DNA of 64,000 nt, from contig NZ_CP116615.1 of assembly GCF_024832785.1 (NCBI RefSeq), forward strand, positions 2,604,001 through 2,668,000, read 5' to 3'. The position numbers and the translations under genes were made by a program. Below are positions 1-64,000 of the stretch, piece by piece. The DNA comes from Fontisphaera persica. GTDB taxonomy: Bacteria > Verrucomicrobiota > Verrucomicrobiia > Limisphaerales > Fontisphaeraceae. The first letter of the stretch is position 1, and each line of letters starts with the position of its first letter. Under the pieces are notes generated by a model. The model saw only the letters and a list, made by a program, of their open reading frames with translations, was not told the DNA's origin and made no database searches.

Positions 1-675
1 TAATCCAGCGCGCCCGCCCCCGCGCAGGCGGAACCATTCGCCCATGAACAGCGCCACCATGACCGAGGTCTGCAAGGAGCGGACGCCGCTGCAGGCTTCA
101 TTGACGCCCACGCTCAGGCCGCTGGCGAGCTTGATGATATTGCCCTGGCGAAAGGCCGCCACGCCCAGCCAATTGAGGGCCTCGGTGGTGACTGCGGTAA
201 TCAAACTTAAAAGGCCGTTGACCACCCGTGTCTCCAACGCCGTGGGCCAGGGCACTGCGGTCAACATGAACAAGACGGGAAACGCCATGTGCCACGCCCA
301 CCCTGCCCCGCCCACGCCCCACAAGGTGATTAAACTCACCGCCACGGCCACCCACGCCGCCAGCCACGTGACCAGGCGCCAATCGGGGTTGGCTTCATAA
401 ACCAACTGCAACGGAAGGCACAGCGCCAGCAAGGCCGCCAGTCCCCAGCGCCAGTGCCGGGCCGCCGGTGGCTGCGGCGGGCCGGGCGGCCATCGCCGCC
501 CAAACAAGTACAACGCCAGAAAAGGGACACCCCAACCGTAACTGTATTGCGGATTAATTTCCCATTCAGGGGCCAGCATCAGGCACACCCACAACCATAC
601 GGCCCCCAGCAGCAACAAGGTGGGCCACGGCGCCGCCGGCGAGGGCGGCATCGCGAGGCTGGCGTTGCTGCTCAT
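1..675 (-). CDS. Exosortase/archaeosortase family protein (5' part, runs off left edge)
   Basis: The frame is open from an ATG at 675 to the window edge (225 codons), so the C-terminus is missing. The protein is an integral membrane one with several hydrophobic segments. Near residue 197 it carries the motif NEACSGVRSLQ, which contains the catalytic Cys and a conserved Arg of the exosortase transpeptidase family (EpsH/XrtA-like). Exosortases cleave and anchor or release PEP-CTERM proteins during exopolysaccharide-associated export. The second part of the active site (further Arg and His) lies outside the window. No PEP-CTERM substrate gene was seen in this window. Family assignment is strong; the subfamily cannot be decided. 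Confidence 0.85.
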   Translation of the reverse strand, partial: MSSNASLAMPPSPAAPWPTLLLLGAVWLWVCLMLAPEWEINPQYSYGWGVPFLALYLFGRRWPPGPPQPPAARHWRWGLAALLALCLPLQLVYEANPDWRLVTWLAAWVAVAVSLITLWGVGGAGWAWHMAFPVLFMLTAVPWPTALETRVVNGLLSLITAVTTEALNWLGVAAFRQGNIIKLASGLSVGVNEACSGVRSLQTSVMVALFMGEWFRLRGGGRAGL

Positions 676-859
676 GCCCGCAGTTTAAGCCAAATGCCGG
701 CGCATCGCAGCAGCAAAAAACAGGGCCTGCCGTTATGGCAAGCATTCCGATGGGCCGGTTTTGCATCAACCCGGCATTCTCTTGAGGCAACGCGGCTGGT
801 TGGCGGCTGCGGTGAATTTTCAACGCGACAGGCAGGCCGAGCTGACGCATAATGAGGCC

Positions 860-1576
860 ATGAGCCTGGGTACCGACTTAAAACAGGCCGCGATTATTAA
901 CACGCTGCGGAATTGCCGGATATTTCACGGGTTATCCGCGGAGGATTTGACGGCCATTGCGGCGGCAGTGGTGGTTAAACCCCTCGAAAAAGGGGAGTAC
1001 CTGTTTCGTGAAAGCCAGCCGTCGCAGGGCTTTTACATTGTGCAGGCCGGGGCGGTGAATGTGCATCGCGTCAATGCCGCGGGCAAGGAACAGGTCATCC
1101 GGATTTTCCGGACGGGCGAGACCTTTGCGGAGGCCACCCTGGCGACCGATGCGGGTTATCCCGCCGACGCCAAAGCGGTGGAGCCGTCGCAGGTGCTGTT
1201 GGTGCAAAAATCGGCGTTTCTAGCGTTGTTGCGGCGCCAGCCGGAGCTGGCGCTGCGCATGCTGGCCGCGATGAGCCTCCATTTGCGGGCCCTGGTGGCC
1301 CAGATGGAGGACTTGATGCTGAAAGACGTGGAAACGCGCCTGGCCAACTGGCTGATTAAACGTTGTCCCCAGCCCGAGACTGCCGCCCCCGTCACCATCG
1401 AGTTAACCATGACCAAGCGCACGCTCGCGGCCGAGCTGGGCACGGTGAGCGAAACCCTCTCGCGGACGCTGGCGAAGTTCAAGGCGCAGAATCTGATTGC
1501 CGTGAAAGGCCGGACGGTCACGGTGGTCAATCCACCGGCCTTGCTGCGGCTGTTAAGGAAAAATTTGGGAGAATAA
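860..1576 (+). CDS. Crp/Fnr family transcriptional regulator
   Basis: A 238-aa protein with an N-terminal cyclic-nucleotide-binding-like beta-barrel (about residues 15-130; GEYLFRESQPSQGFYIVQAG) and a C-terminal winged helix of Crp type (TKRTLAAELGTVSETLSRTL, about 178-197). The ORF is open further upstream, but that segment is unlike the family. The ATG at 860 gives the normal length and starts just before the first helix. Only one Cys lies near the N-terminus, so an Fnr-type 4Fe-4S cluster is unlikely. The effector is unknown. The next gene starts 5 bp downstream, so the two are probably co-transcribed. Confidence 0.85.
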   Translation: MSLGTDLKQAAIINTLRNCRIFHGLSAEDLTAIAAAVVVKPLEKGEYLFRESQPSQGFYIVQAGAVNVHRVNAAGKEQVIRIFRTGETFAEATLATDAGYPADAKAVEPSQVLLVQKSAFLALLRRQPELALRMLAAMSLHLRALVAQMEDLMLKDVETRLANWLIKRCPQPETAAPVTIELTMTKRTLAAELGTVSETLSRTLAKFKAQNLIAVKGRTVTVVNPPALLRLLRKNLGE

Positions 1577-1581
1577 CCACC

Positions 1582-2481
1582 ATGAATACTAGTATGGGAA
1601 TGCTCATGTTGGCTCTGGTGACCGGTTCGCTGGCAGCGGCGCCGGCCCCCATAACCCTTCCGCTTTGGCCGGCCACGCCGCCGGGGGACACTGAGGCGTT
1701 GGGGGAAGAGCGCGATACCACCAACGAGAAAAGCGGCATGGTGGCTGGCCGCCGTGTGATGCGGCTGGCGCCCGTGGCCCGGCCCACCTTGACCTTTTAT
1801 CCCGCGCCGGCGGAGCGCAACACGCGGGCCACGGTGCTGATTTGCCCCGGGGGCGCGTATCATATTCTGGCGTGGGATTTGGAGGGCACGGAAGTCGCGG
1901 AGTGGTTGAATTCGGTGGGCATCAACGCCGTGCTGCTCAAATACCGAGTGCCCATCCGCAAAAATCGGGAGCGTTGGGAGGCGCCTTTGGAGGATGCCCA
2001 GCGCGCGATGGGGCTGGTGCGCGCCCGCGCCCGCGAATGGAATCTGGACCCGCAGCGGCTGGGGGTGTTGGGCTTTTCTGCCGGGGGTCATTTGTGCGCC
2101 GTGCTGTCCACCCGCCATGCTTCCCGGCATTACGCCCCGGTGGATGAGGCGGACAAGGAAAGCTGCCGGCCCGACTTTGCGGTGCTGGTGTATCCGGCTT
2201 ATCTGACGGTGGGCAAGGACAACGATGCCATTGCGCCCGAGTTAACTCTTTCGTCCAACACGCCGCCCACATTTCTGGTGCAGACGCAGGATGACGCGGT
2301 GCGGGTGGAAAATAGCGTTTATTACTACCTGGCGTTGAAGAAGGCGGGCGTGGCGGCCGAGCTGCATATCTATCCGCGGGGAGGGCATGGTTATGGTCTG
2401 CGGCCCACCGACAATCCCGTGACGCATTGGCCGCGGCGGGTGGAGGAATGGTTGCGCGCGGGCGGCTGGCTCAAGCCCTGA
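1582..2481 (+). CDS. Exported alpha/beta hydrolase (esterase/acetylxylan-esterase-like)
   Basis: A 299-aa protein with a short signal peptide (MLMLALVTGSLAAAPA region). The alpha/beta-hydrolase core shows an oxyanion motif CPGGAY, the nucleophile elbow GFSAGGH, an acidic residue in QTQDDAV and the catalytic His in GGHGYG. This arrangement matches the small BD-FAE/xylan-esterase-like hydrolases common in polysaccharide-degrading Verrucomicrobia and Bacteroidetes. The start at 1582 follows a GGAG-containing leader, 5 bp after the Crp/Fnr gene. The substrate is not decided by sequence; deacetylation of plant or algal polysaccharide in the periplasm is an inference. Confidence 0.8.
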   Translation: MNTSMGMLMLALVTGSLAAAPAPITLPLWPATPPGDTEALGEERDTTNEKSGMVAGRRVMRLAPVARPTLTFYPAPAERNTRATVLICPGGAYHILAWDLEGTEVAEWLNSVGINAVLLKYRVPIRKNRERWEAPLEDAQRAMGLVRARAREWNLDPQRLGVLGFSAGGHLCAVLSTRHASRHYAPVDEADKESCRPDFAVLVYPAYLTVGKDNDAIAPELTLSSNTPPTFLVQTQDDAVRVENSVYYYLALKKAGVAAELHIYPRGGHGYGLRPTDNPVTHWPRRVEEWLRAGGWLKP

Positions 2482-2540
2482 ACCATTTCCCGTTCACCGG
2501 CGCGGAACCGCCTGCGCCTGGCCGCAGGACAGGACCGTGC

Positions 2541-3851
2541 CTACACCTTTGGCAACTGCCAAGGGTCACGCCGCTGGCGGTCCATCATCGCCGTGGCGGC
2601 CGCGTCATTGATGAATTCCTCTTTGGCCGGGTCCCACCGCAGCTTGCGGCCCAATTTGATGGAGATGTTGGCCAGATGGCAGATGGTGGACACGCGGTGC
2701 CCGATGTCCACCGGGAAATAGGGGTCCTTGCGGCTCTTGACGCATTTCAAGAAGTCATCGTGCTCGCCCGCCGGATTGGTGTAGAGGTGGATTTCGTTGG
2801 GGCCGATTTTGCTTTCGAGGATTTCCTTGGAGCTGGCTTGCACGGGCGCGCGCCAGCCGGAATTGCCCACCCAGCCGTCGGTGCCGATGAACTTGATGCT
2901 GGGGTTGCCGGGTTTGCAGGTCATGACCACGCCGTTGGCGTAGCGGAAGGTCACGTCATAATCCTTGACGGTGTTGAAGAGCCCGCCTTCCCAATGCGTG
3001 CCGGTGCCCTCAATTTCCACGGGGCCGCTGCGTTCGGTGTCATTGGCCCACTGGGCGGTGTCAAACAAATGCGTGCCCCAATCACAAATAATCCCGCCCG
3101 AATAATCCCAAATCCAGCGGAAATTCCAATGGACCCGGTCTTTGGTGTAGGGCGCATAAGGGGCGGGGCCGAGCCACATGTCATAGTCCAGGCCGGGGGG
3201 CACGGGCTGCGGAGTGGGATCGCCCGGCGAGGTGGGTTGCTTGGGCAGGATGACTTCGATGCGTTGCAGTTTGCCAATGCGCCCATTGCGGACCAGCTCG
3301 GCCATGCGATGGTATTCGGGGACGGCGCGGTCTTCGGTGCTGGTTTGGAAGACGCGCTTGTGTTTCCGCACGGCCTCCACCAAGACTTTGCCTTCATGGA
3401 TGGTCAGGGTGGGCTTTTCGCATTGCACATCCTTGCCGGCCTGGATGGCCATGAGGCTGATGATGGTGTGCCAGTGGTCCGGGGTGGAAATCATCACCGC
3501 ATCAATATCCTTGCGGGCCAGGACTTGCCGAAAGTCCTTGGTGGCCAGGCAATCCTCGTTGCCGTGGTGTTCGTCCACCGTTTGTTTGGCGCGGATGAGG
3601 CGGCGCTCATCCACGTCGCAGACGGCCAGGATTTGGGCGGTTTTTTGTTTCCGGTAAAAACTCAGATTCCAGTTGGTGCCATGGTCGCCTGTGCCGATGA
3701 AACCGACGGTGATGCGTTCACTGGGCGGCACCTGGCCGTTGGCCCCCAATACGGAGGAGGGCACCAGCGTAGGCAGGAGGGCCAGGCCGCCGGCAGCAGC
3801 GCTGGCTTGTTGGAGAAAACAACGGCGCGAAGCATGGGTCAGTTTTTTCAT
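2541..3851 (-). CDS. Gfo/Idh/MocA family oxidoreductase with Tat signal
   Basis: A 436-aa protein. The N-terminus has a twin-arginine signal (SRRCFLQQASAAAGG), followed by the Rossmann NAD(P)-binding motif GFIGTGDHG and the CEKPT motif typical of glucose-fructose oxidoreductase-like dehydrogenases. A large C-terminal alpha/beta domain begins around residue 190. Two in-frame ATGs exist (3863 and 3851). The second is chosen because GGAG lies six bases before it and it sits closer to the twin arginine. Such exported members act on sugars or inositols, and their multiplication is typical of Verrucomicrobia and Planctomycetes. It is divergent from the ThuA gene, a frequent partner of this family. 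The substrate is unknown. Confidence 0.88.
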   Translation of the reverse strand: MKKLTHASRRCFLQQASAAAGGLALLPTLVPSSVLGANGQVPPSERITVGFIGTGDHGTNWNLSFYRKQKTAQILAVCDVDERRLIRAKQTVDEHHGNEDCLATKDFRQVLARKDIDAVMISTPDHWHTIISLMAIQAGKDVQCEKPTLTIHEGKVLVEAVRKHKRVFQTSTEDRAVPEYHRMAELVRNGRIGKLQRIEVILPKQPTSPGDPTPQPVPPGLDYDMWLGPAPYAPYTKDRVHWNFRWIWDYSGGIICDWGTHLFDTAQWANDTERSGPVEIEGTGTHWEGGLFNTVKDYDVTFRYANGVVMTCKPGNPSIKFIGTDGWVGNSGWRAPVQASSKEILESKIGPNEIHLYTNPAGEHDDFLKCVKSRKDPYFPVDIGHRVSTICHLANISIKLGRKLRWDPAKEEFINDAAATAMMDRQRRDPWQLPKV

Positions 3852-3966
3852 GTGCTGCTCCATTACATCAAACAGACGCCGAAAATCAATGGCCTATTCG
3901 TTTTTGGCGTTGCTGATGAATTTGGATTCGACAGGCGCCGCCGGTGGCATTACACTCGGTGGACCT

Positions 3967-4950
3967 ATGAAACTCCTGCGCGCGCTATTGATTTTGGCTT
4001 TGGCCCTGGGTGGCAGCGCGGCCCAGAGCAGGCTGCAGGCCGCCACCCCCGGCGGGTGGGACAAGGTGGACCCCGCCAAACCCAAACAAATCCTGTACTT
4101 CACCAAATCTTCCGGCTTTGAGCACAGCGTGGTCAAGCGGCCGGCGCCCGATCAACTCAGCCACTCGGAAAAAGTGTTGTCTGAGTTGGGGGCGAAACAT
4201 CGCTTCAAGGTCACCTGCACGAAGGATGGGCGCATCTTCACGCCGGAGAATCTGGCCCGGTTTGATGTGATTGTGTTTTACACCAGCGGCGATTTGTTGG
4301 AGGCGGGGACGGACAAGCAACCGCCCATGACGGCTGCGGGGAAGGAGGCTTTCCTGCGCGCCATTCGCGAGGGGAAGGGCTTTGTCGGCATCCACGCGGC
4401 CACGGACAACTGGCATCCGCAACCGGACCCGCCCGACAAATCGGCCCGCTTCCAATCCGCCGGGGAGCGGCTGGACCCGTATCTGCGGATGATTGGAGGC
4501 GAGTTCATCCGGCACGGGCCGCAGCAAGTGGCGCGGAACCGCGTGGTCAGCCCGCAATTTCCGGGCTGCGAGGGGTTGGGGGAGGGGTTTGTGCTGAATG
4601 AAGAGTGGTACACGTTCAAGGACTTTGCGCCGGACCTGCACGTCATTCTGGTGCAGGAGACCAAGGGCATGAAGGGCATTGATTATCAGCGGCCGGATTT
4701 CCCGGCCACGTGGGCGCGGCGGGAGGGCAAGGGCCGCGTGTTCTACACTTCGCTGGGGCATCGCGAGGATGTGTGGACGAATCCGCTCTTTCAAAATATT
4801 TTGCTAGGCGGTCTGGGATGGGCGGCCGGTCTGGTGGAGGCGGACCTCACCCCCAATCTGGAAAAAGTCACGCCCGGCCATGCCCGGCTCCAGCCCAAGG
4901 ACGACCCCAACGCCAAAAAAGCCTCCTCGCCTGCTGCCGCGCCCAAATAA
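3967..4950 (+). CDS. Exported ThuA domain protein
   Basis: A 327-aa protein with an N-terminal signal peptide (LLRALLILALALGGSAAQ). A ThuA-like, glutamine-amidotransferase-like fold covers about residues 35-290: QILYFTKSSGFEH, FDVIVFYTSGD, GFVGIHAATDNW and VFYTSLGHREDVW are the usual conserved blocks. ThuA proteins work with Gfo/Idh oxidoreductases in trehalose and other disaccharide catabolism through 3-keto sugars. The divergent Gfo/Idh gene next door supports that link. The last 25 residues are a low-complexity Lys/Ala/Pro tail. The start at 3967 is chosen because the signal peptide begins there; the longer frame overlaps the neighbour on the other strand. Confidence 0.85.
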   Translation: MKLLRALLILALALGGSAAQSRLQAATPGGWDKVDPAKPKQILYFTKSSGFEHSVVKRPAPDQLSHSEKVLSELGAKHRFKVTCTKDGRIFTPENLARFDVIVFYTSGDLLEAGTDKQPPMTAAGKEAFLRAIREGKGFVGIHAATDNWHPQPDPPDKSARFQSAGERLDPYLRMIGGEFIRHGPQQVARNRVVSPQFPGCEGLGEGFVLNEEWYTFKDFAPDLHVILVQETKGMKGIDYQRPDFPATWARREGKGRVFYTSLGHREDVWTNPLFQNILLGGLGWAAGLVEADLTPNLEKVTPGHARLQPKDDPNAKKASSPAAAPK

Positions 4951-4964
4951 ACCCCGTTGCCCCC

Positions 4965-5504
4965 ATGCCGCGCCGCCCGCCACCGCTGACGGACAGTTTG
5001 TGCCTCCGCTGCGGGTTGTGCTGCAATGGCGTGCTGTTTGCGGATGTGGAATTGCGGGCCGGCGATGACCCGGCCGCCCTCACTGAGGCGGGCGTGCCGC
5101 TGCATTACAAACACGGCAAAATCAAATTCCCCCAGCCCTGTCCCTGCCTTGAAAACGGCCACTGCCGCATCTATGCCCAGCGGCCGGTCCGCTGCCGCAC
5201 CTTTGACTGCCGCTTGTTGCAGCGGGCGCGGGAGGGGAAAATCGCGCTGGAGGAGGCCCGTTATTTGATTCGCACCACCCGCGAGCAGGCGGAGCGCGTG
5301 CGCCGGCTGGTGCGCGCCTTGGGCCAGCTCGATGAACAGATGCCGCTGAGCCGGCGTTACCAGGCGGTGATGCGGGAGCCGCTGGACCTCGCCAAAGGGG
5401 AGCGGCACAACCGGCGGCGCAGCGATTTGCTGCTGGCGGTGTACGAACTCACCCGCCTGCTCGAACAACACTTCCTCGGCACCCCGCCGGTGTCGGACAG
5501 GTAA
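4965..5504 (+). CDS. YkgJ-family Cys-cluster protein (putative Fe-S/zinc protein)
   Basis: A 179-aa cytoplasmic protein. Cysteines are arranged as CLRCGLCCNG near the N-terminus, then CPCLENGHCRIYAQRPVRC and FDC by about residue 82. This is the CxxCxxCC plus CxxC pattern of the YkgJ/CxxCxxCC family, thought to bind a metal or Fe-S cluster. The C-terminal 90 residues are helical and basic. It starts 14 bp after the ThuA gene on the same strand and may be co-transcribed, but no functional link is evident. Molecular function is unknown for the family. Confidence 0.75.
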   Translation: MPRRPPPLTDSLCLRCGLCCNGVLFADVELRAGDDPAALTEAGVPLHYKHGKIKFPQPCPCLENGHCRIYAQRPVRCRTFDCRLLQRAREGKIALEEARYLIRTTREQAERVRRLVRALGQLDEQMPLSRRYQAVMREPLDLAKGERHNRRRSDLLLAVYELTRLLEQHFLGTPPVSDR

Positions 5505-5671
5505 TACTTTGTGCCTGGTTTGGGATTTGATCCTTCTGTGTTTGAGGGCCTTGCCATTCTGAACAAGGCTGATGGTTAAAGATATAATTCACCAACTCAA
5601 GCGCAAACGCCGGCCCTAATGGGTCGAAAAGACTTTCGTTCCAAAAAGATAGAGATAAAAGGTACCAGCAA

Positions 5672-7670
5672 ATGGCACTAAGCAATCACATACCCACCCT
5701 ATCCCGCGCATGGTATGAATCCTCCATCGCTGATTTTCTGGGCGCAAAATCCGATGGCATTCTTGGGCAGCTAACCAGAAATTGCGATTTTGAACTTACG
5801 TATTCGCAAAAGAATGCATGGCTTGCCCAAATTGATATATTGCGCAGACAGATTAGCGGACTAGCGGGGTGGATTATATTTGAATTTAATATTCCCGCAT
5901 GGGCCATCGTGCGGATGTCATCCTGATCATCGGTCCGGTTATCTTTGTATTGGAGTTCAAAGTGGGCGCTCAGCAATTCGAGCCTTATGCGAAAAATCAA
6001 GTTTGGGATTATGCCCTTGACCTTAAGAATTTTCATGAAGCCAGCCATAAGGCAAACATCGTGCCTATTTTAATCGCCACCGAGGCAGGCGTAATGCCCC
6101 CCTCGAGTGGCAAATGGATCCTGATGGAGTTGCCCATCCCCTTCTTGCCAACGCCTACTGTTTACGAGATGTACTTGATTTTGTTCTGCTGCGGGTGGAG
6201 GGCGCCTACATCAATCCCCAAAGTTGGTTGTCCGCTGCTTATCGGCCCACTCCCACCATCATCGAAGCTGCTCGGGCTTTGTATGCCCAGCATTCCGTTG
6301 AGGCTATTGCGCGTTTTGATGCTGGCGCGCAAAACCTGTATGTGACTTCCAAGCGAATTGAGGAATTGGTGGAAGAAGCTCAGGCCAATAAAAGAAAATA
6401 CATTTGTTTTGTTACCGGCGTGCCGGGGCGGGCAAAACTCTGGTGGGACTAAATGTGGCCACACAAAGACGAGAAGCCAGCCAGATCACCCATTCCGTCT
6501 ATCTCTCTGGCAATGGGCCGTTGGTCGCCGTGTTGCGGGAGGCCCTTACTCGCGACGAATATGCTCGACGCAAGACAAGTGGGGGCAGGGTTCGTAAAGG
6601 TGAAATTGGGGAGAGTGTCAAGGCCTTCATACAAAACGTCCATCACTTTCGTGACGAAGGATTGGTGGATAAGCAGCCCCCGCCTGAGCATGTCGTCATT
6701 TTCGATGAAGCGCAAAGGGCCTGGAATTTAAGGCAGACTGAAAATTTCATGCGCATAAAAAGCGCATTGCCAAGTTTTCGCAATCCGAGCCGGAGTTTCT
6801 TATTTCCTACATGGACCGACATCAAGACTGGGCGGTGATTATTTGCCTAGTGGGCGGAGGCCAGGAAATCCATACCGGTGAGGCTGGCATTGGTGCTTGG
6901 TTGGAGGCAATCCAACGGCATTTTACCCATTGGCGCATGTTTATTTCCTCACGGTTGACCGATTCGGAATATGCTGCGGGAAACGCCTTGCAATTGGTTC
7001 GTCAGAGCCAAAATACTTTCTTTGATGATGCTCTGCATCTAGCGGTATCCATGCGTTCCTTCCGGGCGGAGAACGTGTCCAATTTTGTGAAAGCGATGCT
7101 GGATTGTGAGCAGGAACGAGCAAGTCAATTGCTGGCTCAAATTGCAGGCAAATACCCGGTGGTGATTACCCGAAATCTGCAAGCGGCTAAACAATGGATT
7201 CGGCACCAAGCGAGAGGGTCAGAGCGATATGGATTGGTGGCTTCGTCAAAAGCCATGCGATTAAAACCCTACGCCATTGACATCCGAGTATCCGTTGATC
7301 CCGTGCATTATTTTCTTAATGGCGCTGAAGATACGCGTTCCAGTTTGTACCTTGAAGATGCGGCTACCGAATTTCAGGTCCAAGGATTGGAGCTTGATTG
7401 GGTGTGTGTAAATTGGGATGCCGATTTCCGCTGGCAGGGTGGAAAGTGGGGGTATCACGATTTCAGGGGAGCCGTTGGTGTAATGTTTCCAACACCGAAA
7501 ACAAGGTTTATTTGAAAAACGCCTATCGCGTGCTGCTCACTCGAGCCCGGCAGGGCATGGTAATTTTCGTTCCTCCGGGAGATGCAGGGGATTCAACCCG
7601 CCCTCCTGAGTATTACGACGGCACCTTCAATTCCCTGCGCGAATTGGGCCTGCCGAAAATAGACGGATAG
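5672..7670 (+). pseudogene. DUF2075-type ATPase/helicase with PD-(D/E)xK-like N-terminus, five frameshifts
   Basis: Six overlapping reading-frame segments together encode one protein of about 667 aa. The N-terminal part has a nuclease-like signature (RADVILI then VLEFKVG, i.e. D...ExK). The middle has a Walker A ([15 protein letters not shown] after restoring one G) and Walker B ([12 protein letters not shown]). The C-terminus has YRVLLTRARQGMVIFVP, the helicase-like motif VI region of DUF2075. Junctions lie near 5898 (C run), 6096 (C6), 6434 (G4), about 6755 (A5) and about 7468 (G4). Each is repaired by adding one base to the homopolymer. The ATG at 5672 has AAAAGG nine bases upstream. The segment is visibly AT-richer than its neighbours, suggesting acquisition. 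Either decay or sequencing undercalls explain the shifts. A role in defence is inference. Confidence 0.8.
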
Positions 7671-7738
7671 CATGATTCACCTGTCACCAGCCTGGTTTTT
7701 GACCGAACGGAGGGATACCCGCAGCAGGGGCGGTGGCA

Positions 7739-9382
7739 CTAGGGCGATGGTGGGGGCGGGCGGCGGAGGAGGGTGTCGCGTTTTTCCCAGGCGGGGTCGG
7801 GGTGGGGGTGGTCGAGGGTGTAGTGGAGGCCACGGCTTTCCGGGCGCTGGAGGGCGCAGGCGACAATCAGCTCGGCGACGGTGGCGATGTTGCGCAATTC
7901 GAGCAGGTCGGCGGTGATGAGGAAGTCCCAGTAAAATTCCTGAATCTCAGCCTGGAGGTTGAGGATGCGGTTGCGGGCGCGCTGCAGGCGCTTGGTGGTG
8001 CGGACGATGCCGACGTAGTCCCACATGACGCGGCGGATTTCATCCCAGTTGTGGGAGACGACGACCATTTCATCGGCATTGGTGGCGTTGCCGCTTTGCC
8101 ACTCGGGGAGGCGCGCTGGCGGTGGGGGCCAATCGGCGCGGAGGGAGAGGAGGGCGGCGCGGTGGGCGCAGACGATGGCCTCGAGGAGGCTGTTGCTGGC
8201 GAGGCGGTTGGCGCCGTGGAGGCCGGTGCAGGCCACTTCGCCAATGGCCAGCAGGCCGGGCAGCTCGGTTTCACCGTCCACGCTGGCCAGCACGCCGCCG
8301 CACTGGTAATGGGCGGCGGGGACGACGGGAATAGGCTCCTTGGTCATGTCAATGCCGTACTTGAGGAGCGTTTCGTAGATGTTGGGAAAGCGGTTCATGA
8401 CAAACCGGGCGGAGAGATGCGAGATGTCCAGCAGGACATAATCGGCGCCGGTGCGTTTCATTTCGCTGTCAATGGCGCGGGCGACGATGTCGCGCGGGGC
8501 GAGGGATTTGAGGGGGTGGACGCCGTTCATGAATTCCTCGCCGGCGAGGTTTTTGAGGACGCCGCCCTCGCCGCGGACAGCTTCGCTGATGAGAAAGGAT
8601 TTGGCCTTGGGATGATAAAGGCAGGTGGGATGAAATTGAATGAACTCCATGTTGGCGATGGGCACGCCGGCGCGATAGGCCATGGCGACGCCGTCGCCGG
8701 TGGCGATGTCGGGGTTGGTGGTGTAGAGATAGACTTTGCCACAGCCGCCGGTGGCGAGGACGACGACGCGGGCGGCGAAGGTGTCCACCTGGCCGGTGGT
8801 TTTGTTGAGCACATAGGCGCCGACGCAGCGGTTGGGGCCGGGGAGGCCCATTTTGGCGGTGGTGATGAGGTCCACGCCGAAGTGGTTTTCAAAGATGTGG
8901 ATGTTGGGCTGGCGGGTGCAGGCCTCGAGGAGGGCACGTTCGAGTTCGCGTCCGGTGATGTCCTGGGCGTGGAGGATGCGGCGTTTGGAATGGCCGCCTT
9001 CGCGGGTGAGGTCGAGCTCGGCATGGCCGGGAGCGGCGGGGTCGTGCTTCACGCTGAAGCGGGCGCCGTATTCAATCAGCTCAGCGATGCGGGCGGGGCC
9101 GTCTTGGACGATGGCGCGGACGACGTCCTCCTTGCAGAGGCCGGCGCCGGCGATGAGGGTGTCGCGCACATGGTCCTCAAAGCTGTCTTCCTTGCTCATC
9201 ACGGAGGCGATGCCGCCCTGGGCGTAGTTGGTGTTGGATTCGGCGCGATTTTTCTTGGTGACGACGGCGACTTTGCCGCCGGCAGCGGCCTTGAGGGCAT
9301 AAAACAATCCGGCGATGCCACTGCCAATGACCAGAAAATCGTAATGCTTCACGTTGCCCATAAGCATGTGCGTTTCAGTCAT
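7739..9382 (-). CDS. nadB: L-aspartate oxidase
   Basis: A 547-aa flavoprotein that oxidises L-aspartate to iminoaspartate, the first step of de novo NAD synthesis. The FAD-binding GSGIAGLFYAL near residue 20, NYAQGGIA, the succinate-dehydrogenase-like HPTCLYHP region and ANRLASNSLLEA are diagnostic of NadB rather than SdhA. The C-terminal helical domain (about 430-540) is present. Several Met codons crowd the N-terminus (9406, 9382, 9367, 9361). 9382 is preferred because a purine-rich AAGAGAG precedes it, but this is uncertain by a few codons. nadA and nadC are not in the window. It is divergent from the sigma-factor gene. Confidence 0.93.
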   Translation of the reverse strand: MTETHMLMGNVKHYDFLVIGSGIAGLFYALKAAAGGKVAVVTKKNRAESNTNYAQGGIASVMSKEDSFEDHVRDTLIAGAGLCKEDVVRAIVQDGPARIAELIEYGARFSVKHDPAAPGHAELDLTREGGHSKRRILHAQDITGRELERALLEACTRQPNIHIFENHFGVDLITTAKMGLPGPNRCVGAYVLNKTTGQVDTFAARVVVLATGGCGKVYLYTTNPDIATGDGVAMAYRAGVPIANMEFIQFHPTCLYHPKAKSFLISEAVRGEGGVLKNLAGEEFMNGVHPLKSLAPRDIVARAIDSEMKRTGADYVLLDISHLSARFVMNRFPNIYETLLKYGIDMTKEPIPVVPAAHYQCGGVLASVDGETELPGLLAIGEVACTGLHGANRLASNSLLEAIVCAHRAALLSLRADWPPPPARLPEWQSGNATNADEMVVVSHNWDEIRRVMWDYVGIVRTTKRLQRARNRILNLQAEIQEFYWDFLITADLLELRNIATVAELIVACALQRPESRGLHYTLDHPHPDPAWEKRDTLLRRPPPPSP

Positions 9383-9586
9383 ACTCTCTTGCCCAGGGCA
9401 GCCCAAGCAATTTCTTGGGGATGAAGGGGCGCCAAGCCGGTTTGGCGAGGGGGGTTGATTGGGTTTGGGCTAAAGAATGGCGCCGGGAAGGATGGCTCCC
9501 CTGCCCGGTTGGCGTCGCCGGAAGCGGGAAGGAGGGGCGGGCAATTTTTGCTTCTTTTGCGGGGCATAGTCCGATAGCCTGCGGGC

Positions 9587-10231
9587 ATGTCACAGGCCGA
9601 ACTTTCGGACGAAGCCCTGCTTGAACAAGCGCGCCAAGGCAGTCTGGAATCGCTGGAAATGCTGGTGAGCCGCTATGAGCAGCCGGTGTACAACCTGGCG
9701 ATGCGGTTGTTGCGGCATGAGCAGGACGCGGAAGATGTGACGCAGCAGACGTTTTTGAGTCTGGTGGAAAACCTGGATTCGTTTCGGGGGGAAAGCTCTT
9801 TTCGGACGTGGCTATACCGGGTGGCAACCTTTGCGGCGTTCAAGATTCTGCGGAAGCGGAAGGGGTTGGAGACGGTCTCTCTAGACGCCTCGGTGGACGC
9901 GCAACCGGAGCAGGAGGGGCCGCCGCCGCATCCGGAGTTCATCGCGGACTGGCGGGATACGCCGGAGCATCTGGTGCAACGGCAGGAGGTGAAGCAGCTT
10001 ATTGAGGAGGCGTTGGGGGAACTGGATGAAAAACACCGGGTGGTGTTCTTATTACGCGATGTGGAGGGATTGTCGGTGGAGGAGACCGCGACGGCGCTGG
10101 GCATCACGCCGTCGAATGTAAAGGTGCGGCTGTTGCGGGCGCGGCTGCAATTGCGGGAGCGGTTGACGCGGCGGCTGGGGGATCCGGGGCGTGCGCTGCC
10201 GCCGCATCGGCATGAGGAGGTTGAGGACTAA
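9587..10231 (+). CDS. RNA polymerase sigma factor, sigma-70/ECF type
   Basis: A 214-aa protein. Region 2 covers about residues 20-90 (FLSLVENLDSFRGESSFRTWLYRVATFAAF), with the usual DAEDVTQQTF motif. A 45-residue linker rich in Pro and Glu follows. Region 4 (about 140-195) has the helix-turn-helix VEETATALGITPSNVKVRLLRARLQLRE. The length and lack of regions 1 and 3 place it in the ECF class. A zinc-finger anti-sigma gene follows 37 bp downstream and a terminator closes the unit, so this is probably a sigma/anti-sigma operon, usually autoregulated. The inducing signal is unknown. Confidence 0.9.
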   Translation: MSQAELSDEALLEQARQGSLESLEMLVSRYEQPVYNLAMRLLRHEQDAEDVTQQTFLSLVENLDSFRGESSFRTWLYRVATFAAFKILRKRKGLETVSLDASVDAQPEQEGPPPHPEFIADWRDTPEHLVQRQEVKQLIEEALGELDEKHRVVFLLRDVEGLSVEETATALGITPSNVKVRLLRARLQLRERLTRRLGDPGRALPPHRHEEVED

Positions 10232-10268
10232 GGGTGTAACTTTTCGGGGGGGAAACGACTCCATTGTA

Positions 10269-10532
10269 ATGGAAACCATGAATTGCGAAGAAATCCTGGC
10301 GGCGCTGAATGAGTACGTGGACGGCAACGAGGCTGCTCCGCTGTGCGAGGAGTTCAAGCGGCATTTGGCCGGGTGCCAGCCCTGCCAGGTGGTGGTGAAC
10401 AACCTGCGGCAGACGATTTTGCTCTGCAAAGACGGCCGGAGCTACGAAATTCCGCCGCAATGCCGGGAGAAAATTCACGCTTTGTTGCGGGAGAAGTTCA
10501 AGAGCCGCCAGGCGCCGCAGGGAAACCCGTGA
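10269..10532 (+). CDS. Zinc-finger (zf-HC2) anti-sigma factor, soluble
   Basis: An 87-aa protein with the HxxxCxxC zinc-binding motif (RHLAGCQPC, about residues 34-42), preceded by Cys and acidic residues as in anti-sigma zinc-finger domains. No membrane segment follows, so it appears to be a cytosolic regulator rather than a membrane-tethered one. Start at ATG 10269; an alternative ATG lies three codons later at 10278 behind a weak GGA. It sits directly after the sigma factor gene and presumably binds it. Redox or zinc sensing through the Cys residues is known for such proteins but is inference here. Confidence 0.75.
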   Translation: METMNCEEILAALNEYVDGNEAAPLCEEFKRHLAGCQPCQVVVNNLRQTILLCKDGRSYEIPPQCREKIHALLREKFKSRQAPQGNP

Positions 10533-10580
10533 GCCCGGTGCAAGGGGCAAAGGCGCGGGAAAGGTAAAAGGCATCCCCTG

Positions 10581-10609
10581 CCCCGGTCTGAGGCGGGGTT
10601 TCCGTTTTT
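10581..10609 (+). terminator. Rho-independent terminator of the sigma/anti-sigma unit
   Basis: A five-base GC stem (CCCCG/CGGGG) with an eight-base loop is followed by a T-rich tract (TTTCCGTTTTT). It lies 48 bp after the anti-sigma stop codon. Confidence 0.6.
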
Positions 10610-10657
10610 AATCAGGTGAAGGGATGGCGGTGTGCTGCAGCCTGCCCGGCGAGGGGC

Positions 10658-10957
10658 TTACTTTTTAGCTGGGGCGTTGCATTTCTCGCAGATTTTCTTT
10701 TCTTTGGCGGCTTCGACACAACATGGATGGGCGCAGGCCTTGCCTTTGGCGATGGCTTTATCGCAGCAGGAGGCGTCCTTCTGGCATTTGTCGCAGGTTT
10801 TTTCCGCCTTGCGCGCCTCCACACAGCAGGGGTGGGGGCAATCTTTGCCTTTGGCCTTGGCCTGCACGCAGCAGGATTGGGCCGCCGAGGCTCCCCACAG
10901 CCCCAGGCTCAGGGCTGCCGCCAACAAGGTTGCCGTCAGGAAACGGTAGGTTTTCAT
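10658..10957 (-). CDS. Small exported Cys-rich protein with two tandem 35-aa repeats
   Basis: A 99-aa protein with a clear signal peptide (about residues 1-25, FLTATLLAAALSLGLWGASA). The mature part is two copies of a repeat of about 35 residues, each with pattern SCC-x(5)-KGK-x-C-x-HPCCVEA-x(6)-C-x-KC. That gives seven Cys and one His per repeat, 14 Cys in all, plus many Lys. The start is set at the ATG directly before the signal peptide. Periplasmic metal binding or a disulfide-rich fold is inferred from composition; no known family was recognised. A small hairpin lies in its leader at 11045-11064. Confidence 0.75.
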   Translation of the reverse strand: MKTYRFLTATLLAAALSLGLWGASAAQSCCVQAKAKGKDCPHPCCVEARKAEKTCDKCQKDASCCDKAIAKGKACAHPCCVEAAKEKKICEKCNAPAKK

Positions 10958-11044
10958 GGGCTTGCTGAGTTTTGATGTTGGTTTCGCTGGTTTGGCCGCC
11001 GCGGGGCGCCTGGCGGACGGCTCAACGCTACACCTCCAGCAGGG

Positions 11045-11064
11045 CTCCCCGATACTACGGGGAG
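11045..11064 (-). promoter_or_regulatory. Hairpin in the leader of the Cys-rich protein gene
   Basis: A perfect seven-base inverted repeat (CTCCCCG/CGGGGAG) with a six-base loop lies 88 bases upstream of the start codon. It has no U-tract, so it is not a typical terminator. A regulatory or RNA-stability role is inference. Confidence 0.35.
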
Positions 11065-11242
11065 ACCATGACTGGTGGTGCAAGTCAAGAGTGTCACAGT
11101 TTAAAAGCGTTGACAATCTTAAATTGAGTCGCCCGCTTGCGGGAGGCGCCGCGGGGGCGCTGGCTGGGGCGTGGGGGTGGTGGTGTATGGCAAAGAACAA
11201 GAGGGGCTTGGGGCCACGAGCGGAAGGAGAGAAAAAGAGGTA

Positions 11243-11746
11243 TTAGGGAGGTGGCGGTGTGGGCGGGGGGTCGGTGGGGGGTGAAGGCAAGGGAGCGGGT
11301 GGCGGTTTGGGGGACCGAGGTTTGAGGCCGAGGATTTGGTCAAGCTGGTCCATCAAGATTTTGGCGGTTTCTTCTTCGTCGTAGGGCTCGGGGGGCGGCT
11401 GGTCGGGCGGTTTTTGGGCTTCCAGGCGTTGGCGGGAAAGTTCGATTTTCTGGCGTTCGAGCTCAAGGCGCTGGCGGGCGAGGTCGGCCTGGCGCCATTG
11501 GTGAAAAGCGCGGTGAGCGGCGGCGCGGTCTTGGGGGGAGGCGTGGGGGTTGGCGAGGGTCTGGAGGGATTGGGCGAGGATGAGGCGTTCGAGGGCGTTG
11601 GCGAGGGTGTGGGGGTCGAGGTTGGGGTCGGCGAGGAGCTGCTGGGCGAGGGCGGCGGCGGAGGCGGAGAGAGCGGCGAGGGACGCGAGGGGGTCGGCGG
11701 CCGCGGGTTGCGGGTGGTCTTTTTGGGGCTGGCGTGGTTTAGCCAT
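11243..11746 (-). CDS. Hypothetical protein, coiled coil with proline-rich tail
   Basis: Not recognised. It is a 167-aa soluble protein when started at ATG 11746 (MAKPRQPQ). A helical N-terminal region (about 20-80, rich in Ala and Leu) leads to a charged amphipathic stretch of RQ/LE repeats (about 92-112; RQRLELERQKIELSRQRLEA) that looks like a coiled coil. The last 35 residues are nearly all Pro with Ser and Thr. The ORF is open for 37 more codons upstream, but that part is low complexity and faces the divergent LOG gene. Phage small-terminase-like proteins have similar coiled coils, but there is no other phage context here. Confidence 0.55.
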   Translation of the reverse strand: MAKPRQPQKDHPQPAAADPLASLAALSASAAALAQQLLADPNLDPHTLANALERLILAQSLQTLANPHASPQDRAAAHRAFHQWRQADLARQRLELERQKIELSRQRLEAQKPPDQPPPEPYDEEETAKILMDQLDQILGLKPRSPKPPPAPLPSPPTDPPPTPPPP

Positions 11747-11895
11747 ACGCGGGTGAGCATGGGGAGGCGGGCGGGCAAAGGGAGTGCTCCGGGAGCGGAA
11801 AAGAATAAGCGAGGGGCGCAGACGGCCTACGGCGAGTGGTGGGCGTGGATGATACATGGCTTGTCATGGGGGCGGGTTTGGGGTTTATATCGGTC

Positions 11896-12927
11896 ATGCA
11901 ACAACGCAACCGCAAGCCGGTGAACAGTGCGCTGCAAAAGCGCATTGAGGAATTGGTGGCCAGCCAGGGGGGAGGCTACAATGAGGATTTGGTGGCGGAC
12001 ATGATTGGGACGTCGCTGAAACTGCTGAAGGATGTGAAGCATCGGGGGGATGTGCGGATTATTCAGACGGCGTTGCGGGAGCTGCGTTATGCGTTCAAGC
12101 TGTTCGAGCCGTATGCGGGGGTGCGGAAGGTGGCGATATTTGGGTCGGCGCGGACGCGTCCGCAAAAGCCCGAGTACAAACAGGCGGTGGAGTTTGCGCG
12201 GCGGATGGTGGAGGCGGGATTCATGGTGATTACGGGGGCGGGGCCGGGAATCATGCAGGCGGGACACGAGGGGGCTGGGCCGGAGAAGAGTTTTGGGGCG
12301 AACATCCGGCTGCCGTGGGAGCAGTCGGCGAATCCGGTGATTCTGCAGGACAAAAAGCTGGTGACGTTCAAATACTTTTTCACGCGGAAGCTGACGTTCA
12401 TCCGGCAGAGCGATGCGCTGGCGTTGTTTCCGGGAGGTTTTGGGACGCTGGACGAGGGTTTTGAGGCGCTGACGTTGATGCAAACGGGGAAAAGCCAGAT
12501 TATGCCGCTGGTGTTGATAGACAAGCCGGGGGGCACGTATTGGAAGACGTGGGACAAGCATGTGCGGGAGCATTTGCTGCGGAATGAGCTGATTTCGCCG
12601 GAGGATTTGCATTTGTATCAAATCACCGATGATCCGGCGGAGGCGGTGAAATGGATAACGCGGTTTTACCGGAATTATCATTCATTCCGGTACGTGAAGG
12701 ATTTGCTGGTGCTGCGGCTGCAGCATGCGCCGAGCGCGGGGGCGCTGCGGAGTTTGAACGAGGACTTTGCGGATATTGTGAAGGGGGCGCCGTTCCAGAT
12801 TATTCCGGCGACGCCGGAGGAGATGGAGGATGAGGACGTGCCGCATCTGCCGCGGCTGGCGTTTGGGTTCAATCGCAAGAGCTACGGGCGGCTGCGGGAG
12901 CTGATTGACCGGTTGAACACGCTGTGA
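11896..12927 (+). CDS. LOG family protein (lysine-decarboxylase-like, TIGR00730-type)
   Basis: A 343-aa protein with a Rossmann fold: VAIFGSARTR, GFMVITGAGPGIMQAGHEGA and the signature PGGFGTLDEGFEAL (residues about 178-191), which matches PGGxGTxxE of the LOG/cytokinin-riboside phosphoribohydrolase family. Such enzymes hydrolyse nucleoside monophosphates. The N-terminal 75 residues and the C-terminal 90 residues extend beyond the core, a form known in bacteria and often labelled Rossmann-fold nucleotide-binding protein. Start at ATG 11896. The stop overlaps the GTG start of the next gene by four bases (GTGA), indicating translational coupling. Confidence 0.85.
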   Translation: MQQRNRKPVNSALQKRIEELVASQGGGYNEDLVADMIGTSLKLLKDVKHRGDVRIIQTALRELRYAFKLFEPYAGVRKVAIFGSARTRPQKPEYKQAVEFARRMVEAGFMVITGAGPGIMQAGHEGAGPEKSFGANIRLPWEQSANPVILQDKKLVTFKYFFTRKLTFIRQSDALALFPGGFGTLDEGFEALTLMQTGKSQIMPLVLIDKPGGTYWKTWDKHVREHLLRNELISPEDLHLYQITDDPAEAVKWITRFYRNYHSFRYVKDLLVLRLQHAPSAGALRSLNEDFADIVKGAPFQIIPATPEEMEDEDVPHLPRLAFGFNRKSYGRLRELIDRLNTL

Positions 12928-13751
12928 AAGCGCTGCCCTGCCCTTTGGTGGACGTGCACCTGCATTTGCAGGATGACTTTCTGGCGGCGCGGCTGGAGGA
13001 GGTGGTGGGGCTGGCACGGGCCGGTGGGGTGGAGTGGTTTTGCAGCAACGGGGCGGAAGAGCGGGACTGGCCGGTGGTGCTGGCGCAGGCGCGGGCGCAT
13101 CCGGAGATTGTGCCGTGTTTTGGGCTGCATCCGTGGTATGTGAGCGAGCGTTCGCCGCAGTGGCTGGAGCAACTGGAGTGGCATCTGGAGGCGATACCGT
13201 CGGCGGTGGGGGAAATTGGGCTGGACCGGTGGAAGGAGCCGCGGGATGAAGCGGCGCAGGAGGAGGTGTTTCGGGCGCAACTGGCGGTGGCGCGGCGCCG
13301 CGAGTTGCCGGTGATGATTCATTGTGTGCGGGCGTGGGGATGGCTGATGGAGGTGTTGCGGAGCGAGGCGGCGTTGCCGGCGGGATTTTTATTGCATGCG
13401 TATGGGGGGCCGGTGGAACTCATCCAGCCGCTGGCGGAGATGGGCGCGTATTTTAGTTATGGGGGCAGCACGCTGGACGAGCGGAAGAAGTTGCGGCGGG
13501 AGACGCTGCCGCAAATACCGCGGGACCGGCTGCTGTTGGAAACGGATGCGCCGGACATGCCGCCGCCGCCGGCACATTGTGTGCGGGCCTTGCAGGATGC
13601 GGGGGGCCGGCGGGTGAATGAGCCGGCGAATTTGCGGCCCATATTGCAGGGGGTGGCGGCATTGCTGGGGATGGAGGAAGAGGAACTGGCCGAACAGTTG
13701 TGGGCCAACAGCCGGCGTTTTTTGGGGCGATGGCTGATGGCCCGGACCTGA
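12924..13751 (+). CDS. TatD family metal-dependent hydrolase
   Basis: A 275-aa TIM-barrel hydrolase starting with GTG that overlaps the upstream stop codon. Metal ligands are visible: HLHL near the N-terminus, the Glu in GEIGLDRWK, His in MIHCVRAWG, His in HAYGG and Asp in LLLETDAPDM. These match TatD/YcfH-type DNases. Members are 3'-5' exonucleases or D-aminoacyl-tRNA deacylase-like enzymes, and the exact substrate is not clear. It lies in an apparent operon with the LOG, TcdA-like and hemB genes. Confidence 0.88.
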   Translation: MKALPCPLVDVHLHLQDDFLAARLEEVVGLARAGGVEWFCSNGAEERDWPVVLAQARAHPEIVPCFGLHPWYVSERSPQWLEQLEWHLEAIPSAVGEIGLDRWKEPRDEAAQEEVFRAQLAVARRRELPVMIHCVRAWGWLMEVLRSEAALPAGFLLHAYGGPVELIQPLAEMGAYFSYGGSTLDERKKLRRETLPQIPRDRLLLETDAPDMPPPPAHCVRALQDAGGRRVNEPANLRPILQGVAALLGMEEEELAEQLWANSRRFLGRWLMART

Positions 13752-13764
13752 GGACAAAGCGGAG

Positions 13765-14529
13765 ATGAGCGAGGCGCGATTCAGCCGGACGGTGCAACTG
13801 ATTGGGGAAGCCGGTTTGGAGCGGCTGCAAGGGGCGTTGGTGGTGGTGGCCGGGCTGGGAGCGGTGGGAAGTTTTGCGACGGAGGCGCTGGCGCGGGCGG
13901 GGGTGGGACGGCTGCGATTGGTGGATTTTGACCGGGTGCAGCCCAGCAATCTGAATCGGCAATTGCTGGCGCTGGAGTCCACGGTGGGGCGGCTGAAATG
14001 CGAGGTGGCCCGGGAGCGGGTGCTGGATATAAATCCCCAGTGCCGGGTGGAGGCGCTGGCCATGCGGGTGGAGGCGGGGACGGTGGGGCAAGCGTTGGAG
14101 GGGCAGCCAGACTTGGTTTTGGACGCGATTGACACGGTGACCGGGAAGATGGCGCTGGTGATGGCGGCGCAGGCGCGGGGCATTCCGCTGATGGCTTCGA
14201 TGGGGGCGGCGCGGCGGAGGGATCCGGCACAGGTGCGGGCGGGCTGGTTTTCGGAGGTGACCACGTGTCCGCTGGCGCGGCATTTGCGGCGCCGGCTGCG
14301 GGAGGCGGGGTTTGAAGGGGATTTTTGGTGTATTTATTCCACGGAGCGGGCGGCGCCGCTGGGGCCGGCGTCCCGGCGGGTGGCCGGGGAAGAAGCGGTG
14401 GATTCGCGGGCGGGTTTGGGGAGTCTGGTGACGCTGACAGGGCTGTTTGGCTTGCGGCTGGCGCACGAGGCTTTGCGGCATTTGCTGGAGCGCGGGGGGC
14501 AAGGCGCGGGGGGCGCAGCGCCGGGCTGA
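13765..14529 (+). CDS. tcdA: tRNA threonylcarbamoyladenosine dehydratase-like ThiF/E1-family protein
   Basis: A 254-aa protein of the ThiF/MoeB/HesA family. It shows the ATP-binding [40 protein letters not shown] and a C-terminal YSTERA block typical of TcdA/CsdL. TcdA cyclises t6A to ct6A at position 37 of ANN-decoding tRNAs, using ATP. No CxxC zinc motifs of MoeB are seen, which favours TcdA. It starts 13 bp after the TatD gene. Confidence 0.85.
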
Positions 14530-14573
14530 TTTCAGGCTCGTTAAACGGAGAAGGGTGCGATAAATTGACCTCC

Positions 14574-15584
14574 ATGAATACGTGGTTTGCGGGTGAGTTT
14601 CCGGTGCGGCGGCTGCGGCGTTTGCGGCAAACGGAAGCGCTGCGGCGGCTGGTGCGCGAGACGCGGCTGAGCGCGGAGCAGTTGGTGCTGCCGTTGTTTG
14701 TGCGGCATGGGCGCGGGGTGCGGCAGCCGGTCAGCTCGATGCCGGGGGTATTTCAGCTTTCGGTGGACGAGCTGGTGAAAGAGGTGGCGACGGCGCAGGA
14801 GGCCGGCGTGGGGGCGGTGCTGTTGTTTGGTTTGCCGGCGCGGAAGGACGCGCGGGCGAGCGAGGCGTATGCGGCGCAGGGCATCGTGCAGAAGGCGGTG
14901 CGGGAGCTGAAGCGAACTTTTCCGCAACTGGTGGTGATTACAGATGTGTGTCTGTGCGAGTACATGAGCCACGGGCATTGCGGGGTGGTGGCGCAGGGGG
15001 ACCGGACGGGGCGGGTGCTGAATGATGCGACGTTGAAGCTGCTGGCCAAAACGGCCGTGAGTCACGCGGAGGCGGGGGCGGACATGGTGGCGCCGAGCGA
15101 CATGATGGATGGGCGGGTGCGGGCGATTCGGGAGGCGCTGGATGAGGCGGGTTGGGTGGAGACGCCCATCATGGCGTACGCGGCCAAATTTGCCTCGGCT
15201 TTTTATGGGCCATTTCGGGAGGCGGCGGAGTCGGCGCCGGGGTTTGGGGATCGGCGGAGTTATCAGATGGATCCGGCCAATGGGGAGGAGGCGTTGCGAG
15301 AGGTGGCGCTGGATGTGGCGGAGGGGGCGGATGTGGTGATGGTCAAACCGGCGCTGGCGTATCTGGATGTATTGTACCGCGTGAAAACGACTTTTGGGTT
15401 GCCGACGGCGGCGTATGCGGTAAGCGCCGAGTATTCCATGATTCAGGCGGCGGGGGCGAAGGGATGGATAGACGCGGCGGCAGTGCAATGGGAATGCCTG
15501 CTGGCGATGCGCCGGGCCGGGGCGGACATTCTGATCACGTATGCGGCGGTGGAGGTGGCCCGGCGTTTGCAGAAGACGGCTTGA
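14574..15584 (+). CDS. hemB: Porphobilinogen synthase (delta-aminolevulinate dehydratase)
   Basis: A 336-aa enzyme condensing two 5-aminolevulinate molecules to porphobilinogen in haem and corrin synthesis. [15 protein letters not shown] (about residues 123-137) gives the Cys-type zinc site. The Schiff-base lysines lie in [14 protein letters not shown] and [10 protein letters not shown]. The family length is normal. Start at ATG 14574. It is the last gene of the plus-strand group and converges with ftsZ, with 60 bp between. Confidence 0.95.
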
Positions 15585-15644
15585 GGCAAGGCCGCAGCGG
15601 CAGCGCGCCGGTGTTCAGGGCAGGAGTGGCGTCCGCGCGTGAGG

Positions 15645-16967
15645 TTAATTCAAAGTGACCCCGCGGCGGATGTAGGTGGGGACGTCCAAATCTTCGCCAT
15701 CGCGGATAGTGGGGTCGCTTTTATCAAACCGCCCCTTGGAGACGACTTCGAGGGGCAACATGCCCTGCTCCGGACCGCCGCGTTTGCCACGGACGCGGCC
15801 GCCTTGTTTGCGGTACAACTGGCGTGCCTTTTCCGGGGGCACGGCAGGCGGCGGCGGCACCATGCGCGCGGGCGGGCGCGGGGCGGAGGGAGGGAGGAAG
15901 GATTGCGCTTCCGCCTCGGCCTCGGGGAGAGGGGCGGTGCGGGGCGAGGCATCGGCGGGTGGCGGCTCCTGGGGCAGGCGTTCTTCCTCGCGGCCGGCGG
16001 AGGTGGAGGCCATGAGGGTGAGGAGCAAGCGGCCTTGCAAGGCGGGGTCGCAGGCCACGCCCAAAATGAGGTTGGCGTGGGGCGCCTGCTGGCGGATTTG
16101 GGCGCTGAGCCATTCCAACTCGGCGGGCAGCAAATCCTCGCCGGCGGCGATGCCAGCAACGATGAAGCTCAATTTTTGCCAGGCGCCAGATTCGGGTGGG
16201 CCGAACGTTTGGGTCAATTGCGCCCAGACGTCGAAGGTGCGGTGGTCGCCGGCGGCTTCGGCGGCGGCGAGCTGACATTCCAGCGCGCGGCCGGCGGTGG
16301 CGGCGCGCAAAGCTCCGAGGTCCAGATGAATCAAGCCGGGGAGAGCCAGGAGGCGCCACCAGGCGGCGACGACCTGGGCCAGGCGTTCATTGGCGGTGGC
16401 GAGGAGCTGGGGCACGGTTTGGCCCTCGGCGGCTTGCTGGAGCCAGGCCTGGTTGTCGAGGGGGATGGTGACATCGGCTTCTTCGCGCAAACGGCTGAGG
16501 GCCAGAATGGCCTGGCGGCGGCGGCGCGAGCCTTCCATTTCGAGCGGCAAGGCCACGACGGCCACGACCCAGGCGCCAGCGGCTTTGGCGGCGCGGGCGA
16601 TGATGGGCGCGGCGCCGCTGCCGGTGCCGCCGCCCAAACCGGCCAGAAGGAAAACGACGTCGGCGCCGCTGACCAGGGCGGGCAGTTCGGATTCGCTGGC
16701 TTCGGCGGCGGCGCGGCCCTGTTTGGGGTCGCCACCGGCGCTCAAGCCGCCGAGGACGGAGCGTCCGAGGAGGAAAGTTTCGAGGCCGGCGCGCAATTGG
16801 AGGGAGCGCCAACTGGTGTCCAGGGCCACGCAGCGGATGCCCGGCCAGGCGGCGCGGGCCAGGAGGGCGGCGAGGTTGCCGCCCGCTCCGCCCACGCCCA
16901 GGACGGTGAATTTAAGGCCCGTGACCGGGAGGGAGGGTTGCGCTGGGGAAGGAGTCGGCTCGCTCAT
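15645..16967 (-). CDS. ftsZ: Divergent cell-division protein FtsZ
   Basis: A 440-aa tubulin-like protein, last gene of the dcw cluster. The nucleotide site has VLGVGGAGGN (22-31) and the tubulin signature GGGTGSG (112-118). The C-terminal peptide DLDVPTYIRRG (about 427-437) matches the FtsA/ZipA-binding tail. Odd features: the T7 synergy loop reads GLIHLDLGAL (211-220), so the usual Asn is His214 and the second catalytic Asp is Ala219; the IPND guanine loop is IPLDN. A Pro/Arg-rich linker occupies about 315-410. Strongly divergent FtsZ is known in Verrucomicrobia; whether this protein has GTPase activity is an open question. Confidence 0.88.
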   Translation of the reverse strand: MSEPTPSPAQPSLPVTGLKFTVLGVGGAGGNLAALLARAAWPGIRCVALDTSWRSLQLRAGLETFLLGRSVLGGLSAGGDPKQGRAAAEASESELPALVSGADVVFLLAGLGGGTGSGAAPIIARAAKAAGAWVVAVVALPLEMEGSRRRRQAILALSRLREEADVTIPLDNQAWLQQAAEGQTVPQLLATANERLAQVVAAWWRLLALPGLIHLDLGALRAATAGRALECQLAAAEAAGDHRTFDVWAQLTQTFGPPESGAWQKLSFIVAGIAAGEDLLPAELEWLSAQIRQQAPHANLILGVACDPALQGRLLLTLMASTSAGREEERLPQEPPPADASPRTAPLPEAEAEAQSFLPPSAPRPPARMVPPPPAVPPEKARQLYRKQGGRVRGKRGGPEQGMLPLEVVSKGRFDKSDPTIRDGEDLDVPTYIRRGVTLN

Positions 16968-16971
16968 AGGA

Positions 16972-18186
16972 TTATCCGCGTTGCATCAAACCACTGAGGG
17001 TGTCCCGGAAGCGGTCCAACAAACCGGGCTGGCGTTTTTGCTGGATGGAGCCAAATTTCACCAGACCGATGGCGGTGGCGAATTCGGGCTGGTCCTGGGT
17101 GGATTGGATGCTGTTGATGGAGCCGGCGCGGCCCAGATACACCGGCAGTTGGAAAATCTGTTCAGCGAGTTGCTGGATTTCGGGGATGCGGGCGCCGCCG
17201 CCCACAAGGAAGACGCCGCGGCGCAAGTGGTCGAGCCAGCCGGTCTGGGCGAGGTCGGCTTCAATCAACTGGAAGATTTCCTCGACGCGCAAGGCCATGA
17301 TGCGGTTGAGGTGTTCGAGGTTGATGGTGCGCATGTGGAGGCCGTGGTCGGTTTCGAGCGCCACGGTCTGGCCGGCGTATTCGGGGCGGAGGACGGCGCT
17401 GCCGTATTTAATTTTCAATTCCTCGGCGCGGCCGAGGGGGACTTTGAGGCCGATGGCGAGGTCGTTGCTGATGTGGTCGCCGCCGACGGCGAGGACGCCG
17501 GTATGTTTGCAGAGGCCGCCGGCATAGATGACATATTCGGTGACGCCGGCGCCCAAATCAATGACGAGGGAGCCCATTTCCTTGTCTTCGTGGGTAAGGA
17601 CGGCGAGGGCGGAGGCGAGGCCGTTGAAGGCGACACCATCGAGCTGGAGCTGGAGGCCCTGGACGACGCGCATGGCGGTTTTGATGCGGTTGTCGTTGCC
17701 GTGGACGACGTGGACGTCCACTTCGAGGCGGGAGCCGAGCATGCGGACGGGGTTGGGGATGCCGGACTGGCCGTCCACGGTGAAGTCCTGGCGCATGGTG
17801 TGAATGATGGTGTTGGCCGGGGGAATGACGACGGCGCGGGCGTTTTGGATGACCTGCTGGACGTCCTCCTCGGTGATGTCGCGGTCCACGGAGACAATCT
17901 GATGGACGCCGCGATTGGTGAGGCCCTGCAGGTGCCCGCCGGTGACGCCCAGATAGACACTGCGGATTTCGACGTCGGCATTTTTCTCGGCTTCGGCGAT
18001 GGCGACGCGGACATCTTCCGCCGCCTGGACGGGGTCCACGATTTCGCCCTTGCGGACGCCGCGGGAGGCGCACTGGCCGATGCCGATGAGGCTGAGGGTG
18101 CCGGCGGGGCTCATTTCGCCCACCACCGCCACGACTTTGGCGGTGCCGATTTCGAGGCCGACGAGGAGGGAGGAGCTTCTAAACAT
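16972..18186 (-). CDS. ftsA: Cell-division protein FtsA
   Basis: A 404-aa actin-like ATPase that tethers FtsZ to the membrane. The N-terminus has GLEIGTAKVVAVVGE (phosphate 1), a 1C/SHS2 domain follows (about 85-165), and the phosphate-2 motif LVIDLGAGVTEYVIY and adenosine motif FLVGGGARIPEI are present. The last 17 residues (LLDRFRDTLSGLMQRG) form the expected amphipathic membrane-targeting helix. The ORF is longer upstream, but the ATG at 18186 overlaps the ftsQ stop by eight bases and precedes the first beta-strand. ftsZ starts four bases downstream. Confidence 0.92.
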   Translation of the reverse strand: MFRSSSLLVGLEIGTAKVVAVVGEMSPAGTLSLIGIGQCASRGVRKGEIVDPVQAAEDVRVAIAEAEKNADVEIRSVYLGVTGGHLQGLTNRGVHQIVSVDRDITEEDVQQVIQNARAVVIPPANTIIHTMRQDFTVDGQSGIPNPVRMLGSRLEVDVHVVHGNDNRIKTAMRVVQGLQLQLDGVAFNGLASALAVLTHEDKEMGSLVIDLGAGVTEYVIYAGGLCKHTGVLAVGGDHISNDLAIGLKVPLGRAEELKIKYGSAVLRPEYAGQTVALETDHGLHMRTINLEHLNRIMALRVEEIFQLIEADLAQTGWLDHLRRGVFLVGGGARIPEIQQLAEQIFQLPVYLGRAGSINSIQSTQDQPEFATAIGLVKFGSIQQKRQPGLLDRFRDTLSGLMQRG

Positions 18187-19141
18187 CTTTTTTGCGCGAG
18201 GTGGTGCGGACGGTTTTGGCCGGCTTGGGGGAAGCGGGTGGCACGGCCGCAGCGTCCACGGTGGTGTAAGGGACGTTGTTGGCGACGGACAAATCGAGGG
18301 AGGCGAGGGCGCGGCCCTGGCGCTGGACGTAGTCATGGACGGCGCGCCAGCGCCAGAGCTGGCGTTCGAGGTTGTCCATGCCAAAAGAAATGCGGGCGCC
18401 CTGGCTGGTTTGGACGACCATGACCTCCGGGCTGGTCAAATCAATCCAGCGAATGTCCACCAGGCCGGCCATGGGGGAGCGCTCGAAGAGGGTGATGAGG
18501 CGGAGGGCGGCCTTGACCTGGGGGGATTCCACCACGCGGCCGGGGCGGAGCTCGACATAATTGACGCCGGTGATGACGGGGAGAAATTGATTGGTGGCGC
18601 CCCAAGGGATGGCGCGCTGGCCGGGGGAGACCGGGAGCATGACAAAGCCGGAGGCGTCGAGGGTAAAGACGACGGGGTCGCGGACGCCCGGCCCCATGGG
18701 TTGGAGGACCTGGGCCACGGCCTCGCGCTCGGTGATGCGGAGGCGGAGGGTTTGCGGCAGGACGCGCTCGACGGAAACAGAGGCAATCATGGGGACGAGT
18801 TCGAGGTCGCGTTTGACGCGGTTGAGGTCAAGGGCAAAAAGATTCTGGCCGACTTTCAAATCCGCCCAGCGGCGGATTTGTTCCGGGGAGATGACGCCGT
18901 CGGATTGGATGTCAATGGTCTGGATGGAGAAGGTGGGGTTGTTGTAGATGAGCTGGTCCATCAACCAGCTCCAGCTCCGCCACATGAGAAACAAGCCGAG
19001 CAGGGCGAGCAGGGAGAAGGCCATGGCCTTGGAGGCCAGGCGGAGGCGGTCCGAGCGCAAGCGGACGCCGCCGCGGTTGACTTCCAGGACGCGCGGGCGG
19101 TCCTGTCGCCGGTTCTTGTTTTTGTTGCCAAAGGGCCACAT
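18179..19141 (-). CDS. ftsQ: Cell-division protein FtsQ/DivIB
   Basis: A 320-aa bitopic membrane protein with a basic cytoplasmic N-terminus (about 1-36) and one transmembrane helix (AFSLLALLGLFLMW, about 41-54). A POTRA domain starts at about 70 (FSIQTIDIQSDGVISPEQI) and is followed by the FtsQ beta domain, including VERVLPQTLRLRITEREAVA. It links FtsB/FtsL to the divisome. It lies between ddl and ftsA as in most dcw clusters. The C-terminus is a basic Lys/Arg tail. Confidence 0.9.
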   Translation of the reverse strand: MWPFGNKNKNRRQDRPRVLEVNRGGVRLRSDRLRLASKAMAFSLLALLGLFLMWRSWSWLMDQLIYNNPTFSIQTIDIQSDGVISPEQIRRWADLKVGQNLFALDLNRVKRDLELVPMIASVSVERVLPQTLRLRITEREAVAQVLQPMGPGVRDPVVFTLDASGFVMLPVSPGQRAIPWGATNQFLPVITGVNYVELRPGRVVESPQVKAALRLITLFERSPMAGLVDIRWIDLTSPEVMVVQTSQGARISFGMDNLERQLWRWRAVHDYVQRQGRALASLDLSVANNVPYTTVDAAAVPPASPKPAKTVRTTSRKKDV

Positions 19142-19149
19142 GGCGCAGG

Positions 19150-20085
19150 TTAAACCAATAATTTTTCAAGGGGGCCGCGGCGGCCTGCCCGGCGGAGCGC
19201 CAAATCAATCATGCGCTGGCAAAGGGCGCCGTAATCCAGGCCGGCGGCCAGGGCGGCCTTGGGCAAGAGGCTGGTTTCGGTCATGCCGGGGAGGGTGTTG
19301 ATTTCCAGAACCATGGGGTCGCCGGCGGGAGTAATCATGATGTCCACGCGCGCGTAGTCGCGTCCGCCAATGGCCTGGAAGGCGCCCACGGCGGCGGCCT
19401 GGGCGCGGGCGGTGACGTCGGGCGGAAGGGGCGCGGGGCAGAGGTATTCGGTGGCGCCGGCGGTGTATTTGTTCTGATAGTCGTAGGCGCCGCGTTTGGG
19501 GCGCACTTCTACGATGGGGAGGGGCTGGGCGTCGAGGATGCCCACGGTGGTTTCGCGTCCGAAGAGGCGGGGTTCCACGAGGGCGCGGCGGTCGAATTGC
19601 AGGGCGTGCTCAAGGGCGGCGCGCCATTGGGCGGGGGAGTCCACGAAGGCGAGGCCGACGCTCGATCCCTGGCAGACGGGTTTGACCACCAGGGGCGGCG
19701 CCCAGCCAGGCGGCCAGGGGGCGGCGGGGTTATCCACCACGACAAAAGGCGCGGTAGGGACGCCGGCCGCGAGGCAGCGTTGTTTGGTGAGGGCCTTGTC
19801 AAAAGCCAGGCGGCTGGCTTCCGGGCCGCAGCCGGTGTAGGGCACGCCAAGGTGTTCCAACTCCTGCTGAATGGCGCCGTCTTCCCCATAAGTGCCGTGC
19901 AAGGCAAGGAAGACGACTTCGGCGCCGGGCGGGAGGGCCCAGCGTCCGGGTTGGGCGTCCACTTCGGTGACCTGATGGCCCAAGGCGCGCAAGGCCCGTG
20001 CCACCGCCGCGCCGGAGCGGAGGGAGACTTCACGCTCGGCGGAAGGGCCGCCCAAGAAGACCGCGATGTGCAAAGGGTGGCTCAT
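19150..20085 (-). CDS. ddl: D-alanine--D-alanine ligase
   Basis: A 311-aa ATP-grasp ligase making D-Ala-D-Ala for the peptidoglycan stem peptide. FLGGPSAEREVSLRSG at the N-terminus, LHGTYGEDGAIQ, and EINTLPGMTETSLLPKAA near the C-terminus are diagnostic. A start at 20112 would overlap murC by 22 bases; the ATG at 20085, five bases after murC, fits the family N-terminus better. The position where murB usually lies (between murC and ddl) is empty. Confidence 0.94.
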   Translation of the reverse strand: MSHPLHIAVFLGGPSAEREVSLRSGAAVARALRALGHQVTEVDAQPGRWALPPGAEVVFLALHGTYGEDGAIQQELEHLGVPYTGCGPEASRLAFDKALTKQRCLAAGVPTAPFVVVDNPAAPWPPGWAPPLVVKPVCQGSSVGLAFVDSPAQWRAALEHALQFDRRALVEPRLFGRETTVGILDAQPLPIVEVRPKRGAYDYQNKYTAGATEYLCPAPLPPDVTARAQAAAVGAFQAIGGRDYARVDIMITPAGDPMVLEINTLPGMTETSLLPKAALAAGLDYGALCQRMIDLALRRAGRRGPLEKLLV

Positions 20086-20090
20086 GGGGT

Positions 20091-21641
20091 TCAACGGAAG
20101 CGTCCGCAACAACGGCCGGCCGGTGGAGCGCCGCCCGCGCCCGCAGCCGCGCCGGGGCTGGCGGGGAGTGGATTGTCTGCACGGAGCTGAGAGGCCAGTA
20201 GATGCGCGGCGACGGTAATGTCGGCGCCAGCGCCGATGAAGAGGGCGAGGTCACCCGGTTGGAGCTGGGCGCGCACGGCCTGGGCGAGGGCGGCGGGTTG
20301 TTCGCAAAGCTCGACGGGTTGTCCTTCGGTGCGGATGGCCTGCGCCAGCCATTCGCTGTCCACGCCGGGGATGGGAGGCTCGCTGGCGGGGTAAATGGGG
20401 AGGAGCCAGAGGCGGTCCGCGCCTTTGAAGCAGGTGGCGAATTGTTCGACGAGTTTCTGGGTGCGGGTGTAGCGGTGCGGTTGAAAAGCGACAAGGAGGC
20501 GCTGCGGGGACAGCGAGCGCATGGCCTGCAGGGTGAGGCGGATTTCGTTGGGATGATGGCCGTAGTCATCGTACACGGCCACGTGCGCATCCCGATAGAG
20601 ACATTGTTGGCGGCGGGCGGCGCCGGAGAAACCGGCCACGGCGCGGGCGATGTCGTCCACGGCGTAACCGAGTTGATGAAGCATGGCGATGACGGCGGCG
20701 GCGTTGCTGAGGTTTTGGGCGCCAAGGAGGCGGGTATGAAATTCGCCGAGGCGCCGGCGTTGGTGCCAGATTTCAAAGCAGGAGGCGGGTTCGGGCGCGG
20801 CGCCGGAGGGGCCGGGCTGCGGGCGGCAATGGATGAATTCGAGGCGGTAATGGGCCAGGGGATGACAGCCGTAAGCGAGGGCATCGGGGCGGCGTTTCAT
20901 CAAACCGGCCAGGCGCTCGTCGTCGAGGCAGTAGAGCAAGGGGCCGCCGCGGACCTGGTCGGCGAATTGTTGAAATTCGAGGCGGACAGCGGCGAAGTCC
21001 TGGAAGTAGTCGAGATGGTCTTCGTCCACGTTGAGGAGGATGGCGGCGTGGGGGCGGAATTCGAGGAGGGTGCCGTCGCTTTCATCGGCTTCGAGGACAA
21101 ACCAGGGGGGCTGGCCGTTGGCCTGGCCGTGGGAGTAGCGGGCATGGGGTGATAATTGCGGGGTGAGCCAGCCCACGGCATAGCTGGGGGAGGCGCCGAG
21201 CTGTTCCAGGGCGAAAGCGAGCCAGGCGGTGGTGGTGGTTTTGCCGTGCATGCCGGCGACGCACAGCGGCCGCTGGCGGTGGGCGAGCGCGGCCAGGACG
21301 GGGGCGCGGCGGGCGAGGGGTATGCCGGCTTCGCGCGCCTGGCGCCATTCGGGGTTGTCCTCGGGCACGGCGGAGCTGCGGACCACCAGATGGGGGGCGG
21401 CGGCGGTGATGTGGGACGCGGCATGTCCCTGGTGCACCATCGCCCCGCGGGCCCGCAGGCCGGCGGTCTCGGCGTTGTCCTGCAAATCGGAGCCGGTGAC
21501 GCGGCAGCCCAGGTCCAGCAGGAGATGGCCGAGGCCGCTCATGCCGCAGCCGCCCGCGCCAATCAAATGCACCGCCAGGCTGCTGCCGGCGCGGCGCAGC
21601 AGCTCTTCCACCCCCCACGTGTCCAACTCGTAACGGTTCAT
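20091..21641 (-). CDS. murC: UDP-N-acetylmuramate--L-alanine ligase
   Basis: A 516-aa Mur ligase that adds L-Ala to UDP-MurNAc. IGAGGCGMSGLGHLLLDLG is the UDP-binding Rossmann start. GMHGKTTTTAWLAFALEQLG is the ATP loop. LNVDEDHLDYF and YDDYGHHPNEIRLTLQA are further Mur ligase blocks. The start overlaps the murG stop by four bases (ATGA). The length is slightly above average because of a Pro/Ala-rich C-terminal tail. Confidence 0.95.
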   Translation of the reverse strand: MNRYELDTWGVEELLRRAGSSLAVHLIGAGGCGMSGLGHLLLDLGCRVTGSDLQDNAETAGLRARGAMVHQGHAASHITAAAPHLVVRSSAVPEDNPEWRQAREAGIPLARRAPVLAALAHRQRPLCVAGMHGKTTTTAWLAFALEQLGASPSYAVGWLTPQLSPHARYSHGQANGQPPWFVLEADESDGTLLEFRPHAAILLNVDEDHLDYFQDFAAVRLEFQQFADQVRGGPLLYCLDDERLAGLMKRRPDALAYGCHPLAHYRLEFIHCRPQPGPSGAAPEPASCFEIWHQRRRLGEFHTRLLGAQNLSNAAAVIAMLHQLGYAVDDIARAVAGFSGAARRQQCLYRDAHVAVYDDYGHHPNEIRLTLQAMRSLSPQRLLVAFQPHRYTRTQKLVEQFATCFKGADRLWLLPIYPASEPPIPGVDSEWLAQAIRTEGQPVELCEQPAALAQAVRAQLQPGDLALFIGAGADITVAAHLLASQLRADNPLPASPGAAAGAGGAPPAGRCCGRFR

Positions 21642-22813
21642 GCTAAAACGTTGCTTGTCTTCGGCTGCGGACGATGGTCATGGGCCGCGTGGGGAGCGCC
21701 TTTCCAGAGGTGGAGCAGCCCCACGATGTGCTCGGCCATGCGGGCGGCCGCCTCGGGATGATGCCAGCGGGCCACGGCTTCGGCCATGCGCTGGCGGGCC
21801 GCGGCATCGCCGGCGAGGCGCGCCAGTTCGCCCACCAAACGCTCCGGGGTGGCGGCCGCCTGTTCGAGCAGGACGGCGGCGCCGGCATCAGCCAGAGCGC
21901 GGGCATTGAAATACTGGTGATTATCGGCGGCCGCCGGATAGGGAATTAAAATGGCCGGGAGGCGCATGGCGGCAAATTCGGCGAGGGACGAAGCGCCCGC
22001 GCGGCTGACGGCCAGCGTGGCGGCGCCCAAGGCCAGCTCCATTTCCGAGAAAAAGGCGCGCACAAGGGCCGGCAGGCCGCGGGCGGCATAGGCCTGGCGC
22101 ACGCGTTCTTCATCGCGGTCACCGGTGAAGTGAATGAACTGCCAGCCGGAGAGTGTTTTTTGCAAGGCGTCCAGGTCGCGCAAGACCAGTTCATTGATGG
22201 GGCCGGCGCCCTGGCTGCCGCCCATGATGAGGAGCGTGGGCAGGTGCGGGCGCAAGCCGAGGGCGCGGCGGGCGGCGCCGGGGTCCATGGGCTGAAATTG
22301 GGGCCGGACGGGCGTGCCGGTGTGCACGACGCGCGGATGCTTGAGGCGGGCGGCGGTGGAAGGGAAACCGACGAAAGGCTGGTGGACGAAACGGGCCAGC
22401 CAGCGGTTGGCGCGGCCGGGGATGGTGTTGGATTCGTGCAAGAAAGTCACCGCGCCGAAGCGGCGGCCGGCGTGGATGGGGGGCGCGCTGGTGAAGCCGC
22501 CCATGGCCAGCACGGCGTGGGGCGGGCGAGCCTTGAACCATGCCACACTGCGCTGGTAGGACTGCCAGAAGCCGCGGAGGAAGGCGAGATAACGATGGCC
22601 GCTCAGGCCGACGGCGGGCAGCACCTTGATTTCCATGCCGCGGACCCCCTGCACGGCTTTCTGGTCCACTTCCTTGGGAGAAATCAGGAGCCAGACGTCG
22701 CAACGGCGGGCCTGCAATTCTTCGGCCACGGCCAGGCCGGGAAAGAGGTGGCCGCCGGTGCCGCCGCAGGCGATGGCCACCAAAGGGGAGGGAGTGTGTT
22801 TGTCAGTCATCAT
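21638..22813 (-). CDS. murG: UDP-GlcNAc:undecaprenyl-PP-MurNAc-pentapeptide GlcNAc transferase
   Basis: A 391-aa GT28 glycosyltransferase converting lipid I to lipid II at the inner membrane face. It shows CGGTGGHLFPGLAVAEEL at the N-terminus, a GGFTSAPPIHAGRR block, LHESNTIPGRANRWLA and the C-terminal GGSQGAGPINELV. The frame is open far upstream, but that part shadows ftsW. The ATGATG at 22813 overlaps the ftsW stop by four bases. The final 20 residues form a His/Pro-containing tail beyond the usual end. Confidence 0.94.
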   Translation of the reverse strand: MMTDKHTPSPLVAIACGGTGGHLFPGLAVAEELQARRCDVWLLISPKEVDQKAVQGVRGMEIKVLPAVGLSGHRYLAFLRGFWQSYQRSVAWFKARPPHAVLAMGGFTSAPPIHAGRRFGAVTFLHESNTIPGRANRWLARFVHQPFVGFPSTAARLKHPRVVHTGTPVRPQFQPMDPGAARRALGLRPHLPTLLIMGGSQGAGPINELVLRDLDALQKTLSGWQFIHFTGDRDEERVRQAYAARGLPALVRAFFSEMELALGAATLAVSRAGASSLAEFAAMRLPAILIPYPAAADNHQYFNARALADAGAAVLLEQAAATPERLVGELARLAGDAAARQRMAEAVARWHHPEAAARMAEHIVGLLHLWKGAPHAAHDHRPQPKTSNVLA

Positions 22814-23961
22814 GAGTGGCCCTCCTCCAGGCCAGCCGGTTCGCCGGCAAAGGGATTGGCGGGAACGCGCTCGAGCTCGATGCCCTGGCGGGCCACGCTC
22901 AGCAGGATGCCGACGGCGGCCATCATGAGCAGCAAGTTGGAGCCGCCGTAGCTCATAAAGGGAAGCGGCAGGCCTTTGTTGGGCAGGAGGCTGGTGACCA
23001 CCGCGATGTTGACGAAGGCCTGCAGGCCAATGAGGCAGGTAATGCCAAAGGCGAGGTACATGCCGAAGGGGTCCGCGGCGCGCTCGGCAATGGCGATGCC
23101 GCAAATCAACAAAACCATGAAGGCCACGACGACAGCCAGACTGCCCATCAGGCCCAGCTCCTCGCCGACGGTGCTGAGGACGAAATCGGTATGCACTTCG
23201 GGGACGAATGTTTTTTGGCGGCCGTTGCCGAGGCCGCGGCCCTCGAGGCCGCCGGAGCCAAAGGCGAGCATGGCCTGTTTGGCCTGGTAGCCGATGGTTT
23301 CGGCATATTTTTCCGGATAAAGGAAGGAGAGGACGCGGGTGCGGCGGACGTCGTTGCTCCAAATGGCGGCGGCGAATCCCGCGAGGACAAGGAGGGCGAT
23401 GGGGAGCACATGGCGCCAGCGGACGCCGGCCACCAACAACATGATGCCGCCGACACTCAGAAACAGCAAGGTGGTGCCGTAGTCGCGGCCGGCGAGAATT
23501 AACAACGCCATGACGCCCAGGAAAGCGCCGGGAATCAGGAGGCCTTCTTTGAAGCGGGACATGCGGCGCTGGCGATATTCGGCGTAAGCCGCCAGGGCGA
23601 TGATGGCGGCCAGCTTGGCGAGCTCACTGGGTTGAAAGTTGACCGGTCCCAGTTGAATCCAGCGGCGCGCGCCTTTGATGGTTTTGCCGAGACCCGGGAT
23701 GAAGACCAGGAGCAGGGCGACGGCCGCGAGGATGACCAGCGGCACGGCCCAGCGGCGCCAGCGGCGGTAATCCATGGCGGCGCAAACGATGGCGGCCACA
23801 AGGCCGAGGCCACACCAGAGCAATTGTTGCTGGACCAGTTGCGCGCCCTTCAGGGTCATGCTGGCGCTGTAGAGGCTCACCATGCCCAAGGCCAGCAACA
23901 CCCCCACGCACACAATCAACAGGTGTGCCACCAGGGGCAGGGTATTTTTCGGGCGATGCAT
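22810..23961 (-). CDS. ftsW: Peptidoglycan glycosyltransferase FtsW (SEDS family)
   Basis: A 383-aa polytopic membrane protein with about ten hydrophobic segments. SEDS motifs include SLYSASM in the first loop, GARRWIQLGPVNFQPSELAK, the GRDYGTTLLF block and KGLPLPFMSYGGSNLL near the C-terminus. It polymerises lipid II at the septum with FtsI. It begins only about 30 bases after a terminator-like hairpin that follows the LysM gene, so its expression may depend on readthrough or an unseen promoter. Confidence 0.93.
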   Translation of the reverse strand: MHRPKNTLPLVAHLLIVCVGVLLALGMVSLYSASMTLKGAQLVQQQLLWCGLGLVAAIVCAAMDYRRWRRWAVPLVILAAVALLLVFIPGLGKTIKGARRWIQLGPVNFQPSELAKLAAIIALAAYAEYRQRRMSRFKEGLLIPGAFLGVMALLILAGRDYGTTLLFLSVGGIMLLVAGVRWRHVLPIALLVLAGFAAAIWSNDVRRTRVLSFLYPEKYAETIGYQAKQAMLAFGSGGLEGRGLGNGRQKTFVPEVHTDFVLSTVGEELGLMGSLAVVVAFMVLLICGIAIAERAADPFGMYLAFGITCLIGLQAFVNIAVVTSLLPNKGLPLPFMSYGGSNLLLMMAAVGILLSVARQGIELERVPANPFAGEPAGLEEGHS

Positions 23962-23989
23962 TCCGTCTCAGCCAGCCTCAGTTTCGTGG

Positions 23990-24029
23990 AAAAACCGGAC
24001 GCCCGGCTGAGGCCACCGGGCGCCCGGTT
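23990..24029 (-). terminator. Terminator-like hairpin after the LysM gene, inside the dcw cluster
   Basis: A stem of 14-base arms with one mismatch (23993-24006 with 24016-24029) and a nine-base loop is followed, in the minus direction, by TTTTT. It starts 13 bases after the LysM stop codon and ends 29 bases before ftsW. Confidence 0.65.
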
Positions 24030-24042
24030 GACTGAACCCAAC

Positions 24043-24912
24043 TTACAAAGAGGCCGTCGTGTTGGCCGGCAGCGGGGTGACGTAGCCGGTGCTCGTCGGC
24101 GGCACGACGGGTGTTGCGGGCGAGGCGGGCGCCGCCTCCTGCCGCGCGGGAATGACCAGTTTCTGGCCGGGCCGGATCATGGTGGTCTTGAGATTGTTGG
24201 CCGCTTTAATCTTCTCGACGGAAGATTTTTGCGAGCGGGCAATCTTGATCAAGGTGTCGCCGGGTTTGACCTCATAGGTCACGGCGCCGGCCGGCGCGGG
24301 CAGCGCGGCCGCGGAGCCGGAGGCGGCCGGGGCCCGGGTTTCCGGCGTGGCGGCCACGGTGGCGGCGGCCTCGGGGATTTTAATTTTCTGCCCCACGCGC
24401 AAGCGGCGCGAATCCACGCCGGGGTTGGCCTTGGCAATGGCCGTGGGACTGACGTTGTATTTCTTGCCAATGGTGGTGAAGTTTTCACCCGGCTGCACTT
24501 CGTGCTCGCGCGCGCCCGCAGTGGCAGCGGTGGCGGCCGGCGCAGTCGGAGGCGGGGTCACCACGGCCGGGCCGGGGACGGGCGGCAAGGTGGCACCGGG
24601 CGGGTTGGCCAGGGGTGGCGGCGGGTTGCCCGAGGCCACGGGGTTGGAGGCCAGGTCGGGGGGTGGGGCGAAGGGATTGGCCATGCCCAAGTCCGCGGGC
24701 GGCGGGTTGCTGGGCAGGACCAGGCCGGCTTCGTTGTTATTGGCCACAGTGGCGCCGCTGCGATTATCCTTGCAGCCCTGAAGCAACAGCGCTCCCAACA
24801 AGACGACGTGAAATGCCAGGATGGCAAACACGGCGATATAGACATTGGACTTGTTCCGCGGTCTCTGTTCCTCCAGAGCACCTTGCGGCATCAACGGGTT
24901 TTGGCTACTCAT
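24043..24912 (-). CDS. Membrane-anchored protein with two LysM domains
   Basis: A 289-aa protein. One transmembrane helix (about 25-45, VYIAVFAILAFHVVLLGALLL) is directly followed by GCKD. A Pro/Ala-rich linker (about 55-130) leads to LysM 1 (about 135-178; HEVQPGENFTTIGKKYNVS) and LysM 2 (about 213-258; YEVKPGDTLIKIARSQ). LysM domains bind GlcNAc-containing peptidoglycan, so the protein probably links the membrane to the wall. It lies between murD and ftsW and is bracketed by two hairpins, which suggests a separately controlled insertion in the dcw cluster. A role in division is inference. Confidence 0.85.
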   Translation of the reverse strand: MSSQNPLMPQGALEEQRPRNKSNVYIAVFAILAFHVVLLGALLLQGCKDNRSGATVANNNEAGLVLPSNPPPADLGMANPFAPPPDLASNPVASGNPPPPLANPPGATLPPVPGPAVVTPPPTAPAATAATAGAREHEVQPGENFTTIGKKYNVSPTAIAKANPGVDSRRLRVGQKIKIPEAAATVAATPETRAPAASGSAAALPAPAGAVTYEVKPGDTLIKIARSQKSSVEKIKAANNLKTTMIRPGQKLVIPARQEAAPASPATPVVPPTSTGYVTPLPANTTASL

Positions 24913-24963
24913 AACATTAACGCATTTAGCGTCCTTTCTTTGAGGTTTTGGGTTTTAGTTGTT

Positions 24964-24996
24964 GCCCCGGGCTTTTCCCTCAAAAAAGCCCGAGGC
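24964..24996 (-). promoter_or_regulatory. Strong stem-loop between murD and the LysM gene
   Basis: Arms CGGGCTTTT (24968-24976) and AAAAGCCCG (24984-24992) pair perfectly around a seven-base loop, with extra GC pairs across a one-base bulge outside. In the minus direction there is no U-tract after it, so it may attenuate, process or only partly terminate the transcript. Confidence 0.45.
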
Positions 24997-25031
24997 AAAT
25001 TCAGTTCAGTGTCCTTCAAGCATCGTATGCT

Positions 25032-26477
25032 CTAGCTACAGCCACTTTTTGTTTTTGTTGTGGCATCAACATTATGTTGTGCCTGCTGGGATATGCAACC
25101 ACAATCTATTGTGTTCTTCAAGGCCAGCACGGAGGCACGGAAGACTTCGCCCCGATGCTGGTAATCTCGAAATTGGTCAAAACTGGAACAAGCCGGGGAG
25201 AGGAGGACGACATCCCCGGGCTGGGCTTTTTCGGCAGCACGTTGGACGGCGGTGGGCAAGTCGTCCACCAGCTCGCAGGGCACGTATAAGTGCCACGCGG
25301 AGCGCATTTTATGGCGCATTTCGCCGATGAGGAAAGCGCCTTTGACGCGCTGGGCCAGGAGGGGCCCCAGTTCATGGAAATCCAGGCCCTTGTCTTTGCC
25401 GCCGGCGATGAGCCAGAGGTTGGGACCGGAGGTTTCGGCGTGGGGCATGGAGAGGATGGCTTTGCGGACGGCATCCACGTTGGTGGCCTTGGAATCGTTG
25501 ATGTATTGGACGCCGCGGATATCGGCCACCCATTCGCAGCGGTGGGGAGCTGGGGCGTAGGTTTTGAGGGCTTCCAGGGCGGAGTCTTTGGGCAATTGCA
25601 AGGCATAGGCCACGGCCAGGGTGGCCATGAGGTTTTCGGCATTGTGCACGCCGCGCAGGCGGCATTGGCGCAGGTCCAGGAGGGGGCCTTCCCAGCCGGG
25701 AAGGCGGGAGTGGATGATGCCGCGGTCCCACCATAAATCGCCGCCGGGCTCGGTGGCACTGAAGAGAATGAGGCGGGCTTGGACGCCGAGCGAGAGGGCG
25801 CGCATCTGGTTCCAGGCGTCGAGCTGGATGATGGCCCAATCACTGGCCTGTTGGTTCATGAAGAGGCGGGCTTTGGCGCGCAGGTAATCGGGCATGCCGG
25901 GGTAGCGGTCGAGATGGTCGGGGGTGACGTTCAACAGGACGGCGGCGTGAGGGCGGAATTGGTGAATGGTTTCGAGCTGGAAGGAGCTGACTTCGAGGGT
26001 CAGCACATCGTAGGGCGCGTTTTGTTGCAATACGGCGCAGACGGGCAGGCCGATGTTGCCGGCGGCGACGGTGCGGCGGCCGCAATGATTGAGCATGCGC
26101 TCGACCAGCTCGGTGGTGGTGGTTTTGCCGTTGGTGCCGGTGATGCCGACATAGGGACAGCGAAGGAAGCGGCAGCCCAGTTCCAGCTCGGCGAGGATGG
26201 GGACGCCGGCCTGCCGGAGAGGTTGGAGGAGCGGCTGAGTCAAAGGCACGCCGGGGCTGAGGACGGCCAGGTCAAAGTTGCCGCGGAGGGGTTCGCTGAC
26301 GCCCAGGCGGGTGGTGACGCCGAGGGGGGCGAGAGCTTCAAGGGCGCGGCGCAATTCAGGGGTATCGGCCTGGTCCACGGCGGTGACCGGGGCGCCCTGA
26401 CGGGCGAGCCATTCGGCCGCGGCGCGTCCGCTGCGGCCCAGACCGATGACCAAGGCATGTTGAGGCGGCCAGTTCAT
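25032..26477 (-). CDS. murD: UDP-N-acetylmuramoyl-L-alanine--D-glutamate ligase
   Basis: A 481-aa Mur ligase adding D-Glu. VIGLGRSGRAAAEWLARQG opens the uracil-binding domain. VGITGTNGKTTTTELVERML is the ATP loop. LNVTPDHLDRY and YINDSKATNVDAVRKAI are typical MurD blocks. ILLSPACSSFDQF-type sequence is present as VVLLSPACSSFDQF. The C-terminus carries about 20 extra Gln/Thr/Lys-rich residues. It starts 10 bp after mraY. Confidence 0.95.
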   Translation of the reverse strand: MNWPPQHALVIGLGRSGRAAAEWLARQGAPVTAVDQADTPELRRALEALAPLGVTTRLGVSEPLRGNFDLAVLSPGVPLTQPLLQPLRQAGVPILAELELGCRFLRCPYVGITGTNGKTTTTELVERMLNHCGRRTVAAGNIGLPVCAVLQQNAPYDVLTLEVSSFQLETIHQFRPHAAVLLNVTPDHLDRYPGMPDYLRAKARLFMNQQASDWAIIQLDAWNQMRALSLGVQARLILFSATEPGGDLWWDRGIIHSRLPGWEGPLLDLRQCRLRGVHNAENLMATLAVAYALQLPKDSALEALKTYAPAPHRCEWVADIRGVQYINDSKATNVDAVRKAILSMPHAETSGPNLWLIAGGKDKGLDFHELGPLLAQRVKGAFLIGEMRHKMRSAWHLYVPCELVDDLPTAVQRAAEKAQPGDVVLLSPACSSFDQFRDYQHRGEVFRASVLALKNTIDCGCISQQAQHNVDATTKTKSGCS

Positions 26478-26487
26478 GACATGATGC

Positions 26488-27642
26488 TCAACGAATCTTC
26501 AAGGTGCCCAGCGCCAGAACGGCGAAGAGCACGCAAAGGATGTAAAACCGGGTGACGACCTGGGTTTCGAGCCAGCCTTTTTTCTGAAAGTGATGGTGCA
26601 GCGGGGCCATGAGAAAGATGCGGCGGCCTTCGCCATAGCGGCGGCGGGTGTATTTGAAGTAACTGGTTTGCAGCATGACCGAGACGGCCTCGAGGACGAA
26701 AACGCCGCCGGCAATCAACAGGACGAAGGGCTGTTGAATGAGGACGGCGACAATGCCCAGGATGCCACCGAGGGCCAGGGAGCCGGTATCGCCCATGAAC
26801 ACCTGGGCGGGATAACAATTGAACCAGAGGAAGCCCAGACCGGCGCCAATCAAGGCGGCGACCAGGACGGTGAGTTCACCGGCGCCGGGGACGTAGGTGA
26901 TTTGGAGGTATTGGGAGAAGTCCACGCGGCCGGCGGCGTAGGTCATGACGAGGAAGACAAAGGCGACGATGGTGGTGCAGCCGATGGCGAGGCCGTCGAG
27001 GCCGTCGGTGAGGTTGACGGCGTTGGAGGTGCCAACGATGGCCAGGACCACGATGAGGACCCCCACGACGGCGCCGGCGGCGCCGGTGAGGAGCGGATGT
27101 TTGTAGAAAGGCACCCAGACTTCGCTGACCAGATGGCGGGTGGCAGGCAGATACCAAAGATAAGCGGCGATGAAGAAGGCCATTAAAAACTGGACCAATA
27201 ATTTGGTGCGAGCGGTGACGCCGTCGCTGGTCTGGCGGGTGATTTTGGCATAGTCATCCATGAAGCCCAGGCCGGCGAGGATGATGGCGGCGAGGAGGGT
27301 CAACTGGACGAGGGTATTCCACTGGGCCCACAAGAGGGTGGTGATGCTGATGACGAGAACCATCAGCAGGCCGCCCATGGTGGGGACGCCGCGTTTGTCT
27401 CCCGGCTTCATGCGCTCGATGCCGCTCTCCTCGGCTTTGTCGAGGTAATGCTGGCTGATTTTCAGCCGTTTGAGCCAGCCAATGAACCAGGGGCCGAGCC
27501 ACAAGCTGAGCAGGAGGGCGGTGGCAGCGGCGGCAATGCCGCGAAAGGTCAGGTATTTGAAGAGGCGCAAAAAGGAAAGCGTCTCCTCCGCGGCTGTGCC
27601 TTCCGCAGCAAGCAAGAGGAACTGGCTAAGGTAATACAGCAT
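26488..27642 (-). CDS. mraY: Phospho-N-acetylmuramoyl-pentapeptide transferase
   Basis: A 384-aa polytopic enzyme forming lipid I on undecaprenyl phosphate. Catalytic acidic residues are visible in GFMDDYAKI and NLTDGLDGLAIG. APLHHHFQKKGW is the conserved His-rich cytoplasmic loop. GDKRGVPTMGGLL is the usual N-terminal loop. The first 45 residues hold an extra hydrophobic region. The start codon lies two bases after the stop of the small ORF upstream. Confidence 0.95.
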   Translation of the reverse strand: MLYYLSQFLLLAAEGTAAEETLSFLRLFKYLTFRGIAAAATALLLSLWLGPWFIGWLKRLKISQHYLDKAEESGIERMKPGDKRGVPTMGGLLMVLVISITTLLWAQWNTLVQLTLLAAIILAGLGFMDDYAKITRQTSDGVTARTKLLVQFLMAFFIAAYLWYLPATRHLVSEVWVPFYKHPLLTGAAGAVVGVLIVVLAIVGTSNAVNLTDGLDGLAIGCTTIVAFVFLVMTYAAGRVDFSQYLQITYVPGAGELTVLVAALIGAGLGFLWFNCYPAQVFMGDTGSLALGGILGIVAVLIQQPFVLLIAGGVFVLEAVSVMLQTSYFKYTRRRYGEGRRIFLMAPLHHHFQKKGWLETQVVTRFYILCVLFAVLALGTLKIR

Positions 27643-27644
27643 GG

Positions 27645-27824
27645 TTATTCACAATGGCGCCGCGGCCATGAGCCGGGGGTGGGTTTCAGCCGCACACCCG
27701 CAGCCAGCCGCACGGCAAAACGCGGCAGTCCCAGGGCGACGGCCCGCGCCTCCACCATGGCCTCGGAGAGGGGCGCGGCGCGGTGGCGCCGGAACGTGCT
27801 TTTTTTCGATGCGCTGCGTGCCAT
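27645..27824 (-). CDS. Putative 59-aa basic small protein between murF and mraY
   Basis: Not recognised. An ATG at 27824 begins six bases after the murF stop codon, and the TAA ends two bases before the mraY ATG, so the ORF fills the gap exactly in frame. The product is basic and begins MARSASKKSTFRRHRAAPLS. The middle (AMVEARAVALGLPRFAVRLAAGVRL) could form one amphipathic helix, and the end is PGSWPRRHCE. The tight fit is the main evidence for coding. There is no clear Shine-Dalgarno beyond sequence within murF. It may be a divisome or wall-synthesis accessory peptide, or chance. Confidence 0.45.
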   Translation of the reverse strand: MARSASKKSTFRRHRAAPLSEAMVEARAVALGLPRFAVRLAAGVRLKPTPGSWPRRHCE

Positions 27825-27830
27825 AAAAAT

Positions 27831-29234
27831 TCAAACGGAGTTGGAAAGGGTGGGACGGAAGGCCTGCCGCAGGCGTTCGCCGAGTTGTTCCAGGCGCGCC
27901 GCGCGCGAGGCTTTCAACAAAATCAAGTCGCCGGGGCGCAGTTCGGATAACAAGAAATCCGCGGCGGAGGCCAGGTCGGCAAAGGCGTGGGCGCGGGCGA
28001 GTCCGGCGGTGCGGGCGGCTGCGGCGGTGACGCCGGCCATGGCGCCCACGGCTACCAGGGTATGAATGGGCAAACTGGCGGCGTGGCGGCCCGCTTCGCG
28101 GTGCGCGTCTTCGGCGTGGGCGCCCAATTCCGCCATGTCGCCCAGGACGGCAAAGCGGCGGCCCGCGCAGGGCAAGGAGGCCAAAGTATTGAGGGCGGCG
28201 CAGGTGGAGTCGGCGTTGGCGTTGTAGGCGTCGTCCAGGACGCGAAGGCCGCCGGTTTCCCACAATTCGAGGCGCATTTTGGCGGGGCGGCAGGCGGCGA
28301 GACCGCGGGCGGCGTCATCGGGGGACACACCCAGTTCAGCGGCGAGGGCCAGGGCGAGGAGGGCGTTCAACACTTGATGTGTGCCGAGCAAAGGCAGGAA
28401 AAATTCGCGGCTGTAGGCGGAGAGGGGGCAGCGGATGACGAAGGTCAGGCCGCGGTCATCCAGGCGGCGGATTTCGGCCTGCCAGTCGTTGTGGGAGCCG
28501 AAACCGACGCGCGTGACGGGCGCGGGGCAGCGGCGGCACGCGCGCTGGGCGAGGGGGTCATCGCCCAAGGTGAACAGGCGGCCCTGGGGAGGCAGCAACT
28601 CGGCGAGCCAGCCCTCTTCTTCAACCACGCCGTCCAGCGAGCCAAAAAATTCGAGGTGTTCGCGGCCCAGGGCGGTCAAGAGTCCATAGTGCGGGGCGGC
28701 GAGGCGGACCAGGGGCGCGAGCTCGCCGGGGTGGTTGGTGCCGAGCTCGGCGACGGCCACTTCATGGGCGGGTTCGAGTTTCAAAAGTGTTAATGGCACA
28801 CCAATGTCATTGTTGAAGCTGGCTTCACTGGCCAGCACGCGGCGCGCGGGGCGGAGCACGGCGGCGGCCAGCTCCTTGGTGGTGGTTTTGCCGTGGGAGC
28901 CGGCAACACCCACCACCACACCGCGGAAGGTCTGGCGCTCGCGGCGGGCCAGGTCGGCGAGGGCGGCGCGGGGGTTGTCCACGAGGATGGCGGGGGCGTC
29001 CGGGGGCACTTGGTCCTGGCGGGAGCGGGCGGCCAGGACGGCGCGGGCGCCGCCCGCCAGGGCGGCCGCGAGAAAAGCGTGGCCGTCGAATCTCGGTCCC
29101 TCCAAGGCCACAAACAAATCTCCCGGCCGCACCTGGCGGGAATCGGTACAGACCCGCTCGACGACAAGGGAGGCGGGGCCGCGGCAATCACCGCGGCAGG
29201 CCTGAGCCAGTTCGTGCAAGGCGGCGGGTCTCAT
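27831..29234 (-). CDS. murF: UDP-MurNAc-tripeptide--D-alanyl-D-alanine ligase
   Basis: A 467-aa Mur ligase adding D-Ala-D-Ala. VVGVAGSHGKTTTKELAAAVL is the ATP loop. GELAPLVRLAAPHYGLLTALGREHLEFF and LDDAYNANADSTCAALNTL are MurF-type blocks. The start overlaps the murE stop by four bases (ATGA), so the two ligases are translationally coupled. Confidence 0.94.
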   Translation of the reverse strand: MRPAALHELAQACRGDCRGPASLVVERVCTDSRQVRPGDLFVALEGPRFDGHAFLAAALAGGARAVLAARSRQDQVPPDAPAILVDNPRAALADLARRERQTFRGVVVGVAGSHGKTTTKELAAAVLRPARRVLASEASFNNDIGVPLTLLKLEPAHEVAVAELGTNHPGELAPLVRLAAPHYGLLTALGREHLEFFGSLDGVVEEEGWLAELLPPQGRLFTLGDDPLAQRACRRCPAPVTRVGFGSHNDWQAEIRRLDDRGLTFVIRCPLSAYSREFFLPLLGTHQVLNALLALALAAELGVSPDDAARGLAACRPAKMRLELWETGGLRVLDDAYNANADSTCAALNTLASLPCAGRRFAVLGDMAELGAHAEDAHREAGRHAASLPIHTLVAVGAMAGVTAAAARTAGLARAHAFADLASAADFLLSELRPGDLILLKASRAARLEQLGERLRQAFRPTLSNSV

Positions 29235-30757
29235 GGGGTTCTGGTGGACTGCGGATTCCGTGGGGTGTCCGGGCGATGGCCCAGCGCCTCGAGGACTTCG
29301 CGGGCATGGACGCGGTCGTCAAAGGGCACCACGGTGTCGCGAAATTCCTGATAGGTCTCGTGCCCCTTGCCGGCGAGGAGGACGGTGTCGCCGGGTTGGG
29401 CCTGGCGCAGGATTTCCTCGATGGCGCGGCGGCGGTCGAGTTCAACGGTAAAGCCGGTGTCACGGACTTCGCGGTAGCCGGCGACAATGGCGGCGGCGAT
29501 TTCGTCGGGGGATTCCTTGCGCGGGTTGTCGCTGGTGATGAAGGTCAGGTCGGCCAGCTCGGCGGCGACGCGGCCCATTTTGGGGCGCTTGCCCTTGTCA
29601 CGGCTGCCGCCGCAGCCAAAGGCGAGGAGGAGGCGGCCGGGGGTGATTTCCTTGAGAGTGCGCAGGACATTGCGGAGAGCGTCATCGGTGTGCGCATAAT
29701 CCACCAGGACGGTGAAGGGCTGGCCGGCGTCCACGCGTTCGAGGCGGCCGGGGACGGGGGGCATGGATTCGAGGGCCTGGCGGATGGCGGCGAGGGGGAG
29801 GTGCAAGGCCAGGGCGGCGCCGGCGGCGGCGAGGGCGTTATAGACATTGTGGCGGCCGATGAGCGGAAGACGCAGAGTGAAAGGTTCGGGCGCGCCTTCG
29901 ACGCGGAAGCGGCAGCCATTGGCCGCCAGCGTGACTTCGACGGCGCGGAGCTGGGCGGCCTCGGAGAGGCCGTAGGTTAATTTGACGGCACAATCGGAGC
30001 GCTGGCGGAGGCGTTCGCCATAGGCATCATCAATGTTGATGACGGCGGCCTGTTTTTTCTGGCCGCCGTGGGCGAGGAACAGTTTTTCCTTGGCGGCATA
30101 ATAATTTTCCATGGTGCCGTGCCAGTCGAGGTGGTCCTGGGTGAGGTTGGTGAAGACGGCGGCATCGAAGTCCACGCCGAGCACGCGTTTTTGGTCGAGG
30201 GCATGGGAGCTGACTTCCATGACGCAGGCCCGGCAGCCGGAGCGGAGCATTTGGGCCAGCATGGACTGGATTTCGACGGCTTCGGGAGTGGTGCGGGAAG
30301 CGGGGATGACGCGCTCGCCAATTTCATAGCGGACGGTGCCCATGAGGCCGCTGGGGCAACCGGCGGCTTCGAGGATGGCCTTGACCATGAAGGCGACGGT
30401 GGTTTTGCCGTTGGTGCCGGTGACGCCGATGACCTGGAGGCGGGCGGAGGGATGGCCGTAGAAGGCGGCGGCCAGGCGGGCGAGGGCTTCGCGGGCGTCG
30501 GGCACCAGGATGCGGGTGACGCGGGTGGTGGGGTAGCCGTTGCGTTCGCTGACCACGGCGACGGCGCCGCGGCTGATGGCTTCGGGGATGAATTGATGGC
30601 CATCAGTGTTCTGGCCCGGGACGGCGACGAAGACCATGCCGGGGGTGACGCGGCGGGAGTCATAGACAATGCCGGTGACCTGGCGGTCGAGCGAGCCGTC
30701 CATGCGCACGGGCTGCAAGGCCTTCACCAGCTCCCGCAAGGTCATGATGGTTTGCAT
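29231..30757 (-). CDS. murE: UDP-MurNAc-tripeptide synthetase, probably meso-DAP-adding
   Basis: A 508-aa Mur ligase. GVTGTNGKTTVAFMVKAILE is the ATP loop. NLTQDHLDWHGTMENYYAAK and VDYAHTDDALRNVLRTL are typical. The motif DNPRKE near residue 420 contains DNPR, known to select meso-diaminopimelate rather than lysine, so the peptidoglycan is probably of the DAP type. Start at ATG 30757, 18 bp after ftsI; a second in-frame ATG lies four codons later. Confidence 0.95.
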   Translation of the reverse strand: MQTIMTLRELVKALQPVRMDGSLDRQVTGIVYDSRRVTPGMVFVAVPGQNTDGHQFIPEAISRGAVAVVSERNGYPTTRVTRILVPDAREALARLAAAFYGHPSARLQVIGVTGTNGKTTVAFMVKAILEAAGCPSGLMGTVRYEIGERVIPASRTTPEAVEIQSMLAQMLRSGCRACVMEVSSHALDQKRVLGVDFDAAVFTNLTQDHLDWHGTMENYYAAKEKLFLAHGGQKKQAAVINIDDAYGERLRQRSDCAVKLTYGLSEAAQLRAVEVTLAANGCRFRVEGAPEPFTLRLPLIGRHNVYNALAAAGAALALHLPLAAIRQALESMPPVPGRLERVDAGQPFTVLVDYAHTDDALRNVLRTLKEITPGRLLLAFGCGGSRDKGKRPKMGRVAAELADLTFITSDNPRKESPDEIAAAIVAGYREVRDTGFTVELDRRRAIEEILRQAQPGDTVLLAGKGHETYQEFRDTVVPFDDRVHAREVLEALGHRPDTPRNPQSTRTP

Positions 30758-30775
30758 GGGTTCATCCTGTGCCTG

Positions 30776-32680
30776 TCAATTGCGGACCGGCGCCGCCAGG
30801 GGCCGTCCCGCCGGGCGGGCGGCGATGGGGGTGCCGCCGGGGGCGGGGGCTTCGAGGTCCGGTCGCAGGTTGAGGTAGTTGCCGATGCGCTCGGCAATGC
30901 GTTGAAAGACGGGTCCGCAGACTTCGCCGCCGTAGTAGCCGTGCTTGGGATAATCCATGACGACGGAGACACAGACTTCCGGGTCGTCGGCCGGGAAAAA
31001 GCCGATGAAGGAGGAGTAATATTTTTCGTGGGAGTATCCGCCGGCCTCCGGTTTCTGGGCAGTGCCGGTTTTGCCGGCGCAGGAATAGTGTTCGAGGCGG
31101 GCCTTGTAGGCGGTGCCTTCGCGGGTGACGACGGTTTTGAGGGCGCGGACCATCTGGGCGGCGGCCTCGGGTTTGATGACCTGGCGGACGGGTTGGGGGT
31201 TGTATTTGGCCACCACCCGGCCGTCGTTGTCTTCGAGGCGGTCCACGAGCAGGGGCCGCATCAGGACGCCGCGGTTGGCGATGGCGCACATGGCATAGGC
31301 CATTTGCAGGCGGGTCACGGCCAGGCCGTGGCCCATGGGGATTTGGGCGAGCTTGACCTTTTCCCAATGTTTGGGGGCGTAGAGCATGCCGCTGACTTCG
31401 CCGGGGAGGCTCACGCCGGTGCGTTCGCCGAAGCCGAAGGCGCGGATGTAATCGTAGAGGCGCTGTTCGCCGAGGAGCATGCCGATTTTGGCGGCGCCGA
31501 TGTTGGAGGATTTGGTGATGATGGCTTCGACGCTCAAATTGCCGTAACGGTGGTGGTCATGAAGGACGCGGCCGCCGTAGGCGAAGGCGCCGTTTTCGCA
31601 GAAGATCACGTCTTCGAGCCGGACCAGGCCTTCATTGAGGGCGCCGGCCACCACCACCACTTTGAAGGTGCTGCCGGGTTCGTTCATGTCGGTGACCATG
31701 CGGTTGCGGCGGGCGTCCGGGGGGTAGTCGCCGGGGGCGTTGGGGTCAAAGTCCGGCAGAGTGGCCATGGCGAGGATTTCACCGGTGCGCGGGCGGACCA
31801 CCAGGCAGGTGATGCTGTCGGGGTGATGTTGGCGGGCGGCGGCGGCGATTTCGGTTTCGACGATGTATTGCACCTGGGCATCGAGGGTGAGGATGACGTT
31901 CAGGCCGTCGGCGGGTTCGACATCCTGCTGGCGGAGGAAGACGAGTTCGCGGTTTTTGCCGTCCTTTTCGGTGACGCGCCAGCCGCGGACGCCGGCGAGC
32001 TGGCGGTCGAATATGCGTTCGATGCCCTCGACGCCGACGGTATCAAAGACCGGCTGGCCGTTGACCTCCACTTCGTGCATTCCCACGTAGCCCAAGACGT
32101 GCGAGGCCAGGCGGTGGTTGGGATAGACGCGCAACTGGTCATCCACGGGGTAAGGGAAAATGGCCTTGTGGCGCAGGTTGTGATAGAACTGGGCCTGGGT
32201 GCGGGAGAGGGTGCGTCCTTCCAGGCCGAAGGTGAGGTTGGTCATGGTACGGCGGACCTGTTCCCAGGTTTCGAGGGGGACTTTGCGTTTGAGGATGACA
32301 AAGCGGTTGGTGAGCCACTGGCCTTGGGCATTGGTGCGCCAGCGGCGGTTGAGCAGCTCGTAGAGGCGGGCCTCGGGCAATTCGAGGACGGGGGCCAGGG
32401 CGCGGGTGAGTTCCACGGCGTGGGGGCCGATGAGGCTGGGGTCGGCGCAGACGGTTTTGGCGGGCAGACTGACGGCGAGCGGGTTGCCGCGGATGTCGCG
32501 GATTTCACCGCGGCGCGGGGTGAAAAGGAACTCGCGGCGGGTGTTGGCCTCGGACTGGGGGAGGAGCACGTCGTGCCGGACGACGTGCAGCTCCACCAGG
32601 CGGTAGCCCAGCCCGGCAAAGCCGAGGAGGAGCAGCCCGGCCAAAAAGCCCATGCGCCGCAGTTGTTGGGCGGTAATCAT
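30776..32680 (-). CDS. ftsI: Peptidoglycan transpeptidase FtsI (PBP3/PBP2-type)
   Basis: A 634-aa class B penicillin-binding protein. One N-terminal transmembrane helix (about 10-30) is followed by a dimerisation domain with RGEIRDIRGNPLAVS. The transpeptidase domain has SxxK in PGSTFKV (about residue 335), SxN in KSSNIGA (about 390) and KTGT in CAGKTGTAQKP (about 537). It crosslinks septal peptidoglycan with FtsW. No PASTA domains are seen. The C-terminus is Pro/Ala/Arg-rich. Confidence 0.94.
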   Translation of the reverse strand: MITAQQLRRMGFLAGLLLLGFAGLGYRLVELHVVRHDVLLPQSEANTRREFLFTPRRGEIRDIRGNPLAVSLPAKTVCADPSLIGPHAVELTRALAPVLELPEARLYELLNRRWRTNAQGQWLTNRFVILKRKVPLETWEQVRRTMTNLTFGLEGRTLSRTQAQFYHNLRHKAIFPYPVDDQLRVYPNHRLASHVLGYVGMHEVEVNGQPVFDTVGVEGIERIFDRQLAGVRGWRVTEKDGKNRELVFLRQQDVEPADGLNVILTLDAQVQYIVETEIAAAARQHHPDSITCLVVRPRTGEILAMATLPDFDPNAPGDYPPDARRNRMVTDMNEPGSTFKVVVVAGALNEGLVRLEDVIFCENGAFAYGGRVLHDHHRYGNLSVEAIITKSSNIGAAKIGMLLGEQRLYDYIRAFGFGERTGVSLPGEVSGMLYAPKHWEKVKLAQIPMGHGLAVTRLQMAYAMCAIANRGVLMRPLLVDRLEDNDGRVVAKYNPQPVRQVIKPEAAAQMVRALKTVVTREGTAYKARLEHYSCAGKTGTAQKPEAGGYSHEKYYSSFIGFFPADDPEVCVSVVMDYPKHGYYGGEVCGPVFQRIAERIGNYLNLRPDLEAPAPGGTPIAARPAGRPLAAPVRN

Positions 32681-32701
32681 GAAAACGCACTTACCCTGCC
32701 A

Positions 32702-32752
32702 GCCACCCGCGCCGCCTACCGAACCCTCAATTTCAGTTTCGGCGCGGGTGGC
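32702..32752 (-). promoter_or_regulatory. Long-arm stem-loop between ftsL and ftsI
   Basis: A perfect 13-base inverted repeat (GCCACCCGCGCCG at 32702-32714 and its complement at 32740-32752) encloses a 25-base loop. It fills most of the 90-bp ftsL-ftsI gap. No U-tract follows, so processing or attenuation is more likely than full termination. Confidence 0.5.
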
Positions 32753-32770
32753 GGCAAAAATTGTTCATCG

Positions 32771-33190
32771 TCAGCGCAGTGTTGCCGGGGCCGCCGGCAA
32801 GGCGGCCGCCGCGCCATCGGCCAGTTGCAAACGGGCCGCCAGGTCCGCCGGGGCGGAGGTGGCGCCAGCGCCTGGAGGCAGGTGCGGCTCGGGGAGCCGC
32901 ACGATTTGTGACGGCTGCGGCGGCACCAGACCCAGGCTCAGCTCGGCGGCGCGGGCATGCAAAAAGGGCGGCGCCCGCAAGGTGGCCAGTTGCCGGGCCT
33001 GGCGGGCATTTTCGGTGCGGAGCTGTTCCAATTGTTTTTCTTTCCGCACGATGTCCTGCGACAGGCGGTGAATCTGATTCTTCAAGCCGACGTAGCCCAC
33101 GCCGGCGGCGGCCAGCAAGGCGCACAATAAAACGGTCTTGACTGCCACCCCAAACCGTACGGCGGACGTATGACGTTTGCGGTTTTTCAT
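32771..33190 (-). CDS. ftsL: FtsL-like divisome protein
   Basis: A 139-aa bitopic protein with a basic N-terminus, one transmembrane helix (about 14-34, VAVKTVLLCALLAAAGVGYVG) and a leucine/glutamine-rich coiled coil (about 38-70, HRLSQDIVRKEKQLEQLRTEN). A Pro/Ala-rich tail follows. Size, topology and position between rsmH and ftsI identify it as FtsL; sequence conservation in this family is low. The frame is open upstream inside rsmH, but the ATG at 33190 gives the proper topology. Confidence 0.8.
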   Translation of the reverse strand: MKNRKRHTSAVRFGVAVKTVLLCALLAAAGVGYVGLKNQIHRLSQDIVRKEKQLEQLRTENARQARQLATLRAPPFLHARAAELSLGLVPPQPSQIVRLPEPHLPPGAGATSAPADLAARLQLADGAAAALPAAPATLR

Positions 33191-33209
33191 AACTCGTCTC
33201 CACCCGCAT

Positions 33210-34139
33210 TTAACATTTTTCCAGCACCCGGAGCTGCGCGCTGCGGCTCCGGGGATTGGCCGCGCATTCAGCCGCGGAAGGCCGCACGGCCTTGCGCGTG
33301 AGCCAGCGCAGGCGCGGGGCGCGTGGACGGCGCAGCTCCGGCACGTCCACGCCGCCGGGGCATTCGTAATCCCGCGCGGCCTCGCGGCCAAAAGCCTTGA
33401 CCACCCGGTCTTCGGCCGAATGAAAGGTAATGACACATAACCGCCCGCCCGGCCGCAGCACGCGTTCGGCCGCAGCCAAGCCGCGTTGCAACGCGCCCAG
33501 CTCGTCGTTGACGGCCATCCGCAGGGCCAGGAAAACCTGGGTCGCGGGATGGGTCCGTTTGCCCGCCCGCGGCTGGCGCGCGGCGATGAAATCCGCCAGT
33601 TGGCGGGTGGTTTCAAAGCGCCGCCGCTGCCGCTCGCGCTCGATGGCCCGGGCCAGTCCCCAGGCGCCCGGCTGGTCGGCGAATTCCTGGAAGATGCGGG
33701 CGAGGTATTCCACCGGGGCCTCGTTGATGAGGCCCGCCGCCGTGAGGCTCTGTCGCGCATCCATCCGCATATCCAAGGGACCATCCTGCAGCAAACTGAA
33801 TCCGCGCTCCGGCTGATCGAGCTGCGGAGAGCTGACGCCCAAGTCCAACAACACTCCATCACAACTCCCCGGCGGCACCCAGGCATCCAGCTCCGCGTAG
33901 TTGCCGTGCCGCAACTCGAACCGCCCCGCATAGGCCGCCAGCCGCTCGGCCGCCGCGGCCACCGCCTGGGCATCGCGGTCGCAACCGTACAACCAGCCAT
34001 CGGGCGCGCTGGCGGCCAGAATCCGGGCCGCGTGGCCGCCGCCCCCCACGGTGCCATCCACATAGCGTCCGCCGGCGCGCGGTTGAAGCCAGGCCAGCAC
34101 TTCTTCCACCATCACCGGCTGGTGGACAAAGTCCGACAT
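33210..34139 (-). CDS. rsmH: 16S rRNA (cytosine-1402-N4)-methyltransferase
   Basis: A 309-aa SAM-dependent methyltransferase (MraW). HQPVMVEEVLAWL starts the protein, followed by the SAM motif VDGTVGGGGHAARIL, then GVLLDLGVSSPQLDQPERGFS and LRMAVNDELGALQRGL, all diagnostic. The start at ATG 34139 is one base after the upstream hypothetical gene. The C-terminus has the usual RxGxR-type basic end. Confidence 0.95.
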   Translation of the reverse strand: MSDFVHQPVMVEEVLAWLQPRAGGRYVDGTVGGGGHAARILAASAPDGWLYGCDRDAQAVAAAAERLAAYAGRFELRHGNYAELDAWVPPGSCDGVLLDLGVSSPQLDQPERGFSLLQDGPLDMRMDARQSLTAAGLINEAPVEYLARIFQEFADQPGAWGLARAIERERQRRRFETTRQLADFIAARQPRAGKRTHPATQVFLALRMAVNDELGALQRGLAAAERVLRPGGRLCVITFHSAEDRVVKAFGREAARDYECPGGVDVPELRRPRAPRLRWLTRKAVRPSAAECAANPRSRSAQLRVLEKC

Positions 34140-34140
34140 G

Positions 34141-34686
34141 TCAACGGCTCCGCGGTTGGCGATGCCGCAGCCAGGGACGCCGCAGCCAGGCCCAAGTGCG
34201 CGCCCACCAAGGCGTTTTGGCCGGGGGTGTTGGCGGCGGCGGCACGGTAACCGGCACCACTTCCAAATCCGACTCGCGCAAATCGTTCCGCACGGGTTGC
34301 ACCAGGCCCAGCGCCAGTTCCCCCTGGCGCGGCAGGGCGCCCGCATTGGCCCCGCGCGAGTGTGTTTGCAAAAACCAGCGTCCAGTGGCCGGCAACGAGG
34401 TTGGGGCTGGCGCGGGTTGGGGCGCGGCGGCCCCTGCCGGCTCCGCGGGGAGCAAAGCGGCTTCGGGCAGGGGCGATGCCGCGCGTTCTTCCAGGCCTGC
34501 CACCGGCGGTTGCGAGTGGTCAAAGATTGTGTCCACCATCACCGGCCCGCCGGGCCGTCCGGCAGCGCCCGTCCGCCGGTGGTTGGCGAAGCGCGGCACC
34601 ACCGGGCCGGACGCCAGTTTGTAGCGTCCGGGACCGCTGACGTTCTTGATGCTTTTGCCCAAAGCCAGGTATTGCGCCAGACTCAT
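34141..34686 (-). CDS. Hypothetical protein between mraZ and rsmH
   Basis: Not recognised. A 181-aa soluble protein. The N-terminal 40 residues are compact and look conserved in style (MSLAQYLALGKSIKNVSG). The centre (about 60-105) is Pro/Ala-rich and low in complexity. A second ordered block is ELALGLVQPVRNDLRESDLEVV (about 122-143). The end is Trp/Arg-rich (WWARTWAWLRRPWLRHR), possibly a membrane-surface or nucleic-acid contact. It starts four bases after mraZ and ends one base before rsmH, so it is part of the dcw operon. Its spacing argues strongly for a real gene; the function is unknown. Confidence 0.7.
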   Translation of the reverse strand: MSLAQYLALGKSIKNVSGPGRYKLASGPVVPRFANHRRTGAAGRPGGPVMVDTIFDHSQPPVAGLEERAASPLPEAALLPAEPAGAAAPQPAPAPTSLPATGRWFLQTHSRGANAGALPRQGELALGLVQPVRNDLRESDLEVVPVTVPPPPTPPAKTPWWARTWAWLRRPWLRHRQPRSR

Positions 34687-34690
34687 AGTG

Positions 34691-35146
34691 CTACACCAGT
34701 TTTTGTGACTCGTCGCGCCGGTCCAAATCCTTTGCCTTGACCTGGTCGTAGAATTCAGGGTTCCAAATCTGGAAACGGAACAACAACCCCTTGAGCACGA
34801 CTTCCTTTCCCAGGTTGGCGGCCTTGGCCAGTTGCTCCGGGAGGCGGATGCGGCCGACTTTGTCGGCGGTAACTTTGGTGGAGCGGGCCACGAGGCGTTG
34901 CAGGCTTTCCGCGTTGGAATCGAAGAACGGCAATTCTTTCAAACGCCGGAGGAGTTCCTGCATGCCGCTGGGGGGCACGCCCATGAGACAAGGGGGCTGG
35001 TCCGTTTTGTCCCACAACATGAGAAAGAACGTGGTCTCCTGTCCCGCCGGGGCCCGCCACTCGGCGGGGATGCAAACCCTGCCTTTATCGTCCACGGTGT
35101 GGCGATGTTCGAGCAGGTAAAAGACTTCGCTGCCGTTGTCGGACAT
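34691..35146 (-). CDS. mraZ: Transcriptional regulator MraZ
   Basis: A 151-aa protein, first gene of the dcw cluster, with two AbrB-like MraZ repeats: HTVDDKGRVCIPAEWR (about 17-32) and STKVTADKVGRIRLPEQLAK (about 90-109), both carrying the D-x-x-GR pattern. MraZ binds repeated TGGGN/GTGGG boxes upstream of its own gene and represses the cluster; such boxes are visible at 35172-35207. The start at ATG 35146 is chosen because promoter and boxes lie upstream of it; the longer frame to 35197 would run into them. Confidence 0.92.
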   Translation of the reverse strand: MSDNGSEVFYLLEHRHTVDDKGRVCIPAEWRAPAGQETTFFLMLWDKTDQPPCLMGVPPSGMQELLRRLKELPFFDSNAESLQRLVARSTKVTADKVGRIRLPEQLAKAANLGKEVVLKGLLFRFQIWNPEFYDQVKAKDLDRRDESQKLV

Positions 35147-35171
35147 GAGACCCAAAGTGTGAACCCTTTTT

Positions 35172-35207
35172 CCCACAAATCCACACTTTTGTGCCACTTT
35201 ATCCCAC
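35172..35207 (-). promoter_or_regulatory. MraZ-box operator (GTGGG-type direct repeats)
   Basis: On the minus strand, four GTGGG-like boxes start about every 10-11 bases: GTGGG (35203-35207), GTGGC (35193-35197), GTGTG (35182-35186) and GTGGG (35172-35176). The spacing of one helical turn matches known MraZ operators. Confidence 0.65.
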
Positions 35208-35223
35208 TTAACTACCCCGTCAA
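35196..35223 (-). promoter_or_regulatory. Putative sigma-70-type promoter of the dcw cluster
   Basis: Minus-strand TTGACG (35218-35223), a 16-base spacer and TAAAGT (35196-35201). It lies about 50 bases upstream of mraZ, and its -10 element overlaps the MraZ boxes, which fits autorepression. Confidence 0.5.
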
Positions 35224-35800
35224 TACATTTTCACAAAAAAGTTATCCACAATTTATTCACCGTTTTAGGGGGTGATTTCAAGGTTTTCCAAAACTTCAAA
35301 GGATTGTAATAATTGAATATAACTAATTGATTACCAGCACTTTATAAAATTGCAAAAACAACGGGAATTGAGCAAATTAAGCAAGGATAGCCGGGCTTGA
35401 ATGGGTATTTGGAAATCTTATTCACCACTTTTTTTCTTGTCTTCATCCTGATTTTTCCTCCATGCGAGAGCTATCTGTTGGCCATGCAACTTTAACGTCA
35501 TAGCTGAATTATTTCTGGCTTTGGAGGACTGGAAGAATGACCCTCTTTTGGTGGTATCAATGGTGGAAAGTGGCTCAGGTTTCTTGGGGAGGTCTTGGCG
35601 AAGGAGGACAAATTGACTCACTTTTGGAGGGCACAAGCATGGGACGGGCAGTCCTCTTGTGGTGGGCCGCAGGGGTTGCAGGTCAGTGCGAGAGCCAGGA
35701 TTGTGGACGGCATGGACGAAGGCAACTTGAAGCTTCGGAGCCGGGTTTCATTGGGGTTTTAGATTTCCACCTCGGGTGATTTGTGGCAGAAAGCGGCGCG
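35224..35800. other. Gene-free region between mraZ and queA with an AT-rich core and DnaA-box-like sites
   Basis: No convincing gene is seen. About 35224-35540 is clearly AT-rich compared with the surrounding genes. It holds TTATCCACA (35242-35250), TTATTCACC (35253-35261) and TTATTCACC (35418-35426), all in the same orientation; the first matches the consensus DnaA box exactly. The first two start 11 bases apart. Short ORFs here (for example 35537-35779) have low-complexity Trp/Gly-rich products and are not supported. 35540-35800 shows nothing recognisable except the leader of queA. Confidence 0.45.
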
Positions 35801-36874
35801 ATGCGGACCGAAGATTTTAATTATGCGCTGCCTGAGGAATTGATTGCGCAAGAGCCTGCGCCCTGCCGGGACGCTTCGCGGCTGCTGGTGGTGGAGCGCG
35901 CCACGGGCCGGCTGCATCACCAGGTTTTCCGGGATTTGCCGGGCTGGCTGCGGCCGGGGGACGTGCTGGTGCTGAATGACTCGAAGGTCATCCCGGCGCG
36001 GTTGCAGGCGCGCACGCCGCGCGGGGCGCAGGTGGAGCTGTTATTGCTGGAGGAGGCGGCGCCCAATGAATGGTGGGTGATGGCGGGGCCGGGCCGGAAA
36101 GCGCCGGTGGGGGCGGTGTTGCAATTGCTGGACCGGCGGCAGCAGGCCACGGGTATAAGTGTTGAAATAACACAAATAAACCCGGCCGGGCATCGGCGCG
36201 CGCGCTTTGGGGGGGTGGCCAGTTTGTGGAATCATCTGGAGGAATTGGGGGAGCCGCCGTTGCCGCCTTACATTCAACGGCCGGGCGGCCATGCCCGGCC
36301 GGAGGATTTCACGCGGTACCAGACGGTGTATGCCGGGCCGGCGGGGTCGGTGGCCGCGCCCACGGCGGGACTGCACTTCACGCCGGCGATGCTGGCACAG
36401 TTGGAGGCGCAGGGGGTGAAGCTGGCACGGGTGACGCTGCATGTGGGGGTGGGCACGTTTGCGCCGGTGAAGGCGGCGCGGGTGGAAGACCACGTGATGC
36501 ACGAGGAGCGGTATGCGGTGAGCGCGGAGGCGGCCGCCGTCATCGAAAAGGCGCGGGCGGCGGGGGGGCGGGTGGTGGCGGTGGGGACCACGTCGCTGCG
36601 GGTGTTGGAGACGGTGGCGCGGGAGCATGGGGGACATATTGTGTCCCACTCCGGCCGCACGCGCCTGTTTGTGTATCCCCCCTGCGAGTTTCGCGTGGTG
36701 GAGGTGTTGTTGACCAATTTTCATCTGCCCCAATCCACGCTGTTGATGCTGGTGAGCGCCTTTGCGGCGCCCGGCCGGCTGGAGGGGCGTGAGCTGATTT
36801 TGCGGGCCTATCGGGAGGCGGTGGAGCGGCGGTATCGGTTTTTCAGCTACGGCGATGCGATGCTGCTGGTTTGA
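35801..36874 (+). CDS. queA: S-adenosylmethionine:tRNA ribosyltransferase-isomerase
   Basis: A 357-aa enzyme making epoxyqueuosine in tRNA from SAM. FNYALPEELIAQEPA at the N-terminus, VLNDSKVIPARL, the APTAGLHFT block and LTNFHLPQSTLLMLVSAF near the C-terminus are diagnostic. A GTG start at 35783 is possible, but the ATG at 35801 matches the family N-terminus. It is divergent from mraZ across the AT-rich region. Confidence 0.95.
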   Translation: MRTEDFNYALPEELIAQEPAPCRDASRLLVVERATGRLHHQVFRDLPGWLRPGDVLVLNDSKVIPARLQARTPRGAQVELLLLEEAAPNEWWVMAGPGRKAPVGAVLQLLDRRQQATGISVEITQINPAGHRRARFGGVASLWNHLEELGEPPLPPYIQRPGGHARPEDFTRYQTVYAGPAGSVAAPTAGLHFTPAMLAQLEAQGVKLARVTLHVGVGTFAPVKAARVEDHVMHEERYAVSAEAAAVIEKARAAGGRVVAVGTTSLRVLETVAREHGGHIVSHSGRTRLFVYPPCEFRVVEVLLTNFHLPQSTLLMLVSAFAAPGRLEGRELILRAYREAVERRYRFFSYGDAMLLV

Positions 36875-36883
36875 GGGGGAGGC

Positions 36884-36914
36884 AAAAAAACACCCGCGGA
36901 AAGCTCCGCGGGTG
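36884..36914 (-). terminator. Rho-independent terminator of the cyclophilin gene
   Basis: Ten-base arms (CACCCGCGGA and complement, 36891-36914) with a four-base loop are followed on the minus strand by seven T. It lies 26 bases after the stop codon of the minus-strand gene and 10 bases after queA, which converges on it. Confidence 0.85.
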
Positions 36915-36939
36915 GGCAAGGTTCGAGGTGGATGGCGCT

Positions 36940-37560
36940 TTATTTGAGGGTGGCGCGGTCCACGATTTTGACGCTGATGACCTCGATGCGCTGGGTGGGT
37001 TTGCTCATTTCGCGGCCGTTGGAGGCACAGGGGACGGAGGCAATCTTGTCCAGCACGTCCTCGCCCTTAATCAACTTGCCAAAGGCGGTGTATTGGCGGT
37101 CGAGGTGCGGGGCGCGGGCGTGCACGATGAAGAACTGGGAGCCGGCGGAGTCGGGGTGCGGGCCGCGGGCCATGGAGATGACGCCTTTGTCATGGGGGCG
37201 TTCGTTGAATTCGGCCTTGATGGTATAACCGGGGCTGCCGGTGCCCCAGAGGGCTTCCTTGGCGGGGTCCTTGGTGAGGGGGTCGCCGCCCTGAATCATG
37301 AAGCCTTTGATGATGCGGTGGAAACAGGTGCCATCATAAAAGCCTTTTTTGGCCAGGGTGACAAAGTTTTCGACGGTTTTGGGAGCCACGTCCGGCCAGA
37401 ATTCAATGACCATCTCGCCCAACGTGGTTTTCATGACGGCGACTTCGTTGGTGTTCAATTTTTTGCCCTCGGTTGAAGTGGTGGTTTCGGCGCCCCAGGC
37501 CACGCAGGCCAGCGCCAGACTGCACGCCCATGCCAACCAGCCAAGACGCATTGTTTTCAT
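36940..37560 (-). CDS. Exported peptidyl-prolyl cis-trans isomerase, cyclophilin type
   Basis: A 206-aa protein with a signal peptide (about 1-24, LGWLAWACSLALACVAWG). The cyclophilin domain includes ENFVTLAKKGFYDGTCFHRIIKGFMIQGGDP, SAGSQFFIVHA and LDRQYTAFGKLIKGEDVLDKI, keeping the catalytic Arg of FHRII. It assists folding of exported proteins. Start at ATG 37560, where the signal peptide begins. A strong terminator follows it. Confidence 0.92.
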   Translation of the reverse strand: MKTMRLGWLAWACSLALACVAWGAETTTSTEGKKLNTNEVAVMKTTLGEMVIEFWPDVAPKTVENFVTLAKKGFYDGTCFHRIIKGFMIQGGDPLTKDPAKEALWGTGSPGYTIKAEFNERPHDKGVISMARGPHPDSAGSQFFIVHARAPHLDRQYTAFGKLIKGEDVLDKIASVPCASNGREMSKPTQRIEVISVKIVDRATLK

Positions 37561-37664
37561 GGAGCGGAGGATGTGCCACAAGGCGGGCAATTTGTCACGC
37601 AAAAACAATGATGGTTTTAGGGTTGCCGCGCGTCCATTCTAGTGGTCAACTGAACGTCAAGCCT

Positions 37665-38396
37665 ATGAAAAACAAAGTGTTGTCTCTGAAGGTCCTGGCC
37701 GTTGCGGCCGGGCTGGTGGCGGTGTCCGCGCTGCAGGCGCAAACGGTGGAGCCGGGTTTTCAAAGTTTGTTCAACGGGCGTGATTTGTCCGGCTGGCGGG
37801 GGAATCCGGAGCTGTGGTCGGTGAAGGACGGGGTGATTACGGGGATTACGAAGGCGGAGCCCAAGCTGACGCACAATACGTTTCTGGTCTATACCAACCG
37901 GGAATTCAGCGACTTCGAGCTGCGGCTGTCCTATCGCATTGAGAAGGGCAATTCGGGCATCCAGTACCGGAGCCGGGTGGTGAAGGAGGGGGCGTTTGGG
38001 CCGATTGTGCATGGCTACCAGGCGGACTTTGAGGCAGGCAAGAATTACTCGGGCATTCTCTACGAAGAAGGCGGGCGGGGCATTCTGGCCAAGCGGGGGG
38101 AGAAGACGGTCTTGCGGGCGGACCCGCAGGACGCCAACAAGGTGAAGATTGAGGTGGTGGGGAGTGTGGGGGATTCCAACGAGATTCAGGCCTCCATCAA
38201 AAACGAGGACTGGAATGATTACGTGGTCATTGCCAAGGGCAATCATCTGCAACACTTCATCAACGGCAAACTCACGGTGGACGTGGTGGACGAGCATACG
38301 GCCAAGGCGGCCAAGGCGGGCGTGATTGCGCTGCAAATCCACGTGGGGCCGCCGATGGTGGTGCAATTCAAAAACATACGCATCAAGCCCCTGTAA
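37665..38396 (+). CDS. Exported DUF1080 / 3-keto-disaccharide hydrolase family protein
   Basis: A 243-aa protein with a signal peptide (about 1-26). A concanavalin-like DUF1080 domain fills the rest: FNGRDLSGWRG near the start, FELRLSYRIEKGNSGIQYRS, DWNDYVVIAKGNHLQHFINGKL and VIALQIHVGPPMVVQFKNIRIK at the end. The family includes hydrolases of 3-keto-glycosides, acting after Gfo/Idh oxidation of sugars, and is hugely expanded in Planctomycetes and Verrucomicrobia. It is divergent from the cyclophilin gene and closed by a terminator. Confidence 0.88.
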   Translation: MKNKVLSLKVLAVAAGLVAVSALQAQTVEPGFQSLFNGRDLSGWRGNPELWSVKDGVITGITKAEPKLTHNTFLVYTNREFSDFELRLSYRIEKGNSGIQYRSRVVKEGAFGPIVHGYQADFEAGKNYSGILYEEGGRGILAKRGEKTVLRADPQDANKVKIEVVGSVGDSNEIQASIKNEDWNDYVVIAKGNHLQHFINGKLTVDVVDEHTAKAAKAGVIALQIHVGPPMVVQFKNIRIKPL

Positions 38397-38461
38397 GGGC
38401 GGCGGGCGCCCGACTGCCTCCAACGCTGGCCCCGCCGGTGGGAGGGGAGTATTATAATAAG

Positions 38462-38484
38462 CCAACCTTTTGAAGGTTGGTTTT
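38462..38484 (+). terminator. Rho-independent terminator of the DUF1080 gene
   Basis: Arms CCAACCTT/AAGGTTGG with a three-base loop are followed by TTTT. It ends 30 bases before the next start codon. Confidence 0.75.
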
Positions 38485-38514
38485 CTGGTGGTATATTGTT
38501 CAATCGCGCGCGGC

Positions 38515-39444
38515 ATGTGGCCTTTCAGGCGCATCAATCTATGGCGTGATTATGCCCGCCGCCGATGGGGCGAGCCGGTGGGGAAAATTATTTTGAGCAC
38601 CGGCATTGCCTGTCCGCATCGGGCGCAGGGAGGTTGTGTGTATTGCGCGCCGGAAAGTTTCCGGCCTTATTACTTGCATCCGGAGCGCACGCCGGAAGAA
38701 CAATTGGAGATGGGGCGGGCGTACCTGCGGCAGCTTCGGGTGCAATGTTACATGGCCGGATTCCAACACGAGACCGCCACAGCGGGCGAATGGCCGGTGC
38801 TGGCGCAGGTCTTCCAAACGGCGATAAAGGACCCGGATTGTCTGGGGCTAATCTTGAGCACGCGCCCGGATTATGTGTCGGAGGAGTTTCTGCAGCGGCT
38901 GGAGGCGCTGGCGGATGCGTGGTGGAACAAGGTGATTATTTTGGAGCTGGGCCTGCAAACGGCCAATGACCAGGCGCTGGCGGAAATGAACCGGGGCCAC
39001 ACGACGGCGGATTTCATGGCGGCCGCGGCGCGGATTCGGAGCCGGCCACGCTTTGAGCTGGGCGCCCATCTTATTTTGGGATGGCCCGGCGAAAGTCTGG
39101 AGGACATGCGCCACAGTGTGCACCTGGCGGCGGTGGTGGCGGGCGTGCAGCACTTGAAGCTGCATCATTTGCAGGTGGTCAAAAATACGCCCCTGGCGCG
39201 GCGGTATGAGAAACAGCCGTGGCCGCTGCCGACGGCGGAGGAATATCTGGACTGGCTCTGCACATTGTTGCCGGAAATCCCGGCCACGGTGGTGTTGCAT
39301 CGGTTGTGGAGCACGTGCCGTCCCGATTTGCTGATTGCGCCACGATGGGAGTGGGACCCCAACCGCCTGTATCAGCAACTGGCGGAGCGTTTGGAGGCCC
39401 GCAATGTGTGGCAGGGCGAGGCTTTGCGGATGGTCCCGGCATGA
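38515..39444 (+). CDS. Radical SAM protein, TIGR01212 (YhcC/YtqA) family
   Basis: A 309-aa protein. The 4Fe-4S Cys set is CPHRAQGGCVYC (about residues 36-47), a variant CxxxxxxxCxxC arrangement typical of this family, followed by AHLILGWPGESLEDMRHSV and LELGLQTANDQALAEMNRGH. The family is widespread, but its reaction is not established in most species. The frame extends upstream into the terminator; the ATG at 38515 is the likely start. The stop overlaps the DUF4416 start by four bases (ATGA). Confidence 0.85.
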   Translation: MWPFRRINLWRDYARRRWGEPVGKIILSTGIACPHRAQGGCVYCAPESFRPYYLHPERTPEEQLEMGRAYLRQLRVQCYMAGFQHETATAGEWPVLAQVFQTAIKDPDCLGLILSTRPDYVSEEFLQRLEALADAWWNKVIILELGLQTANDQALAEMNRGHTTADFMAAAARIRSRPRFELGAHLILGWPGESLEDMRHSVHLAAVVAGVQHLKLHHLQVVKNTPLARRYEKQPWPLPTAEEYLDWLCTLLPEIPATVVLHRLWSTCRPDLLIAPRWEWDPNRLYQQLAERLEARNVWQGEALRMVPA

Positions 39445-40016
39445 GCGTGTTTCAGCCAGCGCCCAAGGCGAAGGTTTTTCTCTCCCTGCTCTACGCCGGG
39501 CCGGCCGGGGGCACGGCCACGCCGGTGGCGCTTGAGGCGTTGAGCGCCATGGAGGCGGTGTTGGGGGAGGCGGATGTGACCAGCCCGCCGCTGGCGTTTA
39601 ACTTCACCCGATATTACGAGCCGGAGATGGGGGCGCCCTTGTGGCGGCTGGCGGTTTCGTTCACGCCGTTGACCTCGCCGGAGCGGCTGGTGGAAATCAA
39701 GCATTTCACGGCCTCGCTGGAGCAGCGGCTGGCACAGGCGGACGGGCGCCGGCGAGTGAACCTGGACCCCGGCATGTTGACGGTGGAAAATCTCATCCTC
39801 GCCACGGGCAAGAAAAGTCCGCATCGGATTTACCTGGGGCGCGGGGTGTATGGGGACTTGGAGTTGATTTACCGTGAGGGGCACTTTGCGCCGTTGCCGT
39901 GGACGTATCCAGATTATGCCGGCACGGAATTGCAAGGCTGGCTGGAGAAAATGCGCGGGCGGCTGCTGGCGCAATTGCGGGAGTCGGCTGAGGCCACGGC
40001 CGGGGCACGGAGTTAA
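39441..40016 (+). CDS. DUF4416 family protein
   Basis: A 191-aa protein recognised by the DUF4416 blocks FNFTRYYEPEMGAPLWR, RLVEIKHFTASLEQRL, RRVNLDPGMLTVENLILAT, HRIYLGRGVYGDLELIY and WTYPDYA. There are no membrane segments. The function is unknown. It is translationally coupled to the radical SAM gene, so the two may work together. Confidence 0.8.
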   Translation: MSVFQPAPKAKVFLSLLYAGPAGGTATPVALEALSAMEAVLGEADVTSPPLAFNFTRYYEPEMGAPLWRLAVSFTPLTSPERLVEIKHFTASLEQRLAQADGRRRVNLDPGMLTVENLILATGKKSPHRIYLGRGVYGDLELIYREGHFAPLPWTYPDYAGTELQGWLEKMRGRLLAQLRESAEATAGARS

Positions 40017-40186
40017 GAGCTCGTGGCTACGCTGGTTTCGCCCTGCTGGGGCTTGTGCAGGTGGGCGGGAAGCCGGCGGGGGGGTGAACGTGGCAGTCCT
40101 TTGGCTCCGTTGTCCTGCATGGTGGGCGTAGGTTACGTCTCTGCCCATCGGGCTGTGGCGGCATTCGAGGAGTAGAAGAATGACTT

Positions 40187-40236
40187 CCCTTCGGCGGAAC
40201 GCCGAAGGGCACATCCCGCTACAGCGGGACGTGTGC
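40187..40236. repeat. Two tandem hairpin repeats, REP-like
   Basis: The first has perfect ten-base arms (CCCTTCGGCG, three-base loop, 40187-40209). The second has arms GCACA plus TCCCGCT with a two-base bulge (40209-40236). They abut each other, as extragenic palindromic elements often do. Confidence 0.55.
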
Positions 40237-40359
40237 CCCCCGAGACCTTCAAACCCCGGCGTCTTTGCGCCTCCCGACCTTGATGTTATTAAAATCAAGA
40301 TTCCGAGCACTGAATATCTCCGGGGTAAGCAGGTGATAATGCGGAAGAATGATTATGCC

Positions 40360-40381
40360 GCCCCGCTGGGGCTGTTTTTTT
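40360..40381 (+). terminator. Terminator-like hairpin downstream of DUF4416
   Basis: GCCCC/GGGGC arms with a three-base loop are followed by TG and seven T. It lies 344 bases after the DUF4416 stop, so it may be part of a dispersed repeat rather than that gene's own terminator. Confidence 0.45.
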
Positions 40382-40600
40382 AGGGCTAGTGGCGGATGGG
40401 CGGATACCAGGAGCGGCGGTAATACTCCATGGATGGGGCTCATGGCCAGTCCCGTAGAGATAACCTGTTTTTAGAAAAAGGCCCTATAAAAGTTTTCCAG
40501 TCCCATTGGGGCGACATGAAACCCGTTACCCCCAACCCTGGCCTTTTACCACGATGGAATAGAGGGAAAAGCAGGCTGAGAGCGTGAAGGGGGAAACACC

Positions 40601-40711
40601 AACCACGAATGAACACGAATGGACACGGATTTTTAACAGAAGGAAACGAAGGAAACGAAGAGGGAGAACAGGCCCCTCACCCCGGCCTTCTCCCCCGATA
40701 GGGGCGAGGGA
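40601..40711. repeat. Cluster of dispersed short repeats (CACGAAT, GGAAACGAA and CTCCCCC palindrome)
   Basis: Three consecutive ten-base units of the type ACACGAATG (40601-40630) are followed by a direct repeat AAGGAAACG (40640-40660). Then comes a palindromic CCTTCTCCCCCGATAGGGGC-type block (about 40685-40711). Similar motifs are familiar as dispersed intergenic repeats in several bacterial genomes. Copy number in this genome is not known from one window. Confidence 0.5.
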
Positions 40712-40902
40712 GTGGCGGTGCGTGGTGGAAATCTGGCGTCCGAAGCTGGACCGGAGAAGCAGACGGGACCTACCTACGCCGGGCCAACGGCAGGCAGGCA
40801 AAAGGGAGTGTGAGTTGGTGGAGACGCGCATCCGCTGCGTGCGAGGGCATGTCGCTGACGCATGTGCTGCGTTAGGCGTATTGGTGGAACTCCACGGAAG
40901 CA

Positions 40903-41139
40903 ATGCCCGATGACGTGAGCAACGAGGATGTCGTGATGGAGTTGAACACCGACTACAGCACGCGGGGTCTCACCACCAACGAGATCATTGCCGTCGTCCA
41001 GGCATGGCAGAGCAGCGCACTGAGTCGCGATTCCATGTTGGAACTCTTCCAGCGTGGTGAAGTCCTCCCGGGCGGCCGAAGCAACGAGGAAGCGGCTGCG
41101 CTGCTTGCCCGCGAGAAGCGGCCCGTCATTCAGTCGTGA
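40903..41139 (+). pseudogene. Fragment resembling the C-terminus of a phage portal-like protein
   Basis: A 78-codon ORF starting MPDDVSNEDVVMELN, followed by TTNEIIAVVQAWQSSALSRDSML and a QRGEVLPGGRSNEEE-like end. The mix of WQ-x-x-AxSRD and RGEVLP resembles the C-terminus of DUF4055-type phage portal proteins, which are several hundred residues longer. The frame is closed by TAG 10 codons upstream of the ATG, so if the resemblance is right this is a remnant. Assignment is from memory of the motif only. Confidence 0.4.
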
Positions 41140-41163
41140 GGTTGTTGTGCGGTTTGCCTCGCC

Positions 41164-41601
41164 TCACGGCTTCACCGTGAGCCCTGCGGCCTTCGCCATT
41201 GCCGCCTGCCTGTCATCCAGGGTGAAGAAGGTATCGCATCCAGCTTCGGTGGCAGCGGCCACATGGAAAAGGTCGGCGCTGCGACATCCAATGGTTTCGT
41301 TGTGGGCCGCGCCCAGCTTTTCCGCCTCGCGCAACACGTCCGTCCAGTCAATTGGCGTGTGCGTCAGCAAGGCTTGCTCCTTCAGGTCGGTGTCGAGTTG
41401 CTTCAGTTGCGTCTTCGCCTGCGCAGGGTCAACCAACTTCTGAAACACGGCCAAGCGGATGGCATTGCGCACTTCCAGCCGGTGCCAGGGCGTGAAGGGC
41501 AGCGCCTGGCCGTAACGCTCCATCAGCGCAATGGCCTTGGCAGAACTTTGCTGTTGCAAGTAGAGCGCCACGATGAAGCTGGAATCCGCGTAGGCTTTCA
41601 A
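41164..41601 (-). CDS. PIN-domain toxin (VapC-like ribonuclease)
   Basis: A 145-aa protein beginning with TTG at 41601, overlapping the antitoxin stop codon (TTGA). AGGGGG just upstream is a strong Shine-Dalgarno and supports this start. PIN acidic residues are all present: Asp in YADSSFIVALYL, Glu in HRLEVRNAI, Asp in RSADLFHVAAA and Asp in FFTLDDRQ. PIN toxins cleave tRNA or rRNA. It pairs with the Phd-like antitoxin upstream. Confidence 0.88.
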   Translation of the reverse strand: MKAYADSSFIVALYLQQQSSAKAIALMERYGQALPFTPWHRLEVRNAIRLAVFQKLVDPAQAKTQLKQLDTDLKEQALLTHTPIDWTDVLREAEKLGAAHNETIGCRSADLFHVAAATEAGCDTFFTLDDRQAAMAKAAGLTVKP

Positions 41602-41858
41602 ATCGTCCCCCTGTTCTGGTTCATGACTGCCTTCATGGCTTTGTCGGCGATGGTCTTCGTGCCGAACACCTTCTTGAGTCGGGCGGCAATGTCGGGCATT
41701 GGGCGTTTGGCCGCCTTCTTCTGTGGCCACGGAATCAAGCGGGCAACGGTTTGCCGCCTCATGGTGATGGCGACTTCTTCGCCCGCGTTAATCCAGGCGA
41801 GGATGCGCGCGAAGTCTTGTCTCAATACTCTGACCGATGCAGTCTTCACGTGAAACAT
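41598..41858 (-). CDS. Phd/YefM-type antitoxin
   Basis: An 86-aa protein. The N-terminal 45 residues (VRVLRQDFARILAWINAGEEVAITMRR) show the Phd/YefM DNA-binding fold with the EVAITMRRQTVARLIP strand. The C-terminal part is basic and helical and would wrap the toxin. It is the first gene of a two-gene operon with the PIN toxin, with four bases overlap. A palindrome covering its start codon is the likely operator. Confidence 0.82.
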   Translation of the reverse strand: MFHVKTASVRVLRQDFARILAWINAGEEVAITMRRQTVARLIPWPQKKAAKRPMPDIAARLKKVFGTKTIADKAMKAVMNQNRGTI

Positions 41859-41869
41859 AATGTTTCACG
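41849..41869. promoter_or_regulatory. Palindromic operator at the antitoxin start
   Basis: Perfect ten-base arms (CGTGAAACAT/ATGTTTCACG) around a single A cover the antitoxin ATG. A second overlapping reading, 41842-41857, matches 13 of 16 bases of the chromosomal parS consensus. Confidence 0.65.
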
Positions 41870-42066
41870 AAAGGCCAGATGTCAAATGGCATCTGATCTT
41901 CATTCCCAGCGGGTTCACCAGGCGAAATGGTTCCAAGCCAGAAAGGAGACTCCCCGCCAGTCAAGCAGGGACCAACTGGTGGATACCTAACGTGAGTCAT
42001 CCAGACCTTGTGGAATGTGCCGTTGGACGTGTGCGGTCCGTATTCAGCTTGATTATCAGGCGGACT

Positions 42067-42945
42067 CTATTTGCGCAGGGTGGCAATCAATTGTTCCAGG
42101 CGCCGGCCGTACTCGACAAAGCTTTGGTAGGCCGCCTCGGCCGAGGCCTGGCTGGTGGCGTCGTGAAAGACGACGGCGAGGTGGGGTTCAATGGAAACGC
42201 CGGCGTTGTAGCCACGGGCGAGGGCGTCGCGCAAAATCTCGCGCACATAGCCCTGGCCTTCTCCCGGCCAGTTGTAATCGGCGTCATTTTTGGCGGGGTT
42301 CCAGGTGGCGTCTTTGATGTGGATGTGGACGACGTAATCACGGATGTGGGTCCAGAACTCCCAGGCATCCTGGCGCGGCCAGGGGCGGGGCCGGGAGCGG
42401 TCGGGGTTGAAGACGGGGTTGGCGGTATCAAAGACCCACTTGAGGCCCGGGACTTTTTCCAGCAATTCCAGGGCGTGGCGCCAGCTCATGCCACCGTAGT
42501 TCATGCAGTTTTCATGGACGGGTTGCAGGCCGGCGTCGAGGAAACGGCGGGTGACTTCGCGCACGCGCTCAAAGACGACGGGCGGGATGGTGTCGTCTTC
42601 GGGGCCGGGTTTGAAGCTCATGATGCGGACGTACCTGGCGCCGAGGCGTTGCATGCGTGGGATGGCGCGGCCGACTTCGGCGAGGGTGACTTCAAAGGGG
42701 GTCTCAATGGTTTTGGCCCAATTCATGATGGCGGAGCCAAAGCAATAAACCTGGATGCCGGCCGCCTGCAATTTTTCCACGACCTGGTCGAAGGCGGCGT
42801 CGGGGATGTCATGGAAATTGGCCTTGGGGAAGCCAGGGACTTCCACCATGCGGCCTTCGAGGTGTTTCCATCCCAGCGCCCGGGTGGCCTGGATTTGCGC
42901 GTCAAGGCTTGCGCCCGCTTCATCGCCGATGCCCATCAAGATCAT
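42067..42945 (-). CDS. TIM-barrel sugar phosphate isomerase/epimerase family protein
   Basis: A 292-aa cytoplasmic xylose-isomerase-like TIM barrel (AP_endonuc_2 fold). Candidate metal ligands: Glu in PVHENCMNYGG, Asp in WVFDTANPV, His in VVHIHIKDATW and Glu in VSIEPHL. The start at 42945 (MILMGIGDEAG) fits the family; upstream residues in the open frame look non-coding. Members isomerise or epimerise keto-sugars and inositols and often work with Gfo/Idh dehydrogenases. The substrate is unknown. Confidence 0.85.
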   Translation of the reverse strand: MILMGIGDEAGASLDAQIQATRALGWKHLEGRMVEVPGFPKANFHDIPDAAFDQVVEKLQAAGIQVYCFGSAIMNWAKTIETPFEVTLAEVGRAIPRMQRLGARYVRIMSFKPGPEDDTIPPVVFERVREVTRRFLDAGLQPVHENCMNYGGMSWRHALELLEKVPGLKWVFDTANPVFNPDRSRPRPWPRQDAWEFWTHIRDYVVHIHIKDATWNPAKNDADYNWPGEGQGYVREILRDALARGYNAGVSIEPHLAVVFHDATSQASAEAAYQSFVEYGRRLEQLIATLRK

Positions 42946-43050
42946 AGTGATTTTCGGTTGGTGGTTTATTGATGGATGTTTGCGGGGGAAGTTGCAAGTT
43001 TCAAGTGCAGCGGCGGGAGGCGCCACGCAGCCGGAGGGGAGGGCAGCCGC

Positions 43051-44175
43051 TTAGCGCCACCAAAGGTTGAGGACCTGGACGTTGCGCTGGTCCACCCGGC
43101 GCAAGATGGCGTAGTAGGTGCGCTGCTGGTCATCCAAGCGCACGTCCACTTCGACCTCAAAGGTAAAACTTTGGGTGCTGAAAAAGCTGGTCAGCGGGTT
43201 GGCGGCAGGCGGGGCGGGACGGCCCGGCTGGCCGGGGGCAGGCGGCGGCGCGGCGCCCGGTCCGAAGAGGCCGGGGATGCGGGTCATCTCCATGACATTG
43301 CGGAAGGGGGTGTCGTCGTCGGTGCCATCCACGCCGTCGGGGCCGGCGCGTTGTTCGATGATGGCCTGGGCGATGGTTTCATCCACGCCGGGACACATTT
43401 GGAGGACGGTGGCGCTGGCGGTGTTGATGTTGACGAAGCGGGCGGACAAGGGGGTGAACACGTCCACCAGCCCCACGGAATAGGTGACCGGCTCCGGTTC
43501 GAGGCCGAACCGGGAGCGGGAGCGGCGGCTGACGCTGGGGGGGCCGGCATATTTGGGTCCCCAGAAGAGTTCGGGGGTCACGCCTTTGACGAGCAACAGC
43601 TCGTTGATGTCATCCAAGGGGCCGTTTTTGGCGCGGTAGGGGGGGTCGAGGGAACGGTAGTAGTCATTTTCGGCGCCGTTGAGGTGGGTCTGGTCATCGG
43701 GGTCAATCCAATCCAGGATGGAGCCGACGATGCCGGCGGATTCGGAAGGTTCGACGCCGACGACGGCGAGGACGTGATTGAGGATGAGTTCGTTGGCGAG
43801 GTTGATGTTAATTTTTCGCTCGCAATCGGTGATTTTGACGGAGAAGCGGCCCCGGCCCAGCTCGATGTCGTTGAGGCGGACATTGGCGAGGATGCTGTTG
43901 GAATTGCCCGGACCGCCGGCCCATTTTTGGTTGAGGGAGTCATAGGGTTCGTTGGGGATGGTGCGTTGCAAACCGATGACGTACTTGGCCAGCTCGACGC
44001 CGGAGCGCCCGAGCCAGTCCATTTCGGCATTGTAGGCGGCGTTGCGGGCAAGGCGGGTTTCAATCTTCATGCGGTAGGCGAAGGCCGCCGCGAGCATGCT
44101 GAAGAAGGTGATGACCACCATCACGATGATGAGCGCGATGCCACGGTGGACTGGGTAGGGGGAGGCCGTGCGCAT
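43051..44175 (-). CDS. gspK: Type II secretion minor pseudopilin GspK-like
   Basis: A 374-aa protein. The N-terminus is a basic leader and hydrophobic helix (RGIALIIVMVVITFFSMLAAAF, about 11-32). The large soluble domain has GspK features: ININLANELIL, LDWIDPDDQTHLNGAENDYY, GPLDDINELLLVKG and FVNINTASATVLQMCPG. It tips the pseudopilus. Last of five genes in the order F-H-I-J-K, 11 bp after gspJ. Confidence 0.85.
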   Translation of the reverse strand: MRTASPYPVHRGIALIIVMVVITFFSMLAAAFAYRMKIETRLARNAAYNAEMDWLGRSGVELAKYVIGLQRTIPNEPYDSLNQKWAGGPGNSNSILANVRLNDIELGRGRFSVKITDCERKININLANELILNHVLAVVGVEPSESAGIVGSILDWIDPDDQTHLNGAENDYYRSLDPPYRAKNGPLDDINELLLVKGVTPELFWGPKYAGPPSVSRRSRSRFGLEPEPVTYSVGLVDVFTPLSARFVNINTASATVLQMCPGVDETIAQAIIEQRAGPDGVDGTDDDTPFRNVMEMTRIPGLFGPGAAPPPAPGQPGRPAPPAANPLTSFFSTQSFTFEVEVDVRLDDQQRTYYAILRRVDQRNVQVLNLWWR

Positions 44176-44186
44176 GGTGCGTTCCT

Positions 44187-44999
44187 CTAATTGCGCGGCA
44201 CACCGCCGGGGAAACCCAGGCCGGGGGTGGGCGTGGGCGCTGCCGGCGGGGTCACGGTGCCGCTGCCGGTGCGGACCGGCGTGCCCGGCGGCAGGGTGGG
44301 CGGCTGGGCGGTGCCGGGGACTTGATACTCGCGGGGCACGACAATGGCGGCCGGGGCGATGACGCGCGAGACCAGCTCGCGGTCATCGCCGAACTGGCGG
44401 GAGCGGGGCCCCATGCCGACGGAGACCCGCACCAGCGGGGGGATGCTGTTGGTCTGGCGGTTGAGCCATTCGTCCACCCAATCCTTTTTTTGGGGGTCCC
44501 AGAACTCGAGTTTGAAGAGGGTGACATCGCGGCCGAGGGTGATGCGGTAGGGTGGTTCATCGTCCGGGGCCAGGACGGCTTTTTGATAGAGATGCAGCTC
44601 GCGGAGGGAATCGGGGCCGTCTTCCACCACAAATTCCACCAGGCGCAAACGTTGTTCGCCATAGAGGCCGCTGCCGGGGAAGGTGGCGGGGAGGCGGGCG
44701 GTGAGGCTGAGGGCGGAAAACTCGCCCACTTTTCTGGCTTCAAACCAATACTTGTCGGGGTTGCCGGCGTAGATTTGGGCGGTGTTGAGCGCATCTTCGA
44801 TGGCCCGGACGGTCATGCGGGCGCGCTGGACGGCGGCGGTGGCTTCGCCGGCGATGCGGGCGCCCTTGGTCAAGGAGGTCCAGGTGGCGTAAATCGAGGC
44901 CAGGACCATGGAAAAAATGCCCAGGGCCAGCATCACTTCCAGGAGCGTGAAAGCGCGCTGGCGGGGCGGGGTCGGGGGGAATGGCCGGGGAGCGCTCAT
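44187..44999 (-). CDS. gspJ: Type II secretion minor pseudopilin GspJ-like
   Basis: A 270-aa protein with a prepilin signal (QRAFTLLEVMLALGIFSMVLASIY, with the conserved Glu at +5 of the processed form). The C-terminal part is Pro/Thr-rich. A GTG three codons upstream (45008) is possible and would overlap gspI by eight bases; the ATG at 44999 directly after the gspI stop is preferred. Identification as GspJ rests on gene order between gspI and gspK and on size. Confidence 0.75.
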   Translation of the reverse strand: MSAPRPFPPTPPRQRAFTLLEVMLALGIFSMVLASIYATWTSLTKGARIAGEATAAVQRARMTVRAIEDALNTAQIYAGNPDKYWFEARKVGEFSALSLTARLPATFPGSGLYGEQRLRLVEFVVEDGPDSLRELHLYQKAVLAPDDEPPYRITLGRDVTLFKLEFWDPQKKDWVDEWLNRQTNSIPPLVRVSVGMGPRSRQFGDDRELVSRVIAPAAIVVPREYQVPGTAQPPTLPPGTPVRTGSGTVTPPAAPTPTPGLGFPGGVPRN

Positions 45000-45000
45000 G

Positions 45001-45459
45001 TTATTCACGGAAACCGAAGGTATCGCCCTCGAAGGCCGGGCGGCTGATGCCGCCCTTCATTTTGGAGTCGGGTTTGTAGAGCCAGATGCTGAGGGTGTCG
45101 TACAGTTGCGGGCCGCGCTGGCTTTGCTTGAACACAAAGAAGTCCACGCGCCACAAGCCGTTGGAGGCGACGGGGTATTCATCCCGTTCCCAGGTGAAGC
45201 CGGGATAAGCGTCGCCAAAATCGCCGCGGGAAGTGGCCTCGTCCAGCATGTTGGTGACGTAGCGTTCAGCGGCCAGCATCCCCGTGTCGGGGGCGCTGAT
45301 TTGGAGGCCGCGGGCGGCGGCGAGGCCGCGGGTCATGACGCCCAGGATGGAGAGGAGGGCGATGAAGAAAATGCCCACGGCAATCATGACCTCCACCAGA
45401 GTAAAGGCACAGCGCGCGCGGCGGACGCCGGTCAGGGGGAAGCGAGGGGGCACACTCAT
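45001..45459 (-). CDS. gspI: Type II secretion minor pseudopilin GspI-like
   Basis: A 152-aa protein with the prepilin motif RCAFTLVEVMIAVGIFFIALLSIL at about residues 17-40. The rest is a small pseudopilin domain. It begins 13 bp after gspH. Start at ATG 45459, which places a normal short leader before the processing site. GspI versus another minor pseudopilin is inferred from position. Confidence 0.72.
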   Translation of the reverse strand: MSVPPRFPLTGVRRARCAFTLVEVMIAVGIFFIALLSILGVMTRGLAAARGLQISAPDTGMLAAERYVTNMLDEATSRGDFGDAYPGFTWERDEYPVASNGLWRVDFFVFKQSQRGPQLYDTLSIWLYKPDSKMKGGISRPAFEGDTFGFRE

Positions 45460-45472
45460 AGACGGAATCAGG

Positions 45473-45985
45473 TCAACGCCGGTAGCGGGTGGTCTGCTCA
45501 TTCTCCAGGCGCGGGAGGGCGGTGATGCAATCCAGCTCGATGAACCGCTGCTCATGGCGCGCGGAGGAAAAGACAACGGTAAATTCATCACTGGTGCCGT
45601 TGGGATAGAAGCGGACGGGAGCGCTGGGGAACTCGCGGACGTCCACGAAATTCACTTCGAGGGCATCAATGCCCACGTTTTCGGGGACCACAAAGGAGCC
45701 TTTGCCGGGGGCCTCGAAAGCGCGGTCGCGGGGCCGGAGCATGAGGGTCTGGGTCTGGCCGGTGAGGATGGCCTGAGCGCGGGCGGCGTGGCAGGCTTCC
45801 ATCATGGCGGTGACGGAGGCGCGGAGGGCATCCTTTTCCGCGGCGCGAAAAATGGCGGGGATGCCGATGCCCACCACCAGGCCCATGATGGCGACCACAA
45901 TCATCAGCTCCACCAGGGTGAAGGCGCCCTGCCCTGCGGCGGCGGCAGGTCTGCGAGCCATGAAGGTGGGGGGGCCGGGGTTCAT
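45473..45985 (-). CDS. gspH: Type II secretion minor pseudopilin GspH-like
   Basis: A 170-aa protein with the prepilin motif GAFTLVELMIVVAIMGLVVGIGIP (about 20-43), followed by a GspH-like domain of beta-strands. The start overlaps the gspF stop by four bases (ATGA). It could equally be the major pseudopilin GspG, but the domain lacks the usual C-terminal GspG YP/Ca-binding motifs, which favours GspH. Confidence 0.75.
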   Translation of the reverse strand: MNPGPPTFMARRPAAAAGQGAFTLVELMIVVAIMGLVVGIGIPAIFRAAEKDALRASVTAMMEACHAARAQAILTGQTQTLMLRPRDRAFEAPGKGSFVVPENVGIDALEVNFVDVREFPSAPVRFYPNGTSDEFTVVFSSARHEQRFIELDCITALPRLENEQTTRYRR

Positions 45986-47277
45986 CCGCGTCCGATGCTG
46001 TTGGTGATTTCAAACATGGCGGAGAGGATGCTGAAGAGAAGGAGTCCCACGCCGACGGCCATGACGATAATCATGACCGGCTCAATCAAATTGGTCATGA
46101 CGCGCAGCGCCAGGCTCAGCTCGTTTTCGTAGGTGTCGGCGAGGTTGCGCAAGGCGCCGGGGACATCGCCGGTTTCCTCGCCGATTTTGATGAGGTCAAT
46201 CATCAACTGGGGGAAGACCTTGCTGCGGGCGAGCGGCTGGGCGAGGGTTTTGCCGTCGGTGACGGCCTCGCGGGTCTGGGCGATGGCCTCTTTAAGGACC
46301 TGGTTGGGGATGACCTGCTCGGTGATTTTGAGCGCGGTGAGCACCGGCACGCCGTTTTGCAGGAGAGTGGCCAGGACACGGGCGAATTGGGCGTAAAGAT
46401 TCAGGCGGAAAATCTGGCCGAAGACCGGGAGGCGGAGTTTCCAACTGTCCAACGCGCGGCGTCCGCCGGGAGAATTTTTGAAGCGCATGAACAGGACGGC
46501 GAGGGCGGAGATGACAATGCCGGTGATAACCCAGAAGCTGGGGCTGACCATCAAATCGCCCACCTGCATAAGAATCTGGGTGGGGCGCGGGAGGGGGACC
46601 TTGATGCCCTCGAAGATTTCTTTGAACTTCGGCAGCATGAAGGTCATGAAGAAGATGATGATACCGATGCCGACGAAGGTGACCACGGCGGGGTAAATGA
46701 GGGCGGAGACAAACTTGGCCTGAACTTCGGCAAAGCGGTGGTAATGTTCGGCGAGCCGGCGCAAGACGTCCACCAGGGCGCCGCTTTGCTCGCCAGCGCG
46801 CACCATGTTCACGTACATGTCGCTGAAAATCACCGGTTGACGGGCCATGGCATCGGACAGGCTGCGGCCCTCGGTCACATCCTGGCGCAACTGGCGGCTG
46901 ACGTCGGCGGGGATGCCCTTGCTCTCGAGGTGGGTCATGCTGTTGAGCGCCACGGTGAGCGGCATGCCGGAGTGCAGGAGGTTGGCCAGTTGCTGGGTGA
47001 AGGTGGCGATTTCCTGGAGTTTGGGGCGGCGCTGGCGGAAGAATAAATCGCGCAGCCCCGGCGGCAGGAGGGCGGCGGCGCCGGCAGCGGCGGGGGCCGA
47101 GGCGCCCTTGCGGGGGGCTTTGTCCACCACGACGCCGCCTTTGGGCTGGTCCACCATGACGGGCAGAAGGCCCAGGCGCTCGATTTGCGCCAGCGCTGCG
47201 GAGCGATCGGGCACATCCAACACGCCGGTAACCACCTCGCCGTTGCGGCGGCGGGCTTTGTAAGTAAATTGCGGCAT
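45982..47277 (-). CDS. gspF: Type II secretion / type IV pilus inner-membrane protein GspF
   Basis: A 431-aa polytopic protein with the duplicated T2SSF domain. PQFTYKARRRNGEVVTG opens it. TFTQQLANLLHSGMPL and FARVLATLLQNGVPVL are the paired motifs, with hydrophobic segments at about 205-230, 255-275 and 405-430. The ATG at 47277 gives the canonical N-terminus. It is the platform of the pseudopilus assembly. gspE, gspD and gspG are not in the window, so the rest of the system is elsewhere. Confidence 0.92.
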   Translation of the reverse strand: MPQFTYKARRRNGEVVTGVLDVPDRSAALAQIERLGLLPVMVDQPKGGVVVDKAPRKGASAPAAAGAAALLPPGLRDLFFRQRRPKLQEIATFTQQLANLLHSGMPLTVALNSMTHLESKGIPADVSRQLRQDVTEGRSLSDAMARQPVIFSDMYVNMVRAGEQSGALVDVLRRLAEHYHRFAEVQAKFVSALIYPAVVTFVGIGIIIFFMTFMLPKFKEIFEGIKVPLPRPTQILMQVGDLMVSPSFWVITGIVISALAVLFMRFKNSPGGRRALDSWKLRLPVFGQIFRLNLYAQFARVLATLLQNGVPVLTALKITEQVIPNQVLKEAIAQTREAVTDGKTLAQPLARSKVFPQLMIDLIKIGEETGDVPGALRNLADTYENELSLALRVMTNLIEPVMIIVMAVGVGLLLFSILSAMFEITNSIGRG

Positions 47278-47403
47278 AAGCAGCAACGCCAGTTTGCTTT
47301 AGTTGAATAACCCGTTCAAAGCCAAAAGTTGCTGGGAGGCAGGGGGGGAGGCTGACGCCGGGGCTGCTGAAGGGGGGCATGGCGGGGTGGCATGCTTCCC
47401 CGT

Positions 47404-47432
47404 TTGACTTGGGGCGCGGTTCTTTTTAATTT
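47404..47432 (+). promoter_or_regulatory. Putative promoter of the KS/KR/ACP operon
   Basis: TTGACT (47404-47409), a 17-base spacer and TAATTT (47427-47432), about 30 bases before the first start codon. It is the clearest sigma-70-like element in the gap between gspF and the ketosynthase gene. Confidence 0.5.
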
Positions 47433-47461
47433 GGCCGCGCCGTTGGGGCAATTTTTGAGGC

Positions 47462-48703
47462 GTGTTATTTCCGGCTGGCCAGAGCGGTGGAGCGGCGACC
47501 CGGGTGGTGATTACCGGGGCTGGCATCATTACCGCGCTGGGGCAGGGCTGGGCGGTGAATGCGGCGGGTTTTCGGCGCGGGCAGCCTGCGTTTCGCCCGG
47601 TCACCCTGTTTGATGTGTCGCGCCAGCGGGCCAAGGTGGCCGCGGAGGTCCACCTGCCCGAGAGCGAGCCTCCCCCCCAGATTCATCCGCATGAGTGGCG
47701 GCGGTGGGACCGTGCCAATCATCTGCTTTATCATGCCGCCCGTGAGGCGTGGACGCAGGCGGGCTGGGAGGCGGGGGGACCGGTGAGCATGGTGTTGGGC
47801 ACCACCAGCGCCGGAATGGCGCGGGGGGAGGAATATTTCCGGCAGGCGGTGGGGCAGCCGCAGGATTTTCGCGCGCAAGCGGGCCGCGGGCTGCATTATC
47901 AGGCGCAGCGGCAGGCGCTGAATGTACAGCGGGCTTTGGGATTTTATGGGCCGACGGTGTTCATCGCCAACGCCTGCGCCTCCGGCGCGAATGCGCTGGG
48001 CCATGCCTTTGATTTGATTCGGTGGGGGATGGCGGAGCGGGTGTTGGCGGGAGGGTATGATGCGTTGAGCCAGTTGGTGTTTTGTGGTTTTGATTCGCTG
48101 CAATCGCTCGCCCCGGTGCAATGCCGCCCCTTTGACCGGCGCCGGGATGGTCTGGCGCTGGGGGAGGGCGCGGGAGTGCTGGCCCTGGAAAGCGAGGCGC
48201 AGGCACGGCGGCGCGGGGCGGCAATTTTGGGAGAAATCGCCGGCTATGGGTCCTCCACCGATGCGCACCATCTGACGCAGCCGCATCCGGAAGGGGACGC
48301 GGCGTTGCGGGCGATGGTGGAGGCCACGGCCACGGCGGGCATTCGACCGGAGCAGGTGGGGTATCTCAACGCCCACGGGACGGGCACGCCCCTGAATGAC
48401 AGCGCGGAAGCGCGGGCCATTCAACGGTGGGCCGGGGCGGCGGAAAAAAGGCCGCGGGTCAGTTCGACCAAGGGCGTAATTGGGCATTTGTTGGGCGCGG
48501 CGGGGGCGGTGGAAGCCATCGTGTGCCTGATGGCGCTGCGGGAGCAATGGCTGCCGCCCAATGCCGGATGGGAAGAAGCGGACCCGGCGTGTGACCTGCC
48601 CCTCATCACCCATCCGCAAGAGGCGCGCGTGGATTACGCGCTGAGCAATTCGTTTGGCTTCGGGGGAGCGAATGCTTCCCTGATTCTGCGCCGATGGTCA
48701 TGA
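47462..48703 (+). CDS. Beta-ketoacyl-ACP synthase (KAS II/FabF-like)
   Basis: A 413-aa thiolase-fold condensing enzyme. The catalytic triad is intact: Cys in NACASGANALG (about residue 172), His in NAHGTGTPLND (about 305) and His in STKGVIGHLLGAAGAVEA (about 341). SFGFGGANASL near the C-terminus is also typical. It starts with GTG at 47462; a later GTG at 47504, just before VITGAG, is an alternative. It is the first gene of a unit with a Cys-less partner, a ketoreductase and an ACP, resembling a minimal type II FAS/PKS set. Confidence 0.88.
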   Translation: MLFPAGQSGGAATRVVITGAGIITALGQGWAVNAAGFRRGQPAFRPVTLFDVSRQRAKVAAEVHLPESEPPPQIHPHEWRRWDRANHLLYHAAREAWTQAGWEAGGPVSMVLGTTSAGMARGEEYFRQAVGQPQDFRAQAGRGLHYQAQRQALNVQRALGFYGPTVFIANACASGANALGHAFDLIRWGMAERVLAGGYDALSQLVFCGFDSLQSLAPVQCRPFDRRRDGLALGEGAGVLALESEAQARRRGAAILGEIAGYGSSTDAHHLTQPHPEGDAALRAMVEATATAGIRPEQVGYLNAHGTGTPLNDSAEARAIQRWAGAAEKRPRVSSTKGVIGHLLGAAGAVEAIVCLMALREQWLPPNAGWEEADPACDLPLITHPQEARVDYALSNSFGFGGANASLILRRWS

Positions 48704-49725
48704 GCAACCCGGGCATTTACGTGCAAGGCGTGGGCGCCGTCAGCCCGGCGGGATGGGGTGTGGCGGCCTTGCGGGAAGCGGTGCAGCGGGGTGAGCCTTT
48801 GCCCGTCAGCGCATTGGAGCGGCCCGGATGGAGCGGCGGTTTGGCCGCGCGCAAAGTGCCGCCCGCGCCGGTGCGTCCGGCGTTTATGGCGCATCCGCGT
48901 TTGCGGCGCGCGAGCAGCATCAGCCATTTCACGGTGGCGGCGGCGCTGGAGGCATTGGGCCATCCGACGCCTCCCTTTTCGGGCGAGGGGTTGGGCATCA
49001 TTTTTTGCACGATGGCCGGGCCGTTGAATTACACGCGGCGTTTTTTTGCCGAGGCGCTGAAGGACCCGGCCACCGCCAGCCCGATGTTGTTTCCCGAAAC
49101 GGTGCTCAATGCGCCTGCCAGTCATCTGGCGGCCCTGCTGGGGGTCATGGGGCCGGTTTATACGTTGATTGGGGATGACACGGCTTTTTTGTCGGGCCTG
49201 GCGCTGGCTGCGCAATGGTTGAGCGCGGGCCGGGTGGAGCGTTGTCTGGTGGTGGCGGCGGAGGAACTGGACTGGCTGCCAGCGGATGCCTTCCGCCTGT
49301 TTTTGCGGGGGCACATCGCCAGCGAAGGAGCGGGGGCGATTTTATTGAGCCGCCAAGCCCGGGGGCTCGGCGCCCAACTGGCGGGAGTGAGCGAGCCTTT
49401 CAACTACGCCCTGCCGGGCGGCGCCGCGGCAGCGATGCTACAGGCACGGCGGCAGGTGCAAGCCTGGGACGGACGGACGGCGTTGCTCTGCGACAGCCGG
49501 ATGCATTTGCCGCGGCATGACCGCGCGGAAAATCAGGCATGGCACGACTGGCCCGGGCGATGTTGGTCGCCGCGTCATGTGCTGGGCAATGCGCTGACGG
49601 CGGCCAGCGCCTGGCAGGCGGTGCTGGCGGCGGCGGCGGTCCCCCAGGAGGCGGTGACGGCGGCGGTGGTGAGCGTGGCCGGGTGCAATCATCAGGCCAT
49701 GACCGCCGTCTGGACGCCGGCGTGA
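48694..49725 (+). CDS. Ketosynthase-like protein lacking the active-site Cys (chain-length-factor-like)
   Basis: A 343-aa thiolase-fold protein, clearly related to ketosynthases (NAPASHLAALLGVMGPVYTL; HIASEGAGAILLS). At the position of the nucleophilic Cys it reads GDDTAFLSG, and the C-terminal region with the NAHGTG and GHxxGAAG His motifs is much shortened and altered (GNALTAASAW). This is the pattern of a KS-beta/CLF subunit that pairs with the active KS. It overlaps the KS gene by 10 bases; an alternative ATG lies two codons later. Product length control is inference from the family. Confidence 0.72.
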   Translation: MVMSNPGIYVQGVGAVSPAGWGVAALREAVQRGEPLPVSALERPGWSGGLAARKVPPAPVRPAFMAHPRLRRASSISHFTVAAALEALGHPTPPFSGEGLGIIFCTMAGPLNYTRRFFAEALKDPATASPMLFPETVLNAPASHLAALLGVMGPVYTLIGDDTAFLSGLALAAQWLSAGRVERCLVVAAEELDWLPADAFRLFLRGHIASEGAGAILLSRQARGLGAQLAGVSEPFNYALPGGAAAAMLQARRQVQAWDGRTALLCDSRMHLPRHDRAENQAWHDWPGRCWSPRHVLGNALTAASAWQAVLAAAAVPQEAVTAAVVSVAGCNHQAMTAVWTPA

Positions 49726-49780
49726 ACGATTTACAGTTGCCGCGCTGGTTGCGTTTCCGGCAGTATTTTCCCCCGTCATC

Positions 49781-50512
49781 ATGGAAGCGCGGGTCATTTG
49801 TATTACCGGCGGCAATGGCAGTCTGGGGCTGGCCATGGCGCGGGCGTTCTTGCAGGAATCGCCCGCCAATCAGATATGGCTGGGGGTGCGGCAGCAACGG
49901 GCGCAGGCGGAGAGTCTGTGCGCGGAGCATGCCGGGCGCTGCCATTGCGTGGAGCTGGAAGTCACTTCCGAGGCCTCCTGGAAACAGGCCCTGGCCACGG
50001 TGGAAAAGGCGGGCGGCCGGCTGGATGTGCTGGTGAATAATGCGGGGCGGCATCACGACATGCTGCTGGGGCAAATGCCCGTGGACGTCTGGCGGGAGAT
50101 TGTGCGGGTAAATCTGGAGGGGGTGTTTCTGGGGTGCCAGGCGGCGTTGCCATTGATGATAGCGCGGCGGCAGGGGCGGATTGTGAATATCGCCTCGCTC
50201 AGCGCCCTGCTGGCGCCGGCGGGCCAGACGAATTATGCGGCCGCCAAGGCCGGGGTGGTGGCGCTCACCCAGTCGCTGGCCAAGGAAGTGGCGCGCCTGG
50301 GCATCACGGTCAACGCGGTGTGCCCCGGATACATCGAGAGCGGCGAGCTGCTGCAACTGCCGGAAGCCGAGCGACAGGCGCGGGCGCGGCAGGTGCCGAT
50401 GCGGCGGTTTGGCCGGCCGGAGGAAGTGGCAGCGGCGGTGCGATTTTTGGCCAGCGCGGAGGCGGGTTATATTACGGGGGCGGTAATCAAGGTGGATGGA
50501 GGGATACTTTAA
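49781..50512 (+). CDS. fabG: 3-oxoacyl-ACP reductase (FabG-like SDR)
   Basis: A 243-aa short-chain dehydrogenase. The cofactor motif is TGGNGSLG, followed by VLVNNAGRHHDM and the catalytic Ser-Tyr-Lys in NIASLSALLAPAGQTNYAAAK. AVCPGYIES and the C-terminal GAVIKVDGG agree with FabG. It would reduce the 3-keto group made by the upstream KS pair. The stop codon shares a base with the ACP start (TAATG). Confidence 0.88.
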   Translation: MEARVICITGGNGSLGLAMARAFLQESPANQIWLGVRQQRAQAESLCAEHAGRCHCVELEVTSEASWKQALATVEKAGGRLDVLVNNAGRHHDMLLGQMPVDVWREIVRVNLEGVFLGCQAALPLMIARRQGRIVNIASLSALLAPAGQTNYAAAKAGVVALTQSLAKEVARLGITVNAVCPGYIESGELLQLPEAERQARARQVPMRRFGRPEEVAAAVRFLASAEAGYITGAVIKVDGGIL

Positions 50513-50784
50513 TGGACACGCAGGCAACCAAAGAACAAATCAAACAATTGATGGTGGAAAATCTGATGCTGCAGGTCAGCGCCGCGGAAATCGGCGATGA
50601 CCAGGCGCTGTTTGGCCCGGACAGTTTGGGGCTGGACAGTGTAGACGCCCTGCAGTTGGTGGTGATGTTGGACAAACATTTTGGCCTCAAAATTGCCGAC
50701 CCCGAAACGGCGCGGCGGGTGTTGCAAAACATCAACACGATGACGGAGGCCGTGCTGCAGGCCCGCCCCGGGAGCGGGAGCTGA
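50512..50784 (+). CDS. Acyl carrier protein
   Basis: A 90-aa acidic helical protein with the phosphopantetheine attachment Ser in GLDSVDALQLVV (about residue 43). The sequence before it, LFGPDSLGLDSVDAL, matches dedicated secondary-metabolism or lipid ACPs. It is translationally linked to the ketoreductase by TAATG. A C-terminal tail of about ten Gly/Ser/Pro residues is disordered. Confidence 0.9.
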   Translation: MDTQATKEQIKQLMVENLMLQVSAAEIGDDQALFGPDSLGLDSVDALQLVVMLDKHFGLKIADPETARRVLQNINTMTEAVLQARPGSGS

Positions 50785-50884
50785 GGGGGCGGCAGCCGGC
50801 GCGGTGAAAACAAGACTTGCCGGGCTGGCGGCTTTGTTGTGGAATGATTCAAGCCTGCAAGATAGAGTGGCTTTGAGTTGTATT

Positions 50885-52282
50885 ATGCCTGAGAAAACCA
50901 TCAACGAAATCCCGCCCGCTGTGCGCGAGATTTTTGAAAAGGGCAAGGTGGCCCTGCAACGCAACATTCTGGATTACGCTTTCATTCATTTCGAGCAGGT
51001 GCTGGCCCGCGAACCCGGCTTTTACGAGTGCCGCGAGCTGCTGCGGGCGGCGCAGTTCAAAAAGGCGGGCGCCAAATCGGGGCTGTTCAAGAAGGTGATT
51101 GGCGCGGCGAGCTCGCAGCCGATGGTGGCCAAGGCGCAACTGGCGATGCGCAAGGACCCCATCGAGGCAATCGCCATTGCGGAGCAAATCCTCAGCAATG
51201 ATCCCCACAACTCCGCCGCGCACCGGGTGCTGGCGGAGGCGGCGCTGGCGGCCGACTTTCCCCGGACGGCCATTCTGTCCCTGGAAATACTGGCCAAGGC
51301 CGCGCCCAAGGACCGGGCGTTGAAGCTGCAACTGGCCGAGGCCTACCAGCGCATCCACCAGATTGCCAAGGCGGAGGCCATCTACAGCGAGATGTTGAAG
51401 GCCAATCCCAACGATGCGGAGGTGGCGCAGGCCTATAAGAATCTTTCGGCGCGGCGGACGCTGGATGAAACCGGTTTTGGCGCGCTGGCCGATGGACAGG
51501 GCAGCTACCGGGATGTGCTCAAGGACAAGGAAGAGGCGGTGGCCCTGGAGCAGGAGAACCGGCAGGTCAAGACGGAGGATGTGGCCACGCAGCTCATCCG
51601 GGAGAAAGAGGAGCGGCTGGCGCGGGAGCCGAACAATTTGAAAGTGCTGCGGGACCTGGCGGAGCTGCACGCGCAGAAGAAGGATTTCGACAAGGCGCTG
51701 GAATATTACGAGCGCATCCGCAATTCTGAAGCGGGGGCGGATCCATCGCTGGAGAAGGCGATTGCCGACACCACGTTGAAGCGCTTTGATTTTCTGCTGG
51801 AGTCGCTGGACCCCAACATTCCGGAGCAGGCGCAGCAAATCGCGCAACTGCAGGCGCAGAAGCAGGAGTTTCAGTTGAACGACGCGCGGCAGCGGGTGGA
51901 GAAGTATCCGACGGATTTGCAACTGCGCTTCGAGCTGGGGGTGCTCTATTTCAACGCGGGCAAGATCAGCGAGGCGATCCAGGAATTTCAGAAGGCGCAG
52001 AACAATCCGGCGCGGCGGATTGCGGCGATGAGCTACCTGGCGCAGTGCTTTGCGAAGCGGGGGATGAATGACCTGGCCGCGCGGAAATTCCAGGAGGCGC
52101 TGAAGGAGAAGGTCACGTTCGATGACGAAAAGAAGGAGTTGTTGTACGCGCTGGGTTGTGTGCTGGAGAAGATGGGGAAAAAGGAAGAGGCCATCGAGCA
52201 GTTCAAGCTCATCTACGAGGCGGACATTGGCTACAAGGATGTGGCGGCCAAGGTGGACGCCTATTATTCGAGCCAGGGTTGA
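50885..52282 (+). CDS. Tetratricopeptide-repeat protein
   Basis: A 465-aa soluble protein built of TPR-like helix pairs: ALQRNILDYAFIHFEQVLAREP near the start, AIAEQILSNDPHNSAAHRVLAEAAL, LAEAYQRIHQIAKAEAIYSEML, LAELHAQKKDFDKALEYYERI, ELGVLYFNAGKISEAIQEFQKA and GCVLEKMGKKEEAIEQFKLIY. The central 220-260 stretch is charged and may be a coiled coil. A GTG start 27 codons upstream is possible; the ATG at 50885 is preferred. It lies between the ACP and squalene-hopene cyclase genes and may be a scaffold; its role is unknown. Confidence 0.8.
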   Translation: MPEKTINEIPPAVREIFEKGKVALQRNILDYAFIHFEQVLAREPGFYECRELLRAAQFKKAGAKSGLFKKVIGAASSQPMVAKAQLAMRKDPIEAIAIAEQILSNDPHNSAAHRVLAEAALAADFPRTAILSLEILAKAAPKDRALKLQLAEAYQRIHQIAKAEAIYSEMLKANPNDAEVAQAYKNLSARRTLDETGFGALADGQGSYRDVLKDKEEAVALEQENRQVKTEDVATQLIREKEERLAREPNNLKVLRDLAELHAQKKDFDKALEYYERIRNSEAGADPSLEKAIADTTLKRFDFLLESLDPNIPEQAQQIAQLQAQKQEFQLNDARQRVEKYPTDLQLRFELGVLYFNAGKISEAIQEFQKAQNNPARRIAAMSYLAQCFAKRGMNDLAARKFQEALKEKVTFDDEKKELLYALGCVLEKMGKKEEAIEQFKLIYEADIGYKDVAAKVDAYYSSQG

Positions 52283-52389
52283 GCGGGCAGTGGAGCGGGG
52301 CGTTTCCGCGCGGCAGGGCTTGAGGCGGCAGGAAGCAAGGCGCGGAAAAACACTTTACAGACCGCTCTGCCGCACGCACATTTAACGGC

Positions 52390-54444
52390 ATGTCGCGCAA
52401 CACAACGACGGACGGGAAACAGACCGCCCTCCGGGAGGAATCCCAAGCATACCGGTCGGTAAACGCGCTGCACCAAGCCATTGCGCGTTCGCAGCAATAC
52501 CTGCTGAGCCAGCAGCGGGAGGGCTGCTATTGGATTGGTGAGCTGATGGTGGATGTCACCCTGGTGGCGGACATGGTGGCTTATCATCACTGGAACGGCA
52601 AGGTGGACCGCGAGTGGCAGCGCAAGGCGGTCAATCACATCTTTTCGCTGCAACTGCCCGAGGGCGGCTGGAATATTTATTACGGCGGCCCCTCGGAGGT
52701 GAATGCCACCATCAAGGCCTACCTGGCGTTGAAACTGGCCGGGGTGCCCATCACGGACCCCCGGATGCTGAAGGCGCGCGAGATTGCCAAGAACCTCGGC
52801 GGCGTGCCGCGCATGAACACGTTTTCCAAGCTCTATCTGGCGCTGCTGGGGTTGTATCCCTGGAAGTACGTGCCCACCATCCCCTGCGAGGTCATCCTGC
52901 TGGGCAAGTGGTTTCACGTGAATTTCCACGACATGAGCAACTGGACGCGCGCGATGCTCGTGCCGCTGGCCATCATCAATCATTTCAAGCCGACGCGCCG
53001 GCCCAATCCGCCGGTCACGCTGGATGAATTGTATCCCGACGGTTACAAGGAGCACGAGCTGGCCCTGGCGCCGGACCCGAAGCTTTTTAGCTGGCGCAAT
53101 TTCTTTTTGTGGCTGGACAAGCTGCACAAGTTTGCCGAGCTGTGGGCGCAGGCGGGCATTCACCCCTTCCGGCGGACGGCGCTCAAACGCGCGGAAAAAT
53201 GGATGCTGGAGCGCTTCGAGGGCAGCGACGGACTGGCGGCCATTTTCCCGGCCATGCTCAATTCGCTCATTGCGCTGAAGGCGCTGGGCTATCCGGAGGA
53301 TCACCCGGAGGTAATTCGCGCCGAGCGGGAGTTGAAGAAACTGGAGCACGAGGAAAAGGACAGCGTGCGGATTGAGCCGTGTTTGTCACCGGTGTGGGAC
53401 ACGGCCATCACGCTGATTGCCCTGCGGGAGTCCGGCGTGCCGGCGGATCATCCGCAGGTGGTGGCGGCGACGCGCTGGCTGCTGGATCGCGAAATCCGTT
53501 TTCGCGGCGACTGGGTGCACAAGAATCCGGCGCCGGTGGAGCCGAGCGGGTGGGTGTTTGAGTTTAACAACAAGTGGAATCCGGACGTGGACGATACGGC
53601 GATGGTGCTGCTGGCGCTGCGCCTGACGCCCACCGATGACCCTAAACGGCGGGACGAGGCCTACCGGCGGGGGTACCGTTGGATGTTATCGTTCCAATGC
53701 AAGGATGGCGGTTGGGCGGCGTTTGACAAGGATTGCACCAAGAGTGTGCTGACGAAGGTGCCGTTTGCGGATCACAATGCGATGCTGGATCCGGAATGCG
53801 CGGACATCACGGCCCGTATTCTGGAGGTGATGGGCAAGGAAAACTGCCCGCTGGATGACCCGCAGGTGGTGCGGGCGCTCGAGTACTTGAAGAAGGAGCA
53901 GCAACCGGACGGCTCATGGTTTGGGCGGTGGGGGGTCAATTACATCTACGGCACGTGGCAGACGCTCCGGGGGCTGGCCACGTTGAAGTATCCCATGAAT
54001 GAACCGTGGCTGTTGCGCGCGCGGGACTGGCTGGAAAGTGTGCAGCACGAGGATGGCGGCTGGGGCGAGCGGTGCAATACTTATGATGACCCGGTGTTCA
54101 AGGGGCAAGGCCCCAGCACGGCGTCGCAAACGGCGTGGGCGTTGATGGGGCTGCTGGCCTTTGGCGACCCCGACCGCCCGAGCATCCGGCGGGGGGTGGA
54201 GTATCTCATTCGCACGCAAAATCCGGACGGCTCGTGGTCCGAAGAGGAGACCACCGGCACGGGTTTCCCGCAGGTGTTTTATCTGAAGTACGACATGTAC
54301 CGCAACAACTGGCCGCTGCTGGCGCTGGCGGAGTACAAAAAGCTGCTCGAAGCCAAAGCTGCCGGCAAAGGGCCCAATGGACGCGAGCATCCTGAGTTTC
54401 GGGCGGCGGACGCCGTGGCGCCCCAGGCCAGCCGGCGTGTTTAA
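52390..54444 (+). CDS. shc: Squalene-hopene cyclase
   Basis: A 684-aa membrane-associated class II triterpene cyclase converting squalene to hopene. The catalytic DxDD motif is DVDDTAM (about residues 398-404). Several QW repeats are visible, e.g. QLPEGGWNIYYGGP, FQCKDGGWAAFD, QQPDGSWFGRWGVNY and QHEDGGWGE. The length is family-normal. It starts 107 bp after the TPR gene; an inverted repeat (TTTCCGCGC, 52303-52348) lies in that gap. The TAA stop overlaps that of the convergent gene within TTAA. Confidence 0.95.
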   Translation: MSRNTTTDGKQTALREESQAYRSVNALHQAIARSQQYLLSQQREGCYWIGELMVDVTLVADMVAYHHWNGKVDREWQRKAVNHIFSLQLPEGGWNIYYGGPSEVNATIKAYLALKLAGVPITDPRMLKAREIAKNLGGVPRMNTFSKLYLALLGLYPWKYVPTIPCEVILLGKWFHVNFHDMSNWTRAMLVPLAIINHFKPTRRPNPPVTLDELYPDGYKEHELALAPDPKLFSWRNFFLWLDKLHKFAELWAQAGIHPFRRTALKRAEKWMLERFEGSDGLAAIFPAMLNSLIALKALGYPEDHPEVIRAERELKKLEHEEKDSVRIEPCLSPVWDTAITLIALRESGVPADHPQVVAATRWLLDREIRFRGDWVHKNPAPVEPSGWVFEFNNKWNPDVDDTAMVLLALRLTPTDDPKRRDEAYRRGYRWMLSFQCKDGGWAAFDKDCTKSVLTKVPFADHNAMLDPECADITARILEVMGKENCPLDDPQVVRALEYLKKEQQPDGSWFGRWGVNYIYGTWQTLRGLATLKYPMNEPWLLRARDWLESVQHEDGGWGERCNTYDDPVFKGQGPSTASQTAWALMGLLAFGDPDRPSIRRGVEYLIRTQNPDGSWSEEETTGTGFPQVFYLKYDMYRNNWPLLALAEYKKLLEAKAAGKGPNGREHPEFRAADAVAPQASRRV

Positions 54445-55199
54445 CGGGGCGGGCGCCGGGTCATGGGGTATTGCAGGGAGTGCTTGGGGATGGAGCAGGC
54501 AGGCTCGGTCATCATGTCGCCCAGGGTGTAAGTGCCGCCGGCCGGGCAGACAGGTTTTTGCTGGAAATACTTGCCCGGCCCCACCAAGTCGTCCCAGGTG
54601 GGCGCGTCAGTGTTGCGCTTTTTATTTTCACGAAACCATTGCTCCTTGGCGGCGTCCAACTGGCGCAGGTGATTGAGGCAGGCATTGCGCTGGGAGGTTT
54701 CGCGGGCTTTCTGGAAGTTGGGCAGGGCCACCCCCAACAGCAAAATCAGCATCAACATGCCGAGCGCGGCCGAAACGCAGAGGCCGCCAATGGCCAGTCC
54801 CCTGCCCTGCCAGCGTCCGGGATGGCGTTGGAAGCGGACCAGGGCCATGATGGCCATGACCAGTCCGGCCAGGCCGGAGAGGCCCAGGGTGCAGGGGGTC
54901 AACAACCCTGCCACCAATGAGCCCACCGCCAGCGCGCTGAGCCGGGGCTTGTTAGCAGGGGGCGTGGGGACGGTGGCGGTCGTGGAGGGCAATGGCGCCA
55001 CCACCACCGGGGGCGGTGGCACCACGTCCTGCCAGTCCGGCCATGTGCCCAGGGCCTGCCACTGGGAGGAGTCCTCGCGGCGCAACAGGCTGGCGTGATT
55101 AAGGCGCCCTTCCTCCAACCAACGTCGGATTACGGAGGCATCCACCGGGCCATATTCACGCTGGTCAGCTCCTCGTACGTAATAGCGGGTTGTCTCCAT
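54441..55199 (-). CDS. GYF_2/DUF4190 membrane protein with pilin-like C-terminus
   Basis: A 252-aa protein. The N-terminal 55 residues form a GYF_2 domain (YYVRGADQREYGPVDASVIRRWL, then WQALGTWPDW). A Pro/Val linker follows. Two hydrophobic segments (about 90-120 and 135-162) fit DUF4190. The last 85 residues resemble the body of Planctomycete/Verrucomicrobia pseudopilins: NFQKARETSQRNACLNHLRQLDAAKEQW and later VCPAGGTYTLGDMM. This is a fusion of a protein-interaction domain, a membrane anchor and a pilin-like head. The start at METTRYYV is chosen over a longer frame. Confidence 0.75.
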   Translation of the reverse strand: METTRYYVRGADQREYGPVDASVIRRWLEEGRLNHASLLRREDSSQWQALGTWPDWQDVVPPPPVVVAPLPSTTATVPTPPANKPRLSALAVGSLVAGLLTPCTLGLSGLAGLVMAIMALVRFQRHPGRWQGRGLAIGGLCVSAALGMLMLILLLGVALPNFQKARETSQRNACLNHLRQLDAAKEQWFRENKKRNTDAPTWDDLVGPGKYFQQKPVCPAGGTYTLGDMMTEPACSIPKHSLQYPMTRRPPR

Positions 55200-55280
55200 A
55201 AGGGAAACGGGTCGTTGCCAATGAAAGGAGGCTGGCACAAAGGCCACGGGAGGAGCAATGGGAAAAGGTGAAAAAAGTGC

Positions 55281-55309
55281 TTGCCAGCGTGGGGGTGATG
55301 GTTTAATTA
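55281..55309 (+). promoter_or_regulatory. Putative promoter upstream of the LuxR-type regulator
   Basis: TTGCCA (55281-55286), a 17-base spacer and TAATTA (55304-55309) in a short AT-rich patch, about 130 bases before the gene. Confidence 0.45.
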
Positions 55310-55442
55310 CTTAATTATGTTAATAAATTATTGCCACGCCTTCCTGGCTTGCGCCCCAATGTGCGCCTCTCCCGGGCGGGGCGTGGCGAATCCCGTTCTT
55401 GCCGTCATGCTGCGTCTTCACCCCCAACCCTGTTGATGGATT

Positions 55443-56171
55443 ATGGCCACCACCCTGACGTTGATTTCTGCGGATGCCGCGCTGCGGGCGCGGCTGGTGC
55501 CGCTGTTCAATGACTCGCCGTCGTTTCATTGCGTGGGCGTTTATGCCTCGGCGGCGCAACTGTGCGCACAAAGCCGCACGAGTCCCTCGGACTTGCTGCT
55601 GCTGGACGTGGACTGGCAGCAGCCCGGCTGGCTGGCGGATGTGGGCCGGGCGCGATTGCTGGCGGGGGAGGCGGCGGTGGTGGTTTTGACGCCGGATGAG
55701 TCCCCGGAGATGCTGGTGCTGGCGATGGCCCATGGGGCCTGCGGGTACGTGTTGCGGCAGGAAAGCGGCGCGGCGATGCTGGCGCGGCTGGAGGAGGTGG
55801 CGCGGGGGTTGTCGCCGATTTCCGGGGCGGTGGCCCGGCAGCTTATTCAGCGGGTGCAGGGGCAGTCGGTGGCCACGCGGCATCTGGCACGCCTGTCTTT
55901 GCGGGAGAAGGAAATTCTGGAATTTCTGGCGCTGGGTTATCCTTACAAGCAAATTGCCGACCAGCTTGCCATCAGCATCAACACGGTGCGGACGTACGTG
56001 CGCCGTCTCTATGCGAAGCTGGAGGTGCCCTGCCGCGCGCATGCGGTGTTGAAGTGCCAGCCGGCGCCGTGGGGCGCGGTGCAACAGGTCATGGCGGGCC
56101 CTGGCGGGACGGGACCGCTGCCGTCGCTGGCCGCAAGATGCGGCTTGCCAACTGACCGCAAGCTGGTTTAA
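55443..56171 (+). CDS. LuxR/NarL-type response regulator with degenerate receiver
   Basis: A 242-aa protein. The N-terminal receiver-like domain (about 5-120) keeps the phospho-acceptor Asp in LLLLDVDW (residue 55), but the usual acidic pair near residue 8 is only SAD and the Lys after strand 5 is Arg (GYVLRQ). The LuxR helix-turn-helix is LSLREKEILEFLALGYPYKQIADQLAISINTVRTYVRRLYAKL (about 150-192). A 40-residue Pro/Gly-rich tail follows. No histidine kinase is adjacent, so phosphorylation is doubtful. Confidence 0.85.
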   Translation: MATTLTLISADAALRARLVPLFNDSPSFHCVGVYASAAQLCAQSRTSPSDLLLLDVDWQQPGWLADVGRARLLAGEAAVVVLTPDESPEMLVLAMAHGACGYVLRQESGAAMLARLEEVARGLSPISGAVARQLIQRVQGQSVATRHLARLSLREKEILEFLALGYPYKQIADQLAISINTVRTYVRRLYAKLEVPCRAHAVLKCQPAPWGAVQQVMAGPGGTGPLPSLAARCGLPTDRKLV

Positions 56172-56307
56172 GCACTTGGCGGTGAGAGCCACCCGCCGGC
56201 CTTGCTCGCTGCGGCGAGTGGGGGCTTGACCGGCCGAGGCTCGGCAGTGGACAGGCAGCCGGGATTTGCTCCCTGCGCCTTGCGGCAAACGAGATTCTAG
56301 ACGCGGT

Positions 56308-57510
56308 ATGGTGGGCATCAGCACAGCAGCCATTCCCGCCTCCCTGCGGCGGGCCAACGAACGCACGCTCCTGGGGGCCTTGCTGCGGCTGGGCGAGGCC
56401 AGCCGTGCCGAGCTGGCCAAGGTGGCGGGCTTGAGCCAGCCCACCATTGGCAAAATCACCTCGGAATTGCTGGACCTGGGTGTCTTGCTGGAGGAGGAGG
56501 AATCGGGCCTGCCCAACGGCACCGCGGATGCAGTCCCCAAAGTGGGACGGCCTGGCCGGCGGCTGCGGCTGAACGATACGCAGGCGCGGTTTCTGGCGAT
56601 TGAGCTGGATGTGGCGGAGACGCGGCTGGCTCCCCTGCCCTTGCGGGTGCGGGAGGATGCCTGGACGCAGCGTTTTGCCACGCCTGAAAGCCCGCAGGCC
56701 TGGCAGGCGCAACTGGCGCGCAGTCTCAAGAAGGTGAATCTCCACGGCCTCTGGGGCGCGCTCATCAGCGTGCCGGGGATTGTGGACGAAAAAGCGGGGA
56801 AGGTGTTGTTTTCCCCCAATTTGCACTGGTCGGAAAAAGCCAGCCTGCCGGAGCTGATTCAGGAGGTGGTGGGCATGCCGGTGCTCATGATTCAGGAAAT
56901 TCGCGCGCTGGCGCTGGGTCATCTGGCCACCAATCCGGAAGTCCAGAATTTTCTTTTGGTGGACTTTGGGCAGGGAGTGGGCGGGGCCATTGTCAAACAG
57001 GGCAAGCTGTATGACAATCCCCTGCCCCTCTGCGGTGAACTGGGGCACACGCCGGTGGCCGGCAACCGGCGGCCGTGCGGTTGCGGCGCGGTGGGCTGCG
57101 TGGAGACGCTGGTCAGCCGGCCGGGGTTGTTGCGCAGTTTTGCGGAAGCCCGCCGGGGCGGCAGTGCGCCGGGGTGGGAGGATTTGTGCAGCCATCTGGC
57201 CCAGCACGGGATGCCCGCGTGGCTGGCGGATTCACTGGAGGCCGCCGCCACGGTGATTGCCGGGGCGCTCAATGTGCTGGGGCTGCGGCAGGTGGTGCTG
57301 ACGGGGCATGTGGTGGAGCTGCCACCGGCGGTGATTGAGTATCTGAGCCGGGCGATTGAACGCGGCGCCATGTGGGCGCGCTTTGGCCAAGTTCTCTGCA
57401 CGGCCGCGCCGCGGCATCGTGCGGCGGGTCTGGCGGTGATGGGCATGGACCGGCTGCTGGTGCCGGTGGCGCATCAGGAAGGTTTGCGGAGTCTCAAGCC
57501 CCGGGCCTGA
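56308..57510 (+). CDS. ROK family protein (NagC/XylR-like regulator or sugar kinase)
   Basis: A 400-aa protein. An N-terminal winged helix (about 15-65, ASRAELAKVAGLSQPTIGKITSELLDLG) is followed by an ROK/ASKHA domain with LLVDFGQGVGGAIV and the zinc motif GHTPVAGNRRPCGCGAVGCVE. The HTH marks a transcriptional repressor controlled by a sugar ligand. Start at ATG 56308. The downstream IS lies between this gene and the amidohydrolase gene. Confidence 0.88.
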   Translation: MVGISTAAIPASLRRANERTLLGALLRLGEASRAELAKVAGLSQPTIGKITSELLDLGVLLEEEESGLPNGTADAVPKVGRPGRRLRLNDTQARFLAIELDVAETRLAPLPLRVREDAWTQRFATPESPQAWQAQLARSLKKVNLHGLWGALISVPGIVDEKAGKVLFSPNLHWSEKASLPELIQEVVGMPVLMIQEIRALALGHLATNPEVQNFLLVDFGQGVGGAIVKQGKLYDNPLPLCGELGHTPVAGNRRPCGCGAVGCVETLVSRPGLLRSFAEARRGGSAPGWEDLCSHLAQHGMPAWLADSLEAAATVIAGALNVLGLRQVVLTGHVVELPPAVIEYLSRAIERGAMWARFGQVLCTAAPRHRAAGLAVMGMDRLLVPVAHQEGLRSLKPRA

Positions 57511-57548
57511 ACGGCCGCCAGCCTTTGGGCACAAGTCCGGGCGGGGCC

Positions 57549-57561
57549 CGGCGGCGTGTTC
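57549..57561. repeat. Target site duplication, left copy of the IS insertion
   Basis: The 13-base CGGCGGCGTGTTC occurs here and again at 58756-58768, exactly flanking the element. Confidence 0.75.
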
Positions 57562-58591
57562 AGGGAAAGCTGGGTAGATCATGACCCCGGTGGAGGGGTG
57601 GAGGCAAGTCGGGATGGTGGGGTTGGGAGAGGTTGAGGGGGAGCCAGTGGATTAGGGCCCCGGCGAGGGCTGGGGCCTTGGCGTTGAGGATTTGGAGTGG
57701 GCTTTGCCATTCTTTGCCGCGGTTGGGGCGGACGAGGTTGAAGTACAGCCAGTAGGTGGTGATTTTGGCCCAAAAGTCTTGGGGGCTGGAGAAGGTTTCG
57801 CGGTCGAAGAATTCGTCTTCGACCAGGCGGTGGACGGTTTCGACGTCGCTTTGCCAGGTGTAGCGTTTGGGAGGGATGAAGCGGTGGTCGGAGCCGAGGG
57901 CGCGGACGGTGGCGGGGAGGCCTTGGTGGTGTTGGTTGACTTGGAATTCACTGCCGTTGTCGGTTTGCCAGACCAGGGTGGTGAGGTTGACGCCGTGGGC
58001 GGCGAGGTGGGCGGAGAGTTGTGTGGCCAGGAGGGTGGCGTAGGATTTGGAGAGTTCGTCGGCGTAGCCGGTGAAGCAGGCGCCGGAGACTGGTTCGCGG
58101 ACGGTGTATTGGAAGCGGGGGAGGTGGAGGCGGTTCATTTGGGGCCAGTAATGGGGAATGTCCTGTAAATACTTGGTATCGGCGGAGAGTTGGGAGAAGA
58201 GTGGCCAGTTCCGTTTGAGGGCGCGGAGGAGTTTTTTGGTGGCGGGTTTCTTTTTGCGTGGGCGGAGGAGATGGTGTTGGCGGAGGACGCGGGCGATGGC
58301 GTTGTGGCTGCAGGGGAGGGCGAATTCGCGCTGGAGGCGTTCGGCGCCGAAGCCGGTTTGGTGGCGGAGTTTGACGATTTGGCCTTCGAGGCCGGAGGGG
58401 ATACGGCGGGGGGAGCGTCGTGGGCGGCGGCTGTGTTCTTGGAGGGAGGAGGGCTTGCCGGGCACGTGGCGTCGGAGCCATTTACGGACGGTGTTGCGGG
58501 AACAGCCGAACTCGCGGACGGCGGCTTTGATGCCGTGGGTTTTGGCGAAGGCGACGAGTTTTTGTCGCAACCAATGGCGGTGGGTGCGCAT
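57560..58591 (-). CDS. DDE transposase (integrase core, IS481-like)
   Basis: A 343-aa protein. The N-terminal helix-turn-helix is GIKAAVREFGCSRNTVRKWLRRH (about 16-38). A basic linker follows. The rve/DDE core has Asp in LSADTKYLQD, Asp in VWQTDNGSEF and Glu in QSDVETVHRLVEDEF. Start at ATG 58591 (MRTHRHW). Translation ends within the left inverted repeat; by the inferred boundary the TGA is completed by two bases of target DNA. It looks intact and possibly active. Confidence 0.88.
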   Translation of the reverse strand: MRTHRHWLRQKLVAFAKTHGIKAAVREFGCSRNTVRKWLRRHVPGKPSSLQEHSRRPRRSPRRIPSGLEGQIVKLRHQTGFGAERLQREFALPCSHNAIARVLRQHHLLRPRKKKPATKKLLRALKRNWPLFSQLSADTKYLQDIPHYWPQMNRLHLPRFQYTVREPVSGACFTGYADELSKSYATLLATQLSAHLAAHGVNLTTLVWQTDNGSEFQVNQHHQGLPATVRALGSDHRFIPPKRYTWQSDVETVHRLVEDEFFDRETFSSPQDFWAKITTYWLYFNLVRPNRGKEWQSPLQILNAKAPALAGALIHWLPLNLSQPHHPDLPPPLHRGHDLPSFP

Positions 58592-58755
58592 ACGGTACAA
58601 TTCAAAGTAGGTGGTGTGCACGCCGGGAGGATAGCAGATGGGGCGCGCCGCTGCTGCACCTCCTCCGGAGGAGGTGCAGCAGCTCATCCTTGCGGCGTGC
58701 ACTCAACACGTTGATCTTAACCACGGGGGTCATGATTCTACCCAGTCTTTCCCAA
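57562..58755. mobile_element. Insertion sequence, IS481/IS3-like, about 1.19 kb
   Basis: Imperfect terminal inverted repeats of about 35 bases lie at 57562-57597 and 58720-58755. Both read GGGAAAG-(A)-CTGGGTAGA-(A)-TCATGACCCC inward and differ only by single-base indels. A 13-base direct repeat flanks the element, a size within the 4-15 bp known for IS481. It carries one transposase gene and a 34-bp palindrome in front of it. The element separates the ROK gene from the amidohydrolase gene and may have displaced the latter's promoter. Confidence 0.85.
58650..58683. repeat. Perfect 34-bp palindrome upstream of the transposase
   Basis: Two 17-base arms without a spacer (GCTGCTGCACCTCCTCC and its complement) lie 59 bases before the transposase start, inside the IS. 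In RNA it would form a very stable hairpin. Insulation of the transposase gene from outside transcription is a plausible role. Confidence 0.7.
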
Positions 58756-58768
58756 CGGCGGCGTGTTC
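58756..58768. repeat. Target site duplication, right copy of the IS insertion
   Basis: Exact copy of the 13-base sequence at 57549-57561. Confidence 0.75.
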
Positions 58769-58824
58769 TTGCTTGTGCCATCGGTGCTTTTCTTTTATCA
58801 AGGTCCCACGCAATGCATGCATCT

Positions 58825-59781
58825 ATGAAGTGGAATCGCCGCCAGTTTGTGCAATCCGCCGCGCTGGCCACCGCCGCGGTGGCCACGGGGACACGGGGCT
58901 GGGCCGCCGCCAAGCCGGCGGCCGCCAAAGTGACGTATGTGGATTGCCACACCCACATTTATGACCCTACCCGTCCTCAAGGCGTGCCGTGGCCGCCCCG
59001 CGAGGAGGGCCGTCTTTACCGGCCGGTGCTGCCGGCGCATTTGCGGAAGGTGTCGGCCAAACACCGCGTCACCGGCACGATTATCGTGGAGGCCAGCGAG
59101 TGGCTGGCAGACAATGACTGGGTGCTGGAGCAGGCGGCGAAGGACAAATTCATTCTGGGCGTGGTGGGCCGGCTGGCCCTGGAAGACCCGGAGTTTGAGC
59201 CGCAGTTGCGCCGTTTGAGCCGCAATCCGCTGTTTCGCGGCATCCGCGTGCGCGGCGGCGCCTCGCCCAAGGCCGCCGAAAAAACCGCCGAGCGCGCCCT
59301 GGGTTTGCTGGCGGATTTTAATTTGACGCTGGATTTCAACTGCCTGCCGACGCAATTGCCAGTGGCGGCCCAGGTGGCCAGGCAAAATCCGCGCCTGCGC
59401 ATCGTCATCAATCACCTGGCCAATGTGACGATTGACGGCAAGGCGCCGCCCGCAGCGTGGGTGGACGCGATGAAGGCGGTCGCGGAGCATGAGCGCGTTT
59501 TTCTGAAGGTGTCCGGGCTGGTGGAAGGGACGCGCCGGGATGATTTCCGCGCGCCGCGGGAGCTGGATTATTACCGGCCGGTGCTGGATGCGGCCACGGA
59601 GATTTTTGGGGTGAACCGGCTGATTTTCGGCAGCAATTATCCGGTGAGCGAATTGTTTGCGCCGTATGCGACGGTTATTGGTTTGATTGAGCAGTATTTC
59701 GGCGAAAAGGGGCCGCAAACGCTGCAACTGGTGGCCGCGGAGAATTCCCGCCGGGCCTACCTCTGGCAAGAGCGCAAGTAA
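58825..59781 (+). CDS. Exported amidohydrolase (2-pyrone-4,6-dicarboxylate lactonase-like)
   Basis: A 318-aa protein with a twin-arginine-type signal (NRRQFVQSAALATAAVATG). The TIM-barrel amidohydrolase_2 domain has VDCHTHIYDP at the start, TGTIIVEASEW, RIVINHLANV and the C-terminal RLIFGSNYPVSE that holds the Asp/Ser-Asn position of the family. Substrates in the family include lactones such as L-fucono- or rhamnono-lactone. An ATG at 58813 four codons upstream is possible. The IS insertion lies just before the gene. Confidence 0.85.
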   Translation: MKWNRRQFVQSAALATAAVATGTRGWAAAKPAAAKVTYVDCHTHIYDPTRPQGVPWPPREEGRLYRPVLPAHLRKVSAKHRVTGTIIVEASEWLADNDWVLEQAAKDKFILGVVGRLALEDPEFEPQLRRLSRNPLFRGIRVRGGASPKAAEKTAERALGLLADFNLTLDFNCLPTQLPVAAQVARQNPRLRIVINHLANVTIDGKAPPAAWVDAMKAVAEHERVFLKVSGLVEGTRRDDFRAPRELDYYRPVLDAATEIFGVNRLIFGSNYPVSELFAPYATVIGLIEQYFGEKGPQTLQLVAAENSRRAYLWQERK

Positions 59782-59798
59782 GCGGGGCGGGAAGCGGC

Positions 59799-60821
59799 TC
59801 AGGAAGGAGACTCCGGCGGCGGCGGGGCCGTGCTCTGGCGGACCAAGACTTCCGCCGGCAGGCGCAGGCTCTGGGCCGGCTCGCCTTTCAAGCACTGGTG
59901 CAACAAATCGAAAGCGGCTTTGCCCAGGCGCATCTTGGGCTGGCGCACGGTGGTCAGGGGCACGCGAAAATGTTCCGCGAGGAGGACGTTGCCAAAGCCC
60001 GCGATGGAAATATCCCGGGGAATTTGCCAGCCCTGGCGAAGGAGAAAGTGGGCCGCGCCAATAGCCACCAAATCATTCACTGCCATCAAGGCGGTGGGCC
60101 GCAGGGCTTCCTGGGCTAATTGGGCGGCGGCCTGTTCACCTTCTTCAATGGTGGCGCCCGCGTTGAAGATGAGGCGGTCATCCGGTTCGATACCCGCTTC
60201 GCGCAAGGCGGTGCGATAGCCTTCGAGCCGCTCGCGATTGCTGGGAGAAATTACCGGCCCGGCAAAATAGGCAATGCGCCGGTGGCCCAGTTCGAGGAGG
60301 TGGAGGGTGAGCTGGCGGCTGGCCTCGAAGTCAGCGGTTTCGACTGCCAGAAAGGACTCGCAAAAGGGCGCGCGATGGCCGAGGAGGACGGTTTTGACGT
60401 TGCGGCGCCGGAGCTCTTCGTAGATGGGCGCGGTGGGTTGCAGGCGGTACACCGGACTGAGGAACAAGCCATCCACGTGGCGCGAGAGCATGCGGCGGAG
60501 GGCATGTTCCTCGCGGGCAGGGTCATTGAGGGAGTGGGCGAGCAGCAAATCGTAGCCGTGGGCGTGGGCCTGCTCCTCCAACGCCAGCAGCACGCGGCCG
60601 AAGATGGGATTGGTGACGGTGGAAATCACCACGCCGAGCAGGCGGGTCTTGCGGCTGCGCAAGCCGCGCGCCATGGCGTTGGGCATGTAGCCCATTTCCT
60701 CCGCCAGGGCCCGGATGCGGGCCTTGGTGGCGGCTGAAACGTCCGGCGCATCGTGCATGACCTTGGAGACGGTCATCACCGTCACGCCCGCGCGCGCTGC
60801 TATGTCTTTCAAACGCACCAT
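59799..60821 (-). CDS. LacI family transcriptional regulator
   Basis: A 340-aa protein. The N-terminal helix-turn-helix is RLKDIAARAGVTVMTVSKVMH followed by the hinge helix PNAMARGLRSRKTRLLGVVIS. The periplasmic-binding-like ligand domain has LFLSPV, GHRRIAYFAGP, MAVNDLVAIGA and DISIAGFGN. Start at ATG 60821 (MVRLKDIAA). It probably represses sugar-use genes; targets are not evident here. It converges with the amidohydrolase gene. Confidence 0.92.
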   Translation of the reverse strand: MVRLKDIAARAGVTVMTVSKVMHDAPDVSAATKARIRALAEEMGYMPNAMARGLRSRKTRLLGVVISTVTNPIFGRVLLALEEQAHAHGYDLLLAHSLNDPAREEHALRRMLSRHVDGLFLSPVYRLQPTAPIYEELRRRNVKTVLLGHRAPFCESFLAVETADFEASRQLTLHLLELGHRRIAYFAGPVISPSNRERLEGYRTALREAGIEPDDRLIFNAGATIEEGEQAAAQLAQEALRPTALMAVNDLVAIGAAHFLLRQGWQIPRDISIAGFGNVLLAEHFRVPLTTVRQPKMRLGKAAFDLLHQCLKGEPAQSLRLPAEVLVRQSTAPPPPESPS

Positions 60822-60835
60822 GAGGACAGTGTAGC

Positions 60836-61720
60836 CTAAACGTGGGCGCCGCTCCAACCCAGTTTGCAGCGCAGGGTATTGAAAAAGTTGTCGCCGTGCA
60901 GGCGGACCAGCCGCACACTGCGCCGGCTGCGGGTAATCTCCACCGAGGCCCCGGCCGGCAGGGTCAGCGACGGCTCGCCATCCGCCGCCATCATCACCTG
61001 CGGCGTCACGCTGAGGGAGATGACCTTAATCACATCATGGAGGCTCAGGATGACCGAGCGATTGGAAAGGGTGTGGGGGCAAATCGGGGTCAGGGCGAAG
61101 GCCTGGGCTGCCGGATGCACAATGGCGCCACCGGCGGCCAGGGAATAGGCGGTGGAGCCGGTGGGCGAGCTGATGACCAGGCCGTCGCACCGGTAGCGGG
61201 TAAGCTCCTCGCCGTTGACGTACACTTCAAGCTCCACCAGCCGCGAGCCGCCGGCGCGGCTGATGACAAAATCATTTAACGCCCGGTAGGCGACGGGGCG
61301 GCCCTCGTGCAAGGCGGAGGCTTTGATGAGGGGGCGCACATCGAGGTCAAACTCACCGGCCAGCGTGCGCTCCAGGGCCTGCTCCAGTCCTTGTGAGGAA
61401 ACGGAAGTCAGGAAGCCCAGGCCGCCCAGGTTCACCCCGAGGATGGGAGTGGGCGCGCCGCCCATGTCCCGCGCCGCCCGCAACATGGTGCCGTCGCCGC
61501 CGAAGACCAGCAGCAAATCGCACGCATGGGCCAGTTCGGTGGGGGAAGCCAGGCAGTCGCCCTGCAGGCGCGCCACCCGCCGCGTGCCGGCCTCGGTAAG
61601 CACGTCGCAGCCGGCCCGCCGCAGCCAGCGCTCGGCCTTGTGCAAGGCCGCCCGGCAATTGGCCTTATCCGGGTTGGCCAGCAGTCCCACGCGTTGGATT
61701 TTGTGCGGATTGTTTTTCAA
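60836..61720 (-). CDS. nadK: NAD kinase
   Basis: A 294-aa ATP-NAD kinase making NADP. The signature GGDGTML (about residue 74-80), LGGLGFLTS, LNDFVISRAGGSRL and SSPTGSTAYSLAAGGAIVHP are diagnostic. The start codon is TTG at 61720, overlapping the end of the tlyA gene by 56 bases. No ATG in the right region would keep the N-terminal strand RVGLLANPDK, so TTG is accepted. It precedes the LacI gene by 14 bp in the same direction. Confidence 0.93.
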   Translation of the reverse strand: MKNNPHKIQRVGLLANPDKANCRAALHKAERWLRRAGCDVLTEAGTRRVARLQGDCLASPTELAHACDLLLVFGGDGTMLRAARDMGGAPTPILGVNLGGLGFLTSVSSQGLEQALERTLAGEFDLDVRPLIKASALHEGRPVAYRALNDFVISRAGGSRLVELEVYVNGEELTRYRCDGLVISSPTGSTAYSLAAGGAIVHPAAQAFALTPICPHTLSNRSVILSLHDVIKVISLSVTPQVMMAADGEPSLTLPAGASVEITRSRRSVRLVRLHGDNFFNTLRCKLGWSGAHV

Positions 61721-62462
61721 GCCAGACCCAAAACTCTTTATTTCCTGCCGGGCCGAGGATAGGGGATTCCGTCATGCCCCGCCAGCGCAAATTGCCCAGG
61801 GTAGGGACGAAGGCCTCCAATTCTCGCAGGACGCGCTCGTGAATGGCGGGGTCGCGGATGACCCCCTCCCCGCGGTCGGCCTCGGTTTTTCCGGCCTCGA
61901 ACTGCGGTTTGACCAGGGCCAGAATCAGGCCGCCTTCGCGCGCCAGCCGCACGGCGGCGGGCAGGATTTTTTGCAGGGAAATGAAGGAGCAGTCAATGAC
62001 CACCACCCCGGCGCCGGCAAAGTTCGGCTCCAAATCGGCGGGCTGCAAATAGCGGGCATTGGTGCGCTCCCGCACCACCACGCGGGGGTCCTGGCGCAAT
62101 TTCCACGCCAGTTGGCCGGTCCCCACGTCCACCGCATAGACGCGCGCCGCGCCGTGTTGCAGCAGGCAATCGGTGAAGCCGCCGGTGCTGGCGCCCAGGT
62201 CCACGGCCGTCCGGCCGGTGACGTCCACGCCAAAATGTCGCAGGGCGTGCTCCAGTTTAAGGCCGCCGCGGCTCACGTATTTCTCCGGCGCGGCCACTTC
62301 CACGGGGTCAGTTTCCCTCACTGGCTGGCTGGGTTTGGCGGCGACCTGCCCCGCGACTCGGACCTGGCCGGCCAGAATCAAACGCTGGGCCTTTTCGCGG
62401 CTGGGCGCCAGCCCGCGGGCCACCAGGGCCACGTCCAATCGCGATTTGCCTTTTTCTGCCAT
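61665..62462 (-). CDS. tlyA: TlyA-family rRNA methyltransferase
   Basis: A 265-aa protein. An N-terminal S4 RNA-binding domain (about 6-60, SRLDVALVARGLAPSREKAQRLILAGQV) is followed by an FtsJ-like SAM methyltransferase with VSRGGLKLEHAL, VDLGASTGGFTDCLLQHGA, VVIDCSFISLQKIL and LALVKPQFEAG. TlyA methylates 2'-O positions of 16S/23S rRNA. Start at ATG 62462. It is translationally overlapped by nadK. Confidence 0.92.
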   Translation of the reverse strand: MAEKGKSRLDVALVARGLAPSREKAQRLILAGQVRVAGQVAAKPSQPVRETDPVEVAAPEKYVSRGGLKLEHALRHFGVDVTGRTAVDLGASTGGFTDCLLQHGAARVYAVDVGTGQLAWKLRQDPRVVVRERTNARYLQPADLEPNFAGAGVVVIDCSFISLQKILPAAVRLAREGGLILALVKPQFEAGKTEADRGEGVIRDPAIHERVLRELEAFVPTLGNLRWRGMTESPILGPAGNKEFWVWLEKQSAQNPTRGTAGQPG

Positions 62463-62505
62463 GATATCACGCTGCTCAAGGCCGCGCCGAAGCTCCCTTC
62501 CCCCC

Positions 62506-64000
62506 TCATCGGGTGGGGCGGGCGGGCGGCAAGGGGGCACGGGCGCGTTCGAGGTCGCGCTCCACTTCCGGGGTTAGTTGCGCCCAGGAGAAAGGTTGAG
62601 CGGAGTTGGAGAGGATGGGGAGCTGGTTGAATTTTTCGCCCAGCGCGGCCAGGCGTTTCCAATGTTGCAGTGCGCGCTCCAGGGCGGCCACCGCCTGTTG
62701 TTGTTGCTCGGCGCTGCCCTTGGCCCGCGCCTGAGCCAGCGCGACACCGCCCTGGAGTTTCTCGGCAAAATACTGCGCGTAGGCCGCCCACGCTTCGATG
62801 TCATTCAGTTCACACTCCAGCGTGGGATTGGGCCGGGCGCGCTGGCGAATGACGGCGGCCAGGCGGGCCGATTCGGCCGCGTTGCGCTCCAATTCCTCTG
62901 CCAGGGAGAGCGGGCTGTGTTTGCCCGCTTCCACCACACCGCCGGCCTTCACAAAATCGGCGATGTTCACGTAGCGTTTGGTGTCGAGGACGGGATGGGT
63001 GATGAAGGAATCCACGTCGAAAAATTTGCGCGGGCCATTCTCCGTCCACGAGGAGAAGCCCTCGGTGTAGAGGTTGCCGTCCCACGTGCCGCGATGGAAG
63101 GAGGCAAAATGGAGTGGGACGCGGCTGGCGAGCTTCCAGGCGCGCAACAAATCGGGACCCAGGCCCGGGCCGAAACGCTCCTCGAGCAACCGCTCGAAAA
63201 CGGAGTCCGGCGTGGCGGGGTCATGCAACAAGCGGCCCCACACTGCATAAAAGAGCCATTGCCGTTCAAAGGCATAGCGCCAGGTTTTATGCGCTCCGGG
63301 AGCGGTGATATAATCGAGCGCCGGGATGTAGCATTCGGAGCCGAGGAGAGCGCCGCCGACGTGCGGGGCGCGCTGGCGGCTGAGGAAAGCGCGGACGAAG
63401 TCCGGCTCGCCCCAGCGCAAGATGAACATGTCTTCGTTGCGCATGGTCCAGACCACCTTGTGCCGGGTGGGCGGCGGATTCCAGTACGCGTCGGACAAGG
63501 GGCCGCCATGCACCATGAACAAATCGGGCGAGGAATGGGCATGGGACCAATTGTGCTTGAACTCCACATAGACCGGCGTGGGGATGTTGGCCGGCAGCCG
63601 TTCGATTTGGGCGCGGGTGCGCCGGTCATTTTCCGCGCTGGTGGTGCCGCCGGAGCCGGTGTTGGCCGAGAGCGGGGCGCGATAGATGAATTTGACGGGG
63701 CGCTGAACGGAGGCCATGGCCGCAAAAAAGGTGGGTTCCAGCCAGTCGCGGCGTTCGTCGGGGGTCATGCCGCCCATGCGTTCGCCCAAGGTGATGCCCA
63801 GCCCCGTTAATTCGGGGTACTCCTCCAGCACCTGGGCCACGACTTCGCGGGTGTAGCGGATGAGAAGGGGATTTTTGTCGCCGTCGCCGTAGTGGCTCCA
63901 GGTCTCGCTCCAGCGGGCCACGTGGTGGGCGCGGGCAAATTGGGGGGTGACAAAGATATTCCAGTTAATCAGATACGTTTCGATGCCCCGGGCCTGGGCG
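62506..64000 (-). CDS. Large protein, possibly a glycoside-hydrolase-like TIM barrel (partial, runs off right edge)
   Basis: The frame is open from the window edge to the stop at 62506 (498 codons); the N-terminus is missing. The visible start includes YLINWNIFVTPQFARAHHVA, then GLGITLGERMGG, followed by YVEFKHNWSHAHSSPD and VVWTMRNEDMFILRWGEPDF. Acidic residues following beta-strand-like stretches, Trp-rich loops and a C-terminal all-helical region (about the last 120 residues) suggest a family related to alpha-glucuronidase-like or other glycoside hydrolases. No certain family was recognised. It ends 43 bp upstream of the tlyA start. Confidence 0.5.
   Translation of the reverse strand, partial: AQARGIETYLINWNIFVTPQFARAHHVARWSETWSHYGDGDKNPLLIRYTREVVAQVLEEYPELTGLGITLGERMGGMTPDERRDWLEPTFFAAMASVQRPVKFIYRAPLSANTGSGGTTSAENDRRTRAQIERLPANIPTPVYVEFKHNWSHAHSSPDLFMVHGGPLSDAYWNPPPTRHKVVWTMRNEDMFILRWGEPDFVRAFLSRQRAPHVGGALLGSECYIPALDYITAPGAHKTWRYAFERQWLFYAVWGRLLHDPATPDSVFERLLEERFGPGLGPDLLRAWKLASRVPLHFASFHRGTWDGNLYTEGFSSWTENGPRKFFDVDSFITHPVLDTKRYVNIADFVKAGGVVEAGKHSPLSLAEELERNAAESARLAAVIRQRARPNPTLECELNDIEAWAAYAQYFAEKLQGGVALAQARAKGSAEQQQQAVAALERALQHWKRLAALGEKFNQLPILSNSAQPFSWAQLTPEVERDLERARAPLPPARPTR

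Follow-up and report, generated by a model that had tools for sequence, protein, structure and literature searches.

A ketosynthase, chain-length-factor-like, ketoreductase and acyl carrier protein cassette in Fontisphaera persica as the putative core of a dispersed polyene-type lipid pathway

What is made by a compact set of genes that encodes condensing, reducing and carrier proteins of a type II synthase, and lies upstream of a squalene-hopene cyclase gene? This question is raised by a 64,000-nucleotide stretch of the Fontisphaera persica chromosome (hereafter the window), in which a preliminary description had noted four genes with overlapping or near-abutting ends. The coordinates and the Pfam and NCBIfam matches of the genes bear out that account for positions 47462-50784. 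All on the forward strand, they encode a ketosynthase (KS; 47462..48703, 413 aa, GTG start) with an intact Cys-His-Lys-His set, a chain-length-factor-like KS partner (CLF; 48694..49725, 343 aa) that has no catalytic Cys, a FabG-type SDR ketoreductase (KR; 49781..50512, 243 aa) and a dedicated acyl carrier protein (ACP; 50512..50784) in which the phosphopantetheine motif GLDSVDAL can be read by eye. The last 10 bp of the KS gene also belong to the CLF gene, 55 bp separate CLF from KR, and the KR stop and ACP start share the sequence TAATG. Another genome of the same genus keeps all four genes (KS 82, CLF 74, KR 86 and ACP 90% identity), and because the set is conserved both there and across the order, it is not a chance arrangement. 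The single promoter that had been claimed found no backing in a scan of 5.2 kb, admittedly a weak test, which returned one sigma-70-like match against 1.0 expected and none upstream of the KS gene.

Aligned to E. coli FabF, the KS carries Cys, His, Lys and His at the active-site positions, and all four residues are present in 75/75 aligned KSs, the window KS included. Housekeeping FabF identity was rejected for this protein, as its score against the FabF equivalog TIGR03150 (349.3 bits) lies far below the cut-off of 493.75, whereas the chromosome encodes a separate true FabF that reaches 633.7 bits. In trees the KS sits in a separate clade with support of 100/100, the members of which are, as sampled, Verrucomicrobiota KSs, and the FabFs fall outside it. 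Clustering with housekeeping FabF, the outcome that would have spoken against an unusual pathway, was rejected for the genome's own FabF (AU p 0.0066), but not quite for a single clade of these KSs with all four FabFs of the tree (AU p 0.055). No deeper affiliation of the clade with APE (aryl polyene), NodE-like, highly reducing PKS or PDB 9S5H sequences was supported in the trees: placement with ApeO received 68/40, union with 9S5H chain B gained no support but was not rejected either (AU p 0.09), and union with a third KS of the genome, 1.57 Mb away from the cassette, gave an AU p of 0.18. Chain B of 9S5H instead grouped with Streptomyces KSs (90/74 and 94/92 in two trees), outside the KS clade.

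At the FabF active-site positions the CLF has Asp, Ser, Arg and Asn, and an active-site Cys is found in 0/79 CLFs (the window CLF counted), one of which has a gap at that position. Its AF2 model predicts a full KS fold (pLDDT 93), and a Foldseek search with this model placed chains of the ishigamide CLF at ranks 2, 3 and 5. Most of the family shares Glu333/Gln342 (67/79), with Lys-Glu-Gln at 328/333/342 in 49/79; the window CLF reads Arg-Asn-Gln at these positions, and both genomes of the genus have lost the residue signature.

The association of these genes was followed through 80 named loci of relatives (tblastn, E<=1e-6), 73 of which carry Verrucomicrobiota titles. KS and CLF occur together in 79/80, the remaining locus being cut at a contig end, and the KS and the CLF therefore show the conserved association that the preliminary description had asked about. 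Together with the position of the KS clade apart from FabF, this count sustains the earlier view of a non-housekeeping minimal type II FAS/PKS kept as a unit. Among core partners linked to the CLF, KS (79) is followed by ACP (62) and KR (52), and accessory genes include GT2 (33), a HydE-like radical-SAM enzyme (rSAM; 27), an AMP-ligase (24), a B12-rSAM termed rSAM1 (12), MMPL/LPLAT (12) and a dehydratase (10, one of which rests on a 35% match). LolA homologues are also present in clusters of relatives. Two further linked families, a 133-aa C20 and a 261-aa protein, gave no Pfam match at E 0.1 for the one member scanned of each, and another showed only a sub-threshold PepSY match, likewise for one member.

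The neighbouring genes downstream had inspired the idea that the cassette supplies an acyl modifier of hopanoids. A TPR-repeat protein (50804..52282) and a squalene-hopene cyclase (SHC; 52390..54444, 717 bits against an equivalog cut-off of 431) follow on the same strand, the latter gene 1.6 kb past the ACP gene, and the same is seen in the same-genus genome. Among the loci examined, however, TPR and SHC adjoin the cassette only in this genus: neither lies near it in any of the 80 named loci, 50 of which extend at least 5 kb past the CLF, and neither lies beside it in any order-level locus except that of the same-genus genome. With the neighbourhood limited to the genus, we rejected the hopanoid association, which we consider very improbable indeed, and regard the TPR protein and SHC as probably lying outside the pathway.

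The preliminary description had also stated that dehydratase and tailoring genes are absent, which holds for the locus and fails for the chromosome, where orthologues or homologues occupy separate sites. A FabZ-like dehydratase (genome 3,737,615-3,738,088) is the orthologue of the cluster-linked enzyme, to which (in locus L056) it is 63% identical, as compared to 32% for the housekeeping LpxC-FabZ, and a stand-alone acyl-AMP ligase (genome 397,360-398,652) is orthologous to the cluster-linked ligase. In addition, there are homologues of a lauroyl-acyltransferase-like enzyme (genome 2,170,878-2,171,795) and, by a weak match of 35%, of an HpnN/MMPL-type exporter (genome 4,461,078-4,464,011), as well as an rSAM1 of the 'ladderane' family TIGR04072 (genome 4,086,662-4,088,128). 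Orthologues of the second B12-rSAM (rSAM2) and of the HydE-like rSAM were not found in this genome, nor was a CrtI-like desaturase at E<=1e-20. Since the parts of the pathway lie at six separate chromosome sites, the case for their working together comes from linkage and co-occurrence in other genomes: counterparts of the scattered parts adjoin the cassette in some relatives, and over 58 genomes, with kinship ignored, CLF co-occurs both with the ligase (both 19, CLF only 5, ligase only 3, neither 31; Fisher p 4.6e-8) and with the dehydratase (both 19, CLF only 5, dehydratase only 4, neither 30; Fisher p 2.6e-7). The result was similar when the sample was thinned to one genome per family. For TIGR04072, co-occurrence with CLF (5/6 genomes, p 0.072) was not significant.

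Taken together, the sequence comparisons lead us to favour, with moderate confidence, a highly reducing type II PKS/FAS that has the cassette as its core and would make a polyunsaturated acyl chain destined for a lipid of the envelope. The earlier suggestion of an unusual lipid or polyene-like chain is thereby retained as the probable reading, without its hopanoid component. We infer that the KS pairs with the CLF in a heterodimer, which would condense malonyl units on the dedicated ACP to a length set by the CLF, with the KR reducing the beta-keto group of each round. The distant FabZ-like dehydratase might then leave double bonds, so that elongation would yield a polyene or a polyunsaturated acyl chain. 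The acyl-AMP ligase could supply or recycle a starter acid, the TIGR04072 enzyme might modify the chain, and the lauroyl-acyltransferase-like enzyme and the HpnN/MMPL-type exporter may put it on a lipid and export it, presumably to the envelope.

Other explanations need to be weighed against this model. We find it hard to believe in an ordinary second elongation set that makes saturated or hydroxy acids, e.g. for lipid A or storage, even though the KR and ACP resemble FabG and AcpP as much as they do their APE counterparts and the operon has no dehydratase; the separation of the KS clade from FabF argues against it, and so do the ligase and dehydratase that co-occur with the CLF and the CLF partner itself, which is not known as a feature of housekeeping fatty acid synthesis. 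A decaying relic, in which the cluster has been broken up, two radical-SAM genes have been lost and the CLF is diverging, would account for the dispersal of the pathway genes, for the loss of the CLF signature in both genomes of the genus and for a CLF identity of just 74% between them, but both genomes keep open reading frames for the four cassette genes, the ligase, the dehydratase and rSAM1, and decay appears even harder to defend.

Two further alternatives assign the cassette to known pathways. In a true APE pathway, the AMP-ligase would load an aromatic starter and the aryl polyene would be anchored in the outer membrane. The AMP-ligase, GT2, LPLAT, MMPL, LolA and FabZ-like dehydratase of relatives are all gene classes of the E. 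coli CFT073 cluster, one GT2 matches ApeJ (33%), and a halogenase-like flavoprotein is linked in 14/80 loci. This assignment is nonetheless unlikely, given the window CLF with its full KS fold against half-length APE CLFs, one ACP against two, a position of the KS beside ApeO that gained no support, and an E. coli APE cluster with no annotated radical-SAM gene. A ladderane-type pathway outside anammox bacteria, in which B12 radical-SAM enzymes would remodel the chain to a strained-ring or other radical-derived lipid, is consistent with a TIGR04072 protein above the cut-off (400 vs 360 bits), with contiguous B12-rSAM1, rSAM2, KS and CLF genes in some relatives, with CLF family residues like those of Kuste3606 and Kuste2805, and with a linked CrtI-like flavoprotein (8/80 loci) and UbiE-like methyltransferase (7/80). 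The Arg-Asn-Gln of the window CLF, the lack of rSAM2 and a CrtI-like enzyme in a genome whose rSAM1 is unlinked, and the ambiguous relation of the KS to 9S5H chain B speak against it. In addition, the available part of PMC7298704 names anammox bacteria as the only known ladderane makers as of 2020, and that of PMC4790861 reports that Kuenenia genes expressed in E. coli yielded no ladderanes. We therefore hold such a pathway here to be rather improbable.

The favoured model, a highly reducing type II PKS/FAS, invites comparison with several known systems. As far as the accessible parts of PMC7298704 and PMC8692599 go, antiSMASH 'ladderane' and arylpolyene clusters are already in print for Verrucomicrobia, with Pedosphaerales covered by the latter, and ladderane and Pedosphaera are named together in PMC8692599 and PMC10667739. 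In those parts the cluster reports stay at catalogue level, leaving gene content and CLF undissected, and the clusters probably belong to the same gene family as the cassette. A literature search on TIGR04072 found no paper.

The highly reducing type II PKS of ishigamide (Iga11/Iga12) has the KS-CLF-KR-DH-ACP logic in common with our model, and the modelled fold of the window CLF is close to that of the ishigamide CLF (PDB 6KXD and 6KXE chain B). The Cys-His-Lys-His KS, the adjacent Cys-less CLF, the KR and the ACP are at the locus, and the dehydratase orthologue is elsewhere on the chromosome. Two Streptomyces plasmid clusters, L182 and L183, were classed with these systems from their gene content; both Streptomyces CLFs that were compared retain His298 and His333, with Asn342 in addition, in which they differ from the window CLF. 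The window KS shares 41% identity with the fused KS of L182 and just 30-32% with the two stand-alone KS/CLF proteins of that cluster.

APE clusters (E. coli CFT073 apeA-R; ApeO-ApeC) share the KS, CLF, KR, DH and ACP classes and, among accessory genes, those of acyl-ACP ligase, GT2, LPLAT, MMPL and LolA. Of this accessory set, ligase, LPLAT and MMPL homologues are dispersed in the present genome, and GT2 and LolA are seen in relatives. In contrast, ApeC-type CLFs (CFT073, 240 aa; PDB 6QSP, 239 aa) are much shorter than the 343 aa found here, a second KS (ApeR) accompanies the two ACPs of the APE cluster whereas the cassette locus has one of each, and the present system includes radical-SAM genes and, in this genome, dispersed parts.

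The 'ladderane' FASII clusters of Kuenenia stuttgartiensis (Rattray 2009, PMC2649909; Javidpour 2016, PMC4790861) were described when anammox bacteria had neither pure cultures nor genetics (PMC2649909, 2009). In the available portion of PMC4790861, kuste2803-2805 are listed as one cluster of a SAM radical enzyme, FabF and a non-canonical FabB, and this arrangement of B12 radical-SAM, KS and Cys-less partner recurs in some relatives, the clusters of which also share ligase, GT, CrtI-like and UbiE-like genes with Kuenenia. The window genome differs in having rSAM1 alone, and its CLF has Asn rather than the Glu of Kuste3606 and Kuste2805 at position 333. Chain C of PDB 9S5H carries Val163, Lys328, Glu333 and Gln342, which fit Kuste3606 (Table 2, PMC2649909), and judged by these residues 9S5H is probably an anammox KS/CLF pair, whose chain B was the one candidate anammox KS compared with the KS clade; no paper was found for 9S5H/9S5I, and neither was among the best 50 matches of each structure search.

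Here we speculate, with considerable doubt, that Limisphaerales and other Verrucomicrobiota make polyene lipids modified by a radical-SAM step, in a pathway that has its KS/CLF logic and its B12 radical-SAM enzyme in common with the anammox ladderane route. If so, they would offer a genetically simpler and perhaps cultivable relative of ladderane biosynthesis, and possibly ring-containing or otherwise radical-remodelled membrane lipids beyond anammox bacteria; the KS-CLF family in non-anammox bacteria is a place to test enzymes shared with the anammox clusters. For isolated KS-CLF-KR-ACP operons in Verrucomicrobiota, our analysis suggests searching for a scattered dehydratase, ligase, acyltransferase and exporter rather than for a hopanoid link. 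The proposed pathway resembles APE clusters by its accessory genes and anammox clusters by its radical-SAM enzyme and family-wide CLF residues, and is formally a member of neither.

The window (2,604,001-2,668,000 of a one-contig 4.73 Mb genome) is best read as holding the central genes of a highly reducing type II PKS/FAS pathway in dispersed form, for which a polyene or lipid product is plausible. Four tightly packed open reading frames, each with a family match, encode a ketosynthase (KS; 47462-48703), its chain-length-factor-like partner (CLF; 48694-49725; match confined to the N-terminal half), a FabG-type reductase (KR; 49781-50512) and an ACP (50512-50784). When aligned with E. coli FabF, Cys, His, Lys and His are kept in 75/75 KSs and the catalytic Cys in 0/79 CLFs, the window's proteins included in both sets and one CLF being gapped at the site; at the four aligned FabF catalytic sites, the window CLF has Asp, Ser, Arg and Asn. 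This confirms the KS-CLF-KR-ACP set of the preliminary description, with an intact KS and a Cys-less partner. The structure predicted for the CLF (pLDDT 93) has a complete KS fold, and its best matches in a structure search were FabF proteins and the ishigamide chain-length factor, with VIA Z 36-37 throughout the matches listed (at least 50); for a predicted model, such matches establish fold and not function.

The KS stands apart from housekeeping fatty acid synthesis. On the FabF model, where the cut-off is 494, it scored 349 bits and the true FabF of the same chromosome 634 bits. In a tree with FabF, ApeO and ApeR of E. coli, Thermus and Acetoanaerobium FabFs and Streptomyces and Rhizobium KSs, and also PDB 9S5H chain B and the genome's own FabF and third KS, a single clade with 100/100 support united the 26 cassette KSs (the window's and 25 others). 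Pairing of this clade with the genome's own FabF was rejected (AU p 0.0066), one clade uniting it with all four FabFs was narrowly not rejected (AU p 0.055), and no deeper placement of the clade gained firm support. The third, stand-alone KS (chromosome 4,222,021-4,223,259, minus strand; L039:8022-9260) is 38% to the window KS and scores too low to reach the cut-off of any NCBIfam model listed.

The most specific marker of the cassette is the CLF, which a search at E<=1e-30 detected in 24 of 58 order-level genomes, the window's included, and in 24 of 387 genomes sampled across the phylum with at most five candidates scored per genome, these 24 all belonging to the same class. Three genomes of the order (G010, G030 and G055) have ligase and dehydratase with CLF absent at E<=1e-30, and may hold a diverged CLF. 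Conserved association of the cassette genes was borne out among named relatives (best 80 of 174 used): the KS lies beside the CLF in 79/80 loci, the remaining locus ending at a contig edge, with ACP in 62/80 and KR in 52/80. Where at least 8 kb upstream and at least 2 kb downstream of the CLF were available (40 loci), 25 had both KR and ACP, 7 ACP only, 2 KR only and 6 neither. By record title, 73 of the 80 belong to Verrucomicrobiota groups (23 to Limisphaerales, Pedosphaera or subdivision 3), five are "bacterium" and one each is Betaproteobacteria and Acidobacteria, the last two perhaps misbinned. The KS clade is restricted to Verrucomicrobiota only within the sample used; a KS match was obtained in 1292 plasmid records, the best place staying below 60% identity, with at most 42% among the matches listed.

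Accessory genes linked to the cassette were counted across the 80 loci by tblastn (E<=1e-6), with families named from one representative each; the counts, those from clustering included, are rough, since genes were called crudely and many contigs stop close to the cassette. They comprise a GT2 glycosyltransferase (33/80, three at only 29-35% identity), a HydE-like radical SAM (27/80), an AMP-ligase (24/80), the 133-aa protein C20 (20/80), a small secreted protein (16/80), two halogenase-like flavoproteins (16/80, five of them at only 27-28%, and 14/80), a B12 radical SAM resembling the TIGR04072 protein (12/80, at least 51% identity), a second B12 radical SAM (12/80, four at only 34-39%), an MMPL exporter/LPLAT acyltransferase (12/80) and a FabZ-like dehydratase (10/80, one at 35%). 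Unbiased clustering added a CrtI/phytoene-desaturase-like flavoprotein (8/80), a UbiE-like methyltransferase (7/80), a 620-aa family (7/80), another methyltransferase (5/80) and LolA (5/80). It also gave a family of about 261 aa (13/80, including L121:5200-5985), whose scanned member had no Pfam or NCBIfam match. The HydE/PylB-like protein (L056:6523-7617, for example), whose scanned member reached the cut-off of none of the NCBIfam models listed, is possibly a new radical-SAM subfamily.

Accessory genes had been described as absent, which does not hold at the level of the chromosome, where homologues are scattered: a dehydratase (3,737,615-3,738,088; 63% identical to the dehydratase that relative L056 has in its cluster, to which the housekeeping LpxC-FabZ is only 32%), an AMP-ligase (397,360-398,652; 52%), an LPLAT (2,170,878-2,171,795; 47%), an MMPL exporter (4,461,078-4,464,011; 35%) and a TIGR04072 protein (4,086,662-4,088,128; 400 bits, cut-off 360), a family for which our literature search found no paper. 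These sites are mutually separate in the 17-20 kb stretches examined. The GT2 and LolA counts refer to relatives' loci. For the second B12 radical SAM, the HydE-like radical SAM and the CrtI-like flavoprotein, searches of this genome gave no orthologue. Ignoring phylogeny, CLF and ligase co-occur over the 58 genomes (both 19, CLF only 5, ligase only 3, neither 31; p 4.6e-8), as do CLF and dehydratase (19, 5, 4 and 30; p 2.6e-7), also when each family is represented by a single genome (p 2.1e-7 and 1.6e-7, respectively), and CLF with TIGR04072 is not significant (5, 19, 1 and 33; p 0.072). A same-family genome has a 2296-aa open frame (G002:C173:10013-12184) with four FabA-type hot-dog matches, possibly a PUFA-synthase subunit.

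As to the product, the earlier guess of a lipid or polyene stays plausible, and that of a hopanoid modifier is unsupported. The TPR and squalene-hopene cyclase (SHC) genes follow the ACP (50804-54444 together), and a GspF-type secretion/pilus gene (45982-47286, minus strand) diverges from the cassette, with pilin-like frames beyond it. SHC, TPR and GspF had matches in 0/80 named loci (at least 3 kb of sequence beyond the CLF in 62, at least 5 kb in 50) and, of the order-level loci examined, only that of the same-genus genome has them next to the cassette; most probably, then, SHC stands there by a genus-level accident, or reflects no more than local co-regulation. Between these two genomes TPR is 97% and SHC 93% identical and the adjacent CLF 74%, so that the CLF is changing much faster than TPR and SHC.

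For aryl polyene (APE) clusters our reference was that of E. coli CFT073, whose genes are given ape letters here. Relatives' accessory classes are those of CFT073 (ligase, GT2, LPLAT, MMPL, LolA and dehydratase); one GT2 matches ApeJ at 33%, and ligase and MMPL match their APE counterparts weakly. By analogy, the dispersed pathway would work like APE in outline, with ligase, acyltransferase and exporter roles modelled on material in PMC8253772, and ApeO-ApeC is described as a polyene-forming KS-CLF (PMC8358021). However, APE combines a half-length CLF (240 aa in CFT073, 239 aa in PDB 6QSP) with a pair of ACPs and an additional KS, and the E. coli cluster is without an annotated radical-SAM gene; we therefore do not file the cassette as APE.

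Ladderane clusters, with possibly unknown functions, have been predicted in Verrucomicrobia (PMC7298704), and arylpolyene and ladderane clusters are reported in Verrucomicrobiota, with Pedosphaerales among the most prolific orders (PMC8692599); the passages of these two papers that were considered hold no dissection of this cluster, and a literature search lists PMC8692599 and PMC10667739 as containing both ladderane and Pedosphaera. Anammox FASII clusters are described as carrying radical-SAM enzymes, a CoA ligase, a glycosyltransferase, phytoene-dehydrogenase-like genes, a methyltransferase and KS paralogues without the active Cys (Rattray 2009, PMC2649909), one of them with kuste2803 (SAM radical), kuste2804 (FabF) and kuste2805 (non-canonical FabB), and expression in E. 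coli is reported to have given no ladderanes (Javidpour 2016, PMC4790861). Similarly, some relatives, such as L079 and L059, have the order B12 radical SAM, second radical SAM, KS, CLF. Kuste3606 and Kuste2805 are tabulated with Lys328, Glu333 and Gln342 (PMC2649909); Glu333 and Gln342 occur in 67/79 CLFs and all three in 49/79, and Lys, His and Asn stand at these sites in the two Streptomyces type II CLFs checked. The window CLF, in contrast, has Arg, Asn and Gln and so departs from the Lys-Glu-Gln set, and its same-genus counterpart likewise has Arg and Asn. Among PDB matches found by sequence, 9S5H/9S5I ranks first for the CLF and second for the KS; its chain C has Val163, Lys328, Glu333 and Gln342, matching Kuste3606, and we infer that it is the anammox pair. 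Together, the highly reducing type II PKS/FAS pathway is mainly one of Verrucomicrobiota and is partly related to APE as well as to ladderane clusters.
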